Assembly: GCF_029502005.1 (NCBI RefSeq)
Contig: NZ_JAMQOT010000001.1
Coordinates: 310,001-374,000, forward strand
Direction of reading: 5' to 3'
Source: Natrinema salsiterrestre
GTDB taxonomy: Archaea > Halobacteriota > Halobacteria > Halobacteriales > Natrialbaceae
DNA: 64,000 bases
Shown here: in pieces, positions 1 to 64,000 of the stretch
Position numbering within the stretch: the first letter of the stretch is position 1
How the letters are laid out: every line of letters begins with the position of its first letter
Made by a program: the position numbers and the translations under genes
Notes under the pieces: generated by a model
Database searches by the model: none
What the model saw: the letters and a program-made list of their open reading frames with translations, nothing else
Told to the model about the DNA's origin: nothing

Positions 1-161
1 ATGACTTGATCGACCGTGCCACGAAGCGAGCGCGGGAGGCGACGTGTACGGAACTCGCACTCGAGGTCGACGTCGATAACGATCGCGCCATCGCCTTCTA
101 CGAGAAACGAGGCTTCGAGACGGATCGCCGTCGGATGACGATGTCCGTCGACGGCTCGTAA
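1..161 (+). CDS. GNAT-family acetyltransferase, C-terminal fragment
   Basis: The reading frame enters from before the window (codons in phase with base 3) and ends at TAA 159-161. The visible 52 residues include LALEVDVDNDRAIAFYEKRG followed by FETDRR. This is the last part of the GNAT fold, in which an Asn and the A-x-x-F-Y-E-K-x-G-F segment close the acetyl-CoA site. Enzymes of this family transfer acetyl groups from acetyl-CoA to amines; the substrate cannot be read from this fragment. It runs towards the tRNA-Leu gene, which lies on the opposite strand. Confidence 0.85.
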   Translation, partial: DLIDRATKRAREATCTELALEVDVDNDRAIAFYEKRGFETDRRRMTMSVDGS

Positions 162-260
162 GCCGTCCGTTTAGGAGAGATTGGCAGTAGAAATCGCAGA
201 GAATCGATAGCGTATCGATCGACGGATCTATCGCTCATCAATGTAGCACCGGAAAGGATT

Positions 261-328
261 ATGCGTGGGTGATGTCCTCGAAGGGAGATCACCTGCATCG
301 TAGTTGGCGGTGTTTCCGCCGTATGCGA
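261..328 (-). repeat. tRNA-Leu 3' cassette: two hairpins plus acceptor-strand copy
   Basis: Read on the minus strand directly downstream of tRNA-Leu. Stem 1 pairs 326-331 with 295-300 (GCATCG/CGATGC) and encloses a GGCGG/CCGCC stem (316-320 with 306-310). Stem 2 pairs 284-293 with 268-277 (nine of ten bases). The cassette ends in a 9-bp direct copy of the tRNA 3' end (261-269 equals 328-336 on the plus strand, ATGCGTGGG). The copy alone is short, but the layout matches the longer Val, Gly and Pro cassettes in this window. Confidence 0.5.
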
Positions 329-413
<85 letters not shown>

Positions 414-450
414 TCGCGGTCTCTGTCTGCACTCAATCGTATCCAGTGTG

Positions 451-458
451 ATTATAAA
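451..458 (-). promoter_or_regulatory. TATA box of tRNA-Leu
   Basis: The minus strand reads CTTTTATAATC about 38 nt before the tRNA 5' end. It is AT-rich inside a GC-rich intergenic stretch and matches the haloarchaeal TATA consensus. Confidence 0.5.
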
Positions 459-662
459 AGCCCTTTCCTTTGGGTCGGCGACTGCGGCCGGGTCCCACGG
501 GATTGGCCCCCGCGAACCGGGGGACGACGGAACCGAGTGAACGGAGTCGGGTGCTGTCAGCGTTCGAATTCCTCGGCTCGTCCGATACCCGTTCCTCAGC
601 GTATCGTCCGTCGAACCCTGACAGACACAAAGGTTTCAATACTCGAGCGAGAGGTTCGACCG

Positions 663-1415
663 ATGTCGGTGTCGACGGCCCGGATGCGCGTCATCGCAGG
701 AGCCATCGTGGCCACCGGAATGGTCGTCGCGGGCGTCCTCGTCTCGCCGTCGACGGCGATCGGAACCGTCGACTCGCTCGCCGCGGACCCGCTCCTGTTC
801 GGGGTCGTCGTCGCCGGACTCTATCTCGTCCGGCCGTTCCTCGCGTGGCCGACGACGCCCCTCGCAGTCGTCGTCGGCTACGGCTTCGGCGTCGCGGTCG
901 GCGTGCCGGTCGCACTCGCCGGCATCGTCGTCACCGTCCTTCCCGTCTTCGTCGCCGCTCGCTTGCTGAGCGCCGATGACGGCGAGGGAGACCCAGATGC
1001 TCGAGTCGCCGCCGGTACCTGCGAAAGCGACGACGGGACGGGCTTTCTCGAGCGGGCCCGCGATACGGTCGGGCGCTATTACGAAACGGCCGGCCCGCTC
1101 CGCGGCGTCACCGCCTCGCGACTGGCGCCGATCCCGTCGGACGTCGCGACGTGTGCCGCGGCGATCAGCGGCGTCTCGCTGCGTCAGTTCGTTCTCGGAA
1201 CGGTGATCGGCGAGCTCCCGTGGACGATCGCCGCGGTCGTCGTCGGCGCCTCGGCGGCGACGATCACCGCGGGCGGGTTCGGCGAACTGGGACTGGTGTT
1301 TTCGGTCGGCTGTGCCGTTGCTGCCGCTTTCCTGCTTGCTGGCCCCATCTACCGGACGATGTGGACGAAAAACGGACCGCAAACGGAGAGCACGACCCGA
1401 TCGACCGACAGCTAG
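663..1415 (+). CDS. TVP38/TMEM64-type (VTT domain) membrane protein
   Basis: A 250-residue polytopic protein with hydrophobic segments near residues 9-30, 40-62, 70-110 and 180-235. The middle contains a GFGVAVGVP stretch and, later, SRLAPIPSDV and GTVIGELPWT. These resemble the re-entrant G-x-x-x-G/[FLI]P core of the VTT (SNARE-associated/DedA-like) family. Members sit in the cytoplasmic membrane and are linked to lipid or small-solute movement. The ATG at 663 is chosen because the frame upstream crosses non-coding, tRNA-facing DNA and this start gives a natural N-terminal membrane segment. Confidence 0.75.
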   Translation: MSVSTARMRVIAGAIVATGMVVAGVLVSPSTAIGTVDSLAADPLLFGVVVAGLYLVRPFLAWPTTPLAVVVGYGFGVAVGVPVALAGIVVTVLPVFVAARLLSADDGEGDPDARVAAGTCESDDGTGFLERARDTVGRYYETAGPLRGVTASRLAPIPSDVATCAAAISGVSLRQFVLGTVIGELPWTIAAVVVGASAATITAGGFGELGLVFSVGCAVAAAFLLAGPIYRTMWTKNGPQTESTTRSTDS

Positions 1416-1501
1416 TCTCGCCGTCGTTTCAGAAAACCGAAGAGAACACCGCGTTCTCACAACATGCGGTCCGTCGACACCGAATGAAAGGGGAGAATCG
1501 G

Positions 1502-2023
1502 TTACTCGCCGAGGTCCTCGACCAGCGAATCGCTCATCTCCTTGAGCTCCGACTCGAGTCGCTGGTAGGCCTCGGTATCCGTCAGTTCCTCGACGGAGTG
1601 TTCGTCCTCTAAGGTCTCCATCTTGTTCGAGATGGACTCGAGTTCGCGTCGGTCGTCGTCACCGTACCGCGACTGGACGCGCAGGTTCTCGATGATGCGG
1701 GTCAGCTGCGCCCGCGTGACCGGCTTCGTGACGTAGTCGTCGAGGTCCAGTTCCACGATATCGAGTCCGGGATCGACGGCGGTCACCATGATCACCCAGC
1801 AGTCGTAGTCCGACGCTCGGATCTCCTGAAGTACTCGGTCTCCGGTGATATCGGGCATGTGCCTATCGAGCAACACGACGTCGATCGCGTCGCTCATTCG
1901 CTCGAGGGCCGTGGTCCCGTCGTAGGCGGTCACTACCTCGTAATCCTCGCCGACCCACATCGCGTAGAGGTCGGCGAGCTCCCGTTCGTCGTCGACGACG
2001 AGAATCGTCGGTTGCGCAGACAT
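1502..2023 (-). CDS. HalX-domain response regulator
   Basis: 173 residues. Residues 1-115 are a receiver domain with acidic residues D11 and D12, phosphorylation site D53 (LLDRHMP), T81 and K100 (VTKPV). Residues 120-173 are a helical, charged HalX domain, a haloarchaeal C-terminal module. No DNA-binding helix-turn-helix is visible, so output is probably by protein contact. No histidine kinase is adjacent, so this is an orphan regulator. The ATG at 2023 starts the classic QPTILVVDDE opening; the in-frame upstream Met adds residues with no receiver similarity. Confidence 0.9.
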   Translation of the reverse strand: MSAQPTILVVDDERELADLYAMWVGEDYEVVTAYDGTTALERMSDAIDVVLLDRHMPDITGDRVLQEIRASDYDCWVIMVTAVDPGLDIVELDLDDYVTKPVTRAQLTRIIENLRVQSRYGDDDRRELESISNKMETLEDEHSVEELTDTEAYQRLESELKEMSDSLVEDLGE

Positions 2024-2127
2024 AGAGATCAGTGACTGCACCCACAGCCCGTCGTCTTGTAGTGGTACCGGGCGACTCACCGCTCGAGTCGGACGCTGAG
2101 TCGGTTGTCAGGGCCGAAAACGGGCGC

Positions 2128-2304
2128 TCAGCGGAACGGGTCGCTACAGTCGATGATGACGCCGTGCTGAGGACAGACGTACTTGCAGTGGCGCTTGTAC
2201 ATCGCTGCGTCGCAGTGTGGACAACGTGGCGCACCCGTTTCTGGACCACTCACACCAGTCGCGTCGGTCCCACTTGCCGATTCGTCCACACCGTCAGCGG
2301 TCAT
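2128..2304 (-). CDS. Small zinc finger protein (HVO_2523-like)
   Basis: 58 residues with an acidic, disordered N-terminal half. The compact C-terminal finger is CPHC (C28, C31), then HCKYVC (C40, C44) and C53. It closely resembles the haloarchaeal HVO_2523-type small zinc fingers as I recall them; the exact family is not verified. The ATG at 2304 (MTADG) is preferred over a longer in-frame start because the upstream part is basic and unlike a haloarchaeal protein. It lies 103 bp downstream of nrdJ on the same strand and could be co-transcribed. Confidence 0.75.
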   Translation of the reverse strand: MTADGVDESASGTDATGVSGPETGAPRCPHCDAAMYKRHCKYVCPQHGVIIDCSDPFR

Positions 2305-2407
2305 ATGACGGCGTTCTCGCTGGTCGATGCTAAGTGTGGTGTTTGCGGCGGTCCGGAACCGAAAATACGACGAGGCGATATCGCGTCGAGAGACTCTCAG
2401 TCGGCCC

Positions 2408-5400
2408 TCAGCACTCGCTCCAGCCACAAGATTCGCACGTCTTGCAGCCTTCCGAGAAGTACAGGCTCATCGAGCCGCAGTCGGGACACTCCGGCGACTC
2501 GCCGGCGTCGATGAGATCCTGTGTCGTGTCGTCGTCGACGTCCGCGGACGCACCGCCCTGTGCGGCGGCCGCGCCGCCGTCGGTCTTGGGACCGTCGTAG
2601 TCGGCGAGTTCCGCATCGGCAGACTCCTCGAGCGTCTGCTGTTTCGGGTACGGCTTGTCGATCTCGTCGTCGAGGTAGCGTCGCATCGCGGTGCCGATGG
2701 CGTCCGGGATGGACTGGATCTGTTCGCCCTTGTCCCAGGCGACTTTGGGACTGCGAGTCCCACAGAGTTCGTCGACGATCTCCTCGGGATCGACGCCCGA
2801 GCGCAGCGAGGTCGAGATGACCTTCGCCAGCGCCTCGGTGAAGGAGTTCGTGAAGCCGCCGGAGTGGCCGATGTTCGCGAACAGCTCGAAGGGCTGGCCG
2901 GTCTCGGGATCCTCGTTGATGGTCACGTAGATCTTCCCGTAGCCGGTGTCGATGCGCTGGCTGACGCCCTGCAGGGCGGCAGGTCGCTCGCGCTTCTCGG
3001 TGAAGTCCACCTGCACGGGCTGTCCGTCACTGCCCAGCACCGCGTCGACGTCCTCCTCGAGGACGTCTCGGACTTCGTCGCTTTCGAGGAACTGCGCGAG
3101 GCCGCCGAAGATCTCGTCGATCTGCTCGACGAGCGTCTCGGCCGCCTCGGTCTCGTCGGCGAAGTCGGCGTTCTTCGCGCGGGTCGTCAGCACCTGCTTG
3201 CTTCGGGTGCCGTCGCGGTAGTAGGTGACGCCCTTGCCGCCGTGCTCGTAGATGTACTCGAAGACGTCCTTGGCGTCCTCGAGCGTGGAGTCGTTGGGCG
3301 CGTTGACCGTCTTCGAAATCGCGGAGTCGACGCCCTCCTGACAGGCGACCTGCACGCCGGCGTGTTCCTTCGCCGAGAGCGCGCCGGTCGTGACGAACAG
3401 CTCGCCGATGGCGTCGGGCACGGTCGAGAGGCCCTCGACGCCGTTGAACTGGTTGGTCGCCATCTGCTCTTGGGCCTCCTCCTTGACCGCGTCGACGTCG
3501 ATGCCGTTGGCCTCGAGCGTGCGCAGGAAGTAGTCGTCGAACTCGACGAGCATCTCGTCGCCCTGGACGTCGTCGGAGACGTTCTTGTAGTAGGCGACGT
3601 TGTAGATCGGTTCGCAGCCGCCGGTCGTGTTGCCGACCATCGAGGTCGTGCCGGTCGGTGCGATGGTCGTCACGTTGTGGTTGCGGATGGGGAAGCCGTC
3701 TTCCCAGTCGTCGGCGTTCAGACCGGTCTGTTTCTCGAACCACTCCCGGTACTCGGTCGGGTTCGCGTACTTGGACTTGTCCCACTCGTCGAAGCTCCCG
3801 CGTTCCTCGGCGAGTTCGTGGGACGTCCACTTCGCGTTGTGGTTGATGTGGGTCATCAGCTGGCGCGCGACCTCGTTGGAGGCCTCGCTACCGTACTCCA
3901 TGCCCAGCTGGATGTCCAGCTGCGCCAGCCCCATGATGCCCAGTCCGATCTTGCGCATCTCCCGGACCTTCTCCTCGATCTTGTCGACCGGGAAGTCCGA
4001 CATCGTGACGACGTTCTCGAGGAACCGCGTCCCCATCTCGATGCGGCGGTCGAACTCCTCGAAGTCGATCGCCTCCTCGAGGAAGGCCGAGACGGCCGCT
4101 TCCTGGGAGTCGTACTCGTCGGCGTGCTCGTCGCTCCAGACGCGCCAGTCGGGAGCGTCCAGATCCGCGAGCGTCGAGAGGTTGATGTGTCCGAGGTTAC
4201 AGGCCTCGTACTCCTCGAGGGGCTGTTCCCCACAGGGATTGGTCGCGAGGATGCGGTGGTCGGGGTGTTCCTCGACGTCGAAGGAGTGTTGCTTGTTGAC
4301 GCGCTCGAGGTAGATGACGCCGGGTTCGCCGTTCTCGTGGGCGCCTTCGACGATGTCGTCCCAGAGTTCTTCTGCGGGGATCGACAGCTCCTCGCCGACG
4401 TCGACGTACTCGCCGAGGCCGAACATGTCGTACAGTTCCTTGGTCTCCTCGGTGGCGATGTGGGGCTCTTCCGTGCGCGGGTTCGTGAACGTGAATTCCT
4501 CGCCGTTCTCGAGGGCCTCCATGAAGTCGTCGGTGATGCCCACGGAGATGTTGAAGTTAGAGAGGTGGCCCTCGACGGCGTTTCGGAGGTGTTCGGGGAC
4601 CCGACCTTCGTCGTCGATGAGTTCGCGGGACTCCTCGAGGGCCTCCTGGAAGGAGTTGTGCGTGAAGTCGTCGGGGTCGTTCAGGCGCAGCGTCTCGGCG
4701 AGCGAGACGTCCTTGTTTTTGGCGTGAAGGAACTGGATGACGTCGGGGTGGGAGACGCGCATGACGCCCATCTGCGCGCCGCGGCGAGCGCCGCCCTGGG
4801 CGATCGTCTCGCACATCTGGTCGTACGTGCGCATGAACGTGATCGGTCCCGACGCGATGCCGCCGGTCGAGCCGACCGCGTCGCCGTAGGGGCGCAGGCG
4901 CCAGAAGGCATAGCCCATGCCGCCACCGCTCTGGAAGACCTGCGCGGCCTCCTTGGCGGTCTGGTGGATGTCGTCGATGTCGTCCTCGGGGGAGTCGACG
5001 AAACACGCCGAGAGCTGCTGGAGCTCGTCGCCGGCGTTCATCAGGGTCGGCGAGTTCGGCATGAAGTCCAGGTTCTCCATCATGCCCTGGAACTCGTCGG
5101 CGACGTCCTCGACGTGGTCGCGGATCTCGTCGGGGAGTTCGGGGACGACAGTGTCGTAGGCGAACTTGTTGACGTTGTAGATAGACAGCGTGGCCTCGGC
5201 GTCGTCTTCCGCGGTAGTACCTGCGCCGAACACCTCTTCGGCGAGCTCGTCCCGCCGCGGGTGGTCGGGCTTGAGCTGGTCGGGCGTGACCGTGACCTCG
5301 GCGTCCCGTTTGCGGGACTCGAAGACGGCTTCCGCGAGCGCGATGTTCTTGCCGACGCGATCGAAGAGGTCCTCTTGCTCCTCGATCAGCTCGCCGTCGG

Positions 5401-5533
5401 CGTCCTTCCGGAGATACCGCGCCGGGAGAATGTTGTGATAGGCGTTGTCGGTCAATCGCTCCTCGAGGGTATCCCCGTCGGTGCGCTTGATCGGAAGGGT
5501 CAGATCTGCCGCGGAACGTTCGGCATCGCTCAT
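2408..5533 (-). CDS. nrdJ: Adenosylcobalamin-dependent ribonucleotide reductase (class II)
   Basis: A 1041-residue cytoplasmic enzyme that reduces ribonucleotides to deoxyribonucleotides using a radical generated from adenosylcobalamin. Visible motifs are NSPTLMNAG (160-168), QLSACF with redox C177, SGGGMGYAFW (about 202-211), the NPCGE active loop with thiyl C434 and E436, partner C445 (EACNLG), and the phosphate loop PTGTTSMVGN. The C-terminus carries CPDCG and CKTCESCGWSEC, which fit a mobile dithiol or zinc-ribbon tail. Motif spacing leaves no room for an intein. The ATG at 5533 overlaps the stop of a tiny upstream frame (ATGA). Confidence 0.96.
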   Translation of the reverse strand: MSDAERSAADLTLPIKRTDGDTLEERLTDNAYHNILPARYLRKDADGELIEEQEDLFDRVGKNIALAEAVFESRKRDAEVTVTPDQLKPDHPRRDELAEEVFGAGTTAEDDAEATLSIYNVNKFAYDTVVPELPDEIRDHVEDVADEFQGMMENLDFMPNSPTLMNAGDELQQLSACFVDSPEDDIDDIHQTAKEAAQVFQSGGGMGYAFWRLRPYGDAVGSTGGIASGPITFMRTYDQMCETIAQGGARRGAQMGVMRVSHPDVIQFLHAKNKDVSLAETLRLNDPDDFTHNSFQEALEESRELIDDEGRVPEHLRNAVEGHLSNFNISVGITDDFMEALENGEEFTFTNPRTEEPHIATEETKELYDMFGLGEYVDVGEELSIPAEELWDDIVEGAHENGEPGVIYLERVNKQHSFDVEEHPDHRILATNPCGEQPLEEYEACNLGHINLSTLADLDAPDWRVWSDEHADEYDSQEAAVSAFLEEAIDFEEFDRRIEMGTRFLENVVTMSDFPVDKIEEKVREMRKIGLGIMGLAQLDIQLGMEYGSEASNEVARQLMTHINHNAKWTSHELAEERGSFDEWDKSKYANPTEYREWFEKQTGLNADDWEDGFPIRNHNVTTIAPTGTTSMVGNTTGGCEPIYNVAYYKNVSDDVQGDEMLVEFDDYFLRTLEANGIDVDAVKEEAQEQMATNQFNGVEGLSTVPDAIGELFVTTGALSAKEHAGVQVACQEGVDSAISKTVNAPNDSTLEDAKDVFEYIYEHGGKGVTYYRDGTRSKQVLTTRAKNADFADETEAAETLVEQIDEIFGGLAQFLESDEVRDVLEEDVDAVLGSDGQPVQVDFTEKRERPAALQGVSQRIDTGYGKIYVTINEDPETGQPFELFANIGHSGGFTNSFTEALAKVISTSLRSGVDPEEIVDELCGTRSPKVAWDKGEQIQSIPDAIGTAMRRYLDDEIDKPYPKQQTLEESADAELADYDGPKTDGGAAAAQGGASADVDDDTTQDLIDAGESPECPDCGSMSLYFSEGCKTCESCGWSEC

Positions 5534-5607
5534 GCGTGGGCCACCTCGTCGCTACCCCGCTGGCGCGCGTCGATTCTGGCGTGGGTCCGGGTCCTGTCTC
5601 TCATCAT
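5530..5607 (-). other. Possible short leader ORF of nrdJ
   Basis: A 25-codon frame (ATG ATG AGA GAC ... GCA TGA) ends exactly on the nrdJ start in an ATGA overlap. The peptide is strongly basic (six Arg) and unlike the acidic haloarchaeal proteome, so it would act through translation coupling rather than as a folded protein. It could equally be chance: three stops per 64 codons makes a 25-codon frame common in GC-rich DNA. Confidence 0.25.
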
Positions 5608-5967
5608 TCGTGACGAAGGTTCGGTAATCGTGCATCCATCATAAACGTGGTGTTGTGATCCTATTTTTCTTGTACTACTGCAAATTTAGTTGTGAAGATA
5701 TCTCTGTAACCTGTTGGATCGGGTTCGTCCGCGGCCGCCGAGACGGCCGCCTGTGCGGTCACTCATACCTACGGCGTCGACCGCCTTAACGATTTTCAGA
5801 CCGGACTGAAAGTGACTGTATCCGACGATATTCCGTCGCTTTCCGGCGTTTTTCTCTTTCGCTACACTCCCGCTCGATTCGAACGATCACTCGCTCGAGT
5901 CACTCCCCGCTGCGAGTCAGTCACGCTATCCAGAAAGATTACGTCCTTCCGGTGCGGGACGTTTCGT
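5534..5967. other. Divergent intergenic region upstream of nrdJ
   Basis: 434 bp with no convincing gene apart from the short leader frame. It holds an AT-rich island at about 5641-5705 that reads on the minus strand with TTTATGATGG and ACTAAATTTGC, likely the nrdJ promoter. I see no clear cobalamin riboswitch and no NrdR-box pair. Confidence 0.4.
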
Positions 5968-6153
5968 ATGATCGATGCACTGACGTCGGCACCACCCATC
6001 CTGCTGGTGCTGGCCGGGCTCGCCGCCTTCGCGGTCGCCGTCATCGCGCTTCGAATTGCGATCAAACTGGCCGTTCGAGTCGGTATCGTCGCCGCGGTCG
6101 TCCTCGCGGCCCTCTATGCGGTCGGCCGGCTCGACATGATCCCCGGCGTCTGA
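5968..6153 (+). CDS. Small hydrophobic membrane protein
   Basis: 61 residues that are almost entirely hydrophobic, with two helical segments (about 9-30 and 33-56) separated by a short basic stretch (RIAIKLAVRVG). There is no catalytic motif. It converges on trpG from the other side. I do not recognise the family; composition and a good ATG argue that it is real, but it could be over-called. Confidence 0.55.
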   Translation: MIDALTSAPPILLVLAGLAAFAVAVIALRIAIKLAVRVGIVAAVVLAALYAVGRLDMIPGV

Positions 6154-6260
6154 GGGCACGTGCGCGGACGACGGCGAATCCCACCACTGTAGAACCGGTC
6201 CGTTGAAAATGACGTTCGATTTCGCGCCTCTCGCTTTCGATACCGAGTCGGTAGCCCGGT

Positions 6261-6896
6261 CTAGACGCTCGAGAGGAAGTTCTCGATCACGTCGTGACCC
6301 ATCGCCGTGAGCACGCTCTCGGGATGGAACTGGACGCACTCGAGGGGATACTCGCGGTGGCGGACGCCCATGACGAGCGTTTCGTCCTCGTGTTCCGCGG
6401 TCGCCGAGACCTCGAAACAGTCGGGGACGTCCGTCGCGATCAGCGAGTGATAGCGACCGGCACGGAAGCCCTGCTCGAGGCCGTCGAAGACGCCCTCGCC
6501 GTCGTGGTCGACCGCGGAGGCCTTCCCGTGGATCGGCTCCGGTGCGCGGCCGACGGTGCCGCCGTACTCGTAGACGGCGGCCTCGAGTCCGAGACAGACG
6601 CCGAGCGTCGGTATCTCGGGGGAGCATTCCCGGAGCACGTCCATCGTAACGCCGACGTCGCGGTCGTGCTTCGGATGACCGGGGCCGGGGCTGATGACGA
6701 TCGCGTCGGGCTCGACGGCGCGGACGTCCTCGAGCGAGGCGGTGTTCTTCAGGACCTCGGTCTCGGTGCCGCCCTGCTGGCTGACGTACTCGACGAGGTT
6801 GTAGGTGAAGGAGTCGTAGTTGTCGACGAACAGGACTGTCACGGGATCCGCGTCACCGTCGGCTCGGTCGCCGTCGTCGGTCGCCGTCGTACTCAT
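6261..6896 (-). CDS. trpG: Anthranilate synthase, glutamine amidotransferase subunit
   Basis: 211 residues. A class I amidotransferase that supplies ammonia from glutamine to TrpE. Visible features are FVDNYDSFTYNL, SPGPGHP (oxyanion region), nucleophile C101 in GVCLG, and the His-Glu pair in QFHPES near the C-terminus. The start is an ATG preceded by the trpE stop in a 4-bp overlap. Residues 1-18 are a typical acidic haloarchaeal extension. It is the last gene of the trpD-F-E-G operon. Confidence 0.96.
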   Translation of the reverse strand: MSTTATDDGDRADGDADPVTVLFVDNYDSFTYNLVEYVSQQGGTETEVLKNTASLEDVRAVEPDAIVISPGPGHPKHDRDVGVTMDVLRECSPEIPTLGVCLGLEAAVYEYGGTVGRAPEPIHGKASAVDHDGEGVFDGLEQGFRAGRYHSLIATDVPDCFEVSATAEHEDETLVMGVRHREYPLECVQFHPESVLTAMGHDVIENFLSSV

Positions 6897-8575
6897 CGAC
6901 TCACCTCCGCCGTCGCATCGGGTTCGTCGTCCGGCGTCGATTCGTCGGCGGGGAGCTCGATCGCCTCGAGCGCCGCGAGGACCCCGCCCATCTTCTGCTC
7001 GGTCTCCTCGTACTCGGCGGTGGGGTCGCTGTCGGCGACCAGCCCCGCGCCGGCCTGGACCGTGATCCGATCGCGTTCCCCTTCGTCCTCCACCGTTGCG
7101 GTCCGAATCACGATCGCGAAGTCCGCGTCGCCGGACCAGGAGTAGTAGCCGACGCCGCCGCCGTAGAGGCCGCGGGGTTCGGACTCGAGGTCGTCGATGA
7201 TCTCCATCGCCCGAATCTTCGGCGCGCCCGAGAGCGTTCCGGCTGGGAACGAGGCTCGCGTCGCGTCGAAGCTATCGGAGTCGGCGGCCAGCGTTCCGGT
7301 CACCGTCGACTCGATGTGCTGGACGTGGCTGTACTTCAGCACGTTCATGAACTCGTCGACGCGCACCGAGCCGGGCTCGGAGACCCGGCGAACGTCGTTC
7401 CGCGCGAGGTCGACCAGCATCGTGTGCTCGGCCCGCTCCTTCCCGTCGGCCAGCATCTCGCCCGCGAGCCGGCGGTCCTCGACGGGACTCGAGCCCCGAT
7501 CGCAGGTGCCGGCGATGGGATTGGACATGACTTCGCGGCCCCGGACCGAGACGAGCGTCTCGGGGCTGGCCCCGACGACCGTCAGATCGTCGTGGTCGAG
7601 CAGGTACATGTACGGCGAGGGGTTGACCTCCCGCATCGCTTCGTAGAAGCCGATGGGATCGACGTCGCCGTAGAGCTCTCGCGTCCGAGAGATGACGCCC
7701 TGATAGATGTCGCCGTCGAGGACGTGTTCTTTGGCCCGTCGAACGCTCTCCTCGTACTCCCCTTTCGGACCTGCGACCTCGTCTTCGCGTACGAACCCGC
7801 CCGTCTCGGGCCGTTCGGCCTCGCGCAGCGTCGCCGCGACCTCGGCCGCTTCCGCTCGAAGGGCGTCGTACACCTCGCCGGGGTCGTCGTCGGCCTCGAG
7901 CACGGGCGTAAAGACCAGCGACACCGTGCCGTCGCGCTCGTCGAAGGCCAGCGTCTTCGTCGTCAGCAGGAACTGCGCGTCCGGGAACCGCGACTCGGGC
8001 CGCTCGAGGCCGACTTCCTCGAGCCAGAGGTCGTAGACGGCGTCGTAGGCGAGGAAGCCGACCAGGCCGCCCTCGAGGTGCTGGCGATCGTGGTCGGGAG
8101 CGTTCTCGAGACGCACGTCCGGCATCGCCGCCCGGAGGGCGTCGACGGTATCCCCCTCTGCATCCGTCCGAATCGCGTCCAGCGGCGCGTCCTCGGACAG
8201 CGCCTCGACGGTCGCCGCGCCGGCCTCGACCGTCACGACGGCTTCGGGGTCGTAGCCGACGTAGGAGTACCGCGCGTGGCGTTCGGCGTCCGCTCCGCTC
8301 GGGCGGAACGCACCGTCGGGATCGCTCGACGCGGTCTTCTCCGCGCTCTCGAGCAGGAAGGCATACGGCGAGCGCTCGCGATCGATCGCCGCCGATCGAC
8401 CGGTGAGCGCGGTGTACGCGGCGAGCGGCGTGGTCTCGCACTCGAGGGTCGCGACGGTGTGGACGACGGTCGGCTGCTCCTCCCGGCCGTCACTCGTTCC
8501 TGCGTGCTCGCGAAACGTCTCGCGGTCGATGTCGAACGTCGGCGGCTCGGACGCGACGGGTTCGGTGTCGTGCAT
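6893..8575 (-). CDS. trpE: Anthranilate synthase component I
   Basis: 560 residues; converts chorismate and ammonia to anthranilate, the first committed step to tryptophan. The C-terminal chorismate-binding domain shows DIYQGVISR, PSPYMYLL, SNPIAGT, LVDLARNDVRRV and FPAGTLSGAPKIRAME. The last, with GAPK(I/V)RAME, is the diagnostic motif. The N-terminal half has the expected tryptophan-sensing region, with an LLES motif around residues 75-78, implying feedback inhibition. It overlaps trpG by 4 bp and lies 11 bp after trpF. Confidence 0.96.
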   Translation of the reverse strand: MHDTEPVASEPPTFDIDRETFREHAGTSDGREEQPTVVHTVATLECETTPLAAYTALTGRSAAIDRERSPYAFLLESAEKTASSDPDGAFRPSGADAERHARYSYVGYDPEAVVTVEAGAATVEALSEDAPLDAIRTDAEGDTVDALRAAMPDVRLENAPDHDRQHLEGGLVGFLAYDAVYDLWLEEVGLERPESRFPDAQFLLTTKTLAFDERDGTVSLVFTPVLEADDDPGEVYDALRAEAAEVAATLREAERPETGGFVREDEVAGPKGEYEESVRRAKEHVLDGDIYQGVISRTRELYGDVDPIGFYEAMREVNPSPYMYLLDHDDLTVVGASPETLVSVRGREVMSNPIAGTCDRGSSPVEDRRLAGEMLADGKERAEHTMLVDLARNDVRRVSEPGSVRVDEFMNVLKYSHVQHIESTVTGTLAADSDSFDATRASFPAGTLSGAPKIRAMEIIDDLESEPRGLYGGGVGYYSWSGDADFAIVIRTATVEDEGERDRITVQAGAGLVADSDPTAEYEETEQKMGGVLAALEAIELPADESTPDDEPDATAEVSR

Positions 8576-8586
8576 AGTGGGCTCGG

Positions 8587-9237
8587 TTACGGCTCTACCG
8601 GTCGGCGCGCGTTCTTCGCTCGGTCGACGAACGATCGGACCGCGTCGACGTCCTTGACGCCGCCGCGTTCCTCGACGCCGCTCGCCACGTCGACGGCGAA
8701 CGGTTCGACGGTGCGGACCGCATCGCCGACGTTCTCGGGCGTGAGCCCGCCCGCGAGGATCAACGGCGACTCGAGATCCGCGGTGGCCGTTCTCGTCAGG
8801 TCCCAGTCGTGCGTTTCGCCGGTTCCGCCGCCCCCGTCCTCACCTGGTGTGTCGACGAGGAGCGCGTCGACGACGTCGTCGTAGGTCTCGGCGACCGAGG
8901 GGTCGTCCGCATCGACCGCCAGCAGCACGTCCACGTCGAGCTTCGCGCGCAGGTACGCCAGATCGCCGGGCCGGATGCCGCCGTGGATCTGGATCGCGTC
9001 CGGCTCGACGGCCTCGATCAGTTCGATGGCCTCCTCGGGACTCGCGGGCATCGTCACGAGCACGCTCGTCACGAACGGCGGCGTGGCCGCCGCGAGGGTC
9101 GCGGCCCGATCGACCGACACCTCTCGCGGCGTGTCGACCGGCACGTCACAGATGACGCCGACTGCGTCCGCGCCCGCGTCGACGGCGGCCTCGAGATCGG
9201 CTTCGGTCGTCAGGCCACAGACCTTGACGCGCGTCAT
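8587..9237 (-). CDS. trpF: Phosphoribosylanthranilate isomerase
   Basis: 216 residues in a TIM barrel that carries out the Amadori rearrangement of phosphoribosylanthranilate. It opens with VKVCGLT, where the Cys is the catalytic base, and keeps IQIHG, LAGGLTPENV and VDVASGVE, the phosphate-binding strands 7 and 8 with the catalytic Asp. Its ATG overlaps the trpD stop by 4 bp (ATGA), so translation is probably coupled. Confidence 0.95.
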   Translation of the reverse strand: MTRVKVCGLTTEADLEAAVDAGADAVGVICDVPVDTPREVSVDRAATLAAATPPFVTSVLVTMPASPEEAIELIEAVEPDAIQIHGGIRPGDLAYLRAKLDVDVLLAVDADDPSVAETYDDVVDALLVDTPGEDGGGGTGETHDWDLTRTATADLESPLILAGGLTPENVGDAVRTVEPFAVDVASGVEERGGVKDVDAVRSFVDRAKNARRPVEP

Positions 9238-10250
9238 CGTCCCTCCGGTCGGGGCGTCGCGGCGCAGAGCTGCTCCAGTTTCCGCGCCGCCTCGCCGGAG
9301 TCGATCGCCTCGCGGGCGACCTCGGCTCCCGCCTCGAGCGAGTCGGCTTCGCCGGCGATGTAGATCGCCGCGCCGGCGTTCGCGAGGATGACGTCCCGCT
9401 TCGCACCGGTCACGTCGCCCTCGACGATGCCGCGCATGTCGGCCGCGTTCTCCTCGGGCGAGCCACCCGAAATATCCTCGATGTCGTGCGTCTCGAGCCC
9501 GAGATCCGCCGGCTCGAGCGTGTACTCCTCGACCGAATCCCCGTCGACTTCGGCGACGACCGTTTCCCCGTGGATGGCGATCTCGTCGGTCCCCGCGCCG
9601 TGGACGACCAGCGCGCGATCGATGTCCATCCGGGAGAGCGCGTCCGCGAGCACGGGCACGAGGTCGGGGTCGTAGACGCCGACGACCTGCGCGTCCGCTC
9701 CGGCGGGGTTCGTCAGCGGTCCGAGCACGTTGAAGATCGTCCGCATCTCGAGTTCCTTCCGCGGCCCGATGACGGCCTTCATCGCCGGGTGGAACACCGG
9801 CGCGAGCATGAAGCCGATGCCGTCGTCCTCGATGGCCTCCTCGACGGCCGGCGGTTCGGCCTCGACGTCGACGCCGACTTCCTCGAGCACGTCCGCGCTG
9901 CCCGACGACGACGAGACCGAGTAGTTGCCGTGCTTGGCGATCGGGACGCCGGCTCCGGCGGCGACGATGGCGCTCGTCGTCGAGACGTTGATCGTATTGT
10001 AGTCGTCCCCGCCCGTGCCGCAGGTGTCGACCAGCGGCTCTCGACCGGGCGAAATCGTTCTGGCCGCGTCGCGCATTCCCTCGGCGAAGCCCGCGATCTC
10101 GGCTTCGGTCTCCCCTTTCGCGCGCAGTGCCGCCAGCAGTGCGCCGATCTGTGCCTCCGTCGCACCCTCGAAGACGGCCGTCGAGGCCGCTCGAGCGTCC
10201 GATTGTGTGAGATCCGACCCGTCCGTGACCCGCTTGATATACTCCTGCAT
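9234..10250 (-). CDS. trpD: Anthranilate phosphoribosyltransferase
   Basis: 338 residues; transfers phosphoribose from PRPP to anthranilate. Visible motifs are DTCGTGGDDYNTINVST (the PRPP-binding glycine loop), KHGNYSVSSSSGSADVLE, MLAPVFHPAM and the NVLGPLTNPA segment. The frame is open further upstream into the tRNA-Val region, but the MQEYIKRV start at 10250 matches the family's normal N-terminus. It is the first gene of the operon and sits directly behind the promoter with TGTAC half-sites. Confidence 0.95.
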   Translation of the reverse strand: MQEYIKRVTDGSDLTQSDARAASTAVFEGATEAQIGALLAALRAKGETEAEIAGFAEGMRDAARTISPGREPLVDTCGTGGDDYNTINVSTTSAIVAAGAGVPIAKHGNYSVSSSSGSADVLEEVGVDVEAEPPAVEEAIEDDGIGFMLAPVFHPAMKAVIGPRKELEMRTIFNVLGPLTNPAGADAQVVGVYDPDLVPVLADALSRMDIDRALVVHGAGTDEIAIHGETVVAEVDGDSVEEYTLEPADLGLETHDIEDISGGSPEENAADMRGIVEGDVTGAKRDVILANAGAAIYIAGEADSLEAGAEVAREAIDSGEAARKLEQLCAATPRPEGR

Positions 10251-10261
10251 AGTGAACACCA

Positions 10262-10308
10262 ATGTACGTAGTTGTCTTGTAATGCCCAAATCAGTACATC
10301 GACTTAAG
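10262..10308 (-). promoter_or_regulatory. trpD promoter with ATGTAC/GTACAT inverted half-sites
   Basis: On the minus strand a CTTAAG core (10303-10308) lies about 53 nt before the trpD ATG. Two 6-bp half-sites, ATGTAC at 10262-10267 and GTACAT at 10294-10299, form a perfect inverted pair around the expected start of transcription. TGTACA is the box bound by TrpY in Methanothermobacter; use of the same box here is only an inference. Confidence 0.35.
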
Positions 10309-10433
10309 CGTATCGAACGGATGCATGGGGTCGACTCGCGTACGGCCGCCGATTCGAAACCTTCAATTGTGGTGGCGGGCAACGGATGATTGCAGACGAC
10401 GTGGCGCGGAAGCCACGGAGGAAAGCGCAACCA

Positions 10434-10508
10434 GGGTTGGTGGTCTAGTCTGGTTACGACACCTCCTTGACATGGAGGAGGCCGGCAGTTCAAATCTGCT
10501 CCAACCCA
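10434..10508 (+). tRNA. tRNA-Val (GAC)
   Basis: 75 nt. The acceptor GGGTTGG (10434-10440) pairs with CCAACCC (10501-10507), with discriminator A at 10508. The anticodon stem CCTCC/GGAGG closes loop TTGACAT, anticodon GAC at 10469-10471 (reads GUC and GUU). The T-arm contains GTTCAAATC. No intron and no encoded CCA. Confidence 0.95.
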
Positions 10509-10708
10509 TTTCTGACGAACTAACACGACGAACGCAGTCGTTCGAAACGGCGGAGCCGTTTCGTGATGACGAAAGACACAAAGTGTCTTTCGAACCATGA
10601 GGAGTGCGTTCGTCAGAAATTGTAACGAGAGATTTGAACGAGGCGAGTCGCAGCGCCCGAACGTAGTGAGGGCGACCGTCTCGACGTTGTTCAAATCTGC
10701 TCCAACCC
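10509..10708 (+). repeat. tRNA-Val 3' cassette ending in a 20-bp tRNA copy
   Basis: Part 1 is a perfect 13-bp inverted repeat, 10508-10520 with 10608-10620 (ATTTCTGACGAAC/GTTCGTCAGAAAT). It encloses nested hairpins, including CGAAAGACAC/GTGTCTTTCG and CGAAACGGC/GCCGTTTCG. Part 2 is a hairpin with arms GATTTGAAC (10631-10639) and GTTCAAATC (10689-10697). The right arm runs into GTTCAAATCTGCTCCAACCC (10689-10708), identical over 20 nt to tRNA-Val 10488-10507. Part 2 shares most of its sequence with the first cassette behind tRNA-Gly. The rest of the gap up to the next gene (10709-10887) holds nothing clear. Confidence 0.8.
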
Positions 10709-10887
10709 GCTACTTCTGTCGCGATCTAACCCCGAGTGACAGAATCGGTACTGCCGCGCAATTCCAGTGACACGAGCCACAGCGCTCGGCCGAAATACCC
10801 GCGATCGCTTCGACGACATCGAAGTTCTTCTCCCTCGTGCCGGCCGCCAGCAGCGATCCAGCAACCGGCGGGATCGCAGGTGAGCCG

Positions 10888-11973
10888 TCACTCGGAACGG
10901 TACTCGAGGGAGTTCCAGGTCGCGGAGGCGGTCATGCGGCCGTCCTCGATCTCGACCGAACTCTCGGCGGCGGAGGAGCCGAGGGACGCCTCGAGCCTGC
11001 TCGCGTCGTCCGCCTCGAGAAACGCCGCGAAGTCGGCGCTCGCCTGTGCCCCGTTCTCGCTGACGGTCAGCGATGCGATGCCGCTTTCGACCCCGTCCAG
11101 TTCGGTGTATTCCGCGTCGAACTCGCCGTAGCCCTCGCGGTCACTGTCGGTGACGTTGCCGTCGGCTCCCTCCCGCCCACCCGCTGGGGGCTCGAACTCG
11201 CCGCCGTACCAACCCACGACGAGCGTTCCGGTGCCGGCGGTCGAAACGAGCCACTCGAAGCCATCGGATTCGTCGGTCGCGCGTGTCGCGTCGCCCGCAG
11301 CGGCGTCGATCGGCGTTCGGATCGCGGCCACCGGATCGTCCACGACCATCGTGAGGGGGAAGACGAGAGCACCGTCGCTGACGGCGACCGCGTCGGTCTC
11401 GTCGCCGTCGCTCGGCGTGTAGACGTCGTAGTCACCGATTTCGTCGGTCCGCTCGTACTGTTCGGCGAACGAGAACGTCTCCGGTTCGGTCGTCAACACC
11501 GCGTCGACCGCGTCGGTGTCGATGTCCCCCGTCAGAACGACGGCCTCGTTCGTCGAGACCATCGTCTCGACCGTCGAGGTCTCGGCCTCGGCGTCGTCCG
11601 TCTCGAGATCCGACTTCCCGTAGGTGACTTCGTCCTCGAGTCCGTACGAGCGCAGCCCGAAGTTGATGAGGAGGGCCGCTGCCACCGCGCCGGTCATCGG
11701 GAGTCCGATCATCGGGTCCATCTCGGCCCACGAGGTCGACTCGTTGCTCGTCGTCCGGTCTCCGGTCGCGGCCGTATCGAAGACGGACCAGTCGACGTAG
11801 CTGTAGCCGACCTCGCCATCGTCGTCGGTCGTGAGCCACCGATGATACGACGGGAGGTCGCCTCCGTCATCGGTTCCGTTGCCGCTCCCCTCGAGCGATC
11901 CGACGCAGCCAGCGACACTCGTCGCGGCCGAAACGCCTGCGACCGTCAACATGTGACGACGGTTGAGATCCAT
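10888..11973 (-). CDS. Tat-exported lipoprotein of unknown function
   Basis: 361 residues. The N-terminus carries a twin-arginine signal (NRRHMLTVAGVSAA) ending in a lipobox (SVAGC), so it is probably exported folded by Tat and anchored by lipid on the outside of the cell. The mature protein is very acidic and has one hydrophobic stretch near residues 90-108 (GLPMTGAVAAALLINFG). I recognise no catalytic motif. The ATG at 11973 is chosen because it places the RR pair at residues 5-6. It stands alone between tRNA-Val and a divergent transporter gene. Confidence 0.75.
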   Translation of the reverse strand: MDLNRRHMLTVAGVSAATSVAGCVGSLEGSGNGTDDGGDLPSYHRWLTTDDDGEVGYSYVDWSVFDTAATGDRTTSNESTSWAEMDPMIGLPMTGAVAAALLINFGLRSYGLEDEVTYGKSDLETDDAEAETSTVETMVSTNEAVVLTGDIDTDAVDAVLTTEPETFSFAEQYERTDEIGDYDVYTPSDGDETDAVAVSDGALVFPLTMVVDDPVAAIRTPIDAAAGDATRATDESDGFEWLVSTAGTGTLVVGWYGGEFEPPAGGREGADGNVTDSDREGYGEFDAEYTELDGVESGIASLTVSENGAQASADFAAFLEADDASRLEASLGSSAAESSVEIEDGRMTASATWNSLEYRSE

Positions 11974-12158
11974 GATATCGAATGCTGTGTGCAGTCTATC
12001 ATGAGTCTTTCCTAAACTAAGGGAAACTCGGCGCGTAATGTGTGCCGATTCGCGGCCCGTACAGGTCCGGTTTCGCTCTCCGTCCCACCGCATGGCTCGC
12101 AGTCACACTGCTAGCCGGAACCGAACGGTACAAACCCGAGAGTCGATTCGGCGGCGAC

Positions 12159-13067
12159 ATGGACGTCGTCGGTCGGCTGCTGGCGCTGCTCGTCGTGTTG
12201 CTGGTCGGTACCGGATTGCGGACCACCGGCGTCCTCGATACGCGACGGACCGAACTACTGAACGCCCTCGCATACTACGTGGCGCTCCCGGCGCTGATCT
12301 TCGTCTCGACGTACACCCGTTCGATCGGTGACCTCCTCACGCCGGCGCTGCTCGGCGGGCTCCTCGTCGTGGTGCTCTCGACCGCGGGACTCGCCTGGCT
12401 CGCCCACCGGCATCTCGACTCGAGGGCGCGCCGGAGCGTCGCGATCGTGCAGTCCTATCACTCGAATCTCGGCTATCTCGGACTGCCGCTGGTCGCCGCG
12501 ACGTTCGACGCGTCGGTGACGGCGATCGCGAGCGTCGTGCTCGGGGTCGTGACGTTGGCCCAGCTTCCGCTGACGATCGTCGTCCTCTCGGCGCTCAACG
12601 GCGCGGACGCGTCGATCCGTCGCGAGATTCGGGGCCTGGCAACGAATCTCGTGTTGGTGAGCCTGTTCGCCGGGCTCGCCGTCGGCTCGATCGGGGTTTC
12701 GATTCCGTCGACTGCCGCGAGCGGCCTCGATGCGGTCGGATCGATCGCACTCCCGATCGCGCTGCTCTGTGTCGGCGCGTCGCTGCAGATCGATCTCCCG
12801 TCGGTCGACGTCGGCGCGACCGCCGCCGTCGTCGCGCTCAAGGTCGGTCTCATGCCCGTCATCGCGTGGACCGTCTTCTCCGCGCTCGCCGTCGATTCCG
12901 CGACGTTCACCGCCAGCGTGGTCATGCTCGGGACCCCGACGGCCGTCTCGACGTTCGTCTTCGCGAACGAGCTCGGCGGCGACAGCGAGTTCGCGTCGCT
13001 GAACGTCTTCGTGACGACACTTGCCTCCATCGTGACGATGTTCGTCCTGATATCGCTGGTCAGTTAA
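12159..13067 (+). CDS. AEC-family (auxin efflux carrier-like) transporter
   Basis: 302 residues with about ten membrane segments arranged as two similar halves. Family-typical features are a Pro in helix 2 (ALPALIFVS), the SYHSNLGYLGLP segment and a second LGTPTAVSTFVFA crossover. AEC proteins are secondary carriers for organic acids and related solutes; the substrate is not readable. The ATG at 12159 starts immediately before the first helix (VVGRLLALLVV); an upstream in-frame start would add a non-membrane, basic stretch. Confidence 0.88.
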   Translation: MDVVGRLLALLVVLLVGTGLRTTGVLDTRRTELLNALAYYVALPALIFVSTYTRSIGDLLTPALLGGLLVVVLSTAGLAWLAHRHLDSRARRSVAIVQSYHSNLGYLGLPLVAATFDASVTAIASVVLGVVTLAQLPLTIVVLSALNGADASIRREIRGLATNLVLVSLFAGLAVGSIGVSIPSTAASGLDAVGSIALPIALLCVGASLQIDLPSVDVGATAAVVALKVGLMPVIAWTVFSALAVDSATFTASVVMLGTPTAVSTFVFANELGGDSEFASLNVFVTTLASIVTMFVLISLVS

Positions 13068-13077
13068 CGAGCGACCG

Positions 13078-13782
13078 CTACCGCGAGAAAAATCGCTTGA
13101 GGAGACCGATCAAGCCGGGGCTGTCGTCCTCGTCGTCACCCCTCTCGGGCTCCGCGCCACCGTCGACCGATCCGGCGAGGGGGCCGGCGTCGTCGGGCCG
13201 GTCCTCCTCGGCATCTGCTCTGTCGGTCTGTGCCGTCTCGAGGTCGTCCAGCGAGAGCTCGACGTCGTCGATTGCGGGCGTCGACTCGCGTTCCTCGCCG
13301 GCTTCGGCCGCACGGACGTCCGCACCGGTCACGTGCCCGTTCTCGACGCGGGCGGCGAAATCTTCGGGCGACGCGTCCGAGATGTCGTCTGGAAGCGACG
13401 CCGCGGCCGAGTCGACCGTCGCGGGGTCGGAGTCGGCCGCGTCGCTCGAGTCCGGTTCTTCGGCCGCTGTATCGGCGGATCCGACGCCGGTGGAGTTCGA
13501 TGATTCGGCAGATTCGGCTGACGGGTCACCACTCTCGATATCGTCCGGTTCGTCGTTGTCGGTCGAATCGGGACCGGAGTCGGACGTCTCAGTAATCGTC
13601 GCGGACGCGCTTCCGGACGGCCCTGCCGGCGTCGAATCCAGCGACTCGAGGATGTCGTCGACGCTCTCCTCAGAAACGACGCGCTGTGGACCGCCGCCGG
13701 GATCCGGGTTGCCCGCCGAATCGGTATCGTCGGCCGCGTCCGCTTCGTCGGTCGCCGCGGAGGGAGATCGCTCGTCGCTCAT
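13078..13782 (-). CDS. Acidic low-complexity haloarchaeal protein
   Basis: 234 residues, extremely rich in Asp, Ser, Ala and Glu and probably disordered from about 1 to 130. Two short ordered-looking pieces stand out: SEESVDDILESLD (about 37-49) and DDISDASPEDFAARVENGHVTG followed by a predicted helix. The end is an amphipathic, basic tail, GLIGLLKRFFSR, that could touch a membrane or a partner. I do not recognise a function. Its 3' end lies 10 bp from the convergent AEC gene. Confidence 0.65.
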   Translation of the reverse strand: MSDERSPSAATDEADAADDTDSAGNPDPGGGPQRVVSEESVDDILESLDSTPAGPSGSASATITETSDSGPDSTDNDEPDDIESGDPSAESAESSNSTGVGSADTAAEEPDSSDAADSDPATVDSAAASLPDDISDASPEDFAARVENGHVTGADVRAAEAGEERESTPAIDDVELSLDDLETAQTDRADAEEDRPDDAGPLAGSVDGGAEPERGDDEDDSPGLIGLLKRFFSR

Positions 13783-13863
13783 GGTGATGATCTGTCGGTG
13801 CGTGGGACATAATCTTTCCCCTGTTAAGTCAGTTCAGAAAAGAACACGATGCTCTCGGACCCG

Positions 13864-14646
13864 TTACGCGGCGAGGGCCGGCCGCGCTCTGACGACGTTG
13901 AGGACGGCACCGACGAGGATGATGATACCCGCGAAGTAGAGCCACGTGACGAACAGGAGGACGGCACCGACGGCTCCGTAGGCCTCGTACTGGGCGGCGT
14001 TCGACGCGTACAGCTGAAAGCCGAGCTGGAGGACCGACCAGCCGACGGCCGCGAAGACCGCCCCGGGGAGGACCTCGCGGAACGCGACTGACACTGGCGG
14101 GAGGACGTAGTAGATCGGCAGAAAGACGAGAACGAGCCCGAGGAGGAGTGCGAGCCAGCCCAACGCGCCGGCGAACGGGACGCTATCCGGGACGAGCCGG
14201 AGGGCGGCGCCGATCCCGATCATCAGTACGAGCGCGACCGCGCCGGCGACGATCACGGTGAGCCCGTCCCGTATCTGATCGACCAGCGAGTCCTCGGCGA
14301 CCTCGTCGTAGACGTTATCGAAGGCGAGGCTCAGTCCCCGGAAGACCTTGAGCCCACCCCAGGCGGCGACGAGGAGCGCGACCGCGGTCGCCTCGGCGCG
14401 GCCGGACTCGGTCGTCAACGCCTCGGTGACCAGCTGCTCGCCCGACGACGGGAGGAAGTCGCCGGCGACGGTGATCAACCGCTGGGCCGCTTGCTCGCCG
14501 CCCAGCAGCGACCCGACCACGAGCGCGAGCAAGACGAGCGGAATCAGCGAGACGAACGCGTAGTAAGCGAACCCGGCCGCGAGAAAGGTCAGATCGCGGT
14601 CGCTCGCCGTTCGATAGATCTCGGTGAGCGTGTCCTGAATCTCCAT
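13864..14646 (-). CDS. YihY/BrkB-family inner membrane protein
   Basis: 260 residues with six membrane segments. The family signature LTFLAAGFAYYAFVSLIPLV is at about 18-37, followed by GLKVFRGLSLAFDNVYD and PPVSVAFREVLPGAVFAAVG. It was once mislabelled ribonuclease BN; the true role of the family is unknown, with envelope or transport functions suggested. The ATG at 14646 (MEIQDTLTEIYRTA) matches the usual amphipathic lead-in helix. Confidence 0.9.
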   Translation of the reverse strand: MEIQDTLTEIYRTASDRDLTFLAAGFAYYAFVSLIPLVLLALVVGSLLGGEQAAQRLITVAGDFLPSSGEQLVTEALTTESGRAEATAVALLVAAWGGLKVFRGLSLAFDNVYDEVAEDSLVDQIRDGLTVIVAGAVALVLMIGIGAALRLVPDSVPFAGALGWLALLLGLVLVFLPIYYVLPPVSVAFREVLPGAVFAAVGWSVLQLGFQLYASNAAQYEAYGAVGAVLLFVTWLYFAGIIILVGAVLNVVRARPALAA

Positions 14647-14784
14647 ACGGTCTATACGACGGTCGGGCCCTATAACCTGTAAGTCGTTCGCAGTTCCTGT
14701 GTCCGTCTCGATCTCCCCGTTTCGGTCGCAGCCGTCGCTCCCCTCACGGACCGACTGCACGAGACGGATCGCTCGAGACGCCCG

Positions 14785-15522
14785 TCACCACTCGCGACAG
14801 AAGTTCTGGCCCGCGTAGACCGAGCCGTCCTCGGCGATGTAGACGCCGACGCCCGCGCGATCCCACGGCGGTGTTTCGCCGTTCTCGAGGATCGCCCGCC
14901 GATGCGGCGTCGAGTTCATCCACTGGTCGACCAGTCCGGTCGCGAGCCCCTCGGCGGTCCGGTAGCGAACGGTCTCCCCGTCGCCGGGCCGCCTGATGGG
15001 GCGGTCGACCCACGTCTTCGCGATGTTCTCGCCGTAGCCCTGACAGTAGCTGTCGACGTCCCGGAACCGATCGTACGGTCCTTCTCCGTCCGGGTTCGTG
15101 TGTGCGAAGTAGTCCCGCCGTGCCATGTCGTCGCTGTGGGCGCGCGAGACGGACGCGATCGTCCCGTCCCACTCGAGGGGCTCGAGCCCGTGCTCGGCCC
15201 GGCGCTCGTTGACCTCGGCGTGGACGAAGTCCTCGACCGTCGGGGAGGTGATCGTCTCGACGTCGGTCTCGTAGCTCGAGACGCCGGGATCGTCGGGATC
15301 GGTCACCGCGGGGTTGCGCTCACCGGCCGGCGGCGGATCGGCGCTGGGTGCTGGCGGGTTCTCGATGCCGACGTCCTCGAGGAGCTGGGGCGCGAACAGC
15401 GCGGTCCCGAGCGCGAGCGAAACGACGAGGAGGACGGCGACGAGGAACCGAATCAGTCCGCCGAGCAGCGCGCGGTCCGGACCCCCGTCCGCGTCAGTCG
15501 TCCCGAGTCCCGACCTCTCCAT
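14785..15522 (-). CDS. Membrane-anchored CAP (SCP/PR-1) domain protein
   Basis: 245 residues. One membrane anchor at about 20-43 is followed by a Pro-rich linker. The CAP domain at about 90-245 shows HAEVNERRAEHGLEPLEW, SRAHSDDMARRDYFAHTNP, GYGENIAKTW, VDQWMNSTPHRRAIL and a final GVGVYIAEDG...YAGQNFC. These include the paired His and Glu residues of the CAP cavity. The domain would face outside the cell. Function in archaea is unknown; bacterial relatives act in envelope or sporulation processes. Confidence 0.9.
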   Translation of the reverse strand: MERSGLGTTDADGGPDRALLGGLIRFLVAVLLVVSLALGTALFAPQLLEDVGIENPPAPSADPPPAGERNPAVTDPDDPGVSSYETDVETITSPTVEDFVHAEVNERRAEHGLEPLEWDGTIASVSRAHSDDMARRDYFAHTNPDGEGPYDRFRDVDSYCQGYGENIAKTWVDRPIRRPGDGETVRYRTAEGLATGLVDQWMNSTPHRRAILENGETPPWDRAGVGVYIAEDGSVYAGQNFCREW

Positions 15523-15614
15523 TACCTCGACTGTTCGACTGGCGGCACAAGACAGTCGCGGTCGCTCACACGCAGTGAGACACCGTTCTCACTCCGCGGA
15601 GGGAGACGAGGACC

Positions 15615-15935
15615 CTACCGCGATCCGTCGGCTCCGCCATCGTCCCCGAAAATCGTCTCGTGGACCCCGATAACGAGGCCGGGGACGACCGCCATGAAGA
15701 GGTGTTCCTCGAGCGGGATGCCGGCGATATCGATCCCGGTCCGGAGTTTGATGTCGAAGACGCCGACCGCGAGCGTGTACCGGTCCCAGACGTAGGCGAT
15801 GGGGTACAGCGCGAGAATGGTGACTGCCGCCTTTCGGAGCGCGTTCGCGCGGCGGAGCAGGACGGCGGCGACGGTACCCCAGACGAGCTCGGTCGCGAGG
15901 TAGGTGTAGCGACCGAAGACGCTGATATCGACCAT
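15615..15935 (-). CDS. Lycopene-cyclase-domain protein, single half
   Basis: 106 residues with three membrane helices. Residues 73-80, IPLEEHLF, match the PxE(E/D)xxF signature of the CarR/CrtYc-CrtYd lycopene cyclase domain. DIKLRTGIDIAG before it and the trailing helix also fit. Full haloarchaeal lycopene cyclases have two such halves; here only one is present, so activity as a cyclase would need a partner or the protein does something else. The ATG at 15935 (MVDISVFGRYTYL) gives the usual first helix. Confidence 0.75.
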   Translation of the reverse strand: MVDISVFGRYTYLATELVWGTVAAVLLRRANALRKAAVTILALYPIAYVWDRYTLAVGVFDIKLRTGIDIAGIPLEEHLFMAVVPGLVIGVHETIFGDDGGADGSR

Positions 15936-16001
15936 CGGCCGCCGATTCGACGGCCGACGCAAAAATCCCTCGGCTGGAGCCACCCGGATAAAACGGGCAG
16001 T

Positions 16002-16036
16002 ATCTTAAATACCCCGGCGGCTCTACGTTCACGTAG
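16002..16036 (+). promoter_or_regulatory. Promoter and leader hairpin of the CBS-domain gene
   Basis: An ATCTTAAATA box (16002-16010) lies 31 nt before the ATG at 16041. A 5-bp hairpin CTACG-TTCA-CGTAG occupies 16023-16036, ending four bases before the start codon, where it would affect ribosome access. Confidence 0.4.
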
Positions 16037-16040
16037 AAGG

Positions 16041-17198
16041 ATGAATATCGCTGATATCGCCACCACGGAGTTTATCGAAGTCGACGTCGGGACGCGAATG
16101 GGGAAGGTCCGTTCCATGTTCGAGAACGGCAATCCCAAGGGAATCATCGTCACCAACGACGGGGAGTACGAGGGCGTGATCAGCGAGCGGGAGATCCTCC
16201 AATCTCACGTCGAAGACGACGCCAAGGTCGCGGCGCTCACCAAGCCGAGCCGGAGCACGCCGTCGCCCAAGGTCGACCGCCAGGAAGACGTCCGGGAGAC
16301 CGCGCGCGTGCTCGTCGAGAGCAACGCCAAGGTCGCGCCGGTCTTCGAGAACGGCGAACTCTGGGGCGTCATCACCGACGACGCCATCCTCGAGGCCGTT
16401 CTGGACAACCTCGACGCGCTGACCGTCGCTGACATCTACACCGACGACCCGGTCACCCTCACCGAGGACGACGGCATCGGCAAGGCCATCAACCTCCTGC
16501 GCGAGCACGGCATCTCGCGGCTGCCGATCCTCAACGAGAACGGCTACCTCTCGGGCGTCGTGACGACCCACGACATCGCCGACTTCGTCATCCGGGAGAA
16601 CCACACGACGACGACCGGCGACCGGGTCGGCGACACCCAGCGCCTGCTCGACGTGCCCGTCTACGACATCATGACCAGTCCCGTCGAGACGACGACGCTC
16701 GACGCGACGGCCAAGGAAGCCGTCGAAACGATGCTCGAGAAGGACTACGCGGGCCTGATGGTCACGCCGAAAGACGACGACCGGGTCGTCAACGGCGTCA
16801 TCACTAAAACAGACGTCCTGCGCGCGCTGACGTTCACCGAGGAAGAGCACATGGACGTCCAGATCACGAACATCTCGATGCTCGACACCATCACCCGGGA
16901 GTCGATCGTCCAGAGCATCGAGGACGTCGCCGACAAGTACGCCGACATGCAGGTCATGCACGCCCACGTGCGGTTCCACGAGCACAACGAGAAGCTCCGC
17001 GGGACCCCGCTCGTGCAGTGTCAGATCCGCCTGCGGACCAACAAGGATCAGGTCGCCGGCACCGGCGAGGGCTACGGCGCGGAGAACTCGTTCCGCGTCG
17101 CGCTGGACAAACTCGAGCGCAACGTCTTAGAACTCAAAGGCGTCACCAGCGACGAGGAGTACCGCGGCCAGCTCCTGCGGAAGCTCAACCAGATCTGA
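16041..17198 (+). CDS. Tetra-CBS protein with ribosome-hibernation (HPF/S30AE)-like C-terminus
   Basis: 385 residues. Four CBS repeats occupy roughly 1-60, 68-125, 130-195 and 210-275, with VYDIMTSPVETTTLDATAKE as a typical repeat start; CBS pairs usually bind adenine nucleotides. The C-terminus (about 278-370) looks like an HPF/YfiA fold: a strand MDVQITNISML, a helix RESIVQSIEDVADKYADM, two strands (MHAHVRFHE and VQCQIRLRTN) and a closing helix SFRVALDKLERNVLELK. This would couple energy state to ribosome inactivation. The tetra-CBS part is clear; the HPF assignment is by pattern only. Confidence 0.85.
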   Translation: MNIADIATTEFIEVDVGTRMGKVRSMFENGNPKGIIVTNDGEYEGVISEREILQSHVEDDAKVAALTKPSRSTPSPKVDRQEDVRETARVLVESNAKVAPVFENGELWGVITDDAILEAVLDNLDALTVADIYTDDPVTLTEDDGIGKAINLLREHGISRLPILNENGYLSGVVTTHDIADFVIRENHTTTTGDRVGDTQRLLDVPVYDIMTSPVETTTLDATAKEAVETMLEKDYAGLMVTPKDDDRVVNGVITKTDVLRALTFTEEEHMDVQITNISMLDTITRESIVQSIEDVADKYADMQVMHAHVRFHEHNEKLRGTPLVQCQIRLRTNKDQVAGTGEGYGAENSFRVALDKLERNVLELKGVTSDEEYRGQLLRKLNQI

Positions 17199-17288
17199 TC
17201 CGGCAGTCGCGATCAGTCCGAGTACCGGCCGCTGCCGACCGTATTTTTACAGAACGCGGAATCCGTCCGAGGAGTCGAAACCGACGGT

Positions 17289-18023
17289 TCAGGGACGGCC
17301 CGTCGCCTCGCCGCCCTCGAGTCCCGTGTCCGTGATCCGGAACTGGACCGACTCGCCGGCGGGCTTCGAGCGGTGTTTCTCCAGCGTCGCGCGCCGCTTC
17401 CCGCCGCGGAAGCGCTCGAGGCGGAGCACGGTTCCGGTCCAGTGTTCCAGCGTGTTGCCGCCCAGCCCGCGGGTCCGGTCGGAGTCGGGATCGGCGAAGA
17501 CCTGATTCGTCAGGACGACCGCCAGATCGTACTTCCGGGCCAGCGAGAGCAGGTGCGTCACCTGTCTGGTGACGCTCCGGAGGGCCTCGCCCTCGTCGCC
17601 GTCGGCCGTGCGCTCGAGCCGGTAGAAGCCGGTCGCGCTGTCGAGGACGATCAGTTCCGCGCGCTCGGCGAACTCCTCGGCGTCGCGGACGGCCTCGGCC
17701 TGCTCCTCGAAGTCGAGCGCGTCCTCGATGACGATCCGCGAGGCGACGGCTTCGACGTCGTCGGTTCCGCCGTCGGCTTCCGCCGATCGGTCGTCGACGG
17801 CGGCCTCGAGCAGCTGCTGGAAGCGGTCGACCGAAACCCCCTCGGTGTCGATGTAGACCGCGGTCCCGCCGTCGACGGCCGTTTCGACGGCGGCCGACAG
17901 CGCGAGATTCGTCTTGCCGGCGGCCGGCGGGCCGTACAACTGCGTCACCGTGCCGCGCTCGAACCCACCACCGAGCAACTCGTCGACCGGACCACAGCCG
18001 GTTGGAATCGCCTCGTCAGTCAC
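17289..18023 (-). CDS. radB: DNA repair and recombination protein RadB
   Basis: 244 residues, a RecA/Rad51 paralogue without the N-terminal HhH domain. The Walker A is GPPAAGKTN (31-39) and the Walker B is LIVLDSATGFYRL; LARKYDLAVVLTNQVF and GLGGNTLEHWTGTVLRLE follow as in RadA. RadB assists RadA-mediated strand exchange in archaea. An acidic insertion (about 74-92) is a haloarchaeal trait. It lies convergent to the CBS gene. Confidence 0.93.
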   Translation of the reverse strand: MTDEAIPTGCGPVDELLGGGFERGTVTQLYGPPAAGKTNLALSAAVETAVDGGTAVYIDTEGVSVDRFQQLLEAAVDDRSAEADGGTDDVEAVASRIVIEDALDFEEQAEAVRDAEEFAERAELIVLDSATGFYRLERTADGDEGEALRSVTRQVTHLLSLARKYDLAVVLTNQVFADPDSDRTRGLGGNTLEHWTGTVLRLERFRGGKRRATLEKHRSKPAGESVQFRITDTGLEGGEATGRP

Positions 18024-18251
18024 GGTTCGAGTTTACCGGGTGAGCGCAAAAAGCCCCCGGAACGGACCCGTGCTCGCTCGTTCCGGCGGGCTGAAGGGGT
18101 GGCAGGTCCGTGTCGTCCGAGCGAGCAGTAGGGTCGTCTCTCACACCTCAATCGGGACGTGTGTTCGAGTCGCTCCGGACAGCGAGAGATCCGCGTATAA
18201 CAGCTCTACGGCGACCTTTATCGTCGTTTGATTATGTTGGTGAAACTGCTA

Positions 18252-18307
18252 CTTATAAACGTAGGAGTCGAACTCCTATCCGGGACGAGTGGGGTACTCC
18301 GCTCGTC
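18252..18307 (+). promoter_or_regulatory. Promoter and structured leader of the HalOD1 gene
   Basis: A TTATAAAC box (about 18252-18259) is followed by a palindrome TAGGAGT-CGA-ACTCCTA (18262-18278) and a hairpin GACGAG/CTCGTC (18284-18289 with 18302-18307). The start codon follows at 18320. The palindrome straddles the expected transcription start and could be an operator. Confidence 0.4.
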
Positions 18308-18319
18308 TTCAATCCACAT

Positions 18320-18586
18320 ATGTCCGACCAATCCACCGAGACGGTAACGCTGAATATCGTCGAACAGATCGCGACCCAGAAAGACGTGGACCCGACCGAA
18401 TTAGACCGACCGCTCCATTCCGTCATCGACACTAGCGCGTTAAACCGCCTCTTCCGCTCGACGAAAGACGGACCGCGAAACGGAAAGGTCACGTTCGACT
18501 ACATGGGCCACACGGTACACGTATTCGATACCGACGCCGTCGTCGTCGAACCAAGGGCGAGTGCTCCCAACGGGAATTCGGGCTGA
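18320..18586 (+). CDS. HalOD1-domain protein (stand-alone)
   Basis: 88 residues. The sequence TLNIVEQIATQKDVDPTELD, then PLHSVIDTSALNRLF and GKVTFDYMGHTVHVFDTDAV, fits the small HalOD1 output domain of haloarchaeal signalling proteins, here with nothing else attached. The fold is a helix pair followed by a beta hairpin. The role is unknown; such proteins may be partners of response regulators. A second, related gene is at 57205-57558. Confidence 0.85.
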   Translation: MSDQSTETVTLNIVEQIATQKDVDPTELDRPLHSVIDTSALNRLFRSTKDGPRNGKVTFDYMGHTVHVFDTDAVVVEPRASAPNGNSG

Positions 18587-18812
18587 AATCACCCGACCGT
18601 ATCGACGACACCACCGATCCTCGTCCGCTGGGCCGTCACTACCGACGTCCGATTCGTCCTCCCTCGAGTAACCGCTGTTCGAGACGTTCCCGCGGAAGCG
18701 TCCTCACTGAGAGGGTCTCGCCGAGGCGTTCTCGCCCGACTGTCGATCCCTCGGAGCGGCGTCTCTGTCGAACGGGCTCGCACTCGAGGTCCCTACATTC
18801 ACAACAAACACC

Positions 18813-18840
18813 AGTAGATATAAGTTGTAATAAGTAAACA
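18813..18840. promoter_or_regulatory. AT-rich promoter island
   Basis: The stretch AGTAGATATAAGTTGTAATAA and its continuation is the only AT-rich patch in this 459-bp gap. It offers a TATA-like element in either direction and directly precedes the structured segment at 18847-18942. Confidence 0.35.
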
Positions 18841-18960
18841 ATTCAATCGGAGGCCACGTCTCCGAGAACGGGGGCGTACGCAAACGCCCCGGGTGCTGGA
18901 ACACCCGAGACTGGCTTCCAAACCGTGACCGGTTTCGGAAGCATGATTCCGTACATTCTA
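18841..18960 (+). ncRNA. Candidate structured RNA with four consecutive hairpins
   Basis: Four hairpins follow each other with almost no spacing. They are TCGGAG/CTCCGA (18847-18852 with 18860-18865), GGGGCGT/ACGCCCC (18871-18877 with 18884-18890), CGGGTG/CACCCG (18890-18895 with 18902-18907), and a 12-bp stem with one bulge, GCTTCCAAACCG/CGGTTTcGGAAGC (18914-18925 with 18930-18942). The segment follows an AT-rich promoter-like patch and precedes a small zinc-finger gene. No convincing protein is encoded on either strand. The strand is assumed from the upstream TATA; it could instead be a 5' leader of the zinc-finger gene. Confidence 0.4.
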
Positions 18961-19045
18961 CCGGGATATAAACGTCCCGCACGACGGCCGAACCGCCCGA
19001 CGCGAACAGCCTCAACTGCGATCCGGACGCCGAGTGGTGATCGCG
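18961..19045. other. Leader between candidate RNA and zinc-finger gene
   Basis: Contains GGGATATAAACG (18963-18974), a second TATA candidate inside a small CGGGA/TCCCG inverted repeat, probably the promoter of the downstream gene. Together with 18587-18840 it completes the gap between the HalOD1 and zinc-finger genes; no further gene is seen in 18587-18812. Confidence 0.3.
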
Positions 19046-19219
19046 ATGAGTAGCGATGCCGACCCTGACGCCGACAGCGACGACCAGTTGTCGCTGCTCC
19101 CCACCTGCCCCACCTGTGGCGACCCCGTCTCGTTTCTGACCGTCACCGGCCCCCACACCGGGATCGTCAACCCCTGTGGCTGTTCGATGCCGCCCGGACT
19201 GCTCGAGCGCGACGACTGA
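19046..19219 (+). CDS. Small CPxCG zinc finger protein
   Basis: 57 residues with an acidic N-terminus. Cysteines C21 and C24 (CPTCG) and C44 and C46 (CGC) form a four-Cys zinc site separated by a 19-residue hydrophobic segment. Haloarchaea carry many such proteins, several of which are regulators; the function here is unknown. A GTG 12 bases upstream is an alternative start. The gene is flanked by a perfect 13-bp inverted repeat (19034-19046 and 19272-19284). Confidence 0.65.
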   Translation: MSSDADPDADSDDQLSLLPTCPTCGDPVSFLTVTGPHTGIVNPCGCSMPPGLLERDD

Positions 19220-19518
19220 CCGCGGCCCGCGCTCGCGCCCCGACGATCAGCCGGCCGGTCGACGCCGACCGTCGCGATCACCACACCACCGAGTCCGTCG
19301 ACACCACCCGTCGACCGGCCGGCTCGGAAACGGGACCTCGAGCGTGCGGTTCCATCACCTCCCGGATATCACTCGCGTCCAGCAGTGGGGAGGTCCAGAC
19401 GCGACCACTCCGTTGCCGGAAAATGACTGTTAGCGACGACGGACTCGTCCGTCGGCGATCCACGGTCCCGCCGCCGGTTGTCAACAGTTTAGTGACGCGG
19501 CTCCGAGGACGCCGACAG

Positions 19519-20865
19519 ATGCGCCTGTTGCAGATCGCCGTCCCCGTCGGCAAGCGAGACGCCGTCGAGTCGATGCTCGAGGCGTCCGACGTCGAGTACT
19601 TCCTCACCGACGAAACGTCGCGGCGGGAGTACAGCGCGCTCGTGTTCGTTCCGACCGGGCCCGAGGACGTCGAAGCCCTCGTGGACGAACTCCGGGAGAT
19701 CGGCGTTCAGGAAGACGGCTACGTGACGATCAGCAAGCTCGAGGCCGTCCTGTCCGACCGCTTCGAGCGACAGCAAAGCGACGAGCCGACGCCCGACGCG
19801 GACGACGAGGAGACGGGCGACCGGATCGCGCGCGAGGAACTCCGCGCGCGAGCCGCCGAAATCGCACCGGCGACCCCCAACTACGTCCTGTTCACCGTCG
19901 TCAGCACGGTGATCGCGACGGCCGGGCTGCTGATGAACAGCGCGGCGGTGGTCGTCGGCTCGATGGTGATCGCGCCCCTCATCGGGCCGGCCATCGCGGC
20001 CAGCGTCGGCAGCATTCTCGACGACGACGAACTGTTCCGCACGAGCGTCAGAGCGCAGTTTCTCGGATTGGGCGTTGCGATCGGGAGCGCTGCCGTCTTC
20101 GCCGGTCTCGTTCGGTTCACGTTCCTGCCGGATCTCCAGATCCAGCTCATCGAACAGGTCGGCGAACGGATCAACCCCGGTGCGCTCGCGCTGGTCGTCG
20201 CGCTCGGTGCCGGCGTGGCCGGGACGGTGTCGCTGACCTCGACGACGAGCGTCGCGCTCGTCGGCGTCGCGATCGCGGTCGCCCTCATCCCTCCGGCTGC
20301 GACCGTCGGACTCGGGATCGCCTACGGCGACGGTACCGCGGCCGTGAGCGCCGGGATTCTCGTCGTTATTAACGTCCTCTCGATCAACGTCGCGAGCCTC
20401 GGCACGCTCTGGGTACAGGGATACCGGCCGGAGCACTGGTTCGCCGAGCAGAGCGCCCGGCGTGCCGTCATCCGCCGGGCGGCGCTCCTCGTCGTCGCCG
20501 TGCTCGTCCTCTCGTCGGCCCTCGGGGTGACGACGATCAACGTCTCGGAGAACGCCGAATTCGAACGGACCGTCGCGGATATCGCGAGCGAGAGCGACGC
20601 GCACGTCCTCTCCCTCGAGTTCTCCTATCGAACCGACCTCTTTCTCCGCCATCCCACGGCGGTCACCGTCCGTATCATCGGCGGCTCACAGGACACGGCA
20701 GTAGCGCTTCGGGACCGAATCACCGATCACACGCAGCGGGATATCGCTGTCATCGTGATCCGCGAGGACGGCGCAGCGTCGACGACACAGCGGCTCGAGT
20801 CGCCGTCGATCGAGCACGTACCGGTGAGCAGTAGTCACTCGAGCGGGGCGCTCGCGATCGGCTAG
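19519..20865 (+). CDS. TIGR00341/DUF389 family membrane protein
   Basis: 448 residues. The cytoplasmic N-terminal domain (1-110, RLLQIAVPVGKRDAVESML) is followed by about eight membrane helices (145-370) containing GLLMNSAAVVVGSMVIAPLIGP, the family's conserved core. A soluble C-terminal domain completes it. The family is widespread and of unproven function, possibly transport. The ATG at 19519 (MRLLQIA) is the family's usual start; an earlier in-frame ATG would add a basic tail. Confidence 0.85.
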   Translation: MRLLQIAVPVGKRDAVESMLEASDVEYFLTDETSRREYSALVFVPTGPEDVEALVDELREIGVQEDGYVTISKLEAVLSDRFERQQSDEPTPDADDEETGDRIAREELRARAAEIAPATPNYVLFTVVSTVIATAGLLMNSAAVVVGSMVIAPLIGPAIAASVGSILDDDELFRTSVRAQFLGLGVAIGSAAVFAGLVRFTFLPDLQIQLIEQVGERINPGALALVVALGAGVAGTVSLTSTTSVALVGVAIAVALIPPAATVGLGIAYGDGTAAVSAGILVVINVLSINVASLGTLWVQGYRPEHWFAEQSARRAVIRRAALLVVAVLVLSSALGVTTINVSENAEFERTVADIASESDAHVLSLEFSYRTDLFLRHPTAVTVRIIGGSQDTAVALRDRITDHTQRDIAVIVIREDGAASTTQRLESPSIEHVPVSSSHSSGALAIG

Positions 20866-21043
20866 ACCGGCGGAACGGAACCCGGAAACGGACTGGTCGT
20901 TCGTTCGCAGGGTCGCCCCGGAACTACCTGCCCGTGGAGATCGCCACACGATCGGTCAGTTCCCAGCTGGCGGCTCGGTCGACTGTATCGGGTGTGTCGA
21001 TATCGCAATCTAGTTACAATATAGACGTGATCTCCAACCATCG

Positions 21044-21865
21044 ATGCCGAGTACCAGTAGGGGATCGGATCTGTCGACCACTGACTGTACACTCTCGGAT
21101 GGGCGAACGCTCACCTACGCTATCGGCGGTGACCCACAGGGGAAGCCGGTCATCGTTCATCACGGCACGCCCGGCTCTCGGTTATTCGCAGGAGTCTGTT
21201 CCCGCGCCGCCGCTCGGAACGGGGTCCGGCTCGTCGTCCCGGATCGGCCCGGATACGGCAAATCGACCCCGCCACCGCGTGACTGGACCTGGGACGACTG
21301 GCAGAACGACCTGAACGAACTACTCGACGCCGAATCGATCGACCGGGCCCCGTTCGTCGGCTTCTCCGGTGGGGGCCCGTTCACGCTCGCAGCAGCGACG
21401 GCCGACCGAACGAGCCGAATCGGACTGGTCAGTACCGTCGTGCCGCCCGCCGAGAACACACTCACTGCGCTCTCGAGGGTCCCGTTCGCACTGCGTCTCC
21501 TCTTTCGCCTCTCCGAATCGGTCGCTCGCGTCCGTGGCCCGGACGCCGTCGTCCAGCAATACACCGACCGGTCGGTGGCCGAACCCGTGCGGACTGCCGT
21601 CGCAGACGATTTTCACGAGGGGGTTCGACAGGGGGGAGCCGCGGTCGTGCGCGAGACTCGGATGTTCGCCGAGAGTTCGTTCGATTCGGTTCGATCCGAC
21701 GTTCCGATCCGCGCGTGGCACGGAGTCCGAGACGAGAACACGCCGCTCTCTCCCGTCGAGACGATGCTCGAGGAGACACACGGCACACTGATAACGGAAG
21801 CAAGCGACCACCTCGGGACGTTACTCGACTGTCGAGCGGACGTTCTCGAGTGGGTCACCGAATAG
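21044..21865 (+). CDS. Alpha/beta hydrolase
   Basis: 273 residues. The fold is shown by VIVHHGTPGSRLF (oxyanion HG), DRPGYGKS, the nucleophile elbow GFSGGG with S108, an acid Asp in HGVRDENTP and a late His in SDHLGTLL. A helical cap lies between about 135 and 200. Members hydrolyse esters, amides or peptides; the closest pattern is the proline-iminopeptidase/haloperoxidase-like group, but no substrate can be assigned. It is single and preceded by a short AT-rich promoter region. Confidence 0.88.
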   Translation: MPSTSRGSDLSTTDCTLSDGRTLTYAIGGDPQGKPVIVHHGTPGSRLFAGVCSRAAARNGVRLVVPDRPGYGKSTPPPRDWTWDDWQNDLNELLDAESIDRAPFVGFSGGGPFTLAAATADRTSRIGLVSTVVPPAENTLTALSRVPFALRLLFRLSESVARVRGPDAVVQQYTDRSVAEPVRTAVADDFHEGVRQGGAAVVRETRMFAESSFDSVRSDVPIRAWHGVRDENTPLSPVETMLEETHGTLITEASDHLGTLLDCRADVLEWVTE

Positions 21866-22006
21866 CGGTGAGGGGAACCGCCGTCGAACCCGAATCGACC
21901 GATTGCCGGATTTCTGTCGGACCGTTGGAGAGGCGAATCCGACTTCTCTCGGCGGTCGAAACGGAGTTCGCGTACGTTTATTCCGCGTCGGTGCGAAAGT
22001 CAGCCC

Positions 22007-22786
22007 GTGATCGTCGTCGCCACGGCAGACTTCGAGGTATACCACGGCGCGGTCAACGAGCTTCGCGACCGCGGGACGGAGTTTACCACCATCGAACCCG
22101 ACGAAGAGCTCCCGGATCGGGCCACTGTCGTCGTTACCGGAGACGACCACGCCGACGCCTTCACCGGCGTGACGACGATCGTCGCCGACCCGGACGACCC
22201 TCGACGCGCGGTCGATCAGGCGCTGGCCGCAGTTCGCGGCGACGGCGGCCGAACGATCATCGGCGTCGACCCGGGGCGGAGACCCGGTATCGCCGTTCTC
22301 ACCGGTGAGACGGTCGTCGCCGCCTTCCAGGTACCGCTCGGCGACGCCGTCGACGTCATTCAACGCGAGGCCGGCGACGCTCCGTCTCCAGTCGTCCGAA
22401 TCGGCGACGGCTCCCGCCTCGAGAGCGCGAAACTGGTCAACGAGCTCGATACCGTCCGGGTGGAACTGGTCGACGAGACGGGGACGACCCCGTATCTCGG
22501 TACGGGCTCCCGCGGGATGGGCGACGTGCTCGCGGCGGTCAATATCGCTCGACTCGAGGGGGAGGTCGTCGACGACCGCGAGATCGAGCCGACGGAGGGC
22601 GAGATTCAGGTCATCAAGGACCGCTCGCGCGAACGGAGCGAGCACAACCGGGCGATCGACGAGGTACTCGCCCGTCGGGTCGCCGCCGGCGAATTGACCG
22701 TCGACGAGGCGCTGTCCGAGCATCGGGGAGCGGGAAGCGACTCAGCGCCCGAGTCGACTGAGACAGACGATTCGAGCGATTCGTAG
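22007..22786 (+). CDS. RuvC-like (RNase H fold) protein of unknown function
   Basis: 259 residues with a GTG start at 22007, since no ATG fits the N-terminal strand IVVATADFEVY. Residues 84-97, IIGVDPGRRPGIAV, match the first catalytic strand of RuvC/YqgF-type RNase H folds with the GVDPG Asp. Later segments VVRIGDGS, VELVDETGTTPYLG and MGDVLAAVNIARLEG have the spacing of the remaining acidic strand and helix. It could be a resolvase-like nuclease or an inactive relative. The C-terminus is a charged helix with an acidic tail. Confidence 0.6.
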   Translation: MIVVATADFEVYHGAVNELRDRGTEFTTIEPDEELPDRATVVVTGDDHADAFTGVTTIVADPDDPRRAVDQALAAVRGDGGRTIIGVDPGRRPGIAVLTGETVVAAFQVPLGDAVDVIQREAGDAPSPVVRIGDGSRLESAKLVNELDTVRVELVDETGTTPYLGTGSRGMGDVLAAVNIARLEGEVVDDREIEPTEGEIQVIKDRSRERSEHNRAIDEVLARRVAAGELTVDEALSEHRGAGSDSAPESTETDDSSDS

Positions 22787-22962
22787 CCGCGATCGCATCG
22801 AACTCCGTTCGCGTTCCGACCTCGATTCCGGGTACTGAAACCGACGATCCGAGTCCCGTCGGTAACGTCGGAACCACTGCGTGTCGCGTCGAATTCGGAT
22901 ACTCGAGCCCGGACCGGTCGCTCGAGGAGTCAACTGAAAAGAAACGATACTGTCAGTCACCG

Positions 22963-22979
22963 CGGTCGAAAATCGACCG
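22963..22979 (-). terminator. Hairpin downstream of the curlin-like gene
   Basis: A perfect 7-bp stem, CGGTCGA-AAA-TCGACCG, lies 10 bp past the stop codon of the minus-strand gene and in the convergent gap. The position suggests transcript ending or 3'-end protection, although archaeal termination relies mainly on T-runs, and none follows here. Confidence 0.35.
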
Positions 22980-22988
22980 TGTGACGGA

Positions 22989-24548
22989 CTACGATTGTGC
23001 GCCGGCCCAGACGTTCGTCGAAGCGACGGACGTGAGCTGGACGTTCTCGTTCTCCTGCATGGTGACCTGTGAACTGCCGGCACTGCCGCCGTCTTCCGCG
23101 ACCGCGACGGAGGTGTGCTGCTCGTTCACGTTCTCCTGGGCGACGAACTGGTGCTGTTCGATCGCCGCGCTCGCAGTTTGGTCGACGTCGTTCGTCTGCG
23201 AGGCGCTGCCGGCGTAATCGTACGACATACCGGGGTTGGAGCTCCCGGAGGTGCCGTCGAGGGTGACCGTCGTACTCGAGGTTCGGACGACTTCGTCGGT
23301 GACGTAGCCCGGGCTCGCGTAGACGTTCAGCGCGTCGGCGTAGCCGATCTGGGCGTTGTAGTTCTGCTGGAACGCCATCTGGACGGCGACGGCCTCGCTG
23401 TTGTTCTGGGCGATGGCCATCGCGTTGTTTTGCAGGTTGATGTTTTGCTGCTCGACGCCCTGTTCTTGGGCGACGCCGGCGGTCGCCGTCTGCTCGGCAC
23501 CGTCGTCGCTGTCTTTCTTTTCGGGCTTGTGCGTCTCGGTCTGGGTCGAGAGGACGTCGTCGCTCACGTCGCCCGCGGTCGCGACATTCATCCCGGCCGT
23601 CGACGCCAGCAGGTTCGTGGCGTCGGCGCTGCCGATCTGCGAGTTGAGGTTGCTCTGATCGGTGAACTGAATCGCCGTCGCGGTGCTGTTGTTGCCGACA
23701 GCGATGGCGACGGCGCCGCGCTGTTCGTTGAGATTCGCCTGGTCGACGTCCTGTTCCTGCGTGACGAGCGCGTCGGCGCTTTGATCGACGCTCGAACCGC
23801 TGTCACCACTTTTGTCCTTCCAGTGACCGAATTCGCCGTCACCGAGGTAGACGTTGGACGCGTTGGCGACGCCCTCCTGCAGGTTCTCGTTGCGCTGGTA
23901 GGATTGCTGGACCGCAGTCGCGTCGCTGTCGTCGACGGCGAGCGCGAACGCGGTACTCTGGTTGTTGTAGTTGACCTGCCCGACCTCCTGTGACTGGTTC
24001 ACTGACGCGAGGGCCTCCTGGGTGACCGTCTCGTCGTCACCCTTCTCGTCTTTGATCCCCCAGCCGTCGAACTGCTGGTCGCCGCCGTTGCCGATAATGA
24101 TGTTGACCTCACCGACGTTTTCGAACTGCGTTTCCGCGCTCTGAAGGCGGCTCTCGGCGGTGGCGGATCCGCGCTGTTCGTTGTCGTTGTACTGATTCGC
24201 CTCCTGAACGGCGGTCGCCTCGCCGCCGTCGATCGCGATCGACACCGCGGAGCCTTGCTCGTTGATGTTGACCTGATCGACGTCCTGGTACTGGATGACC
24301 TCGGCCGCCGAGTCGGCCGTGTCACCCGCGTGCTGGTCGACGTACTCCTCGAGCGACTGCTCGCCGAGGTCGGCGCCGAAGACCAGATACAGCTCTTCGC
24401 CGTTCTCGAGCGCGTGTACCGTGTCGTTCTGGACGGGTTCTTCGCCTGCAGTGGCTGCCGGAACGCCGGCTGCCAGCATCGACAGGGCTACCATACAGGT
24501 CATAAGGAGTGTCGTAGCTTGTGATCGTCTCGTCGTATTGGTTGTCAT
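22989..24548 (-). CDS. Secreted curlin-like Gln/Asn repeat protein
   Basis: 519 residues. The Sec-type signal is at 1-34 (hydrophobic LLMTCMVALSMLAAG, cleavage near ATAG). Five repeats of about 49 residues lie at roughly 84-130, 184-231, 263-312, 360-408 and 464-512. Each follows Q-x-V-x-Q-x-N-x-N-x-Q, then a run of alternating small residues (AVAIAV), then A-x-A-x-Q-x-x-x-Q-x-N-x-N-x-Q and A-x-A-x-N. The regularly spaced Gln and Asn ladders and alternating small hydrophobics resemble curlin (CsgA) repeats and suggest a stacked beta-strand extracellular fibre. No curli secretion genes lie nearby. Charged Gly/Asp linkers separate the repeats. Confidence 0.8.
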   Translation of the reverse strand: MTTNTTRRSQATTLLMTCMVALSMLAAGVPAATAGEEPVQNDTVHALENGEELYLVFGADLGEQSLEEYVDQHAGDTADSAAEVIQYQDVDQVNINEQGSAVSIAIDGGEATAVQEANQYNDNEQRGSATAESRLQSAETQFENVGEVNIIIGNGGDQQFDGWGIKDEKGDDETVTQEALASVNQSQEVGQVNYNNQSTAFALAVDDSDATAVQQSYQRNENLQEGVANASNVYLGDGEFGHWKDKSGDSGSSVDQSADALVTQEQDVDQANLNEQRGAVAIAVGNNSTATAIQFTDQSNLNSQIGSADATNLLASTAGMNVATAGDVSDDVLSTQTETHKPEKKDSDDGAEQTATAGVAQEQGVEQQNINLQNNAMAIAQNNSEAVAVQMAFQQNYNAQIGYADALNVYASPGYVTDEVVRTSSTTVTLDGTSGSSNPGMSYDYAGSASQTNDVDQTASAAIEQHQFVAQENVNEQHTSVAVAEDGGSAGSSQVTMQENENVQLTSVASTNVWAGAQS

Positions 24549-25256
24549 TGATCGCGTGATTTGTAGCGTGATGGTCTTTCGTTTCTGAATCTCTGCGACG
24601 CGAATCTGCCTATCCGAAACACAGTCTTTGTTATCAACCCTTTATCGACGAGAAGGACTCTGCTACCGGCACAGAGCGGCGATAGCGGCCCGCAAGAACG
24701 GCGTTTGGGAAGAGAGAAGGTGCGTCTTGGCTGATCCGTCCGCTGTGGAATCGCAGTCGCCACGAGCCGAGAGAAGGGTATTGTTAGATCGCTGTAACGA
24801 TTGCATACAGCGGGTCCCGGCGTGGGTGTTTCGATAAATCGGATATCCCTCGGACGGACGGACGGTAACGCGGTAACAGACCGTGAGAGAGCAGTTATCA
24901 GATGGAGACCGAACCGTAATAGGTAATTACCGACCACGAACACGGTTCGATTTGCGACCGACGTATCCCGTCTCTCGTCGCGCATGGACGGGGTCCGATT
25001 TCCGATCGTGCACATCTCGATCGCGTCTGCCCGAAATGACTACACGTAATCCGTTACTCAACCGACGAGACGCGCGCACCACATCGCTTGCATTCGTTAC
25101 CATGGCCGATGCGACGCTTCGTCCGCCCCGCTGTTTCGTGCAGCGTCCTCGAAGTCTCCGGCGGACTGACCGACAGTCGCCCGTAGTGACCGATTTCGTG
25201 ACGGTCTCCGACGAGCAGCACGTTGCTTATGCGTACTACCGACCCGATCTCTACAC
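24549..25256. other. 708-bp intergenic region
   Basis: No convincing gene. It holds an AT-rich patch at about 24625-24645 (minus strand CGATAAAGGGTTGATAAC), probably the promoter of the curlin-like gene with a leader of some 70 nt. At 25226-25232 a CTTATGC box sits 28 nt before the zinc-finger ATG. Frames across the middle encode basic, haloarchaea-unlike peptides and are taken as chance. Confidence 0.4.
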
Positions 25257-25463
25257 ATGAGCGTTGAAGATCGGAAAAAGCGAGGAATAGGGCTCTGTGT
25301 CGACTGCGGGGCAGCGTACGCCGTCCGTGAGAACCCCGATGGAGCGCTACTCCCCATCGGTAGTCGTAACGGCTGCTCGTGTGGCGGAACCGTATTCGAG
25401 GAGATAGATTCGGAAACCGCTCTCGACTACGATGAGACCGGCTGGACCAGTGAAAACGACTGA
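25257..25463 (+). CDS. Small zinc-ribbon protein
   Basis: 68 residues. C14 and C17 (CVDCG) and C40 and C42 (CSCG) form a C-x2-C...C-x-C zinc site like that of the protein at 19046, followed by an acidic tail. The TATA-like CTTATGC 28 nt upstream makes a leaderless transcript likely. Function unknown. Confidence 0.7.
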   Translation: MSVEDRKKRGIGLCVDCGAAYAVRENPDGALLPIGSRNGCSCGGTVFEEIDSETALDYDETGWTSEND

Positions 25464-25614
25464 TCGCTATCGCTCGCGGACCGACTGATACCCCTGTCGG
25501 CCCGAATCGTTCTCGGTTCTCGAGTGCGTGCCGGACATCGTCATCAGTCGCCTGATGGGCCCGATGGGCGTTGAATTCTCCCCACCGTCCAGTTCGCTCG
25601 CCCGGACGAACTCG

Positions 25615-25827
25615 CTACGCAATGACCTCACCCCCGTGACGACTGGGTAAGGTCTCCGGGTCCGGGATAGTCACGTCGACGCCAGCTACAGAGTCGCGGT
25701 TCAGTCGCGCGTCGGTATCGCGGTCACCACAGCGGTGGGCTCGATCGTTATCGTCACCGAAAACACGGCGGAACCGGTCGGTGACGTGAGCCCCACAGTG
25801 CTGGCACGTCGAGTTGTCGACCGACGG
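25615..25827 (-). pseudogene. Degenerate small zinc finger (DUF7563-like) fragment
   Basis: The minus strand encodes STCQHCGAHVTDRFRRVFGD followed by an RCGD where the second CxxC should be, then a non-homologous tail to the TAG at 25615-25617. The start resembles haloarchaeal C-x2-C proteins of the DUF7563 kind (CQxCGxxVTxRFxRVF). No start codon exists between the upstream in-frame TGA (25828-25830) and the first Cys, and the second Cys pair is broken. A TnpB zinc-ribbon remnant is the alternative reading. The remaining gap (25464-25614 and 25828-25963) shows nothing else beyond the tRNA-Pro cassette. Confidence 0.5.
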
Positions 25828-25963
25828 TCAGGGCGCGGCCGTCACGCCGACCACCTCCCGGTAGCCTGTCGGCTACGTGGTAATATACCGAAATCGAGAA
25901 TTGAATTTTCGGCCGCCTCAGGGGTATGAGACGCTAAGAGTTGAACACTTGGATAAATTCGAG

Positions 25964-26059
25964 TGGGACCGCGGTCGCAGCTTCGCTGCTCCCTGCTCTC
26001 ATTTTCATGCCTCACGTCACAGCGGTCGCGACGCTCCCTCGTTCGTTGCGTCGTGAAAA
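25964..26059 (-). repeat. tRNA-Pro 3' cassette ending in an acceptor-strand copy
   Basis: Read on the minus strand from the end of tRNA-Pro. ATTTTCA directly after the discriminator pairs with TGAAAAT further on, enclosing CGACGC/GCGTCG. A GCAGC-GAA-GCTGC hairpin follows, and the unit ends in GCGGTCCCA, which repeats the tRNA 3' end (TGGGACCGC at 25964-25972 and 26060-26068 on the plus strand). Positions 25970-26070 recur inverted at 27812-27912. Confidence 0.7.
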
Positions 26060-26130
26060 TGGGACCGCCGAGAATTGAACTCGGGTCCTACGGACCCCAT
26101 CCGCAGAGGATACCACTACCCCACGGTCCC
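26060..26130 (-). tRNA. tRNA-Pro (GGG)
   Basis: 71 nt on the minus strand. The acceptor GGGACCG (26130-26124) pairs with CGGTCCC (26067-26061), discriminator A at 26060. The anticodon stem TGCGG/CCGTA closes loop ATGGGGT with anticodon GGG at 26096-26098. The T-stem CCGAG/CTCGG encloses TTCAATT. A CTTAAG element at about 26157-26162 is a plausible TATA box. No intron or CCA. Confidence 0.93.
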
Positions 26131-26220
26131 GCACGTGATCCGATGGGTGTCTGCCGCTTAAGCGTGTCGTTTCGTGACCGGTACGTCACTCGGTTCCGTG
26201 GCCACCGACGGCGATACCGC

Positions 26221-27129
26221 TCAGACGAGTACCCGCTCGAGGTCGACCACGACGCCCGCATCGGCCTCCGCGTCGCCGGTCAGCTCCCCGAGACAGACGG
26301 CCGCGCCGTCCGGCGTGTAACAGGCGACCAGTGTTCCCCGCTCGATGTCGTCGTCGACCTCGAGAACGCCCGGTGCGTAGACGGGTGCGCCTTCGGCCAC
26401 TTCGCGGGCCGCATTCTCCGCGATGACGACGCTCGGGATCCCCTCGAGAATCCGTTCGGCGGGGTCGACGAGGTCGTACAGCGGGCCGGGATCGTCGTCT
26501 TCGATCCAGAACCCGAGCGCGTCGAGGAACTCCTGTGCGTTGTGGAGCATCCGGTCGTCGAACGGGTCCGTGGCGGTCCGGCGCAGGTGGCCCATGTGGC
26601 CGCCGGTGCCGAGCGCCAGTCCCAGGTCGTGGCACAGTTTCCGAACGTAGGTACCGCTCTCGCAGCGAATCCGCAGGAGGAGTCGTCGCTCCTCGGTCTC
26701 GAGGACCTCGAGATCGTACAGTTCCCGCACGCGGAGACGGCGGGAGACCGCACTTTTGCGGGGCGGTTTCTGGTAGATCGGCCCCTCGAACTCGGCGACG
26801 ACGGACTCGGCGTCGGCGGGAACCGGTCCGTGGCACTCAAGGACGGCGACGTATTCCTTGCCGCCTTCGAGAAAGACCTGTGCGAGCCGGGTCGCATCGC
26901 CGAGCATGACCGGGAGACAACCGGTCACTTTCGGATCGAGCGTTCCGGCGTGAGCGGCGCGGTCGATCGTCGACTCGACGCCGCGCTCGGCGAGCGTCTC
27001 GACGACGGCGTCCCGGAGCCAGCCGCTGACCTGATGGGAAGACGGGCCGGGCGGCTTGTCGAGGTTGACGACGCCGAACGTGAGCAGTTCGGCGGGCGAC
27101 CGCTCGGTTGGGGGACCACGAAGAGTCAT
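26221..27129 (-). CDS. truB: tRNA/rRNA pseudouridine synthase (TruB/Cbf5 family)
   Basis: 302 residues; isomerises uridine to pseudouridine in RNA. The archaeal enzyme usually works as Cbf5 in the H/ACA guide complex. The catalytic Asp is D65 in HAGTLDPKVTG; other motifs are GVVNLDKPPGPSSHQV, KEYVAVLECHGPVP, IYQKPPRKSAV, RCESGTYVRKL and a C-terminal PUA domain (about 225-302). Its ATG overlaps the cmk stop (TGATG). Confidence 0.93.
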   Translation of the reverse strand: MTLRGPPTERSPAELLTFGVVNLDKPPGPSSHQVSGWLRDAVVETLAERGVESTIDRAAHAGTLDPKVTGCLPVMLGDATRLAQVFLEGGKEYVAVLECHGPVPADAESVVAEFEGPIYQKPPRKSAVSRRLRVRELYDLEVLETEERRLLLRIRCESGTYVRKLCHDLGLALGTGGHMGHLRRTATDPFDDRMLHNAQEFLDALGFWIEDDDPGPLYDLVDPAERILEGIPSVVIAENAAREVAEGAPVYAPGVLEVDDDIERGTLVACYTPDGAAVCLGELTGDAEADAGVVVDLERVLV

Positions 27130-27707
27130 CAGAAGTCGTACTCGACACCGGTCACGCGTGCCTTCCCCTCGTCACCATCAGCGGTGTAGCGTTCGACGGC
27201 AGTGACGAGCATGTCGAGGACGGCGTCGGGTTCCCAGCGGGCCGTGTTGACAGACAGATCGTAGATAGTGAGGTCCCGAATGTCGATGCCGTAGTACTCC
27301 TCGTAGCGCTGGGCCTCGCTGGCCTCGCGGGCCTGCGTTTCTTCGGTCGCACGCGCGGGATCTTTGTCCTCGCGCTCTGCGATCCGCTCGCCCCGAACCC
27401 GCGGTGGCGCGTCCAGCCAGAAGCGGAAGTCCGCTTGCTCGCCGGCGAGCCAGCCGGCGAGTCTGGACTCGAGGACGAGATCGTCGTCCTCGACGGCGAT
27501 TTCGCGCAGTCGTCGGTCGAGGTCCCGATCGATCTCGTCGTTTTCCTCGGCGAGCTTGTTGAACTCGAGGGGCGTGTAGCCGCGTTCGTCGGCCAGTTCC
27601 CGGAAGATGTCGCCGCCGCTGACGTGGTCGAGATCGAAGGCCTCGGCCAGCAACTCGGCGGTCGTGCTCTTCCCGCTTCCCGGCGGGCCGGAGACGGTAA
27701 GTAACAT
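27129..27707 (-). CDS. cmk: Cytidylate kinase
   Basis: 192 residues; phosphorylates CMP/dCMP. The P-loop is GPPGSGKST (7-15), followed by [14 protein letters not shown], an arginine-rich lid ([10 protein letters not shown]) and [17 protein letters not shown], the archaeal short-type pattern. The ATG at 27707 is immediately ahead of LLTVSGPPG; a TTTTAGG element about 25-30 nt upstream makes a leaderless start likely. It is transcribed into truB with a one-base overlap. Confidence 0.94.
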
Positions 27708-27811
27708 ACTCACTCTGCGAGGGGGCACCTAAAATGGGTTTTGAATGATCGAGCACGGGCCCCGGTCGTCTCCGCCAACGCGGTCTGGAACGAACTATAA
27801 AACCGCGTCGA

Positions 27812-27912
27812 CGGCGGTCCCATTTTCACGACGCAACGAACGAGGGAGCGTCGCGACCGCCGTGACGTGAGGCGGGAAATGGGTGCAGGGAGCAGCGAAG
27901 CTGCGACCGCGA
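27812..27912 (+). repeat. Inverted 101-bp copy of the tRNA-Pro 3' cassette
   Basis: About 94 of 101 positions match the reverse complement of 25970-26070. The first 49 bases are identical and start with CGGCGGTCCCA, the end of tRNA-Pro, although no tRNA body is present here. Copies on either side of truB-cmk therefore form an inverted repeat 1.74 kb apart. A TATAAAA box lies just ahead at 27796-27802. The right end abuts the stop codon of the DUF106 gene at 27924. Confidence 0.85.
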
Positions 27913-27923
27913 ACCGAGTCGGC

Positions 27924-28883
27924 TCAGGCGCCCGAGGGAGACATATCGATGTTCAGCGACTTCCGAAGCAGCTGGGAGAATCCCATCGAGCACAGGAAGT
28001 ACCAGACGATCCACGCCGGCATCGGGCCCACTAGTCCCGAATTCCACTCGACCGTCCCGACGAGGGGCATGACGGCAGTCGCTTCCGCGCCGTCGATGCC
28101 GACCGTCTGAATCTTCCAGTACATCCAGAGGAACAGCGGGATCGTCAACAGCATGATCCAGACCATCGGACGGAACTGCTCTTTGAACATCCCGAGGTTG
28201 TCCGCCATGGCCTCCATCTGCTCCTCGCGGGCGCGCTCGAGTTCGTCCTCGAGCCGTTCGATTTCCTCCTCGCTCGCGCCGCGTTCCTCCGCTTCTTTCT
28301 TTTCCTGCCGGATCTCTTTTTGTTCCTCCTGGACCGCCTTCATCTGCTCCTGGTACTTCCCCATGACCTCGGTGTCCATCAGGTTCGCCTGAAGCAGTGA
28401 GGAGTAGAGGCCGGTGATCAGGGCGACCGACAGGATCACCGCATAGAACGGTAACGCCGCATCGAGGGGACCGAGAACGACGTCGATCGTACTGCCGACG
28501 ACGGATCGGATCGAATCGAACCAGTAGCCGGGCATCAACAGGAGCGCACCGACGCCGGCGAGCTTGTCCCACTGCGACCAGCTCGATTCTTCGTCGTCGA
28601 CGTCGACGTCGGCGCTGGCCCCGCCACCGGTGCTCTCGGCGTCACCGTCGAGGGCCCGATCGAAGGCCTCGCGATCGGCGATCTCGAACCCTTGGTCGCC
28701 GTCGATTAGTACTCCTTTCTCGATTAGCCGCCCCCACTGGCCGCTCGTCAACTCGTCGCTGACGTCGGCCCACTGGACCTCGCCGCCGTTTCTGTCGGCT
28801 CTCTCGCGGATGGCCTCGAGGGCGTCTGCCATCGAGGAGTCCTCGCGGACGAGGGCGTCGATCTTCTCGGCTGTGCGCGTCAT
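27924..28883 (-). CDS. DUF106 (EMC3/TMCO1-like) membrane protein, Oxa1 superfamily
   Basis: 319 residues. The N-terminal soluble part (1-100) looks like a small winged-helix-type module plus an acidic linker. The membrane domain has helices at about 140-165 and 235-300. Between them is a long charged coiled coil (QEEQKEIRQEKKEAEERG), the hallmark of the archaeal YidC/Oxa1/EMC3 insertase superfamily. It probably inserts membrane proteins beside SecY. It belongs to the conserved secY-adk-DUF106-cmk-truB order. Confidence 0.88.
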   Translation of the reverse strand: MTRTAEKIDALVREDSSMADALEAIRERADRNGGEVQWADVSDELTSGQWGRLIEKGVLIDGDQGFEIADREAFDRALDGDAESTGGGASADVDVDDEESSWSQWDKLAGVGALLLMPGYWFDSIRSVVGSTIDVVLGPLDAALPFYAVILSVALITGLYSSLLQANLMDTEVMGKYQEQMKAVQEEQKEIRQEKKEAEERGASEEEIERLEDELERAREEQMEAMADNLGMFKEQFRPMVWIMLLTIPLFLWMYWKIQTVGIDGAEATAVMPLVGTVEWNSGLVGPMPAWIVWYFLCSMGFSQLLRKSLNIDMSPSGA

Positions 28884-29201
28884 CTGGTTGTGCTAGGCGT
28901 CGTCCGGTATACAAGTGTTTTTCTTCGGTGGGGAGACAACGAGTGTCCGATCCATCCCCGGTGAATAAAATACGTATCGTAACGGTTCGCAAAAGATAGT
29001 GGCACGTGGACAACACGTTAATTGTTTCTATCATTTAAGATTTGGAATCTGACTGTTCGTTGGAAGAGAGAAGAATACCGATAAGATGGCCGTAACCGAG
29101 TGTTATCGGGTTAATAACTCGACTATAAGATCGTTATAAACTATCCTGAAAGGTTTGACCAGACGAATGACTTATACAATGAACTGACTATCACAAAACC
29201 A
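28884..29201. other. AT-rich gap upstream of pilin-like gene
   Basis: 318 bp, strikingly more AT-rich than its surroundings, with several TATA-like elements (for example GTTATAAACTATCC near 29131-29144 and CTTATACAATG near 29171-29181). No gene is seen. The composition suggests that it arrived together with the following gene. Confidence 0.4.
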
Positions 29202-30719
29202 ATGATTTCGGGACGAGGGAGTGAATCGTTTCTATTATCGGAGCGGGGGCAATCAGCACTGATCGGGGTCATCCTGCTGATCGGCATGGCTGCAACGGTC
29301 AGCGTCGGGGTTCTTCTCGTCGCCGGCGACGTCATGAACGGCGCCGAGCAACAGTCGCAAAACCAGCGAGTCGAACAGGGATTCGTCGAGCTCGGTCACG
29401 AGATGTCGACCGTGTCGGTCAGCGACGACTCCTCGCGGACGGTCTCGTTCGAGGCGGGCGATTCAGGGGCAGTAACGAAGACGAAAGCGGGCTGGATCCA
29501 TATCGAGGGTGGGGACGTCGATATCAATCGGTCGATCGGTGCCGTCGAGTACGTGGGTGACGACGGAACGGTCGTCGCCTATCAGTCGGGTGGCGTCTGG
29601 CGAGAAACGGGGAACAAGACGCGGATGCTCTCCGCGCCGAACATCGATTACGATTCGGAAGACGAAACGCTGTGGTTCCCAATTACGACCCTCAGCGGGA
29701 GTCAATCGCTTGATTCCGGAGACGTCTCGATCGAGCACAACAGTACGGATCCCATCGGGAACGTGACGTTCGTCGAAAACGATACGGTGACCGTTACGAT
29801 CCAGAGCGATTACTACCGAGGGTGGGAGCGATACTTCCGAACCGAAGCAGGCGGTGCATCCGTCCAGAACGTCTATCACGAGAACCGGACGGTAGACGTC
29901 TTGCTCGGGTACGACGACCTCGATGGAGCCTTCGAACAAGGTGCAACGATCGGCTCTGACGAAGACAAGCATTTCGAGGATAAACACGACAAGATCGGCG
30001 AGGATTACGCGATGGGGACACCGCTACCGGAGATGGATCCCGTTATCGACGAGATGGTCACGGACGCGAAAGCCGGTGACGTCGACAAAAACCTCTCTAA
30101 CAGTACGTACTCTAACCCATTGGACGATGGAACGTACTTTATCGAAGAAATCGACGGAAACGAGGAATACAATTTCGATCTATCGGACGGAAACGCGACG
30201 CTGATCGTCGAAGAGGACGTGGATCTCGAGGGATCGATCAACGTCGTCGACCACAGCGATGATCACGTGTTGCGTATCTATGCCGGAGGAAACCGGTTCG
30301 ATTTAGACGGGACCGTGTGCGTCGACACCGGGAGTGGATGCGAACAGAGAGCCGAAATCATTCAGTTCTACGGTCCATCGACTATGGGTGTCGACCTGGG
30401 GCCGAGTAGTGGCGGGACCTTCGAAGGAGTACTCTACGTCGCGTCTTCCGAAGAGAAATCGGACGACTGGTGGGAAGGCACTAGCGGTGGTGGCTCTTGC
30501 AAAGAGGAATATCAGGTCCGCATGCAAGCGAGTGGGACTGATTTCAATGGATCGATGGTCGCCTACTCGGTCTGTACCCAATCGAACTCGATGCAGTTCG
30601 ATTACGATGAGGATCTCGCGGGCGCAGAGATCGACCCGTATCCCGAAGATTACACGCTCCCCCCGCAGATCACGTACCTGAACATCGCCGTTCACGAACT
30701 CGACGTCGAAAACAAGTAA
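29202..30719 (+). CDS. Pilin/archaellin-type signal protein (DUF7289-like)
   Basis: 505 residues. The N-terminus has a class III (pilin-type) signal, ERGQSALIGVILLIG, with a single hydrophobic helix at about 18-42 that would be processed by a prepilin peptidase and remain as the assembly helix. The rest is an acidic, beta-rich extracellular domain; around 330-370 are repeats resembling a polymer-forming beta helix (NATLIVEEDVDLEGSINVVD). Two Cys pairs lie near 390 and 440. It resembles the haloarchaeal DUF7289 group. Base composition is lower in GC than its neighbours, suggesting transfer. Confidence 0.72.
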   Translation: MISGRGSESFLLSERGQSALIGVILLIGMAATVSVGVLLVAGDVMNGAEQQSQNQRVEQGFVELGHEMSTVSVSDDSSRTVSFEAGDSGAVTKTKAGWIHIEGGDVDINRSIGAVEYVGDDGTVVAYQSGGVWRETGNKTRMLSAPNIDYDSEDETLWFPITTLSGSQSLDSGDVSIEHNSTDPIGNVTFVENDTVTVTIQSDYYRGWERYFRTEAGGASVQNVYHENRTVDVLLGYDDLDGAFEQGATIGSDEDKHFEDKHDKIGEDYAMGTPLPEMDPVIDEMVTDAKAGDVDKNLSNSTYSNPLDDGTYFIEEIDGNEEYNFDLSDGNATLIVEEDVDLEGSINVVDHSDDHVLRIYAGGNRFDLDGTVCVDTGSGCEQRAEIIQFYGPSTMGVDLGPSSGGTFEGVLYVASSEEKSDDWWEGTSGGGSCKEEYQVRMQASGTDFNGSMVAYSVCTQSNSMQFDYDEDLAGAEIDPYPEDYTLPPQITYLNIAVHELDVENK

Positions 30720-30856
30720 CGACCGCTCACCGGCCCAATCAGGATCGGGTCGGTCAGCGACTTGATAACTAATTTTCGGAAGAAATCGAGTCGTCGAACG
30801 TACCGACGCAACGATCACAACGACGGACCGAGGAGTGGCACCGTCCAGTAACGAAG

Positions 30857-31492
30857 TTACGCGTTCCGTTCGATGGTCGATTTCACGTCCGCCCAGACCT
30901 CGTCCGGTGCCTGCTCGCCGTCGACGCGCTCGAGGTCGCCCTGCTCCTCGTAGTGCTCGATAACCGGTTGGGTGTTCTCCTGAAAGACCGAGAGTCGTTC
31001 TTTGACCGTCTCTTCGGTGTCGTCGTCCCGCTGGACGAGTCGGTCTTCGACCTCGGGGTCTTCCGGCGGGTTGTACTCGAGGTGGTAGATGTCGCCGGTT
31101 TCGGGATCCATACGGCGGCCGGTAAGGCGGTGAACGAGCTCCTCCTCGCTGACGTCGAGGTACAAGACGACGTCGAGCTCGGTCATGTCCTCGAGTTCTT
31201 CGGCCTGCTCCAGGTTCCGCGGGTAGCCGTCGAGAACGAAGCCGTCCGCCTGTGAGAGCGCTTCGTCGACGATGGCGTTGACGACGTCGTCGGGGACGAG
31301 TTCGCCCCGGTCCATGTACTCGCCCGGGGTGTCGTACTCCGTGTCCATGTCGGAGATGTCCATCTCCTTGTTGTTTCGGAGCGCGTCGCCGGTCGTGATG
31401 TGATCGACGTCGAACTCCGCCGTGATCTTTGCACTTTGGGTCCCCTTGCCCGCCCCGGGCGCACCCAGGATCAGGATTCGTGGCTGTGCCAT
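30857..31492 (-). CDS. adk: Adenylate kinase
   Basis: 211 residues; interconverts ATP + AMP and 2 ADP. The P-loop is [10 protein letters not shown] (10-19). Also visible are ITTGDALRN (AMP binding), [30 protein letters not shown] (long lid without zinc cysteines) and [17 protein letters not shown]. This is the bacterial-like long form used by haloarchaea. In relatives it directly follows secY; here it lies 9.6 kb away. Confidence 0.96.
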
Positions 31493-31551
31493 ACGCCACC
31501 GTTCAGGGGCACCACATAAAGGCTTAAAGAATCGGGCACGTGCATCCGGGT

Positions 31552-32013
31552 ATGACTCGCTTCGAGGCCGCCGACCCAGTCGAGCGACGGAAGTTGTACG
31601 TCGACGCGATCACCGCCCATCGCAACCGTGACAGCGGATTCCTTACGCTCGAGGCCGACGAAACGGTCCTCGGCGTCGACACGGACGACGCCGACGACGT
31701 AGCAGCCCGAGACAGTTCGGACGACGAATCGGACGAGACGGCCGCCGAACTGGGGGTCCCGTGGGTCCAGTTCGGTGACGGAACGGTCAATCTCGACTGT
31801 ACGGACGACGAACTGGATGCACTGAAGACACTCCTCGGCGAGTTCCCGGCGTTCAAGATCGACGAACTAACTCGGCCCGAAGAGGTCGACGGCGTGAACG
31901 TCCGGATCAGCGCGAAGGCGGATCCGAATCGGATCGCCCAGTTCGTCGACGACGTCTTTCTCGAGGTGTACGACCTCCCGTCGGCGTTTCGCGTCTGGGC
32001 CGTCGAGGTGTGA
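31552..32013 (+). CDS. Conserved haloarchaeal protein of unknown function
   Basis: 153 residues, soluble and acidic. An N-terminal helix ([21 protein letters not shown]) is followed by a strand-rich core, an Asp-rich insertion (about 47-65) and a C-terminal part with [20 protein letters not shown] and [13 protein letters not shown]. No catalytic residues are apparent. It is divergent from adk, with both promoters in a 59-bp gap. Codon use is typical of the genome, so it is very likely real; I do not recognise the family. Confidence 0.7.
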
Positions 32014-32600
32014 GCCATCGGCGAACGCTCGGTCCAAACGCACGGTCGGAACCGTACGCGACGGACGTTCGTCCTTTTCAGAGGGGGTGTCCCCTGCGAT
32101 CTCGAACGACCGTTGCTGGTGGCAGCGCCCGACAATCGGACGCGACTGATCTGACGGAGACGACGCCGCGATACCGTCGAGACCAACGACCGCTGCTGAG
32201 TATTCTCGTGACACGACTCCCGTTCTCCGCCGAAACGGTCTATCGATCAGCGCGCGCCAGTATCCACGCTGAATATACCGACTTCGCAGCGCGAACGCTT
32301 ACCGGACGAACGACGTCCCACCGACGGATCGCACTCGAGGCGAACACGTTCGTCACAAAAGCGATACAGCGGGCCGACGTGTTCACGCGGAGACTCGAGC
32401 GACGTGCAACAGCGACAGAAAAAAGGGTGTCGGGTCCAACGGAACAGTGATGAACCGTAACGAACGAAACGATTCGGGACGGAAACCGGGTCAACTGGCC
32501 GACGTATTGGTGACTGATAGACGGCATCAGTCGGGCGGTTTCCAAATAGATAAGTGCCCCCAGACATCATCCTCCGACATATAACTGGAGTTCAAAAGAG
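32014..32600. other. 587-bp region upstream of coxB
   Basis: No gene is supported: frames here are basic and low in Asp/Glu, unlike haloarchaeal proteins. An AAATAGATAAG element (32545-32555) about 50 nt before the coxB start is the likely promoter. Confidence 0.4.
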
Positions 32601-33608
32601 GTGAACACAATCATCAATCTACTGACAACCCCGATGCAGGGAACACGTGTCGACGTGTTCGAGCAGATCTTCCTGGTCTTCCTCGGACTGGGTACGCTCG
32701 TCGGTATCGTCGTGATCGCGTACGTCTTGTACAACGCGTACAAGTACCGTGATACCGGCGAACCAGCCGATGACGAAGATCTGCCATCCGTCGGGGAGTT
32801 ACCGACAGGCGGAAAGGGCGGCAAGAAACTGTTCCTCTCGTTCGGCATCAGCGCCGTCATCGTCATATCGCTGGTGATCTGGACGTACGGGATGCTCCTG
32901 TACGTCGAAGACCCGGCCGACGGCAACGACGAGCAACAGGAAGCACTCAACGTCGACGTGACCGGCGCGAACTTCGCCTGGTTCTACGAATACGAGAACG
33001 GAATCGAATCGACGTCGACGCTCCGGGTCCCCGCCGGCGAGCGGGTCTGGATCCGGGCGACATCCGGCGATGTCTGGCACGCGTTCGGCATACCCGAACA
33101 ACGGGTGAAAGCCGACGCGATTCCCGGCGAATACAGCGAAACGTGGTTCGAGACCGACGCATCCGAAGCCGGTCAACAACAGGAGATCCAGTGCTTCGAG
33201 CTCTGCGGCGAGTTCCACACATCGATGGTCGGTAGCCTCCAGATCATGGAGCCCGACGAGTTCGACCAGTGGATGGACGAGCAGCTGACGATGTCGTTCA
33301 CGATGGAGGATCAGAACGAGTCCCGCGTCACTGAGGGCTACGAACTGACCCTCGAACACCAAGAGAACGACAGCGTCGAGGACCGCACCTACACGGCCGA
33401 CGACTTCGAGAACGGCACGATCGAAATCAACGATATCGAGCAAGCCGGCCTCTACAACGTCACGATCGAGCCGACCGACGGCCAGTTCGAACCGATCGAA
33501 GAGCAGATCGACATGACCGGTCCGGTCGACGAGACCTACACGCTCGAAATGAATGCAGCGGAAAGCGATACCAATGCAAGCGAAACTAACGACGGAGGTG
33601 GGAACTGA
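32601..33608 (+). CDS. coxB: Heme-copper oxidase subunit II (CuA)
   Basis: 335 residues. Two membrane helices (about 21-45 and 77-101) precede an extracellular cupredoxin domain. All CuA ligands are visible: H160, C198, E200, C202, H206 and M209, in DVWH and CFELCGEFHTSM. It receives electrons from a small copper protein and passes them to heme. A C-terminal extension of about 110 acidic residues beyond the usual end may be another beta domain. The GTG at 32601 is the only start placing the first helix correctly. Its stop overlaps the coxA ATG (TGATG). Confidence 0.94.
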   Translation: MNTIINLLTTPMQGTRVDVFEQIFLVFLGLGTLVGIVVIAYVLYNAYKYRDTGEPADDEDLPSVGELPTGGKGGKKLFLSFGISAVIVISLVIWTYGMLLYVEDPADGNDEQQEALNVDVTGANFAWFYEYENGIESTSTLRVPAGERVWIRATSGDVWHAFGIPEQRVKADAIPGEYSETWFETDASEAGQQQEIQCFELCGEFHTSMVGSLQIMEPDEFDQWMDEQLTMSFTMEDQNESRVTEGYELTLEHQENDSVEDRTYTADDFENGTIEINDIEQAGLYNVTIEPTDGQFEPIEEQIDMTGPVDETYTLEMNAAESDTNASETNDGGGN

Positions 33609-36091
33609 TGAGTGACCTCCCGCCGATGGATTCGGTCAAGCGCTGGCTGGTCACGACCAACCACAAGGACGTCGGCATTCTCTACATGGTGACCGCGATG
33701 TTCTTCCTGGTCTTCGGCGGCGTCCTCGCCCTGCTGTTCCGCGCTCACCTGTGGGAGGCCGGCGGCACGGGACTGCTGACGAACGACCAGTACTACCAGT
33801 CCGTCAGTACCCACGGCCTGATAATGGTGTTCTGGTTCCTCTCACCGATCGCAACCGGGTTCGCGAACTACTTCGTCCCACTCCAGATCGGGGCGAAAGA
33901 TCTCGCGTTCCCCCGACTGAACGCCTTGAGTTACTGGTTCTACCTGTTCTCGGGCATCCTCCTCGGGATCTCGTTCTTCCAGGGCGGGTCGTTCTCGGGC
34001 GGCTGGACGATGTATGCCCCGCTGAACGTTCCCACGTATACGCCCGCGATGCAGGCGACGACGGGCGGTAACGCGACAATCCTCGCGTTGACCCTGTTCA
34101 CAATCTCGATTACGGTCGGGACGGTAAACTTCCTTACCACGATGCACCGCTCCCGTGCGGAGGGGCTCGGCCTGTGGAACCTACCGATGTTCTCCTGGTC
34201 GTGGCTCCTGACCGTCTGGATGATGCTGTTCGCCTTCGCGGCGCTGCTGGCAGCACTCCTCTTGCTCTCGGTCGACCGACTGTTCCTCACGCAGTACTTC
34301 GCGACCGACCAGGGCTCGAGCCTATTGTGGGCGCACATCTTCTGGTTCTTCGGCCATCCGGAGGTCTACATCGTCTTCTTCCCCGCACTGGGGATCATGT
34401 TCGAGACGTTCCAGACCTTCTGTGGCCGGCGGCTCGTCGGTCGGAAGTGGGTCATCATCGCGATGGTCCTGGTGGCAGTCCAGTCGTTCCTCGTCTGGAT
34501 GCACCACATGTTCCTGTCGGCGATCAACCTCCCGATCAAGACGCTGTTCATGGCGACGACGATCGGAATCTCGTTGCCCTTCGACCTGATGGTCTTCGCA
34601 CTGATCTACACGATGGTCAAGGGCCGCGTCCGGTTTACGACGCCGTTCCTGTTCTCGCTCGGTGCGCTGGTGCTGTTCATCATCGGCGGGATCACCGGCG
34701 TCTTCCTCGGTGCGGTCGTCCTCGACTACGAGTTCCGTGGCACTTACTGGGTCGTCGCCCACTTCCACTACGTCATGGTCTCGGGCGTCACCGCGCTGGT
34801 CGGAGGCATCTACTACTGGTGGCCGAAAATCACCGGGAAGATGTACTCCGAACGACTCGGCAAGCTCAACTTCGCGGTCTACTTCGTCGGGTTCAACCTG
34901 CTGTACTTCCCGATGTTCATGGCCTGGGAGACGCCGCGGCGCGTCTTCCACTTCGCCGAGAGCGCAGAGATCTACCACCAGCTGGCGACAGTCGGAGCGT
35001 TCGTCTTCGGCGCGTCCTTCCTGATCATGTTCTTCACGCTCGGGAAGAGTCTGCTCTCGGGCCCCGACGCACCCGACAACCCGTGGACGTACTCGCGAAC
35101 GGCCGAGTGGGCGATCCCCTCGCCGCCGCCGCTCGAGAACTGGCCGGACCGACCGAGCTACGCCAGCGGCAAACTCGAGTTCGTCAACGACGCCGCGACC
35201 GCGACCGACGGCGGCGTCGCACAGGAAGCCACCGACACGGCGGCCGCGAGTCACGAGGAGGAACACGCCGACCACGCCAGTATCTGGCCGTTCGGCATCG
35301 GCGTCGCGGCATTCACGTTCTTCCTCGGACTGAGCGGCATCACGCCGTACGTCTTCTCGTTCGTCGAGTCCAACATCGCGAGTGACGTCGGAACCTTCGT
35401 CACGCTGGACTCGGCGCCCGAACAGAGTATCGTCTATCCGATCCTGCTGGCAGTCGGGATCGGCCTCCTCGGGATCACGCTGTTCCAGTTCGGTCGCGAA
35501 CAGTTCGATGCCCCCGAGATGGCCGTCGCCGAGCAGTGGCCGTTCGGCGGTGTCAGCAACGAGAAGCTGGGCGTCTGGTTCTTCCTGGCCTCGGACGTCG
35601 TCGTCTTCGGTGCCGCGATCGGCGCGTACGTGTTCATGCGCATCCACATGGGCTGGGGTGACTGGCACCTCGATACCATCACTCAGGCCGGCCTGTTCAA
35701 CACGTACGTCCTGATCACGTCGAGTTTCACCGTCATCCTCGCACACGTGATGGCCGAACGCGGGAACAAGAAGGGACTGCTCGCGATGCTCAGTACGACC
35801 GTCCTGCTCGGACTCGTGTTCATGGGCGTCAAGGCATTCGAGTACAACACCAAGTTCTCCCACGGTGACTACTGGTTCAGCGGGATCGAATACTCGCTGT
35901 ACTTCGTGACGACCGGCCTGCACGCGCTGCACGTCATCCTCGGCCTGCTCGTCGCCCTGTTCATGATCTACCGGGTCGTGAGCATCGACGCCTACCTCGA
36001 GGACCACATGCCGGTGGAGTACTTCGGTCTCTACTGGCACTTCGTCGACATCGTGTGGGTGTTCCTGTTCCCACTGTTCTACCTGATGTAG
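33608..36091 (+). CDS. coxA: Heme-copper oxidase subunit I fused to subunit III
   Basis: 827 residues. Residues 1-520 are subunit I with 12 helices: low-spin heme ligands H69 (STHGLIM) and H387, and the binuclear centre H250 with cross-linked Y254 (GHPEVY), H299/H300 and H385 (HFHYVM). After a linker with acidic, low-complexity sequence (about 500-550), residues 555-827 carry seven helices of subunit III (FFLASDVVVFGAAIGAYVF; the last with WHFVDIVWVFLF). It reduces oxygen to water and pumps protons in the membrane. A coxA-coxC fusion is known in other prokaryotes. Confidence 0.95.
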   Translation: MSDLPPMDSVKRWLVTTNHKDVGILYMVTAMFFLVFGGVLALLFRAHLWEAGGTGLLTNDQYYQSVSTHGLIMVFWFLSPIATGFANYFVPLQIGAKDLAFPRLNALSYWFYLFSGILLGISFFQGGSFSGGWTMYAPLNVPTYTPAMQATTGGNATILALTLFTISITVGTVNFLTTMHRSRAEGLGLWNLPMFSWSWLLTVWMMLFAFAALLAALLLLSVDRLFLTQYFATDQGSSLLWAHIFWFFGHPEVYIVFFPALGIMFETFQTFCGRRLVGRKWVIIAMVLVAVQSFLVWMHHMFLSAINLPIKTLFMATTIGISLPFDLMVFALIYTMVKGRVRFTTPFLFSLGALVLFIIGGITGVFLGAVVLDYEFRGTYWVVAHFHYVMVSGVTALVGGIYYWWPKITGKMYSERLGKLNFAVYFVGFNLLYFPMFMAWETPRRVFHFAESAEIYHQLATVGAFVFGASFLIMFFTLGKSLLSGPDAPDNPWTYSRTAEWAIPSPPPLENWPDRPSYASGKLEFVNDAATATDGGVAQEATDTAAASHEEEHADHASIWPFGIGVAAFTFFLGLSGITPYVFSFVESNIASDVGTFVTLDSAPEQSIVYPILLAVGIGLLGITLFQFGREQFDAPEMAVAEQWPFGGVSNEKLGVWFFLASDVVVFGAAIGAYVFMRIHMGWGDWHLDTITQAGLFNTYVLITSSFTVILAHVMAERGNKKGLLAMLSTTVLLGLVFMGVKAFEYNTKFSHGDYWFSGIEYSLYFVTTGLHALHVILGLLVALFMIYRVVSIDAYLEDHMPVEYFGLYWHFVDIVWVFLFPLFYLM

Positions 36092-36487
36092 CGGATCGCC
36101 GCTACACGGGTTTCGGCGTCTAACGGCTGTCAGATTCGGTTTCTCGATTCTCGACTCGATACCAACTGAGAGGCGATAGTAGTCACTGCACGTCGATGCA
36201 CGCCCGATCGTCCGACAGCTCTGTGCGATCAACGAGTGAATAGTTGCAGTGACTACTCCAACGGACCCTTCGCTGGGACCCCGGTCCGACTGCGACGGGC
36301 GGATGCGATACTGACAGTTCCTGCGGTCGTCGGCTCCCGGACTGTCGCTCGAGTAACGACTGGGACTGTCCCCGACCGCGTGCTCGACGGAACACTCGAG
36401 TCACCGAAGCGTTCGATGACCGCGTAGTCGGCGGCCGTTCGTCGACGCGTATCGACCGGGTCGTCCTCGCGGAGCGGCCTCGAGACG
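36092..36487. other. Gap with 13-bp inverted repeat
   Basis: 396 bp between convergent coxA and the subtilase gene, no gene seen. A perfect 13-bp inverted repeat, AGTAGTCACTGCA (36178-36190) and TGCAGTGACTACT (36245-36257), encloses 54 bp. It may be a small transposable remnant or a strong 3'-end hairpin. Confidence 0.5.
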
Positions 36488-38134
36488 TCACCGGCGGCCG
36501 GTCCGACGACGTGCAATGGCAGTGAGGAAGACGCCGAGGACGAGGGCACCGACGGCGAACAGGGGTTGCGAACGGAATCCGGATCCGTCGGTCCGGTCGG
36601 CAGTCGCGTTCGAGTCGTTGGCCATCGTCGACTCGACGCCGCCGCGAGCCTCGACGAGCGCGTCGGCGGTGGCTTCGGCGTCGACGATACCGTGTCCATA
36701 CCGGCTGTCGATCGTCGCACCATCGCTCTCGTCGACTGTCGCGTTGCTGCCGGGGACGTAGCTCTCCGGCACGCGAGCCGTCCCGGTAAGCGCGAGTTCG
36801 ATTTCCTCGGGTGTCGCATCGGGTTCGATCGACACGAGGAGCGCGATCGTTCCGGAGACGTGTGGCGCGGCCATCGATGTTCCCGGCATCGCCATGTACC
36901 CGCCCGGAACGGCGCTGACGACCGCGACGCCGGGTGCGACGACGTCGGGAACGATGTACGATTGCGGTGCGTTCCAGTCGTCCGGTGCACCGACCCACTC
37001 CGCTCGATCGAGCCGTTGTCCCCCGGAAAACGAGGGAACGGTCCCGTTTCCGTCGATCGCGCCGACGCTGATCGTCTCGTAGACGTTCCCGGGCGAACCG
37101 GAGGTCTCCGGACCCTCGTTCCCGATGGCCCCGACGACGATCGACCCGCTGTCCCGCGCGTTTCTAACTGGATCGATAAACGGTGCGAGCGTCCCGGTTA
37201 CACCGAGGCTCATGCTGATCACGTCGGCGTCCTCCCGAACGGCCCACTCCATGCCAGCGACGACCTGGGCGAACGAGCCGCTCGTATCGCTCAAGACGAG
37301 TCCGTGGAGCAACTCCGCTTCTGGCGCGACGCCGATCGCGGTGCCGGTCGTCGCCCCGCCCGCGACCGTCCCGCTGACGTGCGTCCCGTGAGAGCCCGTA
37401 TCGTGAGGCGTCGATCCCGCGACGCGGCCACCGGTCGCATCGAACTCCGCCCAGCCGCCGGGATAGGTCGGATCCGACGGATCGTCGGTCGCCAGCTCGA
37501 TGTCCGGATGACTCGCGTCGACGCCGGTGTCGAGAACCGCAACACGGGCCCCCTCCCCCTGCGTATCGTAGGCGTCCCAGACGGCGGGCGCGTTCACCTG
37601 GGCGAGTCCGGCCGTCGTTCGGCGGGCGTTTGCTGTCGGAGCGGTCGATCCCGACGCCGCCGCGTTGACGCCGGCCGGCTGATCGGGAACGGACACCGCG
37701 AAGTTCTCGTGGACGGCCTCGACCGCGCCGAACCGTTCGAAGACCTCGTAGTCGACGGCGTCCGTATCGACGTCGATCAGGACGGCGTTGGTCAGCCAGA
37801 ACGTCTCCTCGGCCTGCAGTCCGTTCCGCTCCCGTACGTACTCGAGCAGCGGGTCCTGTGTCGAGTCGGCGTGATTCTCCAGTCGACGTTCCGTCGCGGC
37901 CTCGCTCGCCGTTTCGGGGACGGTCGCTTCCGCGAGCCGAACGACGACCTCGACGGTCGTCCCGTTGGTGGGGAGATCCTCGTCGATGACGATCGAATCG
38001 TCAGCGGGTTCGGAAGCAGCGTCGGTAGCAAAGGATGCTCCGAGTGCGACCGGACCGAAAACGGATGCGACCACCAGGCAGGCGACGACGGCGAAGACGG
38101 AGAGGCATACCCTACCCGAGCGACCGGAGGCCAT
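36488..38134 (-). CDS. Secreted, membrane-anchored subtilisin-like serine protease
   Basis: 548 residues. Signal peptide at about 1-33, propeptide (about 50-150, including VEVVVRLAEATVP and FGAVEAVHENFAVSVP), then the S8 catalytic domain. The triad is D202 (AVLDTGVD), H249 (GSHGTHVSG) and S420 (GTSMAAPHVSG), with oxyanion N339. A Ser/Asn-rich stalk and C-terminal helix plus RRRTGRR anchor it to the outer face of the membrane. It resembles halolysins but lacks their large C-terminal extension. It separates the two parts of the oxidase gene cluster. Confidence 0.94.
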   Translation of the reverse strand: MASGRSGRVCLSVFAVVACLVVASVFGPVALGASFATDAASEPADDSIVIDEDLPTNGTTVEVVVRLAEATVPETASEAATERRLENHADSTQDPLLEYVRERNGLQAEETFWLTNAVLIDVDTDAVDYEVFERFGAVEAVHENFAVSVPDQPAGVNAAASGSTAPTANARRTTAGLAQVNAPAVWDAYDTQGEGARVAVLDTGVDASHPDIELATDDPSDPTYPGGWAEFDATGGRVAGSTPHDTGSHGTHVSGTVAGGATTGTAIGVAPEAELLHGLVLSDTSGSFAQVVAGMEWAVREDADVISMSLGVTGTLAPFIDPVRNARDSGSIVVGAIGNEGPETSGSPGNVYETISVGAIDGNGTVPSFSGGQRLDRAEWVGAPDDWNAPQSYIVPDVVAPGVAVVSAVPGGYMAMPGTSMAAPHVSGTIALLVSIEPDATPEEIELALTGTARVPESYVPGSNATVDESDGATIDSRYGHGIVDAEATADALVEARGGVESTMANDSNATADRTDGSGFRSQPLFAVGALVLGVFLTAIARRRTGRR

Positions 38135-38276
38135 GATACCAGTACTGGGTAGTCACCGAACAAAGAGATTCTGGAGTGCGAACCGATCGAGTATCGGCGC
38201 TCCGAGACGAGTCACGCACTATCCGAGCAGACGTTCGATCGACCGTGACCCGGCGTTGTTAGTAGCCCCGACCGAC

Positions 38277-38567
38277 TCACTGTCCCGCCCAGACCAGCGC
38301 ATAGATGAACGTAAACAGGAAGTACACGAGGAATACCGAGATGGCCGCTTTGAAGTGGAACGTAAAGAGGTCGTACTCTTCGTCGTCGCGTTCGTCCTCG
38401 AACGCGTCTCGTTCGCCCTCCGAACACTCCTCGGTGTGGTCGACGCCGATGTGAAACGTGGCGTATCGCTCGGCTCGGAACGGCCGGCCACAGTACGGAC
38501 AGGTCGCGCCGGGCGCTTCGTCCGCGGGCACCTGATACTCTCGCTCGAGCGCTCGATCGGTCGCCAT
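38277..38567 (-). CDS. Zinc-finger protein with C-terminal membrane helix
   Basis: 96 residues. An N-terminal C2H2-like finger (CPYCGRPF with C23 and C26, then FHIGVDH) is followed by an acidic helix and one membrane segment (about 72-94, AISVFLVYFLFTFIYALVW). This architecture fits a haloarchaeal family I know as DUF7410, often placed near terminal-oxidase genes, though I could not verify the family. It may act in oxidase assembly. Confidence 0.7.
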   Translation of the reverse strand: MATDRALEREYQVPADEAPGATCPYCGRPFRAERYATFHIGVDHTEECSEGERDAFEDERDDEEYDLFTFHFKAAISVFLVYFLFTFIYALVWAGQ

Positions 38568-38682
38568 TCGGTCGACCGTTGTGGCGGCGCGAGGAAGTGT
38601 TTGCCGGTTCGATACCTCGCGGGCGGGGCGGAAATCGGTCGTCCGGAGCCGTCGAATTGACGAGGACTGCGCGACTGAAGTC

Positions 38683-40110
38683 TCAGCCCGGAACGTACGG
38701 CGGACTCATCGATCCTTGCGAGACGAGATAGAGGCTCACCATCGTGAAGAAGACCATGACGACGATGAGCGGGTACTGACTCCTGATCGCCTGTAGCTTG
38801 CCGGGGAACAGATCGAAGGAGACGGTGTGTGCGACCCACACCGCGAGGGCGTGGCCCAGCAGGATGGCGGCGATCTCGACGAAGCCGAACCAGCCGGGCA
38901 AGGCGTATCGAGTCGGGTTCGGCGGCGGGCTCAACGGCATCGCCAGACTGTCGATCAGTGACGGCCACAGCGAGAGTCCGAACCCGAGATAGTGTGCCAG
39001 GTGGTAGCCGGCCGCGATGGCGAGCAGCGGTGCGGCGAGTCTGAGCCCGAGATACTGCCGCGAGAGGTAGGTCTCGGCTCGCTCGCGGGTGCGATCGATG
39101 GCGACCCAGTAGACCTTCCAGAACAGACCGAAGCCGCCGACGAGCAGGCCCAGATAGACGAGCGCCGGCGGTACTCCGATTCCGACCAGCGCTTCGATCG
39201 TTCGGACGCCGATCGGCGTGACGATGAACCCGCTGTAAGTCAGCTCCCAGACCAGGGCGAGCACGAACGCCACGAGGGAGTTGTCGGTGACGAGATCGGC
39301 CTCGCTCAACCGTGACCCCGGGAATCGCAGCTCGAACCCGTCTTCGGTCCGCTGAATCGGTGCGACGGCCCCGTAGAGCCGGAACCACAGCGAGAGCGGG
39401 TCACCGCGACGAAACCAGACCTCGGGTGAATACACGACCGCGCTCGAGATCGTGAACGCCGAGTACAGCGCGAGCACCGCCACCAGCGCCCGCGGTGACG
39501 AGGTCAGGGGAGCCATGACCTCGAGCCAGACGAACGTCAACAGCGCGACGACGGCTGGCCAGGAGCCGAAGGACGACGGATAGGATTCGTAGCCGTTCGG
39601 CAGCGCCGACGCGATCCGCCGCCAGGGGTTGAGCGCCGGCCACGGGTTCCCGACGGTGTACGCCGCGATCGTCAACAGCGACCGACCGCCGACGAAGGTC
39701 AGCAGAACCGTCGCACTGACCAGTCCGATGTCGGGTCCGGAAACGCCAGCGATGAAGAGCACCGCGAGCCCGAGCACGCCCGCAGCGCCGAGCAGGAGCG
39801 AGCCGGCGGAGAGCAATCGCTCGAGCGGTGGCTCGAGCGCGCGATCGTGGTAGGACCCGATCACGTCTCGGTCGGTCACCAGCATCGTCAGCAGCGCCGA
39901 GGCTCCGACGGCACCGCCGCCCGTCGCGAGGTAGAGCCACGTCGGAACGCTCACATCGGTGCCGCCAGTGAGGCCAGCGGCGACGTTACTCGCGGCGACA
40001 ATGCCCCCACTCGTCCCGAGAACCGCTACTGCGAGGGCCACCACGATACTGGCCCGGCGAGCGAGAGCCGACCGTTCACTCATTGTCGGAGATTCGGACT
40101 CGTGATGCAT
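38683..40110 (-). CDS. Polytopic membrane protein near oxidase genes
   Basis: 475 residues with about twelve membrane segments. Notable stretches are NPWPALNPWRRIASALP in a loop, FGSWPAVVALLTFVWLEV, and a C-terminal AAGYHLAHYLGF and FFTMVSLYLVSQGS. Several conserved-looking His residues lie near helix ends. I do not recognise a named family; its position beside subunit IV suggests a role in respiratory-complex assembly or electron transport. The first Met (40110) is used; the second in-frame ATG at 40083 is equally possible. Confidence 0.6.
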   Translation of the reverse strand: MHHESESPTMSERSALARRASIVVALAVAVLGTSGGIVAASNVAAGLTGGTDVSVPTWLYLATGGGAVGASALLTMLVTDRDVIGSYHDRALEPPLERLLSAGSLLLGAAGVLGLAVLFIAGVSGPDIGLVSATVLLTFVGGRSLLTIAAYTVGNPWPALNPWRRIASALPNGYESYPSSFGSWPAVVALLTFVWLEVMAPLTSSPRALVAVLALYSAFTISSAVVYSPEVWFRRGDPLSLWFRLYGAVAPIQRTEDGFELRFPGSRLSEADLVTDNSLVAFVLALVWELTYSGFIVTPIGVRTIEALVGIGVPPALVYLGLLVGGFGLFWKVYWVAIDRTRERAETYLSRQYLGLRLAAPLLAIAAGYHLAHYLGFGLSLWPSLIDSLAMPLSPPPNPTRYALPGWFGFVEIAAILLGHALAVWVAHTVSFDLFPGKLQAIRSQYPLIVVMVFFTMVSLYLVSQGSMSPPYVPG

Positions 40111-40161
40111 CTACGTGTCGCTTCGACGGCACCCTGTCGCGGAACGATCGTATGAGGAAGG

Positions 40162-40169
40162 TATAAGTA
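40162..40169 (+). promoter_or_regulatory. TATA box of oxidase subunit IV gene
   Basis: TATAAGTA lies 24-31 nt ahead of the ATG at 40193, a spacing that implies a leaderless transcript. Confidence 0.55.
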
Positions 40170-40192
40170 TCCGTCACCCACATTCCCCACTA

Positions 40193-40459
40193 ATGGCGAG
40201 CATTCGGACCTACGCCCTCATTTACGTGGCACTGATGGTGTTAGCGACGGGGAAGTTCGTTTTCTTCCACTATCCCGAGATCTTCAGCTATCAGGTGGCG
40301 ATCGGCGGCACGATGATCCTCGCGGCGATCAAGGTATCCCTGATCGCCGGCTACTTCCAGCACCTGAAACACGAGCCGCGGTCGATCACCTACCTGATGC
40401 TCACCGCGGCGTTCATGGTGTTCCTGCTCACCCTCGCAGCGGGCTACTCGATTCAGTAA
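40193..40459 (+). CDS. Cytochrome c oxidase subunit IV family protein
   Basis: 88 residues with three membrane helices (about 6-26, 35-55 and 64-86). The core VAIGGTMILAAIKVSLIAGYFQHLKHE is the family's signature of a helix ending in a lysine and the YFQHLKHE turn (quoted in two parts: VAIGGTMILAAIKVS, then YFQHLKHE). It is a small accessory subunit stabilising subunits I and III. It is separated from coxB-coxA by the protease and two membrane proteins. Confidence 0.88.
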   Translation: MASIRTYALIYVALMVLATGKFVFFHYPEIFSYQVAIGGTMILAAIKVSLIAGYFQHLKHEPRSITYLMLTAAFMVFLLTLAAGYSIQ

Positions 40460-41073
40460 GCCGTTCTGCTGCTCTCGCCGTTTCAACGAAAATCGATCCC
40501 TCTTCTCACTGTTCTCCTCTAGATCTCTTCCGTCGGTAGGAGTTCGAACAGCAGTCACCGTGCGCTCGTACTCGTCCGCCCCCTCTAACACGATTGCCGT
40601 GACCGTTCGTCGCTCAGTGCGACGCTGCGGATCCGCGCCGCCGTACCGCGTAGCGGTTCTATCTATCGGCCTCGAGACCCTCGAAGAGTAGCGCTGGCAG
40701 CGATCGGTCCAGCCGCGGGCAACCCATCTTTCCCACTGGTTTCGGGGAGCGTTACGAGCGGACACACCGTCGGCGTCACTGGGGAGAGGGGCTATCCGAA
40801 CGAACACGCGGACGGACCGGCCGGACGCGATACGGGGGCGGCGGATCGGTGGAGAGCTGACGGTCCGATTGTGGCGGTCGATGGTGGTCAGCACGATTCG
40901 AGGTCGGAGGGAGGGATTCAGAACGAACCATCAGACGGCTGGTCGAGGACGCCGGAGCCGCACCTGGTCGAGGATTGGTCGGGCGCGTCGCTGACGGACG
41001 AGTAGGCACCGTCGGAGAACAGCGAGAAACGGGAGTCGATGGATCGAAGAACGGGAAGCGATAGCGAGCGTCG
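40460..41073. other. 614-bp intergenic region before secY end
   Basis: No gene supported on either strand: the open frames are short, Arg-rich and lack any haloarchaeal acidic bias. Many short imperfect inverted repeats are present but none stands out. Confidence 0.4.
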
Positions 41074-42537
41074 CTATTCCTTGCCGAACATGTCGCGCAT
41101 CATCGGATGCATCTCCATCATCTGCTCCTCGGCGATCTCCTCGTAGAGCTTGTACGTGATGGAGACGGCCAGCAGCAGGCCGGTTCCGCTCACACCGCCG
41201 ATGGTCCCGAGCATGTTCGCCCAGACGGCCAGCAGGCCGACCAGTGCGCCGCCGATGACGGTCACTTGCGGGATGTACCGCTCCATGACCTTCTCGATGA
41301 CGCCGACGTTCTGTCGGAAGCCGGGGATCTGCATCCCGGAGTTCTGGATCTGCTTCGCCGTCGATTCCGGACCCATGTCCGTCGTCTCGACCCAGAAGAT
41401 GGCGAAGATCGCACCGCCGATCACCATGAAGGTGAGGTCGATGCTGATCCGGATCAACACCTGCCACCACTCCTGGGAGACGCTCGCCGTCCACCACATC
41501 CAATCCTGGGGCGAGTAAATCGGAGCCACGTAGTAGAAGAACCCGCTACTGGGCTGTCCCTGACCCGTGTAGGTACCGAGCCAACCGGGCATGCTGGCCC
41601 ACTGGCTGTTCAGGATCTGCCCCATGAACTGGACGTTCGCCTGCACTGCGCGAACGAGGATCATCGGCAGGACGCTCGCGTAGATGAGCTTCACGGGGAA
41701 GCGACCGCGGGCACCCTTGACCCTGGCGTGGCTCAATGGAATCTCGACGCGGACCGATTCCGCGTAGACGACGATCCCGAAGATCAGGATCGTCGTTAGC
41801 AGGGCGATGATGTGGCCATCGCCGACCAACAACGTCTGGAGACCGGCACCCGAGGCGATCGACCCGACGTCGACCTGTCCCGTCAGGATGCGGTACCAGT
41901 CGAAGAAGAACCCGCCCTGAGCGGGCTGGATGAACCCGGTCACCAGTCGCTGGCTCACACCGGCGATGATGAACAGGCCGATCCCGCTACCGACGCCCCA
42001 CTTGCTGACGACCTCGTCCATGTAGAGGATGAGGATCCCGCCGATGAACACCTGAACGAACATCAGGCTCTGGATCTGCGTCTGTCCGAGGGTGAATCCC
42101 CCGAGTTGTAGCGACTGCTGGGCTGGCAGGAAGCCGCCGGCGAACACCATCGGGAGCCCGGTCAGTATCGTCATCAGGACGACCAGCAGCTTCTGGAGGC
42201 CCTGATAGAGGACCTGATCCCGCGGATCGTCCGTGTCGAGTCCGAGCAGGTTCGCACCGCCAAGCAGTTGCAAGACGATGCTCGCGGTGACGATCGGTCC
42301 GATACCGACCTGCAAGATCGACCCCTGAGAGCCGGCGAGGATCGCACGGAACTGACCGAAGAGGTCGTTTGCCTGCCCGGTCTGAATGCCGAACAGGCTG
42401 ATGTTCGTCAGGAAGAAATACAACATGAGGATGCCGGCCGTCCACATCAGCTTGCGCTTGAAGGGGACGTGCCCCTCCGGACGGCGCACTGCTGGCATCC
42501 GCGTTAGGACCGGTTCAGCGGCTTCCTTCCATCCCAT
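41074..42537 (-). CDS. secY: Preprotein translocase subunit SecY
   Basis: 487 residues with ten membrane helices; forms the channel for export and membrane insertion with SecE and SecG/Sec61-beta. Recognisable parts are the N-terminal VPFKRKLMWTAGILMLYF, the plug region after helix 1 (FGIQTGQANDLF), the cytoplasmic loop ESVRVEIPLSHARVKGARGR that docks the ribosome, and PGFRQNVGVIEKVMERYIP. It ends the ribosomal super-operon, 3 bp after rpl15, as usual in archaea. Confidence 0.97.
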   Translation of the reverse strand: MGWKEAAEPVLTRMPAVRRPEGHVPFKRKLMWTAGILMLYFFLTNISLFGIQTGQANDLFGQFRAILAGSQGSILQVGIGPIVTASIVLQLLGGANLLGLDTDDPRDQVLYQGLQKLLVVLMTILTGLPMVFAGGFLPAQQSLQLGGFTLGQTQIQSLMFVQVFIGGILILYMDEVVSKWGVGSGIGLFIIAGVSQRLVTGFIQPAQGGFFFDWYRILTGQVDVGSIASGAGLQTLLVGDGHIIALLTTILIFGIVVYAESVRVEIPLSHARVKGARGRFPVKLIYASVLPMILVRAVQANVQFMGQILNSQWASMPGWLGTYTGQGQPSSGFFYYVAPIYSPQDWMWWTASVSQEWWQVLIRISIDLTFMVIGGAIFAIFWVETTDMGPESTAKQIQNSGMQIPGFRQNVGVIEKVMERYIPQVTVIGGALVGLLAVWANMLGTIGGVSGTGLLLAVSITYKLYEEIAEEQMMEMHPMMRDMFGKE

Positions 42538-42540
42538 ATG

Positions 42541-43029
42541 TTATTCCTCGTTCTGTTCGGGTTCGGCGTCAGCCTCGTCGTCCTCCTGGCCTCGCTCCGA
42601 AACGACTGCCTCGCCGCCGGCAGCCTCGAGCTTCTCCTCGGCCGCATCCGAGAAGGCGTCCGCCGTGATCTCGAGCGTGTTCCGGACCTGACCGGAGCCG
42701 AGAACTTTGACGACGTCGACTTCGTGTCCGTCCTCGACGACGTCGCGTGCGTCGAGTCGGTAGCCGTCGTCCGTCTCCTCGGCGAGGTCCTCGGCGACGT
42801 AGAGGATCGCGTCCTCGTCGAGCTTCTGGACGTCGATTTCCGCGACATCCTCTCGGATGTCGTGGGGTCGCTTGAAGCCGTGTTTGCCCTTCGGTTCGTA
42901 GTTGTGGAACTCGTGTTTGCTGCGCCCGGCACGGCCGCGGCCACCGCGGTGGCCCGCACCGCGTCGGTTCTTGTGGGAACCGCCGCTGTGGGTTCGCGAT
43001 CCGCGCTGGCGTCGTTTTTTGCTCGTCAT
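42541..43029 (-). CDS. rpl15: 50S ribosomal protein uL15
   Basis: 162 residues. The basic N-terminus SKKRRQRGSRTHSGGSHKNRRGAGHRGGRG is the Gly/Arg-rich extension that threads into 23S rRNA (first 15 residues after Met: TSKKRRQRGSRTHSG). The acidic C-terminal half binds at the surface. It sits between rpl30 and secY. Confidence 0.97.
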   Translation of the reverse strand: MTSKKRRQRGSRTHSGGSHKNRRGAGHRGGRGRAGRSKHEFHNYEPKGKHGFKRPHDIREDVAEIDVQKLDEDAILYVAEDLAEETDDGYRLDARDVVEDGHEVDVVKVLGSGQVRNTLEITADAFSDAAEEKLEAAGGEAVVSERGQEDDEADAEPEQNEE

Positions 43030-43031
43030 GG

Positions 43032-43499
43032 TTATCGCATCGATTCTAGGAGGTCGTTAATCTCCCCTGTTGTATGCTTTCCGAGTTGGCCGCCCTCGAC
43101 GGTCGGCTTTTTGATCCCGTCGTGACCCCCCCGCGGTGGGTGGAGTCGAAGCGTCGGTGACAGTCCCTCGTCACGGAGCGTCGTCTCCTCGGCCAGGAGC
43201 GCCTCGGCGAGCTCGCCGAAGTCGTCGTACTCCGTGTTATCCGCGAGCCACTCCTCGTCGACGTCCGACTGGTCGCCCTCGAGGGGCTCCGCTCGCTTCG
43301 CGAGCAGGGTCTCGAGCACGTCGGCGTCGGGCTCTCCGACGGCGACGTAGTCGTTGACCTTCGCGATCATCCCCTCGTACGCGTCCGTTTCGGGGACGAG
43401 CGTACAGTGGTTGACGTTGTGGATGTTGAGCATCGACAGGGTGTCCTGTACGTCTTCCTGTCGGTTCACTTCGCCGCGGATCTGAACGATCGCCTTCAT
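43032..43499 (-). CDS. rpl30: 50S ribosomal protein uL30
   Basis: 155 residues, the long archaeal form. KAIVQIRGEVNRQEDVQDTL opens the ferredoxin-like fold and LHPPRGGHDGIKKP lies near the end. The ATG at 43499 overlaps the rps5 stop by one base (TGATG); a GTG directly before it is less likely. Confidence 0.96.
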   Translation of the reverse strand: MKAIVQIRGEVNRQEDVQDTLSMLNIHNVNHCTLVPETDAYEGMIAKVNDYVAVGEPDADVLETLLAKRAEPLEGDQSDVDEEWLADNTEYDDFGELAEALLAEETTLRDEGLSPTLRLHPPRGGHDGIKKPTVEGGQLGKHTTGEINDLLESMR

Positions 43500-44149
43500 C
43501 ACTCGCTCACCTCAGCTCGCTCTCGGTCCGGCCGTCGTCGCGGATGGCGCGACTGGGAGGCGTTCTCGAGTGCGTTGTACGTCGCCTTCGCGAGGTTGAC
43601 CGTCGTTCGAGTGTTGCCGTGACTCTTCGTCCAGGCGTTCTCGATGCCGGCCAGCTCGAGGACGTGACGGACGGTGTCGCTGGCGGCCAGCCCCAGCCCT
43701 TCGGGGGCGGGGATGAGCTCGACCTCGACGGAACCGGCCTTGCCGGTGGTCCGTCGGGTCAGCGAGTGTGGCCGGTCCGAGCGGTCCTCCCAGGAGCCCG
43801 AGCCGCGGGGCACCTGGATCATGTTCAGCTTCGCGATACCGATCGCCTTCTGGATGGCAGAGCCGACCTGGTCGTCTCGGCCTTCCGCGTAGCCGATGAA
43901 CCCGTCGCGATTGCCGACCGCGACGACACAGCGGAACTTCACGCGTCGTCCGGAGTCGGTCATCCGCTGGACCATGTTGATGTCCAGCACTTCGTCTTCC
44001 AGTCCGGGCAGGAGCTGGTCGACGAGTTCGGGTTCCTTCAGCGGGAGGCCAGAGTTGAGGGCGGTCTCCATGTCCTCAATGTCGCCCTCTTGGACCATCC
44101 GGCCGAGACGGGTAACGGGTTCCCATCCGCTATCGTTGTAGTTGCTCAT
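43499..44149 (-). CDS. rps5: 30S ribosomal protein uS5
   Basis: 216 residues. The double-stranded RNA-binding-like N-domain has [19 protein letters not shown] and [20 protein letters not shown]; the C-domain has [21 protein letters not shown]. It helps keep decoding accurate. It overlaps rpl18 by 4 bp. Confidence 0.97.
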
Positions 44150-44694
44150 TCGAGAATCGCCTCTCGTACGTCGTCGAAGTGTTCGGGAAGGTCAGTCGCG
44201 TCGAAGTCGCCGCTGTACAGCGGCTCCTCGAGCTGTTCGGCGTACTCGGCGATGTGCTCGCCGCGCGTTCGCGACCAGTCCGCCAGCACGCTGTCGTTGT
44301 GCGGGATCTCGAGGCCCGCGTCGATCGCGCCCTCCTGTACCGCGAACACCTTGTTGCCGGGCGTGGCCGTGTTGAGACCGATGTCGAGGACCGCTTCCTC
44401 GAGACCGGCCTCGACGGCTCGCTGGCCGGCCAGCAGGCCGGTCAGGTACGCCGCGGAAATGTTGCTCGTGGGTGCGTCCCAGCCGTACTCCGCCAGATCG
44501 CTCGAGTGTGCGCTTGCAAGCGTCTCGTCTCCCTGAGGTCCGGGAGTAACCAGCTGCGCCGTGGTGTGCTTGTTGCTCTTTCGAGCGACGAGGCGGGGCT
44601 TTCCCGATTTCAGCAGGCGCAACCTCTGGTGGTAGTCCGTCCGGACCTCACGGCGACGCCGCATCGGCACTTTGTATCGTGGTCCTGTCGCCAT
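44146..44694 (-). CDS. rpl18: 50S ribosomal protein uL18
   Basis: 182 residues; binds 5S r[23 protein letters not shown] and [16 protein letters not shown] form the basic rRNA-binding face, and [13 protein letters not shown]-like sequence (here [14 protein letters not shown]) follows. It overlaps rpl19e by one base. Confidence 0.97.
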
Positions 44695-45143
44695 TATTGG
44701 TCACCGTAGGTTTCGTCGATGTAGTTCAGCAGGTACCGGACGCTGCGGAACTCCCCGCCGCCGGCCTTCTTGTAGAGCTGGCGGTACTGCGTGGGCGTCA
44801 GCTCGCCCTTGTCGCGGAGTTCGCGGAGCTTCCGGCGCTGTGCGCGAATCTTGTTCTGCCATTCGTCTTTCTCGTTCTGGCGCGCGCCTTTCTTGCCGCG
44901 GCGCTTGCCCTGCCCGTTCTGGTGGCCGTAGGAGCGCTTCGCGTTGCGCTCGCGAGCACGGCCCCGGGAGTTGCCCGAGGGTTCGTCCGCCTGAATGCGA
45001 CCCTCGTCGACGAGTTCGCGGATCTCGTCGCGCGTGATCGCTTCGGCGATGTCGCCCTGGGCCTCCGGGTCGAACCAGACGCGGTTCTTGCCGACGTCCA
45101 TGACGTCGGCGGCGAGTCGCTTCTGTGCGCTCAGATCAGTCAT
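44694..45143 (-). CDS. rpl19e: 50S ribosomal protein eL19
   Basis: 149 residues, archaeal/eukaryotic-specific. [20 protein letters not shown] at the start, a long basic middle ([20 protein letters not shown]) and [19 protein letters not shown] at the end. It overlaps rpl32e by 8 bp. Confidence 0.97.
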
Positions 45144-45861
45144 TGGATTCCACCTCGACTTCCTCGTAGGTCGGGTTCAGGACGCGAACGCCCTGCTCCT
45201 CGGCGAGCTCTTCGATACGCTCTCGCTTGCGCGCACCGACGGCGGAGGCGATCCGAACCGCCTCCGTGTCGCCGTCGACGCCCTCGAGGTCGTCCGCGTT
45301 CTCGACGTAGACCTCTTCGAAGCCGCTCGGGTGTTTCCCTCTGACTTCTTTCGGCGTGCGGTAGCCGGCCTGGACTTTCGGGCCCTTGCCCTTGACGCCA
45401 CGGCGCTGTTTGGACAGCTGGCCGCGGGGTCGACGCCAGGATTCCGGCGTCCGCTTTTTCTTGTGGTAGTCCTGTCGGTTGAACTGCGGTTTCCCTTCGC
45501 TCCGCCGACGGTTGAGGAGTCGCTCCTCCGCGTCGGAGAGGTCGGGCGTCTTCTCGGTCAGCCCGCGGGGCCGCAGTTCGGTCTCGACGTCTTCGTCGGG
45601 TTCGGCTTCCTCCTCGACGCCTTCGTCTTCGATCTCGGCCTCGGTCTCCTCGGTGACCTCGAGGTCACCGACGTCGGCCTTGATACGGGCGGCGAGCGCG
45701 TTCCCGACGCCCTCCGCCTCGGCGAGGTCGCCCTGATCGGCTTCCTTGACGTCCTGAATGGACTCGAAGCCGGCGTCACGGAGCGCGTCTGCCTTGCTCG
45801 CGCCGACGCCGCTGATGTCTTCGAGATCCTGTGGTTCGTCGTTGGATTGGTCGTCTGCCAT
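45136..45861 (-). CDS. rpl32e: 50S ribosomal protein eL32 with N-terminal HhH extension
   Basis: 241 residues, about 100 longer than the basic eL32. The ribosomal domain (about 110-241) holds [20 protein letters not shown] and [15 protein letters not shown]. The first 60 residues, with [20 protein letters not shown] and [15 protein letters not shown], form two helix-hairpin-helix motifs as in DNA-repair proteins, followed by an acidic linker. Such an extension occurs in other haloarchaea; its role is unknown. Confidence 0.95.
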
Positions 45862-45864
45862 CTA

Positions 45865-46398
45865 TCAGGCACCTCCTTTGGCGGGTTTGGCGGTGATGTA
45901 GACCCCGTCCTGGAAGACGCGGGTGTCCTTGCCGCTGACCTTCGTCAGCTGCTCGATGTCGGCCGCCGTCTGTCCGACGTCCTCCTTGCTGGGGCCGGAC
46001 AGGACGAGCTGCTCGTCGTCGACGGTCACGTCGGTTTCACCGTGGATAGTCGTTCGTCGCGGTGCCTTTTCGCCGAGGAAGTTCTCGATGACGACTTCCT
46101 CGCCCTCCACGCGGACCTGCATCGGGAAGTGAGAGTAGAAGACTTCCATCTCGTACTCCCAGCCCTCGGTCACGCCGTGGATGGCGTTGGTGATGTGGCT
46201 CTCGAAGGTGCCGACGGTCGAATTCGTCTTCGCGTCCTCGGCACCGCTCTCGATTACCACCTGGTCGTCGTCGGTCTCGACGGTCACGTCGGGGTACCAG
46301 AGGCGGCGCGTGACGCTGCCTTCCGGACCCTCGACGGTGACGTCGAAACGGTCGACCTCGACGGATACGTTCTCGGGGATTTCCAGTTCGACTCGCAT
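45865..46398 (-). CDS. rpl6: 50S ribosomal protein uL6
   Basis: 177 residues with two related halves. RVELEIPENVSVEVDRFDVT, GVTEGWEYEMEVFYSHFPM and the C-terminal VSGKDTRVFQDGVYITAKP. Positioned near the factor-binding site of the large subunit. The ATG at 46398 is used because the residues before it belong to the rps8 end in another frame. Confidence 0.96.
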   Translation of the reverse strand: MRVELEIPENVSVEVDRFDVTVEGPEGSVTRRLWYPDVTVETDDDQVVIESGAEDAKTNSTVGTFESHITNAIHGVTEGWEYEMEVFYSHFPMQVRVEGEEVVIENFLGEKAPRRTTIHGETDVTVDDEQLVLSGPSKEDVGQTAADIEQLTKVSGKDTRVFQDGVYITAKPAKGGA

Positions 46399-46400
46399 GA

Positions 46401-46793
46401 TTAGTAGACGTATGCGATCACCTGGCCCCCAATACCCTGGTCGCGCGCCTCGTAGTGGCTCATGATGCCACTGCTCGTCGTGACGACGAGGGCTCCGAAG
46501 TCTCGAGCGGGGAGATAGCGCTTCTCCCACTTCTCGAAGTCTTCGGCGCCAACGGCGTAGCGGGGCTTGATGGGGCCGCACTCGTTGATCGCTCCTTTCA
46601 ATTCGACCTCGAACTGACCGGCTTTGCCGTCGTCGACGTACTCGAAGCCGTCGATGTACCCGCGGTCGTAGAAGACCTCGAGCACGCTGCCGATTTCGTT
46701 CGAGGCGGGCGTTACCTCGTGGGTAAGGTGACCCACACTCTCGGCGTTGTCGAGCCCCGAGAGCGCGTTACTGAGTGGATCGTTTCCGGTCAT
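46401..46793 (-). CDS. rps8: 30S ribosomal protein uS8
   Basis: 130 residues. [20 protein letters not shown] starts the protein; the C-terminal [20 protein letters not shown] is the rRNA-binding signature ending in AYVY. It binds helix 21 of 16S rRNA early in assembly. It is one base from rps14. Confidence 0.97.
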
Positions 46794-46794
46794 G

Positions 46795-46980
46795 TTATCG
46801 GTACTTCCTGAATCCCATTTCGCGGGCGATCTCGCGGAAGCACTGCCGGCAGAGATTGATGTCGTACTTTCCGACAAGTCCCTGCTCGCGGCCACAGCGC
46901 TGGCAGGACTCGACCTGCCCCGTTCGCTTCGCCGCGTGCTCGCCCGTGCGGTCGTTTTCGTCTGTTTCGCTTTCACTCAT
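46795..46980 (-). CDS. rps14: 30S ribosomal protein uS14, zinc-binding form
   Basis: 61 residues. Four zinc cysteines C26, C29, C44 and C47 (CQRC and CRQC), then FREIARELG-like [14 protein letters not shown]. Located in the head of the small subunit. Overlaps rpl5 by 8 bp. Confidence 0.97.
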
Positions 46981-47518
46981 CGTCTGCGCCCTCCACGCTC
47001 ACGTCGAAGTTCGCCTCGAGGAAGCCGATTGCGTCCTCGGGAGTGAGTCGATGCGTCGACGGGATCGATCGGGTGGCCTTGTCGCGCTTGGCGATGCGGT
47101 AGCCCGGACGCACCAGGTTGACGGTGACGTCCAGTCCGAAGATCCCGATGCTCGGGTCGTACTCCTGGCTGGGGAAGTCGGTGTGTTCCGCGACACCGAA
47201 GCTGACGTTCCCCGTGTCGTCGAACTGCCGTCGAGAGATGTTCGCGAGCGGCAGGGCCGTCTCGAGGAACTCGTAGGCGTCCTCGTCGCGAAGGGTCACC
47301 TTCGCGCCGATGGGGTCGCCCTGACGGATTCCGAAGTCTGGTTTGGTCCGTTTCGCCTGCGTACGGACGCTCTCCTGACCCGTAATCTCCTGGATGATGT
47401 CCTCGGCCTTGCCGAGTTCGCGACCACCCTGACCGACGCCCATGTGGACGACGACCTTCTCGACGCGCGGTTCGCGCATCTCGTGGAAGTCGGCTCCAGA
47501 TTCGCTTTCACTACTCAT
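46973..47518 (-). CDS. rpl5: 50S ribosomal protein uL5
   Basis: 181 residues; carries 5S rRNA with uL18. [40 protein letters not shown] and [20 protein letters not shown] are typical. The ATG at 47518 (MSSESE) is taken; two further Met codons up to 47527 are in frame. It overlaps the end of rps4e by 8 bp. Confidence 0.96.
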
Positions 47519-48257
47519 CGTCATCACCCGTGCTCACGGTTTCACCGTTCGCGTCTTCCGACGCGTCCGCGTCGCCCGTGAAGTTCTCGTCGATCACGAC
47601 GACGTACTCTTCGACGGTTTCGAAGCCGCCGTCGTCCGTCGAGACGCCGACGCTGTTCGAGCCGCTGCCCGGCGTGATGTCGATCGCGTCGACCTCACCG
47701 ATCTTGCCGCCGTGATTGCCACTGACGGCAGTCACGAGTGCACCTTCCTCGTATGGGAAGTGCGCGACGACGGACTTGTCGTCGTTGTCGACGACGATCG
47801 AATCCTTCGGATCGTAGTCGCCGTCGGTGATGACGTTCGTGCCGTCGTGCAGCGTCAGCTGGGTGTCGCCGCCCGACACTTGCTGTTTGTTCACGATCTT
47901 GCCGAGGCGGCTCTGGGCCGACTCCTCGTCGATCTCGGTCAGTGCGAGCCGACCGCCCTCGTCGGGGAAGACGCGGTAGTACTCCCCGCGACCGGGGAAC
48001 GCGACGATATCGAACATGCCGATCGGGCGCTGTTCGTCGTTGATCGCGTCGCCGTTGATGAGGATCGCGTCCTCGCTCAGGGCGTACCGTGCTTCCTTCC
48101 GCGAGTCCACGTAGCCGAGGACGTCCCGCAGGAGGACGACGAGCGGCACGCCGTCTTCGCCGTGGGGACCGGCGTCGGCCTTGACCGTGAAGGTCTCGGT
48201 CTTTCGCTCGACCGGCCAGGACTTCGGTACGGATAGTCGTTTCTGGTGTTTCGTCAT
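47511..48257 (-). CDS. rps4e: 30S ribosomal protein eS4
   Basis: 248 residues. [20 protein letters not shown] opens it, an S4 RNA-binding domain ([20 protein letters not shown]) and a KOW-like C-terminal part follow ([18 protein letters not shown]). The acidic C-terminal tail is a haloarchaeal trait. Overlaps rpl24 by 4 bp. Confidence 0.97.
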
Positions 48258-48610
48258 TCGCTATCACCTTCGAGACGCGCCTCGCGACGCTCGTCCTCGA
48301 GGTCGAGGTCCGTGATGCGGACGTTCGACGGGTCGAGCGGCCGCGGCACTTCCTCGCCGTCGGCCGTCTCGACGGTGACCTCCTCGACGTGGATGGTTCC
48401 GTCCTCGAGGATCGCGCGCATGACCTCGCCTTCCTCGCCGGCGTGGTCGCCGCGCATGACCTCGACCGTGTCGCCCGCGTTGACGCGGGTTCGACGGGTG
48501 TCGTACTCCTCGCGGAGCTCGTCGGACAGCGTCGCGTGCAGCTGCTTCTGTCGCTCGTGCAGCGGCGCGTTTCGCGTCTGGGTTCGCTGTTTGTGTGGTT
48601 GTTCAGTCAT
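48254..48610 (-). CDS. rpl24: 50S ribosomal protein uL24
   Basis: 118 residues. The KOW motif [20 protein letters not shown] is central, with [20 protein letters not shown] at the N-terminus. An early assembly protein of the large subunit. Confidence 0.97.
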
Positions 48611-48612
48611 AT

Positions 48613-49011
48613 CTATACGATCATCGTCGCCGTACTGGCGATTGCTCCGAAGCGCTCTGCGACTTCGCGGGCGATCGGCCCCTTGATCTCCGTGCCGCGG
48701 GGTTCCTCGTTCTCGTCGATGATGACCGCCGCGTTATCCTCGAACTTCAGCCGCGTGCCGTCGGGCCGGCGGATCGACTTCCGCTGGCGGACGACGACGG
48801 CCTCGAGGACCTGTCGGCGCATCTCCGGGGTACCCTTCGTGACCGAGACGGTCACTTTGTCACCGATTCCCGCCTTCGGCTGGCGGTTCTTGGTGCCGTG
48901 GTAGCCCGCGACGCTGATGACCTTCAGTTCACGCGCGCCGGTGTTGTCGGCGCACGTGACCAGCGAGCCCTTCTTCAGGCCCTGCGTGACGTCGGCTTTC
49001 ATCGCCTCCAT
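48613..49011 (-). CDS. rpl14: 50S ribosomal protein uL14
   Basis: 132 residues. [20 protein letters not shown] is the family signature, followed by [20 protein letters not shown] and the helix [19 protein letters not shown]. The ATG at 49011 shares a base with the rps17 stop (TGATG); a preceding GTG is unlikely. Confidence 0.97.
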
Positions 49012-49448
49012 CACTGATCACCCTCGTCTGCAGCCGCGGCGAGGTCTTCGTCGGAGAGCTCCGGCTCAGGCTCGGCCTGACTCGTGAGCTCGGCGACGTC
49101 CTCGGCAGTCGCTTCTTGGGTTACTTCGACGACCACGTGCGATTTCGTCTTCGACAGTGGTCGGGTCTCTGCGATCTTGACCGTGTCACCGACCGAGAGC
49201 GGCTCGAGCACGCCCGGTACGTGTGCCGGGATGCGCGAGCGTCGTTTCATCTGGCGGTCGTATTTCGGAACCGCCACATCGTACTCTCGCTCGACGACTA
49301 CGGTCTTGTCCATGTCCGTCGAGACGACCGTCCCTTCGAGGATCTGCCCTCGAACGGAGAGTTCGCCGTAGAACGGACATTTCTCGTAGTCGTATTCCTC
49401 CGGGTTATCGGGTTCCGGAGGGGTTTCAACGTCTAGTCCTATTGCCAT
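49011..49448 (-). CDS. rps17: 30S ribosomal protein uS17
   Basis: 145 residues. [40 protein letters not shown] and [20 protein letters not shown] mark the OB-fold. The C-terminal 30 residues are an acidic extension. Overlaps rnp1 by 10 bp. Confidence 0.96.
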
Positions 49449-49846
49449 GGTGAGTCACCATTCGTTTCCGTGCGTCGGGCGGGCCGTGAGAGCAGCCGCG
49501 ATCCATCGACCGTAACGTAGGCTACATCCTCGCCAGCGCTATCTGTCGCGGCGGAGCAATCGTCCCCCGCTGCAGGTTGAGTGTCGGCCAGTTTGGACGC
49601 AGTCCCCGACCCCTTCGCGAGGTCGGCGGCGTCATCTGTGATCGCGAACTCGAACGTCGAGCCCGACTTCGGCACCATCACCACCCGAGACTCGCCATCC
49701 GTTCGAACCTCTATGGAGAGGGTCTTTGTCGTCTCGATGACGACTCGTCCCTCCAGACCCACCCGCGAGGAGTCGTCGCTCTCGACGACTCGGACGGGGA
49801 GTCCGTTGAGTTCGTGTCGCGGCAGCGTCTCGGGTGTCAGTGCCAT
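49439..49846 (-). CDS. rnp1: Ribonuclease P protein component 1 (Rpp29/Pop4)
   Basis: 135 residues. LPRHELNGLPVRVVESDDSS, GLEGRVVIETTKTLSIEV and VMVPKSGSTFEFAI match the archaeal Rpp29 core, an Sm-like barrel that supports RNase P RNA in trimming tRNA 5' ends. An acidic insertion (about 75-105) precedes the last strand, VTVDGSRLLSRPARR. Its placement between rpl29 and rps17 is universal in archaea. Confidence 0.94.
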   Translation of the reverse strand: MALTPETLPRHELNGLPVRVVESDDSSRVGLEGRVVIETTKTLSIEVRTDGESRVVMVPKSGSTFEFAITDDAADLAKGSGTASKLADTQPAAGDDCSAATDSAGEDVAYVTVDGSRLLSRPARRTETNGDSPWQ

Positions 49847-49853
49847 TGTCGTG

Positions 49854-50078
49854 TTATTCGGTGTCTGCGTCGTCCGCAAGGTCGCCTTCTTCGCGCTGGA
49901 TCGTTTTGATCCGCGCGACGGTGCGACCCAGTTCGCCGATGCGGCCCGGGTTCTCCGGGGCACCACCGGCGGCGAGGACGGACTTCGCGTTCAGCAGCTC
50001 CGTCTCGAGTTCCTCGAGTTCTTCCTCCCGCTCGGCGGGGGTCATGTCGCGGATCTCTTCGACGTGGAGGATCGCCAT
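49854..50078 (-). CDS. rpl29: 50S ribosomal protein uL29
   Basis: 74 residues forming two helices: [20 protein letters not shown] and [20 protein letters not shown]. It lies at the exit of the peptide tunnel. Its start overlaps the rps3 stop by one base. Confidence 0.96.
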
Positions 50079-51061
50079 CAGGCGTCACCTCCCTCGTCCG
50101 CGTCGTCCGCGTCTGCGTCCTCTTCCGCTTCCATCTCTTCGACGAGGTCTTCGGCTTCCGCTTCGACGTCTTCCTCGAGCTCTTCGAGCTCTTCCTCGAC
50201 GTCGTCGTCGCCGCCGGGGACTTCGACTTCGTCGAACTCCTCGTCGGCGTCGGCCTCGACCTCTTCTTCGATGACTTCCTCGACGACGTCCTCGTCGAGG
50301 TCTGCCTCGGCGTCGGCGTCCGCGTCCGCGGCTTCCGCAGCCGCAGCGTCTGCCTCGGCCTCGTCAGCGTCGGCGTCAGTGTCCTCGGGTTCGCCCTCGA
50401 GGAGCTCCTCGACGCCCTCTGCCTCGTTGACTTCGACGGCCTCCGGAACGACTTCCTCCGGATCCATGTCCTCGTTGACTTCGAAGTCGTCGGGCAGTTC
50501 CGCACCCGGCGGGATGATCTTCACGTCGACACCGATGGTGCCGAGTTTCATGACCGCGACGCCCTGGCCGTGGTCGACGACCTCTTCGGCGGGCTCGCCG
50601 TTGTGCTTGATGTAGCCGCGGTTGAACTTCTCGACGCGCGATCGCGCGCCGGTGACCTTCCCCGACAGGACGATCTCCGCGCCGAGCGCGCCCGCTTCCA
50701 TGATCCGGTCGATCGTCGTGTGACCGGCCTTCCGGAAGTACCAGCCGCGCTCGAGCGCGTTGGCCAGTCGGTCCGCGACGATCCGTGCGTTGAGGTCGGG
50801 TTCTTCGACCTCCTGCACGTCGATCTGGGGGTCCTCGAGGTTGAACCGCTCCTCGAGGGCCGTCGTGACCTTCCGGATGTTCTCGCCGCCTTTGCCGATG
50901 ACCATCCCGGGCTTCTCGGCCTTGAGGACGATCTGGGTTCCCATCGGCGTCTTGGCGACGTCCATACCACCGTAGCCCGCGCGGCCGAGCTCTTCCTGGA
51001 AGAACTCGTCGATCTGGGACCGCTGCAGGCCGTTCTCGATGAATTGGTGTTCGTCAGCCAT
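50078..51061 (-). CDS. rps3: 30S ribosomal protein uS3 with long acidic tail
   Basis: 327 residues. The KH domain has [20 protein letters not shown], and [20 protein letters not shown] and [20 protein letters not shown] follow. The last ~115 residues are almost only Asp, Glu and Ala, far longer than the usual tail and presumably a salt adaptation or protein-contact arm. It contacts mRNA at the entry tunnel. Confidence 0.96.
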
Positions 51062-51537
51062 TAGCTATCGTCCTCCTCGGGTTCGGTCTCTTCTACGATG
51101 ATCTCCACGTCGACCTGCGGCGTGTTCCACGAGGACGCACGCCCCATCGCGCGGGGCTTGCGGCCCACGGACTCGCCGACCTTGTGGGCGGCGACGTGGA
51201 CGATCTCCATGGACTCGCCGTCGAAGCCCTGATGGTCCGCGTTGGCTTCGACGTTCTCGAGCAGATCGAGGAATTCCTCGGAGACCTTCTCCGGGTACTT
51301 GCCGGCGTCCCAGCCGTCGATGTCGGAGCGGTGTCCGGCACCGGCGTTGTGGGACTTGAACGGCACGGATTGGTTCTCGTCGATGACGTCCTGGAGGTAC
51401 GCCCGGGCCTCGCCGACGGTCTGGCCCTTGAGTTGGCGTGCGACCTCCTTGCTGTGCTTGTTGCTCATATGACGCTCCCGAAGCATGGCTTTCGCCGTGG
51501 CGTCGGGATCGACGTCGACTGAGTAGTTGATTCCCAT
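51061..51537 (-). CDS. rpl22: 50S ribosomal protein uL22
   Basis: 158 residues. [20 protein letters not shown] at the start; [20 protein letters not shown] and [18 protein letters not shown] (the tunnel-lining hairpin) identify it. Overlaps rps3 start by one base. Confidence 0.97.
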
Positions 51538-51544
51538 ACGTGGA

Positions 51545-51967
51545 TCACTTCAGTGGGACGAACTTCGACGATCGGGTCGCGCCGATACCGGCCTGTCCGT
51601 GCTCGACGGAGGTCCGCGTCAGCTGGAACTCGCCGAGATAGTGGCCGATCATTTCGGGTTCGACGCGAACGCGTTCGAACGCCTGCCCGTTGTAGACCTC
51701 GAAGGTCTTGCCGACGAACTCCGGCAGGATCGGCATGTCTCGCAGGTGCGTTCGAATCGGGTCGTTCGCCGTTTCTTCCTCGCCCTTCTCGCTGGCCTCC
51801 TCGCGAAGCTTCTCCTTCTCGACGGAGAGGCCGCGTTCGATACTTCGCCGCTGTCGTGCGGGTAGCAGTTCCACAACCTCGTCGAGCTCCATCGCCTGCA
51901 GCTCCTCGAGCGTGTAGCCGCGGTAGGTGAACTCACCTTCGCGGCCGGTTCGGTACTCCTGACTCAT
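51545..51967 (-). CDS. rps19: 30S ribosomal protein uS19
   Basis: 140 residues. [20 protein letters not shown] in the archaeal N-terminus, then [20 protein letters not shown] and [20 protein letters not shown]. It bridges the small-subunit head to the P-site tRNA. Overlaps rpl2 by 4 bp. Confidence 0.97.
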
Positions 51968-52686
51968 TTGTTGCCACCTCGACCGGTGCTCCGGGACGCG
52001 ATGTCACCGACCTTCCGTCCCGGCGGGGCGTCCCGCGAGACGGACTTGGGTTTGCCGGGGTGCTGTCGGCCGCCGCCACCGAACGGGTGGTCGACGGCGT
52101 TCATCGCGACACCGCGGACGCGAGGCCACTTGGTGCCCCGGGACTTCATCTTGTGATACTTGTTGCCGGCCTTGACCATCGGCTTCTCGGTGCGGCCGCC
52201 ACCGGCGACGACGCCGATCGTGGCGCGACACTCGGGATCGAGGCGCTTGACCTCGCCGCTCGGAAGCTCGATGACCGCCGCGTTGCGGTCGTGGGTGATC
52301 AGGTCGGCGTTCGTCCCCGAGGCGCGGGCGAAGCGACCGCCGTCGCCCTGATTCGCCTCGACGTTACAGACCGGAACCCCTTCGGGAATCTCCGCGAGCG
52401 GGAGCGTGTTGCCCGGCTTGATCTCCGCGGAGACGCCGACCTGGAGCTCCTCGCCGACGGTGATGCCCTCGGGCACGAGGATGAGACGCTGATCGCCGTC
52501 CTCGAACTCGACGGCCGCGATCGGCGCGGATCGGGCCGGGTCGTGTTCGATGTCGACGACCGTCCCGCTGATGGTCTCGTCGTCTTGCTCTTTCTTGTGC
52601 TCGAGGTCCGCCTTGTATCGGTGCGACGGGGCGCGGAACGTGGAGGTCCCGCGACCGCGTCGTTGTCCTTGAATGCGTCGTCCCAT
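51964..52686 (-). CDS. rpl2: 50S ribosomal protein uL2
   Basis: 240 residues. [20 protein letters not shown] at the start, [20 protein letters not shown] in the middle and the highly conserved [20 protein letters not shown] near the end. Required for peptidyl-transfer activity. Confidence 0.97.
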
Positions 52687-52688
52687 TC

Positions 52689-52943
52689 TCAGAACACCCC
52701 GATTCGCGAAGCGACTTCCTGTGCGTCGTCCTCCTCGGAGAGGCGGACGATCGCTTTCTTTTTGCCGTTCATCGTTACCTGCGTGTTGATGTTCCGGACC
52801 GAGATCTCGAACCGCTCCTCGACCTCGTCCCGAATTTCGGGCTTGGTCGCGTCCGGGTTGACGACGAACTGGAGCTTGTTCTCGAAGTCCATGTCGTTCA
52901 TCGCCTTCTCCGTGACGAGCGGGTGTTCGATGGCCGAGCTCAT
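52689..52943 (-). CDS. rpl23: 50S ribosomal protein uL23
   Basis: 84 residues. IEHPLVTEKAMNDMDFENKL and KPEIRDEVEERFEISVRNIN are family-typical. It is the docking site at the tunnel exit. Overlaps rpl4 by 4 bp. Confidence 0.97.
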   Translation of the reverse strand: MSSAIEHPLVTEKAMNDMDFENKLQFVVNPDATKPEIRDEVEERFEISVRNINTQVTMNGKKKAIVRLSEEDDAQEVASRIGVF

Positions 52944-53692
52944 CGGTCGGCCACCTCCTCGAGTGCGCTTTCGGTCCAGACCGTCAGCCGTCCCGGCTGT
53001 GCGCCGGGCGCGAGATCCTCCGCGTTGACCTCAGCTGCCGTCGTTACGTCGGCACCTGCGAGGTTCCGGGCCGCACGGGACGGACCGGTCTCGCTGGAGG
53101 TGACGAAGAGGATCGACGTCGGCGTCTTGTACTTGCGGCCACGGGCTTTCCCCTGACCGGACCGGACGCTGCGACCCTCGTCGGCGCGTTCGATGTCGTC
53201 CGCGAGGCCGGCTGCCTCGAGGAAGTCGACGACTTCCTGCGTCTTGTGGAGGTCCTCGAATTCGTCGTCGACGACGACGGGGGTCTCGACGTCTTCGTCG
53301 AACTCGTGGCCGCGGTCGGCGACGAGTTCGGCGTCGGTCGTCGCAGCGATCGCGCTGCGGACGGCCAGTTTCTTTGCTTTCGTGTTGATCGATTCGGACT
53401 GGTCTTTCTCGGCTTTCGGCGGGTGTGCCTTGCGTCCCTTGACGGCCTGGGGAACGCGTCGAGCGCGCCCCTCCTGTCGTGGAACGTGGGCCATCCCGCG
53501 GCCGCTACCGAACGATTCGGCCGGCGTTCGAAGGCCGGCGAACTCGTCGGCACCGTAGTCCTGTTTTCGGTTTGCCTGGGCGGCGCGAACGGCACGAGCG
53601 ATCAGGTCCGGGCGGTACTGGGTCTCGAAGACCGCCGGGAGCTCGATCGTGTCCGCGTCCGAGCCGTCCAGGTTTCGTACTGTTGCGTCCAT
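52940..53692 (-). CDS. rpl4: 50S ribosomal protein uL4
   Basis: 250 residues. ELPAVFETQYRPDLIARAVR and the tunnel loop GRGMAHVPRQEGRARRVPQA identify the archaeal/eukaryotic form. In some organisms L4 also regulates its own operon; nothing here shows that directly. Confidence 0.97.
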   Translation of the reverse strand: MDATVRNLDGSDADTIELPAVFETQYRPDLIARAVRAAQANRKQDYGADEFAGLRTPAESFGSGRGMAHVPRQEGRARRVPQAVKGRKAHPPKAEKDQSESINTKAKKLAVRSAIAATTDAELVADRGHEFDEDVETPVVVDDEFEDLHKTQEVVDFLEAAGLADDIERADEGRSVRSGQGKARGRKYKTPTSILFVTSSETGPSRAARNLAGADVTTAAEVNAEDLAPGAQPGRLTVWTESALEEVADR

Positions 53693-53695
53693 GTG

Positions 53696-54715
53696 TTATC
53701 CCTGGTTGGATGCGGTGGAGACGTAGCGCACCTCGGGATCGAGGCGCGGCTGGTCTCCGGGTCGGATCGCCGGGCGGAAGCGTACGAGACGCTGCTGTGG
53801 CCCGGGGAGCGAGCCCTTGATCAACGCGTGTGGCCCGTCGACTTCGCCGTAGTTGACGAAGCCGCCGTCGACCGTCGCGTCTGCGCCGTCGCCGATGTCG
53901 ACGAGGCGCTTGTTCAGTTCCGTCCGCTGATGGTAGCCCATCTGGCCCTGCTGCGGGACCGTCGAGCGGACGCGGGACGGGTTCCAGGGGCCGAGGTTGC
54001 CGATGCGGCGACGCCAGCCCTGCCGGGCGTGTTTGCCCTTGCGTTTCTGGACGCCCCATCGCTTGACGGGGCCCTGCGTCCCTTTCCCTTTCGTGACGCC
54101 GCTCGCGTCGAGATACTCGCCGGCGCGGAACACGTCGTTCATGACGTGCTCGCCGCCGTCCTCGATGATCTCGAGGGCGAAGTCGACGCGGTCGTCGACG
54201 GAGCCGCCGCCGACGCGCGTTTCCATCACGTCCGGTTTCTTCTTGGGCACCGAGGGAACGTCCCCCGGGACCGTGTGGGTGATGACGCGAACCTCGTCGA
54301 CGCGGCCCTCCTCGTGGAGGCCACGGAGCTCGTCCGTGGCGGCGTCGGTGTCGTAGTCGTCACCGGGAAGGTCCAGAACGCGATCGAGTTCGGGAACGAA
54401 CTCGTCGGTCCAGACCTCGGTTATCGGCTTCATACCATACGGCGTGTCTTCGTACGCTCGCAGCGCGACGGCGCGCATCGGCGGCGTCTCCACGATCGTC
54501 ACGGGGACGGTCTCTTCCATCCCCTCGGTCGGCGAATCCGCTTTATCGTCGACCATGACGACGTGGGTCATGCCGGCCTTGTAGCCCGCGAAGCCCTGGA
54601 GCGTCGGCTGTCCGTCAGTGTCCGGCCACGAGTTGAAGCGTGGGACCTCGCTGGTCGCACGCTTTCGTGGGCCGAACCCGAGTGAGCCTTTGCGTGGTGT
54701 ATTTGCTTGTGGCAT
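53696..54715 (-). CDS. rpl3: 50S ribosomal protein uL3
   Basis: 339 residues, the long archaeal form. RKGSLGFGPRKRATSEVPRF, FAGYKAGMTHVVMVDDKADS, VTKGKGTQGPVKRWGVQKRK and RRRIGNLGPWNPSRVRSTVP are conserved; the latter reaches the peptidyl-transferase centre. Confidence 0.97.
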   Translation of the reverse strand: MPQANTPRKGSLGFGPRKRATSEVPRFNSWPDTDGQPTLQGFAGYKAGMTHVVMVDDKADSPTEGMEETVPVTIVETPPMRAVALRAYEDTPYGMKPITEVWTDEFVPELDRVLDLPGDDYDTDAATDELRGLHEEGRVDEVRVITHTVPGDVPSVPKKKPDVMETRVGGGSVDDRVDFALEIIEDGGEHVMNDVFRAGEYLDASGVTKGKGTQGPVKRWGVQKRKGKHARQGWRRRIGNLGPWNPSRVRSTVPQQGQMGYHQRTELNKRLVDIGDGADATVDGGFVNYGEVDGPHALIKGSLPGPQQRLVRFRPAIRPGDQPRLDPEVRYVSTASNQG

Positions 54716-54719
54716 TCTA

Positions 54720-55625
54720 TCACTCTCTCAGTGAGAGGGGAGCGAGGGTCGCGAACAGAGCCTCCTCCGTCCGAACGACCTCGCTTCCCTGATCCGGAAC
54801 CGTATTCAGCCAGAGGTCGAACCCCGGATCGGCAGTGGGTTCGACGTCGTCATCGGCCGCGTCGTCCCGGTTGGACGACGGTTCGACTGCGTCGTCCCCG
54901 CTGGACGACGCGTCGACGGCCGATGCCTCGATTCCGAGGATAGCCGGCAGCCCTCTCTCGGGCGCGCCGAAGGCGACGGTCATCCCGTCGCGCTGGACGC
55001 GTCCGGCCAGCGTCTCGAGCCGCCCGACGGTGAGTTCCTCACCGAATCGGGAGGCCGCGATGCGAACGCCGGCGTCCTCACGGCCGAGTGCTGCCCGCAG
55101 GTCCGTCTGCTCGATCGAAAGCCCCGGAAGGGGAACGTCTTCGAGCTTCGCCCGGACCGGTCGTCGCGAAGAGATCCTGACGGTCACGCGCTCCCCCTCC
55201 TCGACCGCCATGTTCGGCGGTACGTTGAGGGAGATCGGGTGTTGCAGTCCGCAATTGACCCGGACGCGCCCTTCAGGTCCGACCTCGGTCACGATTCCTT
55301 GTCTTGACGACCCCGAACCGGTAGATTCGGAGCCGGTCTGTGACATGGCACGGAGCGGCGGCAGGATGCCCGCGTACTCCAGTTCGTCTCGCATCCCCCA
55401 CGCCTCGTTGCGGAGGTACGGGGGCGTTGCGGCGTACCGCAACACGGTGCTGACGAACCCACCGTCGAACTGCCCGGTTTCGCCCTCCCGATCGGGATAG
55501 ACGACCAGGCGATCGGCCCGGAAGATCGTCGCCGCGCGGGCGACGTATCCGAGTTTCCGGGTTGCCTCGCGTTTGTCTTCGGCTTCCCGACTGATCGACG
55601 ACGGCACGAGTACGCTGACAGTCAT
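54720..55625 (-). CDS. Putative SPOUT RNA methyltransferase (DUF171/COG2106)
   Basis: 301 residues. VSVLVPSSISREAEDKREAT and ARAATIFRADRLVVYPD are the family start; YLRNEAWGMRDELEYAGILP is conserved in the C9orf114/SPOUT1 relatives, which methylate uridine in RNA. An OB-like insertion (about 105-160, IVTEVGPEGRVRVNCGLQHP) sits in the middle. An acidic Ser-rich loop (235-262) is haloarchaeal. It leads the ribosomal super-operon, as in other haloarchaea, just ahead of rpl3. Confidence 0.85.
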   Translation of the reverse strand: MTVSVLVPSSISREAEDKREATRKLGYVARAATIFRADRLVVYPDREGETGQFDGGFVSTVLRYAATPPYLRNEAWGMRDELEYAGILPPLRAMSQTGSESTGSGSSRQGIVTEVGPEGRVRVNCGLQHPISLNVPPNMAVEEGERVTVRISSRRPVRAKLEDVPLPGLSIEQTDLRAALGREDAGVRIAASRFGEELTVGRLETLAGRVQRDGMTVAFGAPERGLPAILGIEASAVDASSSGDDAVEPSSNRDDAADDDVEPTADPGFDLWLNTVPDQGSEVVRTEEALFATLAPLSLRE

Positions 55626-55681
55626 GCCGAGACGCTTCGGCGCCGCGTCACTAGACTGTAGCGATGTATTGCGGAGAGGGT

Positions 55682-55689
55682 CTTAAAAG
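55682..55689 (-). promoter_or_regulatory. Promoter of the ribosomal super-operon
   Basis: The minus strand reads TCTTTTAAGA about 57-64 nt before the methyltransferase ATG, giving a leader of some 30 nt. This is the only clear AT-rich element upstream. The rest of the gap up to tRNA-Gly (55690-55928) holds no gene. Confidence 0.5.
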
Positions 55690-55890
55690 AATAGCGGATT
55701 CGACCCCGGCTGTCAACGGCTCACACTCCCGAATTCGTGCCGAACAGACACACACTCAATCACGGTAACTTGTCACAGTCCCTCGTGAGAACGAGTGGTG
55801 TACAGGGGTGAAAATCGGCGTGACGTGTCGCCTCGAGTACGCGAAAATCGCCATGCTGCAGCATGCCGATGCCGGACCGATTCGCAACCC

Positions 55891-55896
55891 TTATAC
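55891..55896 (+). promoter_or_regulatory. TATA box of tRNA-Gly
   Basis: CCCTTATACATCC lies about 33-38 nt before the tRNA 5' end, the same spacing as for tRNA-Leu. Confidence 0.5.
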
Positions 55897-55928
55897 ATCC
55901 GTCCGGCAGTAGGTATGAGTGCAGCAGG

Positions 55929-55999
55929 GCGCTGGTAGTGTAGTGGTATCACGTGACCTTGCCATGGTCACAACCTGGGTTCAAATCCCAGCCAGCGCA
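55929..55999 (+). tRNA. tRNA-Gly (GCC)
   Basis: 71 nt. The acceptor GCGCTGG (55929-55935) pairs with CCAGCGC (55992-55998), discriminator A at 55999. The anticodon stem TGACC/GGTCA closes loop TTGCCAT, anticodon GCC at 55961-55963. The T-arm reads GGGTTCAAATCCC. No intron or CCA. Confidence 0.95.
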
Positions 56000-56158
56000 C
56001 TTCTACGGCGAACAATTCCGGCGAGCACCGCGTAGCGTGTGCTCGCCATCCGTGAGCCGTAACGTCGTCCTGGATTTGAACGAGAGAAGTCGCAGCCTCG
56101 AGCGAACGAAGTGAGCGAGCAGGACCGTCTCCGCGTTGTTCAAATTCCAGCCAGCGCA
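56000..56158 (+). repeat. tRNA-Gly 3' cassette, first copy
   Basis: Part 1: TACGGC/GCCGTA (56004-56009 with 56056-56061) encloses a perfect 9-bp hairpin GGCGAGCAC/GTGCTCGCC (56020-56028 with 56039-56047). Part 2: a hairpin with left arm CTGGATTTGAAC (56070-56081) and right arm GTTCAAATTCCAG. It ends in a copy of the tRNA 3' end (56138-56158) that differs from 55979-55999 at one of 21 bases. The interior shares GATTTGAACGAG, GTCGCAG, CGAACG, AGTGAG, GACCGTCTC and CGTTGTTCAAAT in the same order with the tRNA-Val cassette. Confidence 0.85.
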
Positions 56159-56296
56159 TTTCTCCGAACACAATATCACGAGCGTTGCGCGGCAACGCGA
56201 GTATTCGTATGCAGAGAAATCGAATCTGGATTTGAATCAGGCCAGTCTCGCGCAGCGAAGCGAGCACGTCTGGCTGTAGTTCAAATCCCAGCCAGC
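56159..56296 (+). repeat. tRNA-Gly 3' cassette, second copy
   Basis: Part 1: ATTTCTC/GAGAAAT (56158-56164 with 56214-56220) encloses GCGTTGC-GCG-GCAACGC. Part 2: left arm CTGGATTTGAA (56226-56236), right arm TTCAAATCCCAG, ending in GTTCAAATCCCAGCCAGC (56279-56296), 18 of 18 identical to the tRNA. The interiors of the two Gly cassettes differ although the architecture is the same. 56297-56408 shows nothing further. Confidence 0.8.
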
Positions 56297-56408
56297 ACGT
56301 TTTCGAGACCTGACAGCGGGGGTGTAGGGCGACGCTACGAATCACGGATCAGCGAACAATCGAGCCGTGATCAGAGAATCGCGCCTCGAGAGCCGCCGAG
56401 CGACCGAG

Positions 56409-56852
56409 CTAGTCGATTGTGACGACTTCCGGCCCGGCCTCCGACTGCCCGCCCTCGTCGGCGAGGTCCTCGAGCGCGAGCTGCAGGTTCCACTTGTTGG
56501 CCTTCCAGAACGCGTCGAAGATCACGCCGAGGACGGGGACGGAACCGATAACGGCGTCGACGCCGATGTTCGCGAGCATGCGGAGCAGCGTCGACTGGGA
56601 GACGCCCTGTCGAGCGGACTCGACGACGAGGTACAGCGAGACGACTGCCGCAGCGGTGTCGCCGGCCCCCGGGAGGATCCCGACGATCGGATCGAGCCCC
56701 ACCTTGAAATCCGTTCCCGGGACTCGAACGCCTTCGTCGAGGGCGTGTGCGACGACGCGCATGCGATCGATCGCCGCTTCGTCGACGGCGGCGGGGAGGT
56801 CCTCGAGGGCCTCGAGCTCCGAACTGAGATCGTCTCCTGAGTTAGTAGCCAT
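56409..56852 (-). CDS. DUF4112 membrane protein
   Basis: 147 residues. The family core is LDEGVRVPGTDFKVGLDPIV then GILPGAGDTAAAVVSLYLVV and IGSVPVLGVIFDAFWKANKW, with two membrane helices (about 55-80 and 92-118). Function unknown; possibly envelope-associated. A GCTTATTC element about 25 nt upstream of the ATG at 56852 suggests a leaderless message. Confidence 0.88.
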   Translation of the reverse strand: MATNSGDDLSSELEALEDLPAAVDEAAIDRMRVVAHALDEGVRVPGTDFKVGLDPIVGILPGAGDTAAAVVSLYLVVESARQGVSQSTLLRMLANIGVDAVIGSVPVLGVIFDAFWKANKWNLQLALEDLADEGGQSEAGPEVVTID

Positions 56853-57204
56853 GCATGATCTATAGTTGCGCGCGTGAATAAGCCCGCGGGCGGCCGTGGC
56901 AAGCGGTCGAACGACCGGCTACTGTCCGTTCCGATCAGCATCGCAGAGACTCAACCGCGGAGATACGTGAGAGGAGGCTAGCAATCTATTATTGCGTCCG
57001 CAAAGTCCGTGTTGTCGCGAATGTCCACGATACGGAGACGTCGACGAGTGGACGACGGTCCGGAAGCGGCCGCGCAGCGAGTATTTGAGAAACGCGTCTA
57101 GCCTCGCGGTGAATTTCACGTACGTGTATTCTTAGCGGTTGCGAGCGGCTTTTATACCGTGAGTAACTACGTTCTAATACACGATTGAACGATCAGATAT
57201 AGCA
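56853..57204. other. Divergent gap between DUF4112 and HalOD1 genes
   Basis: 352 bp without a gene. The right part carries TTTATACC (57151-57158), about 50 nt before the HalOD1 start; the left edge carries the DUF4112 promoter. Confidence 0.4.
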
Positions 57205-57558
57205 ATGCAGACGGAACTCTCACCCGCAGACGGCACGAACGACCTCCAGTACGACCAGCCAAACGACCGCTACGTGTTCCACCACGACGCCGACGGAACC
57301 GCGACGATCACCACGACGATCGTCCACGCTCTCGCGTCGATCGCGGACACCGACGTCTCGCAGGGGGAGTTCTCCCTGTACGACAGCGTCGATCCGGACG
57401 CGCTCGACCGCATCTTCAGCCAGAAGGCGGACGGCTCCGACCGCACCGGTGGTCACATCGCCTTTACCGCCCTCGAACACGAGGTGTACGTCTACGCGAA
57501 CGGCGACGTCATCATCTACCCGCCCGCAGAGACGCCCCGAGCGCCGACCGCGAACTGA
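57205..57558 (+). CDS. HalOD1-domain protein (stand-alone)
   Basis: 117 residues. A 35-residue polar N-terminus precedes the HalOD1 core: TTIVHALASIADTDVSQGEF, SLYDSVDPDALDRIF and GHIAFTALEHEVYVYANGDV. It shares its layout with the protein at 18320 (both have the helix, DALxRxF helix and closing beta hairpin). Likely a signalling output or adaptor module; its partner is unknown. Confidence 0.85.
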   Translation: MQTELSPADGTNDLQYDQPNDRYVFHHDADGTATITTTIVHALASIADTDVSQGEFSLYDSVDPDALDRIFSQKADGSDRTGGHIAFTALEHEVYVYANGDVIIYPPAETPRAPTAN

Positions 57559-57719
57559 GCGCGGCCAGTCCGTCCCCCATCGTCACTGATCGTTTTTCTC
57601 CCGCGCACACCGCCGCGCCGTCAGCGTCGCGGCCGGAGACGACTCGAGTCGCCCAGCGTACTCCACCGAACGGGTCCGTATGGCACGGCTTTAGGTTCCC
57701 GGCGAGCGTCAGGGCCGGT

Positions 57720-58034
57720 ATGACGGTAGTCGCACTACTGAGCGTCGCACCGGTAATCGAGGACAGTATGGCCGGCGAGGTCGCGAAGGCCGTCGATGCG
57801 CTCGAGGCGTACGACGTCACCTACGAGACGAACCCGATGGGAACGGTGATCGAAGCGGAGACGACCGACGAACTCTTCGCCGCCGCCCAGGCGGCACACG
57901 ACGCCGTCGACGCCGACCGAGTGAGCACGGTCCTGAAAATCGACGACAAACGGACGCGGGACGTCGATGCGTCGGCGAAGGTCGACGTCGTCGAAGAGCA
58001 CCTCGGTCGGCCGGCGACGAATCGGGAGTCGTAA
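57720..58034 (+). CDS. MTH1187-family thiamine-binding protein
   Basis: 104 residues. VVALLSVAPVIEDSMAGEVA, VTYETNPMGTVIEAETTDEL and the C-terminal VSTVLKIDDKRT match the MTH1187/YkoF-like ferredoxin fold. Relatives bind thiamine or its HMP moiety. There is no thiamine biosynthesis gene nearby. Confidence 0.88.
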   Translation: MTVVALLSVAPVIEDSMAGEVAKAVDALEAYDVTYETNPMGTVIEAETTDELFAAAQAAHDAVDADRVSTVLKIDDKRTRDVDASAKVDVVEEHLGRPATNRES

Positions 58035-58107
58035 CCGCCATAGTTGTCAGACGTCGGTCAGACGCCAACGGACAAACGGTTTTACCCCGGAGACTGAATC
58101 CCGTCGC

Positions 58108-59040
58108 ATGGAAAGTCTCAACCGAATGGCGATCGAGCTGGTCGACGAGGCCCTCGACTACGCCGAGGAGCTGAACATCGGCGGATACGACCTCGAGAAC
58201 GAAGCGACGGTCCTGGACTTCGGGCTCGAGTTCGACGGCGGTATCGAGGCCGCGCTGTTGCTGACAGAGATCCAGACGGCCGGGATGGCGACGCCGAACT
58301 ACGGACTGGGCGAGTTGGGCGACGCGTCGATCCCCTACGTCGAGCTCTCGACGGATCAGCCGGCGCTCTCGCTGCTGTGTTCTCAGAAGGCGGGCTGGGA
58401 GGTACTGACCGAGGACTTCGAGGGACTGGGGAGCGGCCCCGCCCGGGCGCTTGTAGCCGAGGAGGAGGAGTTCCGCCGGATCGGGTACACCGACGCCTTC
58501 GACCTGACGGCGCTGGCCATCGAAACGGAGATGGATCCGACCGAATCGGTGGCCGAGCACGTCGCCGAGCGCGCGGAGGTCGAGACGAGCAGCGTCTTCC
58601 TGCTTGCCTATCCGACCGCGAGCCTCGCGGGGAGCATTACGAACGCCGCGCGCGCCGCGGAGCTCGCGACGTTTCGACTCTCCGAACTCGGCTACGACCC
58701 GCTCGATATCGTCTCGGCGACGGGACGCGCACCGGTCGCGCCCGTCGCGGGCGACGAACGAACGGCAATTGCGCGGACGAACGACGCGATCGCCTACGGC
58801 GGGCGGGCGCATCTCACCGTGCGAGAGGACGCCGACGTCTTCGACTCGGTGCCGTCGACCGCGGCCGAAGATCACGGCCGCCCGTTTGGCGAGGTCTTCG
58901 ACGATCTCGACTGGGACTTCGCGGAGGTTCCCTCGGACCTCTTCGCCCCCGCAACGGTGACGATCGACGTGATCGGCGGCCCGACGTACGTCCACGGGGA
59001 GACGGACGAGGAACTGCTCGTCGACTCCTTCGACCTGTAG
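58108..59040 (+). CDS. mch: Methenyltetrahydromethanopterin cyclohydrolase
   Basis: 310 residues; converts methenyl-H4MPT to formyl-H4MPT in C1 transfer. ALLLTEIQTAGMATPNYGLG, STDQPALSLLCSQKAGW, GSGPARALVAEEEEF, LLAYPTASLAGSITNAARA and ATGRAPVAPVAGDE are conserved in the family. Haloarchaea are not methanogens; here it presumably serves folate/methanopterin-linked biosynthesis. The ATG at 58108 matches the family's start (ESLNRMAIELVDEAL). The next gene starts 3 bp after the stop. Confidence 0.95.
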   Translation: MESLNRMAIELVDEALDYAEELNIGGYDLENEATVLDFGLEFDGGIEAALLLTEIQTAGMATPNYGLGELGDASIPYVELSTDQPALSLLCSQKAGWEVLTEDFEGLGSGPARALVAEEEEFRRIGYTDAFDLTALAIETEMDPTESVAEHVAERAEVETSSVFLLAYPTASLAGSITNAARAAELATFRLSELGYDPLDIVSATGRAPVAPVAGDERTAIARTNDAIAYGGRAHLTVREDADVFDSVPSTAAEDHGRPFGEVFDDLDWDFAEVPSDLFAPATVTIDVIGGPTYVHGETDEELLVDSFDL

Positions 59041-59042
59041 TC

Positions 59043-59558
59043 GTGCGATTCAAGCCGGTCCCCGAACCGCCCGCGGAACGCACCGTTCTCGCGACGATCC
59101 AGCGAGCGCTCCCCGCGACCGCCGGCGACGTCGACGACTGCTGTCGGCTGCTGCTCGCGGAAACGGCCCTCGAAACGCGAGACGAGGCGGCGACGTGGCT
59201 CACCTTTCTTCGCGCCCTCGAGCTCGCGACCGAAGAGCCGGCGGGCTTTCGCCGCCGCGATGCAGGGTCCGGATCAGCACTCGATTCCGACCGGCTCCGT
59301 CGGGCGTTCCGAGCACGAGTCGACGGAGCCGACGCCGTACTCGGCGTCCTCGAGCGAGCCGACGGCCCACTGACTGCCGACGAGGTCGCAGAAGCGATCC
59401 GTAGCGAACGACGACAGTCCGGCGACCGCGATCGACGGCCGACCCGTTCGGTCGAAACGCAGCGCGAACGGATCGAGCGGCTGCTCGAGTGGGCGGCCCT
59501 GCTCGAGCTGGCCGAACAAGAGAGAGACGGATACCGGATCGCGCCCGCGCGCGAGTAG
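59043..59558 (+). CDS. Unknown protein co-transcribed with mch
   Basis: 171 residues from GTG 59043, only 2 bp after the mch stop, so the two are almost certainly one transcript. It is helical and soluble: VLATIQRALPATAGDVDDCC and LLAETALETRDEAATWLTFL form one bundle. A second part (DAVLGVLERADGPLTADEVA through ERIERLLEWAALLELAEQER) looks like a winged helix, as in small regulators. No named family recognised; a role with mch or as a regulator is possible. Confidence 0.65.
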   Translation: MRFKPVPEPPAERTVLATIQRALPATAGDVDDCCRLLLAETALETRDEAATWLTFLRALELATEEPAGFRRRDAGSGSALDSDRLRRAFRARVDGADAVLGVLERADGPLTADEVAEAIRSERRQSGDRDRRPTRSVETQRERIERLLEWAALLELAEQERDGYRIAPARE

Positions 59559-59578
59559 CGAAAGAAGATCGACCGGCG

Positions 59579-60916
59579 TTACTCGTTCGACAGGCGACCG
59601 GGGGACCACTCGCCGTCGAACGCCTCGTGAGTGTAAGGCCTGGCGTCCTCGCCGGCGTAGGTGGCGACGAGCTGGCCGTCGCCCTCGAGGTGGTACTTGT
59701 ACGTGGTCAGCCCCTCGAGGCCGACGGGGCCGCGGGCGTGGATCTTTCCGGTGCTGATGCCGACTTCCGCACCGAGCCCGAACCGGTAGCCGTCGGCGAA
59801 CCGGGTCGAGGCGTTGTGGAAGACGCTCGCCGAGTCGATGCTGCGCATGAAGGTGCTCGCGCGATCGGCGTCCTCGGTCACGATCGACTCGGTGTGTTTC
59901 GAGCCGTGGGTGGTGACGTGATCGATCGCCGTCTCGAGCGAGTCGACGACGCGGATCGAGACGATGAGATCGCCGTACTCGGTGTCCCAGTCGGCGTCGG
60001 TCGCCGCATCGACGTCGACGATCTCGCGGGTGGCGTCGTCGCCGCGGATCTCGACGTCGGCGGTCTCGTAGCGGTCCGCGATCGCGGGCAGGAACTCGGC
60101 GGCGACGTCCTCGTGGACCAGCAGGGTCTCGACGGCGTTGCAGACCGCGGGGTACTGGACCTTGGCGTCGTACGCGATGTCCTCGGCCATCGAGAGATCC
60201 GCCTCGTCGTCGACGTAGACGTGGCAGATCCCCTCCGTGTGGCCGAGGACGGGGATGCTCGTGTTGTCCTGAATGTAGCTCACGAACGCGGAACTGCCCC
60301 GCGGCATGAGGAGATCGATCGCGTCGTCCATCTCGAGCAGGGCGTCGACGTCCTCGCGGGCCTCGATGTGCTGGGCCCAGCCGTCGGGGACGCCGGCGTC
60401 GGCCGCCGCGTCCTCGATGATCTCGAAGAGGATTCGGTTGGAGTGCAGCGCCTCGCTGCCGCCTTTGAGGATCACCGCGTTCCCCGACTTCAGGCCGAGC
60501 GCGGCGATCTGGACGAGCGCGTCAGGGCGGGACTCGAAGACGGTTCCGACCACACCGATCGGGACGGCGACCTTGTAGAGCTCGAGGTCCTCGTCGAGCT
60601 CCCGCGCGGAGAGCGTCTTCCCCAGCGGGTCGTCCTGTCCGGCGACGCTGCGGACCATCTCCGCGATGCTCTCGATCTTCGACTTGGAGAGCTTCAGGCG
60701 ATCGACGAGCGCCTGCGTGTACTCGCCCTCCTCGAGCATCCGTTCGCCCTCGGCGACGTCTTTCTCGTTCTCCGCGAGGATCTCGTCGCTTCGCGCTTCG
60801 ATCGCGTCGGCGATCTCGTGAAGCGCCGCGCTCCGGTCCTCGTCTTCCAGTTTCGCGAGCTCGAGGGCCGCGGTCTGTGCCTCGTCGACGTTGCGTTCGA
60901 TATCGGTCTCAGTCAT
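59579..60916 (-). CDS. proA: Glutamate-5-semialdehyde dehydrogenase
   Basis: 445 residues; reduces glutamyl-5-phosphate with NADPH, second step of proline synthesis. [40 protein letters not shown], the catalytic Cys in [15 protein letters not shown], and [20 protein letters not shown] are typical. Third gene of proC-proB-proA, overlapping proB by 8 bp. Confidence 0.97.
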
Positions 60917-61742
60917 CGCTCACACCGTTGATGGGGACGAATATGGTCCCCACGGGTTTGGCAGTAGCGATTTTCGCGAGCACGTCGGGCTCGGTCGACT
61001 TGGCGATGACGGCCGGCACCCCGTGCTCGCTGACGTCGCGCGCGCCTTCGACTTTCGTCTGGATACCGCCGAAGCCGTCGGTCGTGCTCTCGGAGATGAT
61101 GTCCTGAACCGTATCGTAGTTGCGTCCGACCGCCTCGATGCGCTCGGCCTCGGGATTCTCTTTCGGGTTTCCGGTATAGACGCCGCCGACGTCGGTCAGC
61201 GTGACCAGCAGGTCCGCATCGACGCCCATCGTCGCCGCCGCCGAGAGCATGTCGTTGTCGCCGATCCGGAGCTCCTCGGTCGCGACGGCGTCGTTCTCGT
61301 TGATGATCGGGACGATCCCCCAGTCCAGCAGCGTCTCGACGGTGTTCCGGAAATTGGTGAATCGCTCGGGGTTCTCGAGATCGTGCTGGGTGAGGAGGAG
61401 CTGGGCCACCTCCCGGTCGTACCGGTCGAAGCTCTCGGTGTACCGGTGCATGAGAGTGCTCTGGCCGACGGTCGAGAGGGCTTGCTCCTCCTCGAGGGTC
61501 TCGCTGGCCTGTGCGACCCGACCCAGTCCGGCACCGACCGCGCCCGACGAGACGAGGATGACCTCCTTGCCCCGCGAGAGGAGGTCCTCGATGTCGTCGA
61601 CCAGCTTGTCGAGTTTCGCGTCGTCGAGGTTCGACTCCTCGTCGGTCAGGGAGTTCGTCCCGGCTTTGACGATCACGCGGTCCGCGTCGGCGGCGAGCCG
61701 CCTCGCCTCCGTGACGGCCGCCTCCTCGAGCCCCTTACTCAT
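60909..61742 (-). CDS. proB: Glutamate 5-kinase
   Basis: 277 residues; phosphorylates glutamate. [51 protein letters not shown] and [20 protein letters not shown] mark the amino-acid-kinase fold. There is no C-terminal PUA domain, which is the short form. Overlaps proC by 8 bp. Confidence 0.96.
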
Positions 61743-62511
61743 CGTTGAATTCGGCCGCGAGTTCCGCCGACCGTTCTTCCGCTGCCTTCACTGCCTCGGC
61801 GACGTCCGCGTCGGCGTCGCTCTCCCAGAGGACCTCCATCCCTTCGATCGTCGTCCCGTTCGGCGAGCAGACGGCGTCGATCAGCTCGTCGACGCTCCGG
61901 TCCGATCGGAGGACGGTCTCGGCCGCCCCCTTGAACGTCTGGGCGGCCAGCGTCTCGGCGTCGTCGGGCTCGAGGCCGCCCTCGACGCCCGCGTCCGCCA
62001 TCGCCTGAATGAGATAGAAGACGAACGCCGGGCCGCTCCCGTTGACCGCGGTCGCGATGTCCATCTCCTCTTCGTCGATCTCGGCGAACTCGCCGGCGTC
62101 GTCGAGCAGCGCTCGCACCTCGTCGGTGATGCCGTCGGTGGTCACGGCCGCGGCCATGTCACCGGTCTCGGCGGCGAGGTTCGGCATGATCCGGACGACG
62201 TTCGCGTCGGTCCGCGATTCGACGTAGTCGGTAGAGACGCCCGCAGCGATAGTGAGCAGCGTCTGCTCGGGCGAGAGATCGAGATCCTCGAGGACCGCGC
62301 CGACGATGTCCGGTTTCACCGCGAGGACGACCACGTCGGCGTCGGACGCCTCGGACACGTCCGACGTCGTGCGGTCGACGTAGTCGGCGACCCCCTCGAG
62401 GGCGTCGGGATCGAGGTCGCACGCGACTATCGTATGGTTCCCGGACCGCCAGAGGCCCTTGATCAGGGCGCTCCCCATGTTGCCACAACCGATAACGCTC
62501 GTCTGTACCAT
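61735..62511 (-). CDS. proC: Pyrroline-5-carboxylate reductase
   Basis: 258 residues; last step of proline synthesis. [17 protein letters not shown] is the NADPH-binding start, [17 protein letters not shown] follows, and [20 protein letters not shown] plus [20 protein letters not shown] are diagnostic. The ATG at 62511 is used since the Rossmann strand must begin there. First gene of the proline operon. Confidence 0.96.
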
Positions 62512-62567
62512 CTTGTCTAGGGTGAGGAACCGAGGGAGACATACCAACTTTGGTTTCGATCCCCCAG

Positions 62568-63269
62568 TCATACCGGGTGGAATCCGAGAAGCACCGAGGA
62601 GATCGCCTCGACGATCTCCTCCCAGATCGAAATTCCCGTCAGGATCTCCAACACGGTATCGAGCCCGAAAAAGACGAAGAGTCCCGCGCCGGCGAGGTGG
62701 GCCAGTCTGGCGTCGAAGCGGTGAGAGAATCGGTGGAAAAAGTAGGCGTTGGCCGCGCTCACGGGAACGATCGCGAGCATCTCGCCGACCCAGATCGCGG
62801 GGTGGGCCCCGTACTGCACCGCGAGCCCGATCGTGACGAGCTGTGTTTTGTCACCGAACTCCCCGACGGCCATCAGGGCGAAGATCGGAACGAACCCGCG
62901 GAGGTACGGCGGCACATCGTGGCCGAAGATCGAGACGTCGATCTCGTCGGCCGTCGCCGCGCCGCCGTTGGCCACCGCCGATCGCTCGCTCGTCTCGGGG
63001 GCCGACCTGACGAGCAACGCCGCAAAGAGGAGAAACAACCCCGCCGTGACCGCGTCGAGGTAGACGGGGGGTAACAGGCCCTGGATCGCCGCTCCGAAGA
63101 GGATCTCGAGGGCCGTCCAGCCGGCGAAGGCACTCGCCGCGGCGGCGACCACGATCCGAGGATCGTATCGCGTCGCCAGCCCCGCGATGATGAACTGCAC
63201 CTTCTCGCCGGGGAGCACCGACAGCTGCAGGACGAACGCGGCGACGAGGATCTCGAGCCAGCCAGTCAT
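62568..63269 (-). CDS. TMEM165/GDT1 family cation transporter
   Basis: 233 residues with six membrane helices in two halves. The second half has the canonical EFGDKTQ (E137-G139-D140-K141-T142). The first half has only PGEKVQ (E22, K23) in place of ExGD, so the pseudo-symmetric site is altered. Family members exchange Mn2+ or Ca2+ for protons. An acidic loop (about 90-115) separates the halves. Confidence 0.85.
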   Translation of the reverse strand: MTGWLEILVAAFVLQLSVLPGEKVQFIIAGLATRYDPRIVVAAAASAFAGWTALEILFGAAIQGLLPPVYLDAVTAGLFLLFAALLVRSAPETSERSAVANGGAATADEIDVSIFGHDVPPYLRGFVPIFALMAVGEFGDKTQLVTIGLAVQYGAHPAIWVGEMLAIVPVSAANAYFFHRFSHRFDARLAHLAGAGLFVFFGLDTVLEILTGISIWEEIVEAISSVLLGFHPV

Positions 63270-63561
63270 CCGTGAAAGGTGCTGCAGGGATGCTGTCGCA
63301 CAGCGATATTACCGGTCACGTCGAGGTTTAGCCGCGTCTAATGTTTATGTGTTTTCGTCTACCGGATGGGTGTCACGGGCCAAACTACGGATGTATGACC
63401 GATGAGGACGTCGAACGACGGACGATTGGTCGAGTTGGCGTGCCGGTTCGGAATCGCGTTCGAGCCGTCCCCCAATCGCGGGGCGCTCGAGTTGACCGCT
63501 ATCGAATCGGCGGCCGCCTCGGGGAGAGGGACTCGAGACGAATCGCGTTCCCGGTCACCAG

Positions 63562-64000
63562 TCACTCCATCGGGGAGACGTCGGTCACCGTCCCCACGCC
63601 CTTGCTGCGGCCCTCGCGGAAGACGAACTTCTGGCCTTCCTCGACGAGGTACGGGCGGAACTTGAACTCGACGGTGGTCTTGCCGGTGTCGCCCGGCAGC
63701 AGCCGACCGTCTTCGGGGTAGAACGCGGCGGCCTCGCCGATCGTCTCGAGGTGGACGACCGGCTCGTACCCCTCCCCGATTCGGGTGGGGTGGTTGAGCA
63801 CCATGACTTCGGCCTCGAACTCGCGGATCGGTTCGGGGTCGGCGTCGCGGGGGAGCAAGACCATGCCGCGCTCGATCGCGCTCTCCTGAATTCCCTTCAA
63901 CGCGATGCCGACGATCCGGCCCGCCTGGGCCTTGTCGACCCGATGGTAGTGCATCTCGATCGAGCGGACCTCGACCTCCTGAAATCGCCCGTCGGACATC
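63562..64000 (-). CDS. GTPBP1-like translational GTPase, C-terminal part
   Basis: Partial: the 5' end lies beyond the window, and the first visible Met is likely internal. The 145 residues cover beta-barrel domains 2 and 3 of an EF-Tu/EF-1A-type factor: VRSIEMHYHRVDKAQAGRIV, GIALKGIQESAIERGMVLLP, EAEVMVLNHPTRIGEGYEPV and FREGRSKGVGTVTDV. This matches the archaeal GTPBP1/GTPBP2-like group rather than canonical EF-1A. 63270-63561 upstream of TMEM165 holds no convincing gene. Confidence 0.85.
   Translation of the reverse strand, partial: MSDGRFQEVEVRSIEMHYHRVDKAQAGRIVGIALKGIQESAIERGMVLLPRDADPEPIREFEAEVMVLNHPTRIGEGYEPVVHLETIGEAAAFYPEDGRLLPGDTGKTTVEFKFRPYLVEEGQKFVFREGRSKGVGTVTDVSPME

Follow-up and report, generated by a model that had tools for sequence, protein, structure and literature searches.

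A widespread family of gene-free cassettes at the 3' ends of haloarchaeal tRNA genes

Integrative elements that target tRNA genes through tyrosine integrases acting at the T-loop or 3' end, among them the haloviral, SNJ2-type elements, insert at the 3' end, keep the tRNA whole and leave a copy of its tail downstream. In E. coli, the 178-bp tyrT repeats (rtT RNA) form tandem units behind a tRNA, each with the tRNA 3' end, but are not known to occur beyond a single locus, to have a complementary left arm or to form a family extending over multiple tRNA types. Integron cassettes have attC sites whose outer R boxes read RYYYAAC ... GTTRRRY. The attC hairpin is characterized by one or more extrahelical bases and a variable terminal structure (PMC2727003). 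Haloarchaea themselves harbour PATEs and MITEs, short, gene-free, palindromic repeats for which trans-acting enzymes are presumed (PMC3119063).

Here we describe cassettes without genes that follow tRNA 3' ends and form a real and widespread family, apparently undescribed: a literature search, with most subscription papers outside its reach, found no description of such units. The starting point was two loci in the window (the whole 64-kb stretch of DNA analysed), tRNA-Val(GAC) and tRNA-Gly(GCC), where a sequence-only reading had noticed a shared core followed by a copy of each tRNA's own end. That observation is confirmed, and the interpretation placed on it is partly supported. The features of the two loci are as follows.

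10434-10508 (+): tRNA-Val(GAC), the host gene (ARAGORN and Rfam), with T54-N73 at 10489-10508
10509-10626 (+): Val unit module A, a hairpin with the 13-bp inverted repeat 10508-10520 / 10608-10620 as its closing stem; stem covariation is family-wide
10537-10601 (+): palindromic insertion within Val module A, outside the core unit; missing from the orthologous module in the sister species G072, found in other A modules
10627-10638 (+): Val unit left arm, the reverse complement of the tRNA T-loop and 3' T-stem strand
10639-10689 (+): Val unit variable core hairpin, CGAGGCGAG...CGTTG
10690-10709 (+): tRNA-Val 3' tail copy, 19/20 (20/20 if counted from G53 to C72)
10710-10748 (+): second A-type hairpin after the Val tail copy, TTCTGTCGCGATCTAACCCCGAGTGACAGAA, of a type that serves as A in relatives
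55929-55999 (+): tRNA-Gly(GCC), the host gene (ARAGORN and Rfam), with its tail at 55980-55999
56000-56068 (+): Gly unit 1 module A
56069-56138 (+): Gly unit 1 left arm (56069-56080) and core hairpin (56081-56138)
56139-56158 (+): tRNA-Gly tail copy 1, 19/20
56159-56224 (+): Gly unit 2 module A
56225-56279 (+): Gly unit 2 left arm (56225-56236) and core hairpin (56237-56279)
56280-56299 (+): tRNA-Gly tail copy 2, more distal and more decayed, 18/20

The Val tail is duplicated downstream as had been reported, G53-C72 recurring at 10689-10708 without a mismatch; comparison of T54-N73 with its copy yields 19/20, the discriminator being the one mismatch. The perfect inverted repeat of 13 bp is likewise real and exact, and a fold prediction over 10509-10712 gave -90.5 kcal/mol (z = -7.0). 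Of the 'three nested hairpins' proposed here, hairpin A stands, while the other part is the separate palindromic insertion inside A. A palindromic repeat of this insertion type (GTCGTTCGAAACGGC..GCCGTTTCGTGATGACGAAAGAC..GTCTTTCGAACCA) lies in the loop of some A modules, and the repeat of 10537-10601 also occurs in L296 (match 3148-3169, - strand) and L359 (match 400-421). Reading the TGATGA at about 10563 as part of a box C/D sRNA was considered and rejected, the D box being absent in the right order. The hairpin at 10710-10748 is probably the remnant of an older, core-less unit.

At the Gly locus, the cassette first listed as one unit is present but is one of two in tandem. The Val and Gly units do have a common core (alignment score 33.5, compared with 10.0 for the best of 2000 shuffles), and within the 64 kb neither tail recurs at up to four mismatches beyond the copies themselves. 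Elsewhere in the window, Rfam assigned 55177-55276 (- strand) to the Archaeoglobi L4 ribosomal-protein leader at 74.6 bits, well over the cut-off, here in a haloarchaeon.

The anatomy of the family was drawn from 331 units. A single unit measures about 95-200 bp and consists, in order, of hairpin A, left arm, CAG, variable hairpin, CGTGG and a tail copy of 20 nt, the last being the end of the host tRNA from T54 to N73. Module A is mostly 33-77 nt long (full range 21-291 nt) and carries no cargo; its loop contains GAAC...GTGA in 103 of 302 modules, where 2 would be expected, and its stem covaries, with 72% Watson-Crick pairs as opposed to 16-35% when the strands are slid by 1-3 nt. The left arm is a 12-nt reverse complement of the host T-loop and 3' T-stem strand and tracks the host T-stem at 3.46/5 (permuted mean 2.59, maximum 2.76), a figure somewhat inflated because the arm was located partly by matching the tail. 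The core hairpin occurs in several classes and is followed by C(G)TGG and then the next tail. Most of 297 units have one unpaired G in CAG / C-G-TG and a variable stem, and the outer boxes of the unit read ATT(T/C)GAA and GTTC(A/G)AAT.

The tail copy and left arm vary with the host tRNA, whereas the hairpin body does not; even behind the deviant tRNAs His (TTCGATT...) and Val-TAC (TTCGAACC...) the copies reproduce their own odd tails. The earlier suggestion that a common element sits behind different tRNAs, with each tRNA's own end copied from the T-loop onwards, holds, but the T-loop is uninterrupted: the host tRNA is left intact and the insert begins after position 73. No cargo cassettes were found, the longer insertions being ordinary integrated elements. 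Larger elements of this kind separate a tRNA from its units or tail in L349, L235, L265 and L022, and the far end of the one in L349 bears a whole divergent tRNA-like copy.

Using the search pattern RATTTGAA-N20..50-GTTCAAAT, we found seven places in the genome from which the window derives, all behind tRNAs (Val-GAC, Gly, Val-CAC, Ser, Met twice and Leu). The pattern is present in 122 of 125 Natrialbaceae genomes (reversed-pattern control: 0), and in a sample of the phylum its strict form occurs in 47 of 81 haloarchaea and in none of 312 non-haloarchaeal genomes. Comparison of the core with its own genome and with other haloarchaea reveals a repeat family with members across the haloarchaea. 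ARAGORN placed a tRNA close by at 27 of the first 30 loci, taken from 30 genomes; by our reading, an intron-bearing tRNA lies just upstream at two of the other three, and the third has a displaced tail. A stricter pattern run on named genomes gave 110 stretches, from which 84 matches were read, and 75 of these follow an intact tRNA gene of the same strand at a distance of 32-353 bp, with 21 tRNA types represented. Most of the nine exceptions are truncated where a contig ends or pushed away from the tRNA by an inserted element, yet keep the matching tail; one of the nine is a copy in inverted orientation following tRNA-Ser. Behind tRNA-Ser(CGA) in L298 (about 1498-1700) the core of one unit appears to be inverted, the direction of the last tail copy being unchanged.

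This linkage to tRNAs rules out a generic intergenic hairpin scattered at random positions, the outcome named beforehand as fatal to the sequence-only reading. Units have now been seen behind at least 30 host tRNA types. Copies of a tRNA's own tail follow 240 of 334 tRNAs, compared with 6 in 3340 trials using foreign tails, at loci mostly chosen for their units; in two genomes in which all tRNAs were read, tail copies accompany 17 of 47 and 14 of 44 tRNA calls.

Are the units gained and lost? The comparison with strains lacking the core, suggested at the outset, yielded clean empty sites in sister species. In the closely related sisters G000 and G069, which agree at 97% over the Val locus, G000 contains a 105-bp unit at tRNA-Pro(TGG) and a 110-bp unit at tRNA-Glu(CTC) where G069 is empty, with clean alignments at both. 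Across 29 congeners the Pro locus shows numerous empty sites and several distinct units; one unit, of 114 bp in G062, is matched in G075 by the identical downstream sequence standing right behind the tRNA. The Pro units of the congeners G000 and G078 are 95.3% identical between flanks that agree at only 62% upstream and 56% downstream, while G000 and G077 share module A (98%) and differ in the core. Clean empty sites, together with a 95%-identical unit between dissimilar flanks, indicate that units are mobile and are precisely gained, lost and transferred. As judged from these alignments, the G000, G078 and G077 comparisons represent interspecies transfer and modular exchange, although a unit could also reach a tRNA of the same type by ordinary homologous recombination across the tRNA gene, which is conserved. 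Bodies are also shared between tRNA types: core classes occur at 11-13 of them, and in G182 a near-identical A and an identical core are found at both tRNA-Arg(CCG) and tRNA-Lys(TTT), with tail and left arm fitting the respective tRNA. Identical units are repeated in tandem in L279 and L524.

The left arm offers a way of asking what travels. A core hairpin maintained for itself would be expected to have a left arm matching the downstream copy, whereas a unit travelling as tail, A, left arm and core should have one that matches the upstream tail. Position 57, which is A or G in real tRNAs, discriminates between the two, and at unselected loci with differing tails the left arm fits the upstream tail in ten cases and the downstream copy in none. 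A larger set fetched with mismatched patterns gave 21:1, a biased sample that we quote as consistent only. Changes confined to the copy, which affect position 57 in 4.0% and other loop positions in 0.4% (tenfold; Fisher p = 1e-5), also speak for the travelling unit. The test reflects decay of the copy in part: changes confined to the left arm are about as frequent at position 57, and in G070 it is the copy, not the tRNA, that deviates within the genus, so that it looks mutated rather than displaced. The final copy of an array is the most decayed (18.8/20 vs 19.7/20).

The explanation that we favour, with somewhat better than even confidence, is that these are cargo-less cassettes at tRNA 3' ends which follow an integron-like logic, probably moving as a folded single strand with the aid of a trans-acting recombinase. 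We infer a circular intermediate, single-strand folding, an exact cleavage point and an enzyme acting in trans, probably a tyrosine recombinase. The free unit, probably circular, would comprise the tRNA tail T54-N73, hairpin A, left arm, core hairpin and a G; since the left arm pairs with the tail, the tail would form part of a long imperfect hairpin, like an integron attC site. Recombination of such a unit with a tRNA, at the G53/T54 step, would leave the tRNA intact and add the unit behind it, shifting the former tail downstream, where it would appear as the 'copy'. Repeated insertion could generate tandem arrays, and deletion across the 20-bp repeats could remove units. The recombination so proposed would leave unaccounted the new-host-matched ends on a body that has moved to another tRNA. 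More tentatively, and with rather less than even confidence, we suggest that this may be a new archaeal recombination system, in which attC-like cassettes land on tRNA T-arms genome-wide and swap 3' ends through a resident recombinase.

Such a system, if true, would be a class-wide mobile element that rewrites essential tRNA 3' ends harmlessly, and it would account for a large part of what is classed as 'intergenic' sequence downstream of haloarchaeal tRNAs. For annotation there is a risk that a tail copy is taken for a partial tRNA or for an att site whose virus has been lost.

All four genomes examined for an enzyme encode tyrosine recombinases (4-12 PF00589 matches each) and share one Xer-like protein, at 62-96% identity. 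By sequence this protein is a candidate recombinase, and only a candidate; it scores 28 bits against the integron integrase model, for which the cut-off is 265. No intI-like gene was noted beside the arrays. A tRNA lies near a recombinase gene at L588, L589 and L602, L589 being the element at tRNA-Leu(TAG) in G069, and a recombinase adjoining arrays as a rule was rejected, there being no systematic link. The tRNA-Leu(TAG) of G069 reads TTCAAAT (L589 and L377, with a recombinase gene adjacent) where that of its sister G000 reads TTCGAAT (L346); the G069 tail may have been exchanged by the inserted element. As for a carrier, none of 2.9 million viral contigs contains the strict pattern, relaxed viral scans returned AT-rich chance matches and one provirus edge with a host tRNA-Glu, and plasmid and phage searches gave no free element. 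The provirus edge is a head-tail provirus contig ending at the host tRNA-Glu, with one clear and one decayed unit (L489, 13744-14010). A match on an 828-kb plasmid of Natronorubrum bangense (L496, 3308-3525) was rejected as a free carrier, since this replicon holds a complete tRNA-Val(CAC) together with its unit.

The covarying A stem, the conserved GAAC...GTGA, the excess of G-T over A-C pairs on the tRNA-sense strand and the constant orientation and position behind the tRNA would all suit a structured trailer RNA, whose A and core would work in the primary transcript (3' processing, termination or stability) and would spread and be exchanged by homologous recombination through conserved tRNA genes. 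We nevertheless regard this as unlikely, given that more than half of the tRNAs in the two fully read genomes have no detectable copy, that sister species have completely empty sites, that the core is inverted in one copy and that, among unselected cases, left arm and copy alone agree in none at position 57 and in two at the stem, with many breaks. The claim that the element is by nature a folded RNA is likewise not supported, given the uncompensated pairing of left arm and copy, the gain, loss and exchange of units and the CGNAG triloops, which are usual in very stable DNA hairpins. RNA hairpins favour tetraloops, and d(GCGAAGC) is an extraordinarily stable DNA mini-hairpin; when 265 cores were folded with RNA parameters, 64% of apical loops were three-base loops, mostly CGNAG, and with DNA parameters three-base loops were still the commonest, at about a third only. 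The tRNA-sense strand is the one marked by the bulged G and by the T-G pair, and also by the excess of G-T over A-C pairs in the module A stem (56:34 unselected, 36:8 selected), which could fit RNA as well as single-stranded DNA. This makes DNA the favoured reading rather than a proven one. At the gathering score Rfam found tRNA and no match for the units, and a known RNA family was rejected on that basis.

Tail copies might instead be fossil att sites of tRNA-targeting viruses or plasmids that have been reduced to their ends. Integrated elements at such places do bear tail copies (3.1 kb in L235, 3 kb in L349 and >5.8 kb in L265), and the layout of left arm and tail is attP-like, but the attR of L235 and L349 has neither left arm nor core. 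Defined, conserved anatomy with a whole-unit length, the tandem recurrence of identical units (L279) and the absence from viral contigs reported above make this origin very improbable. We would give equally little credence to a PATE-like element mobilized through single-stranded DNA by an IS200/IS605 HUH transposase, the left arm serving as target guide. Haloarchaea commonly carry PATEs with palindromes close to their termini (PMC3119063), and the unit has a hairpin towards either end and a left arm complementary to the target. However, PATEs are without target duplication (PMC3119063), while here each insertion comes with a 20-nt copy of the tRNA end, and there is no fixed short target word because the tail follows the tRNA. 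The genome of the window (a draft of 27 contigs) gave no Y1_Tnp match and yet holds a unit missing in its sister, which weakens an IS200/IS605-type explanation.

Compared with described systems, the units resemble PATEs in their near-terminal palindromes, with hairpin A at the left and the core hairpin at the right, but PATEs have neither target duplication nor a described tRNA linkage (PMC3119063), and MITEs differ in having terminal inverted repeats and short duplications. With tRNA-targeting integrative elements they share 3'-end insertion, an intact tRNA and the downstream tail copy; at 95-200 bp, however, they are gene-free and tandem, with one body on dozens of tRNA types. They are not integron cassettes, because the box consensus, integrase linkage and cargo are all wanting: the unit's GTTC(A/G)AAT has C at position 4, unlike GTTRRRY, neither intI nor a cargo gene accompanies them, the arms follow the host tRNA, and a tRNA gene takes the place of attI as platform, in archaea. 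The parallels with integrons nevertheless extend to the cassettes in tandem and to the hairpin, which is imperfect, has outer arms that are conserved and a terminal stem that varies, and bulges out a G; the extrahelical base and variable terminal structure of attC have counterparts in most of the 297 units. The outer arm complements the cassette's own first bases (10:0 at position 57, decay being possible), and the final bases of the site come from the next cassette or from the platform. If true, this would be a second, independently evolved instance of integron-like cassette logic.
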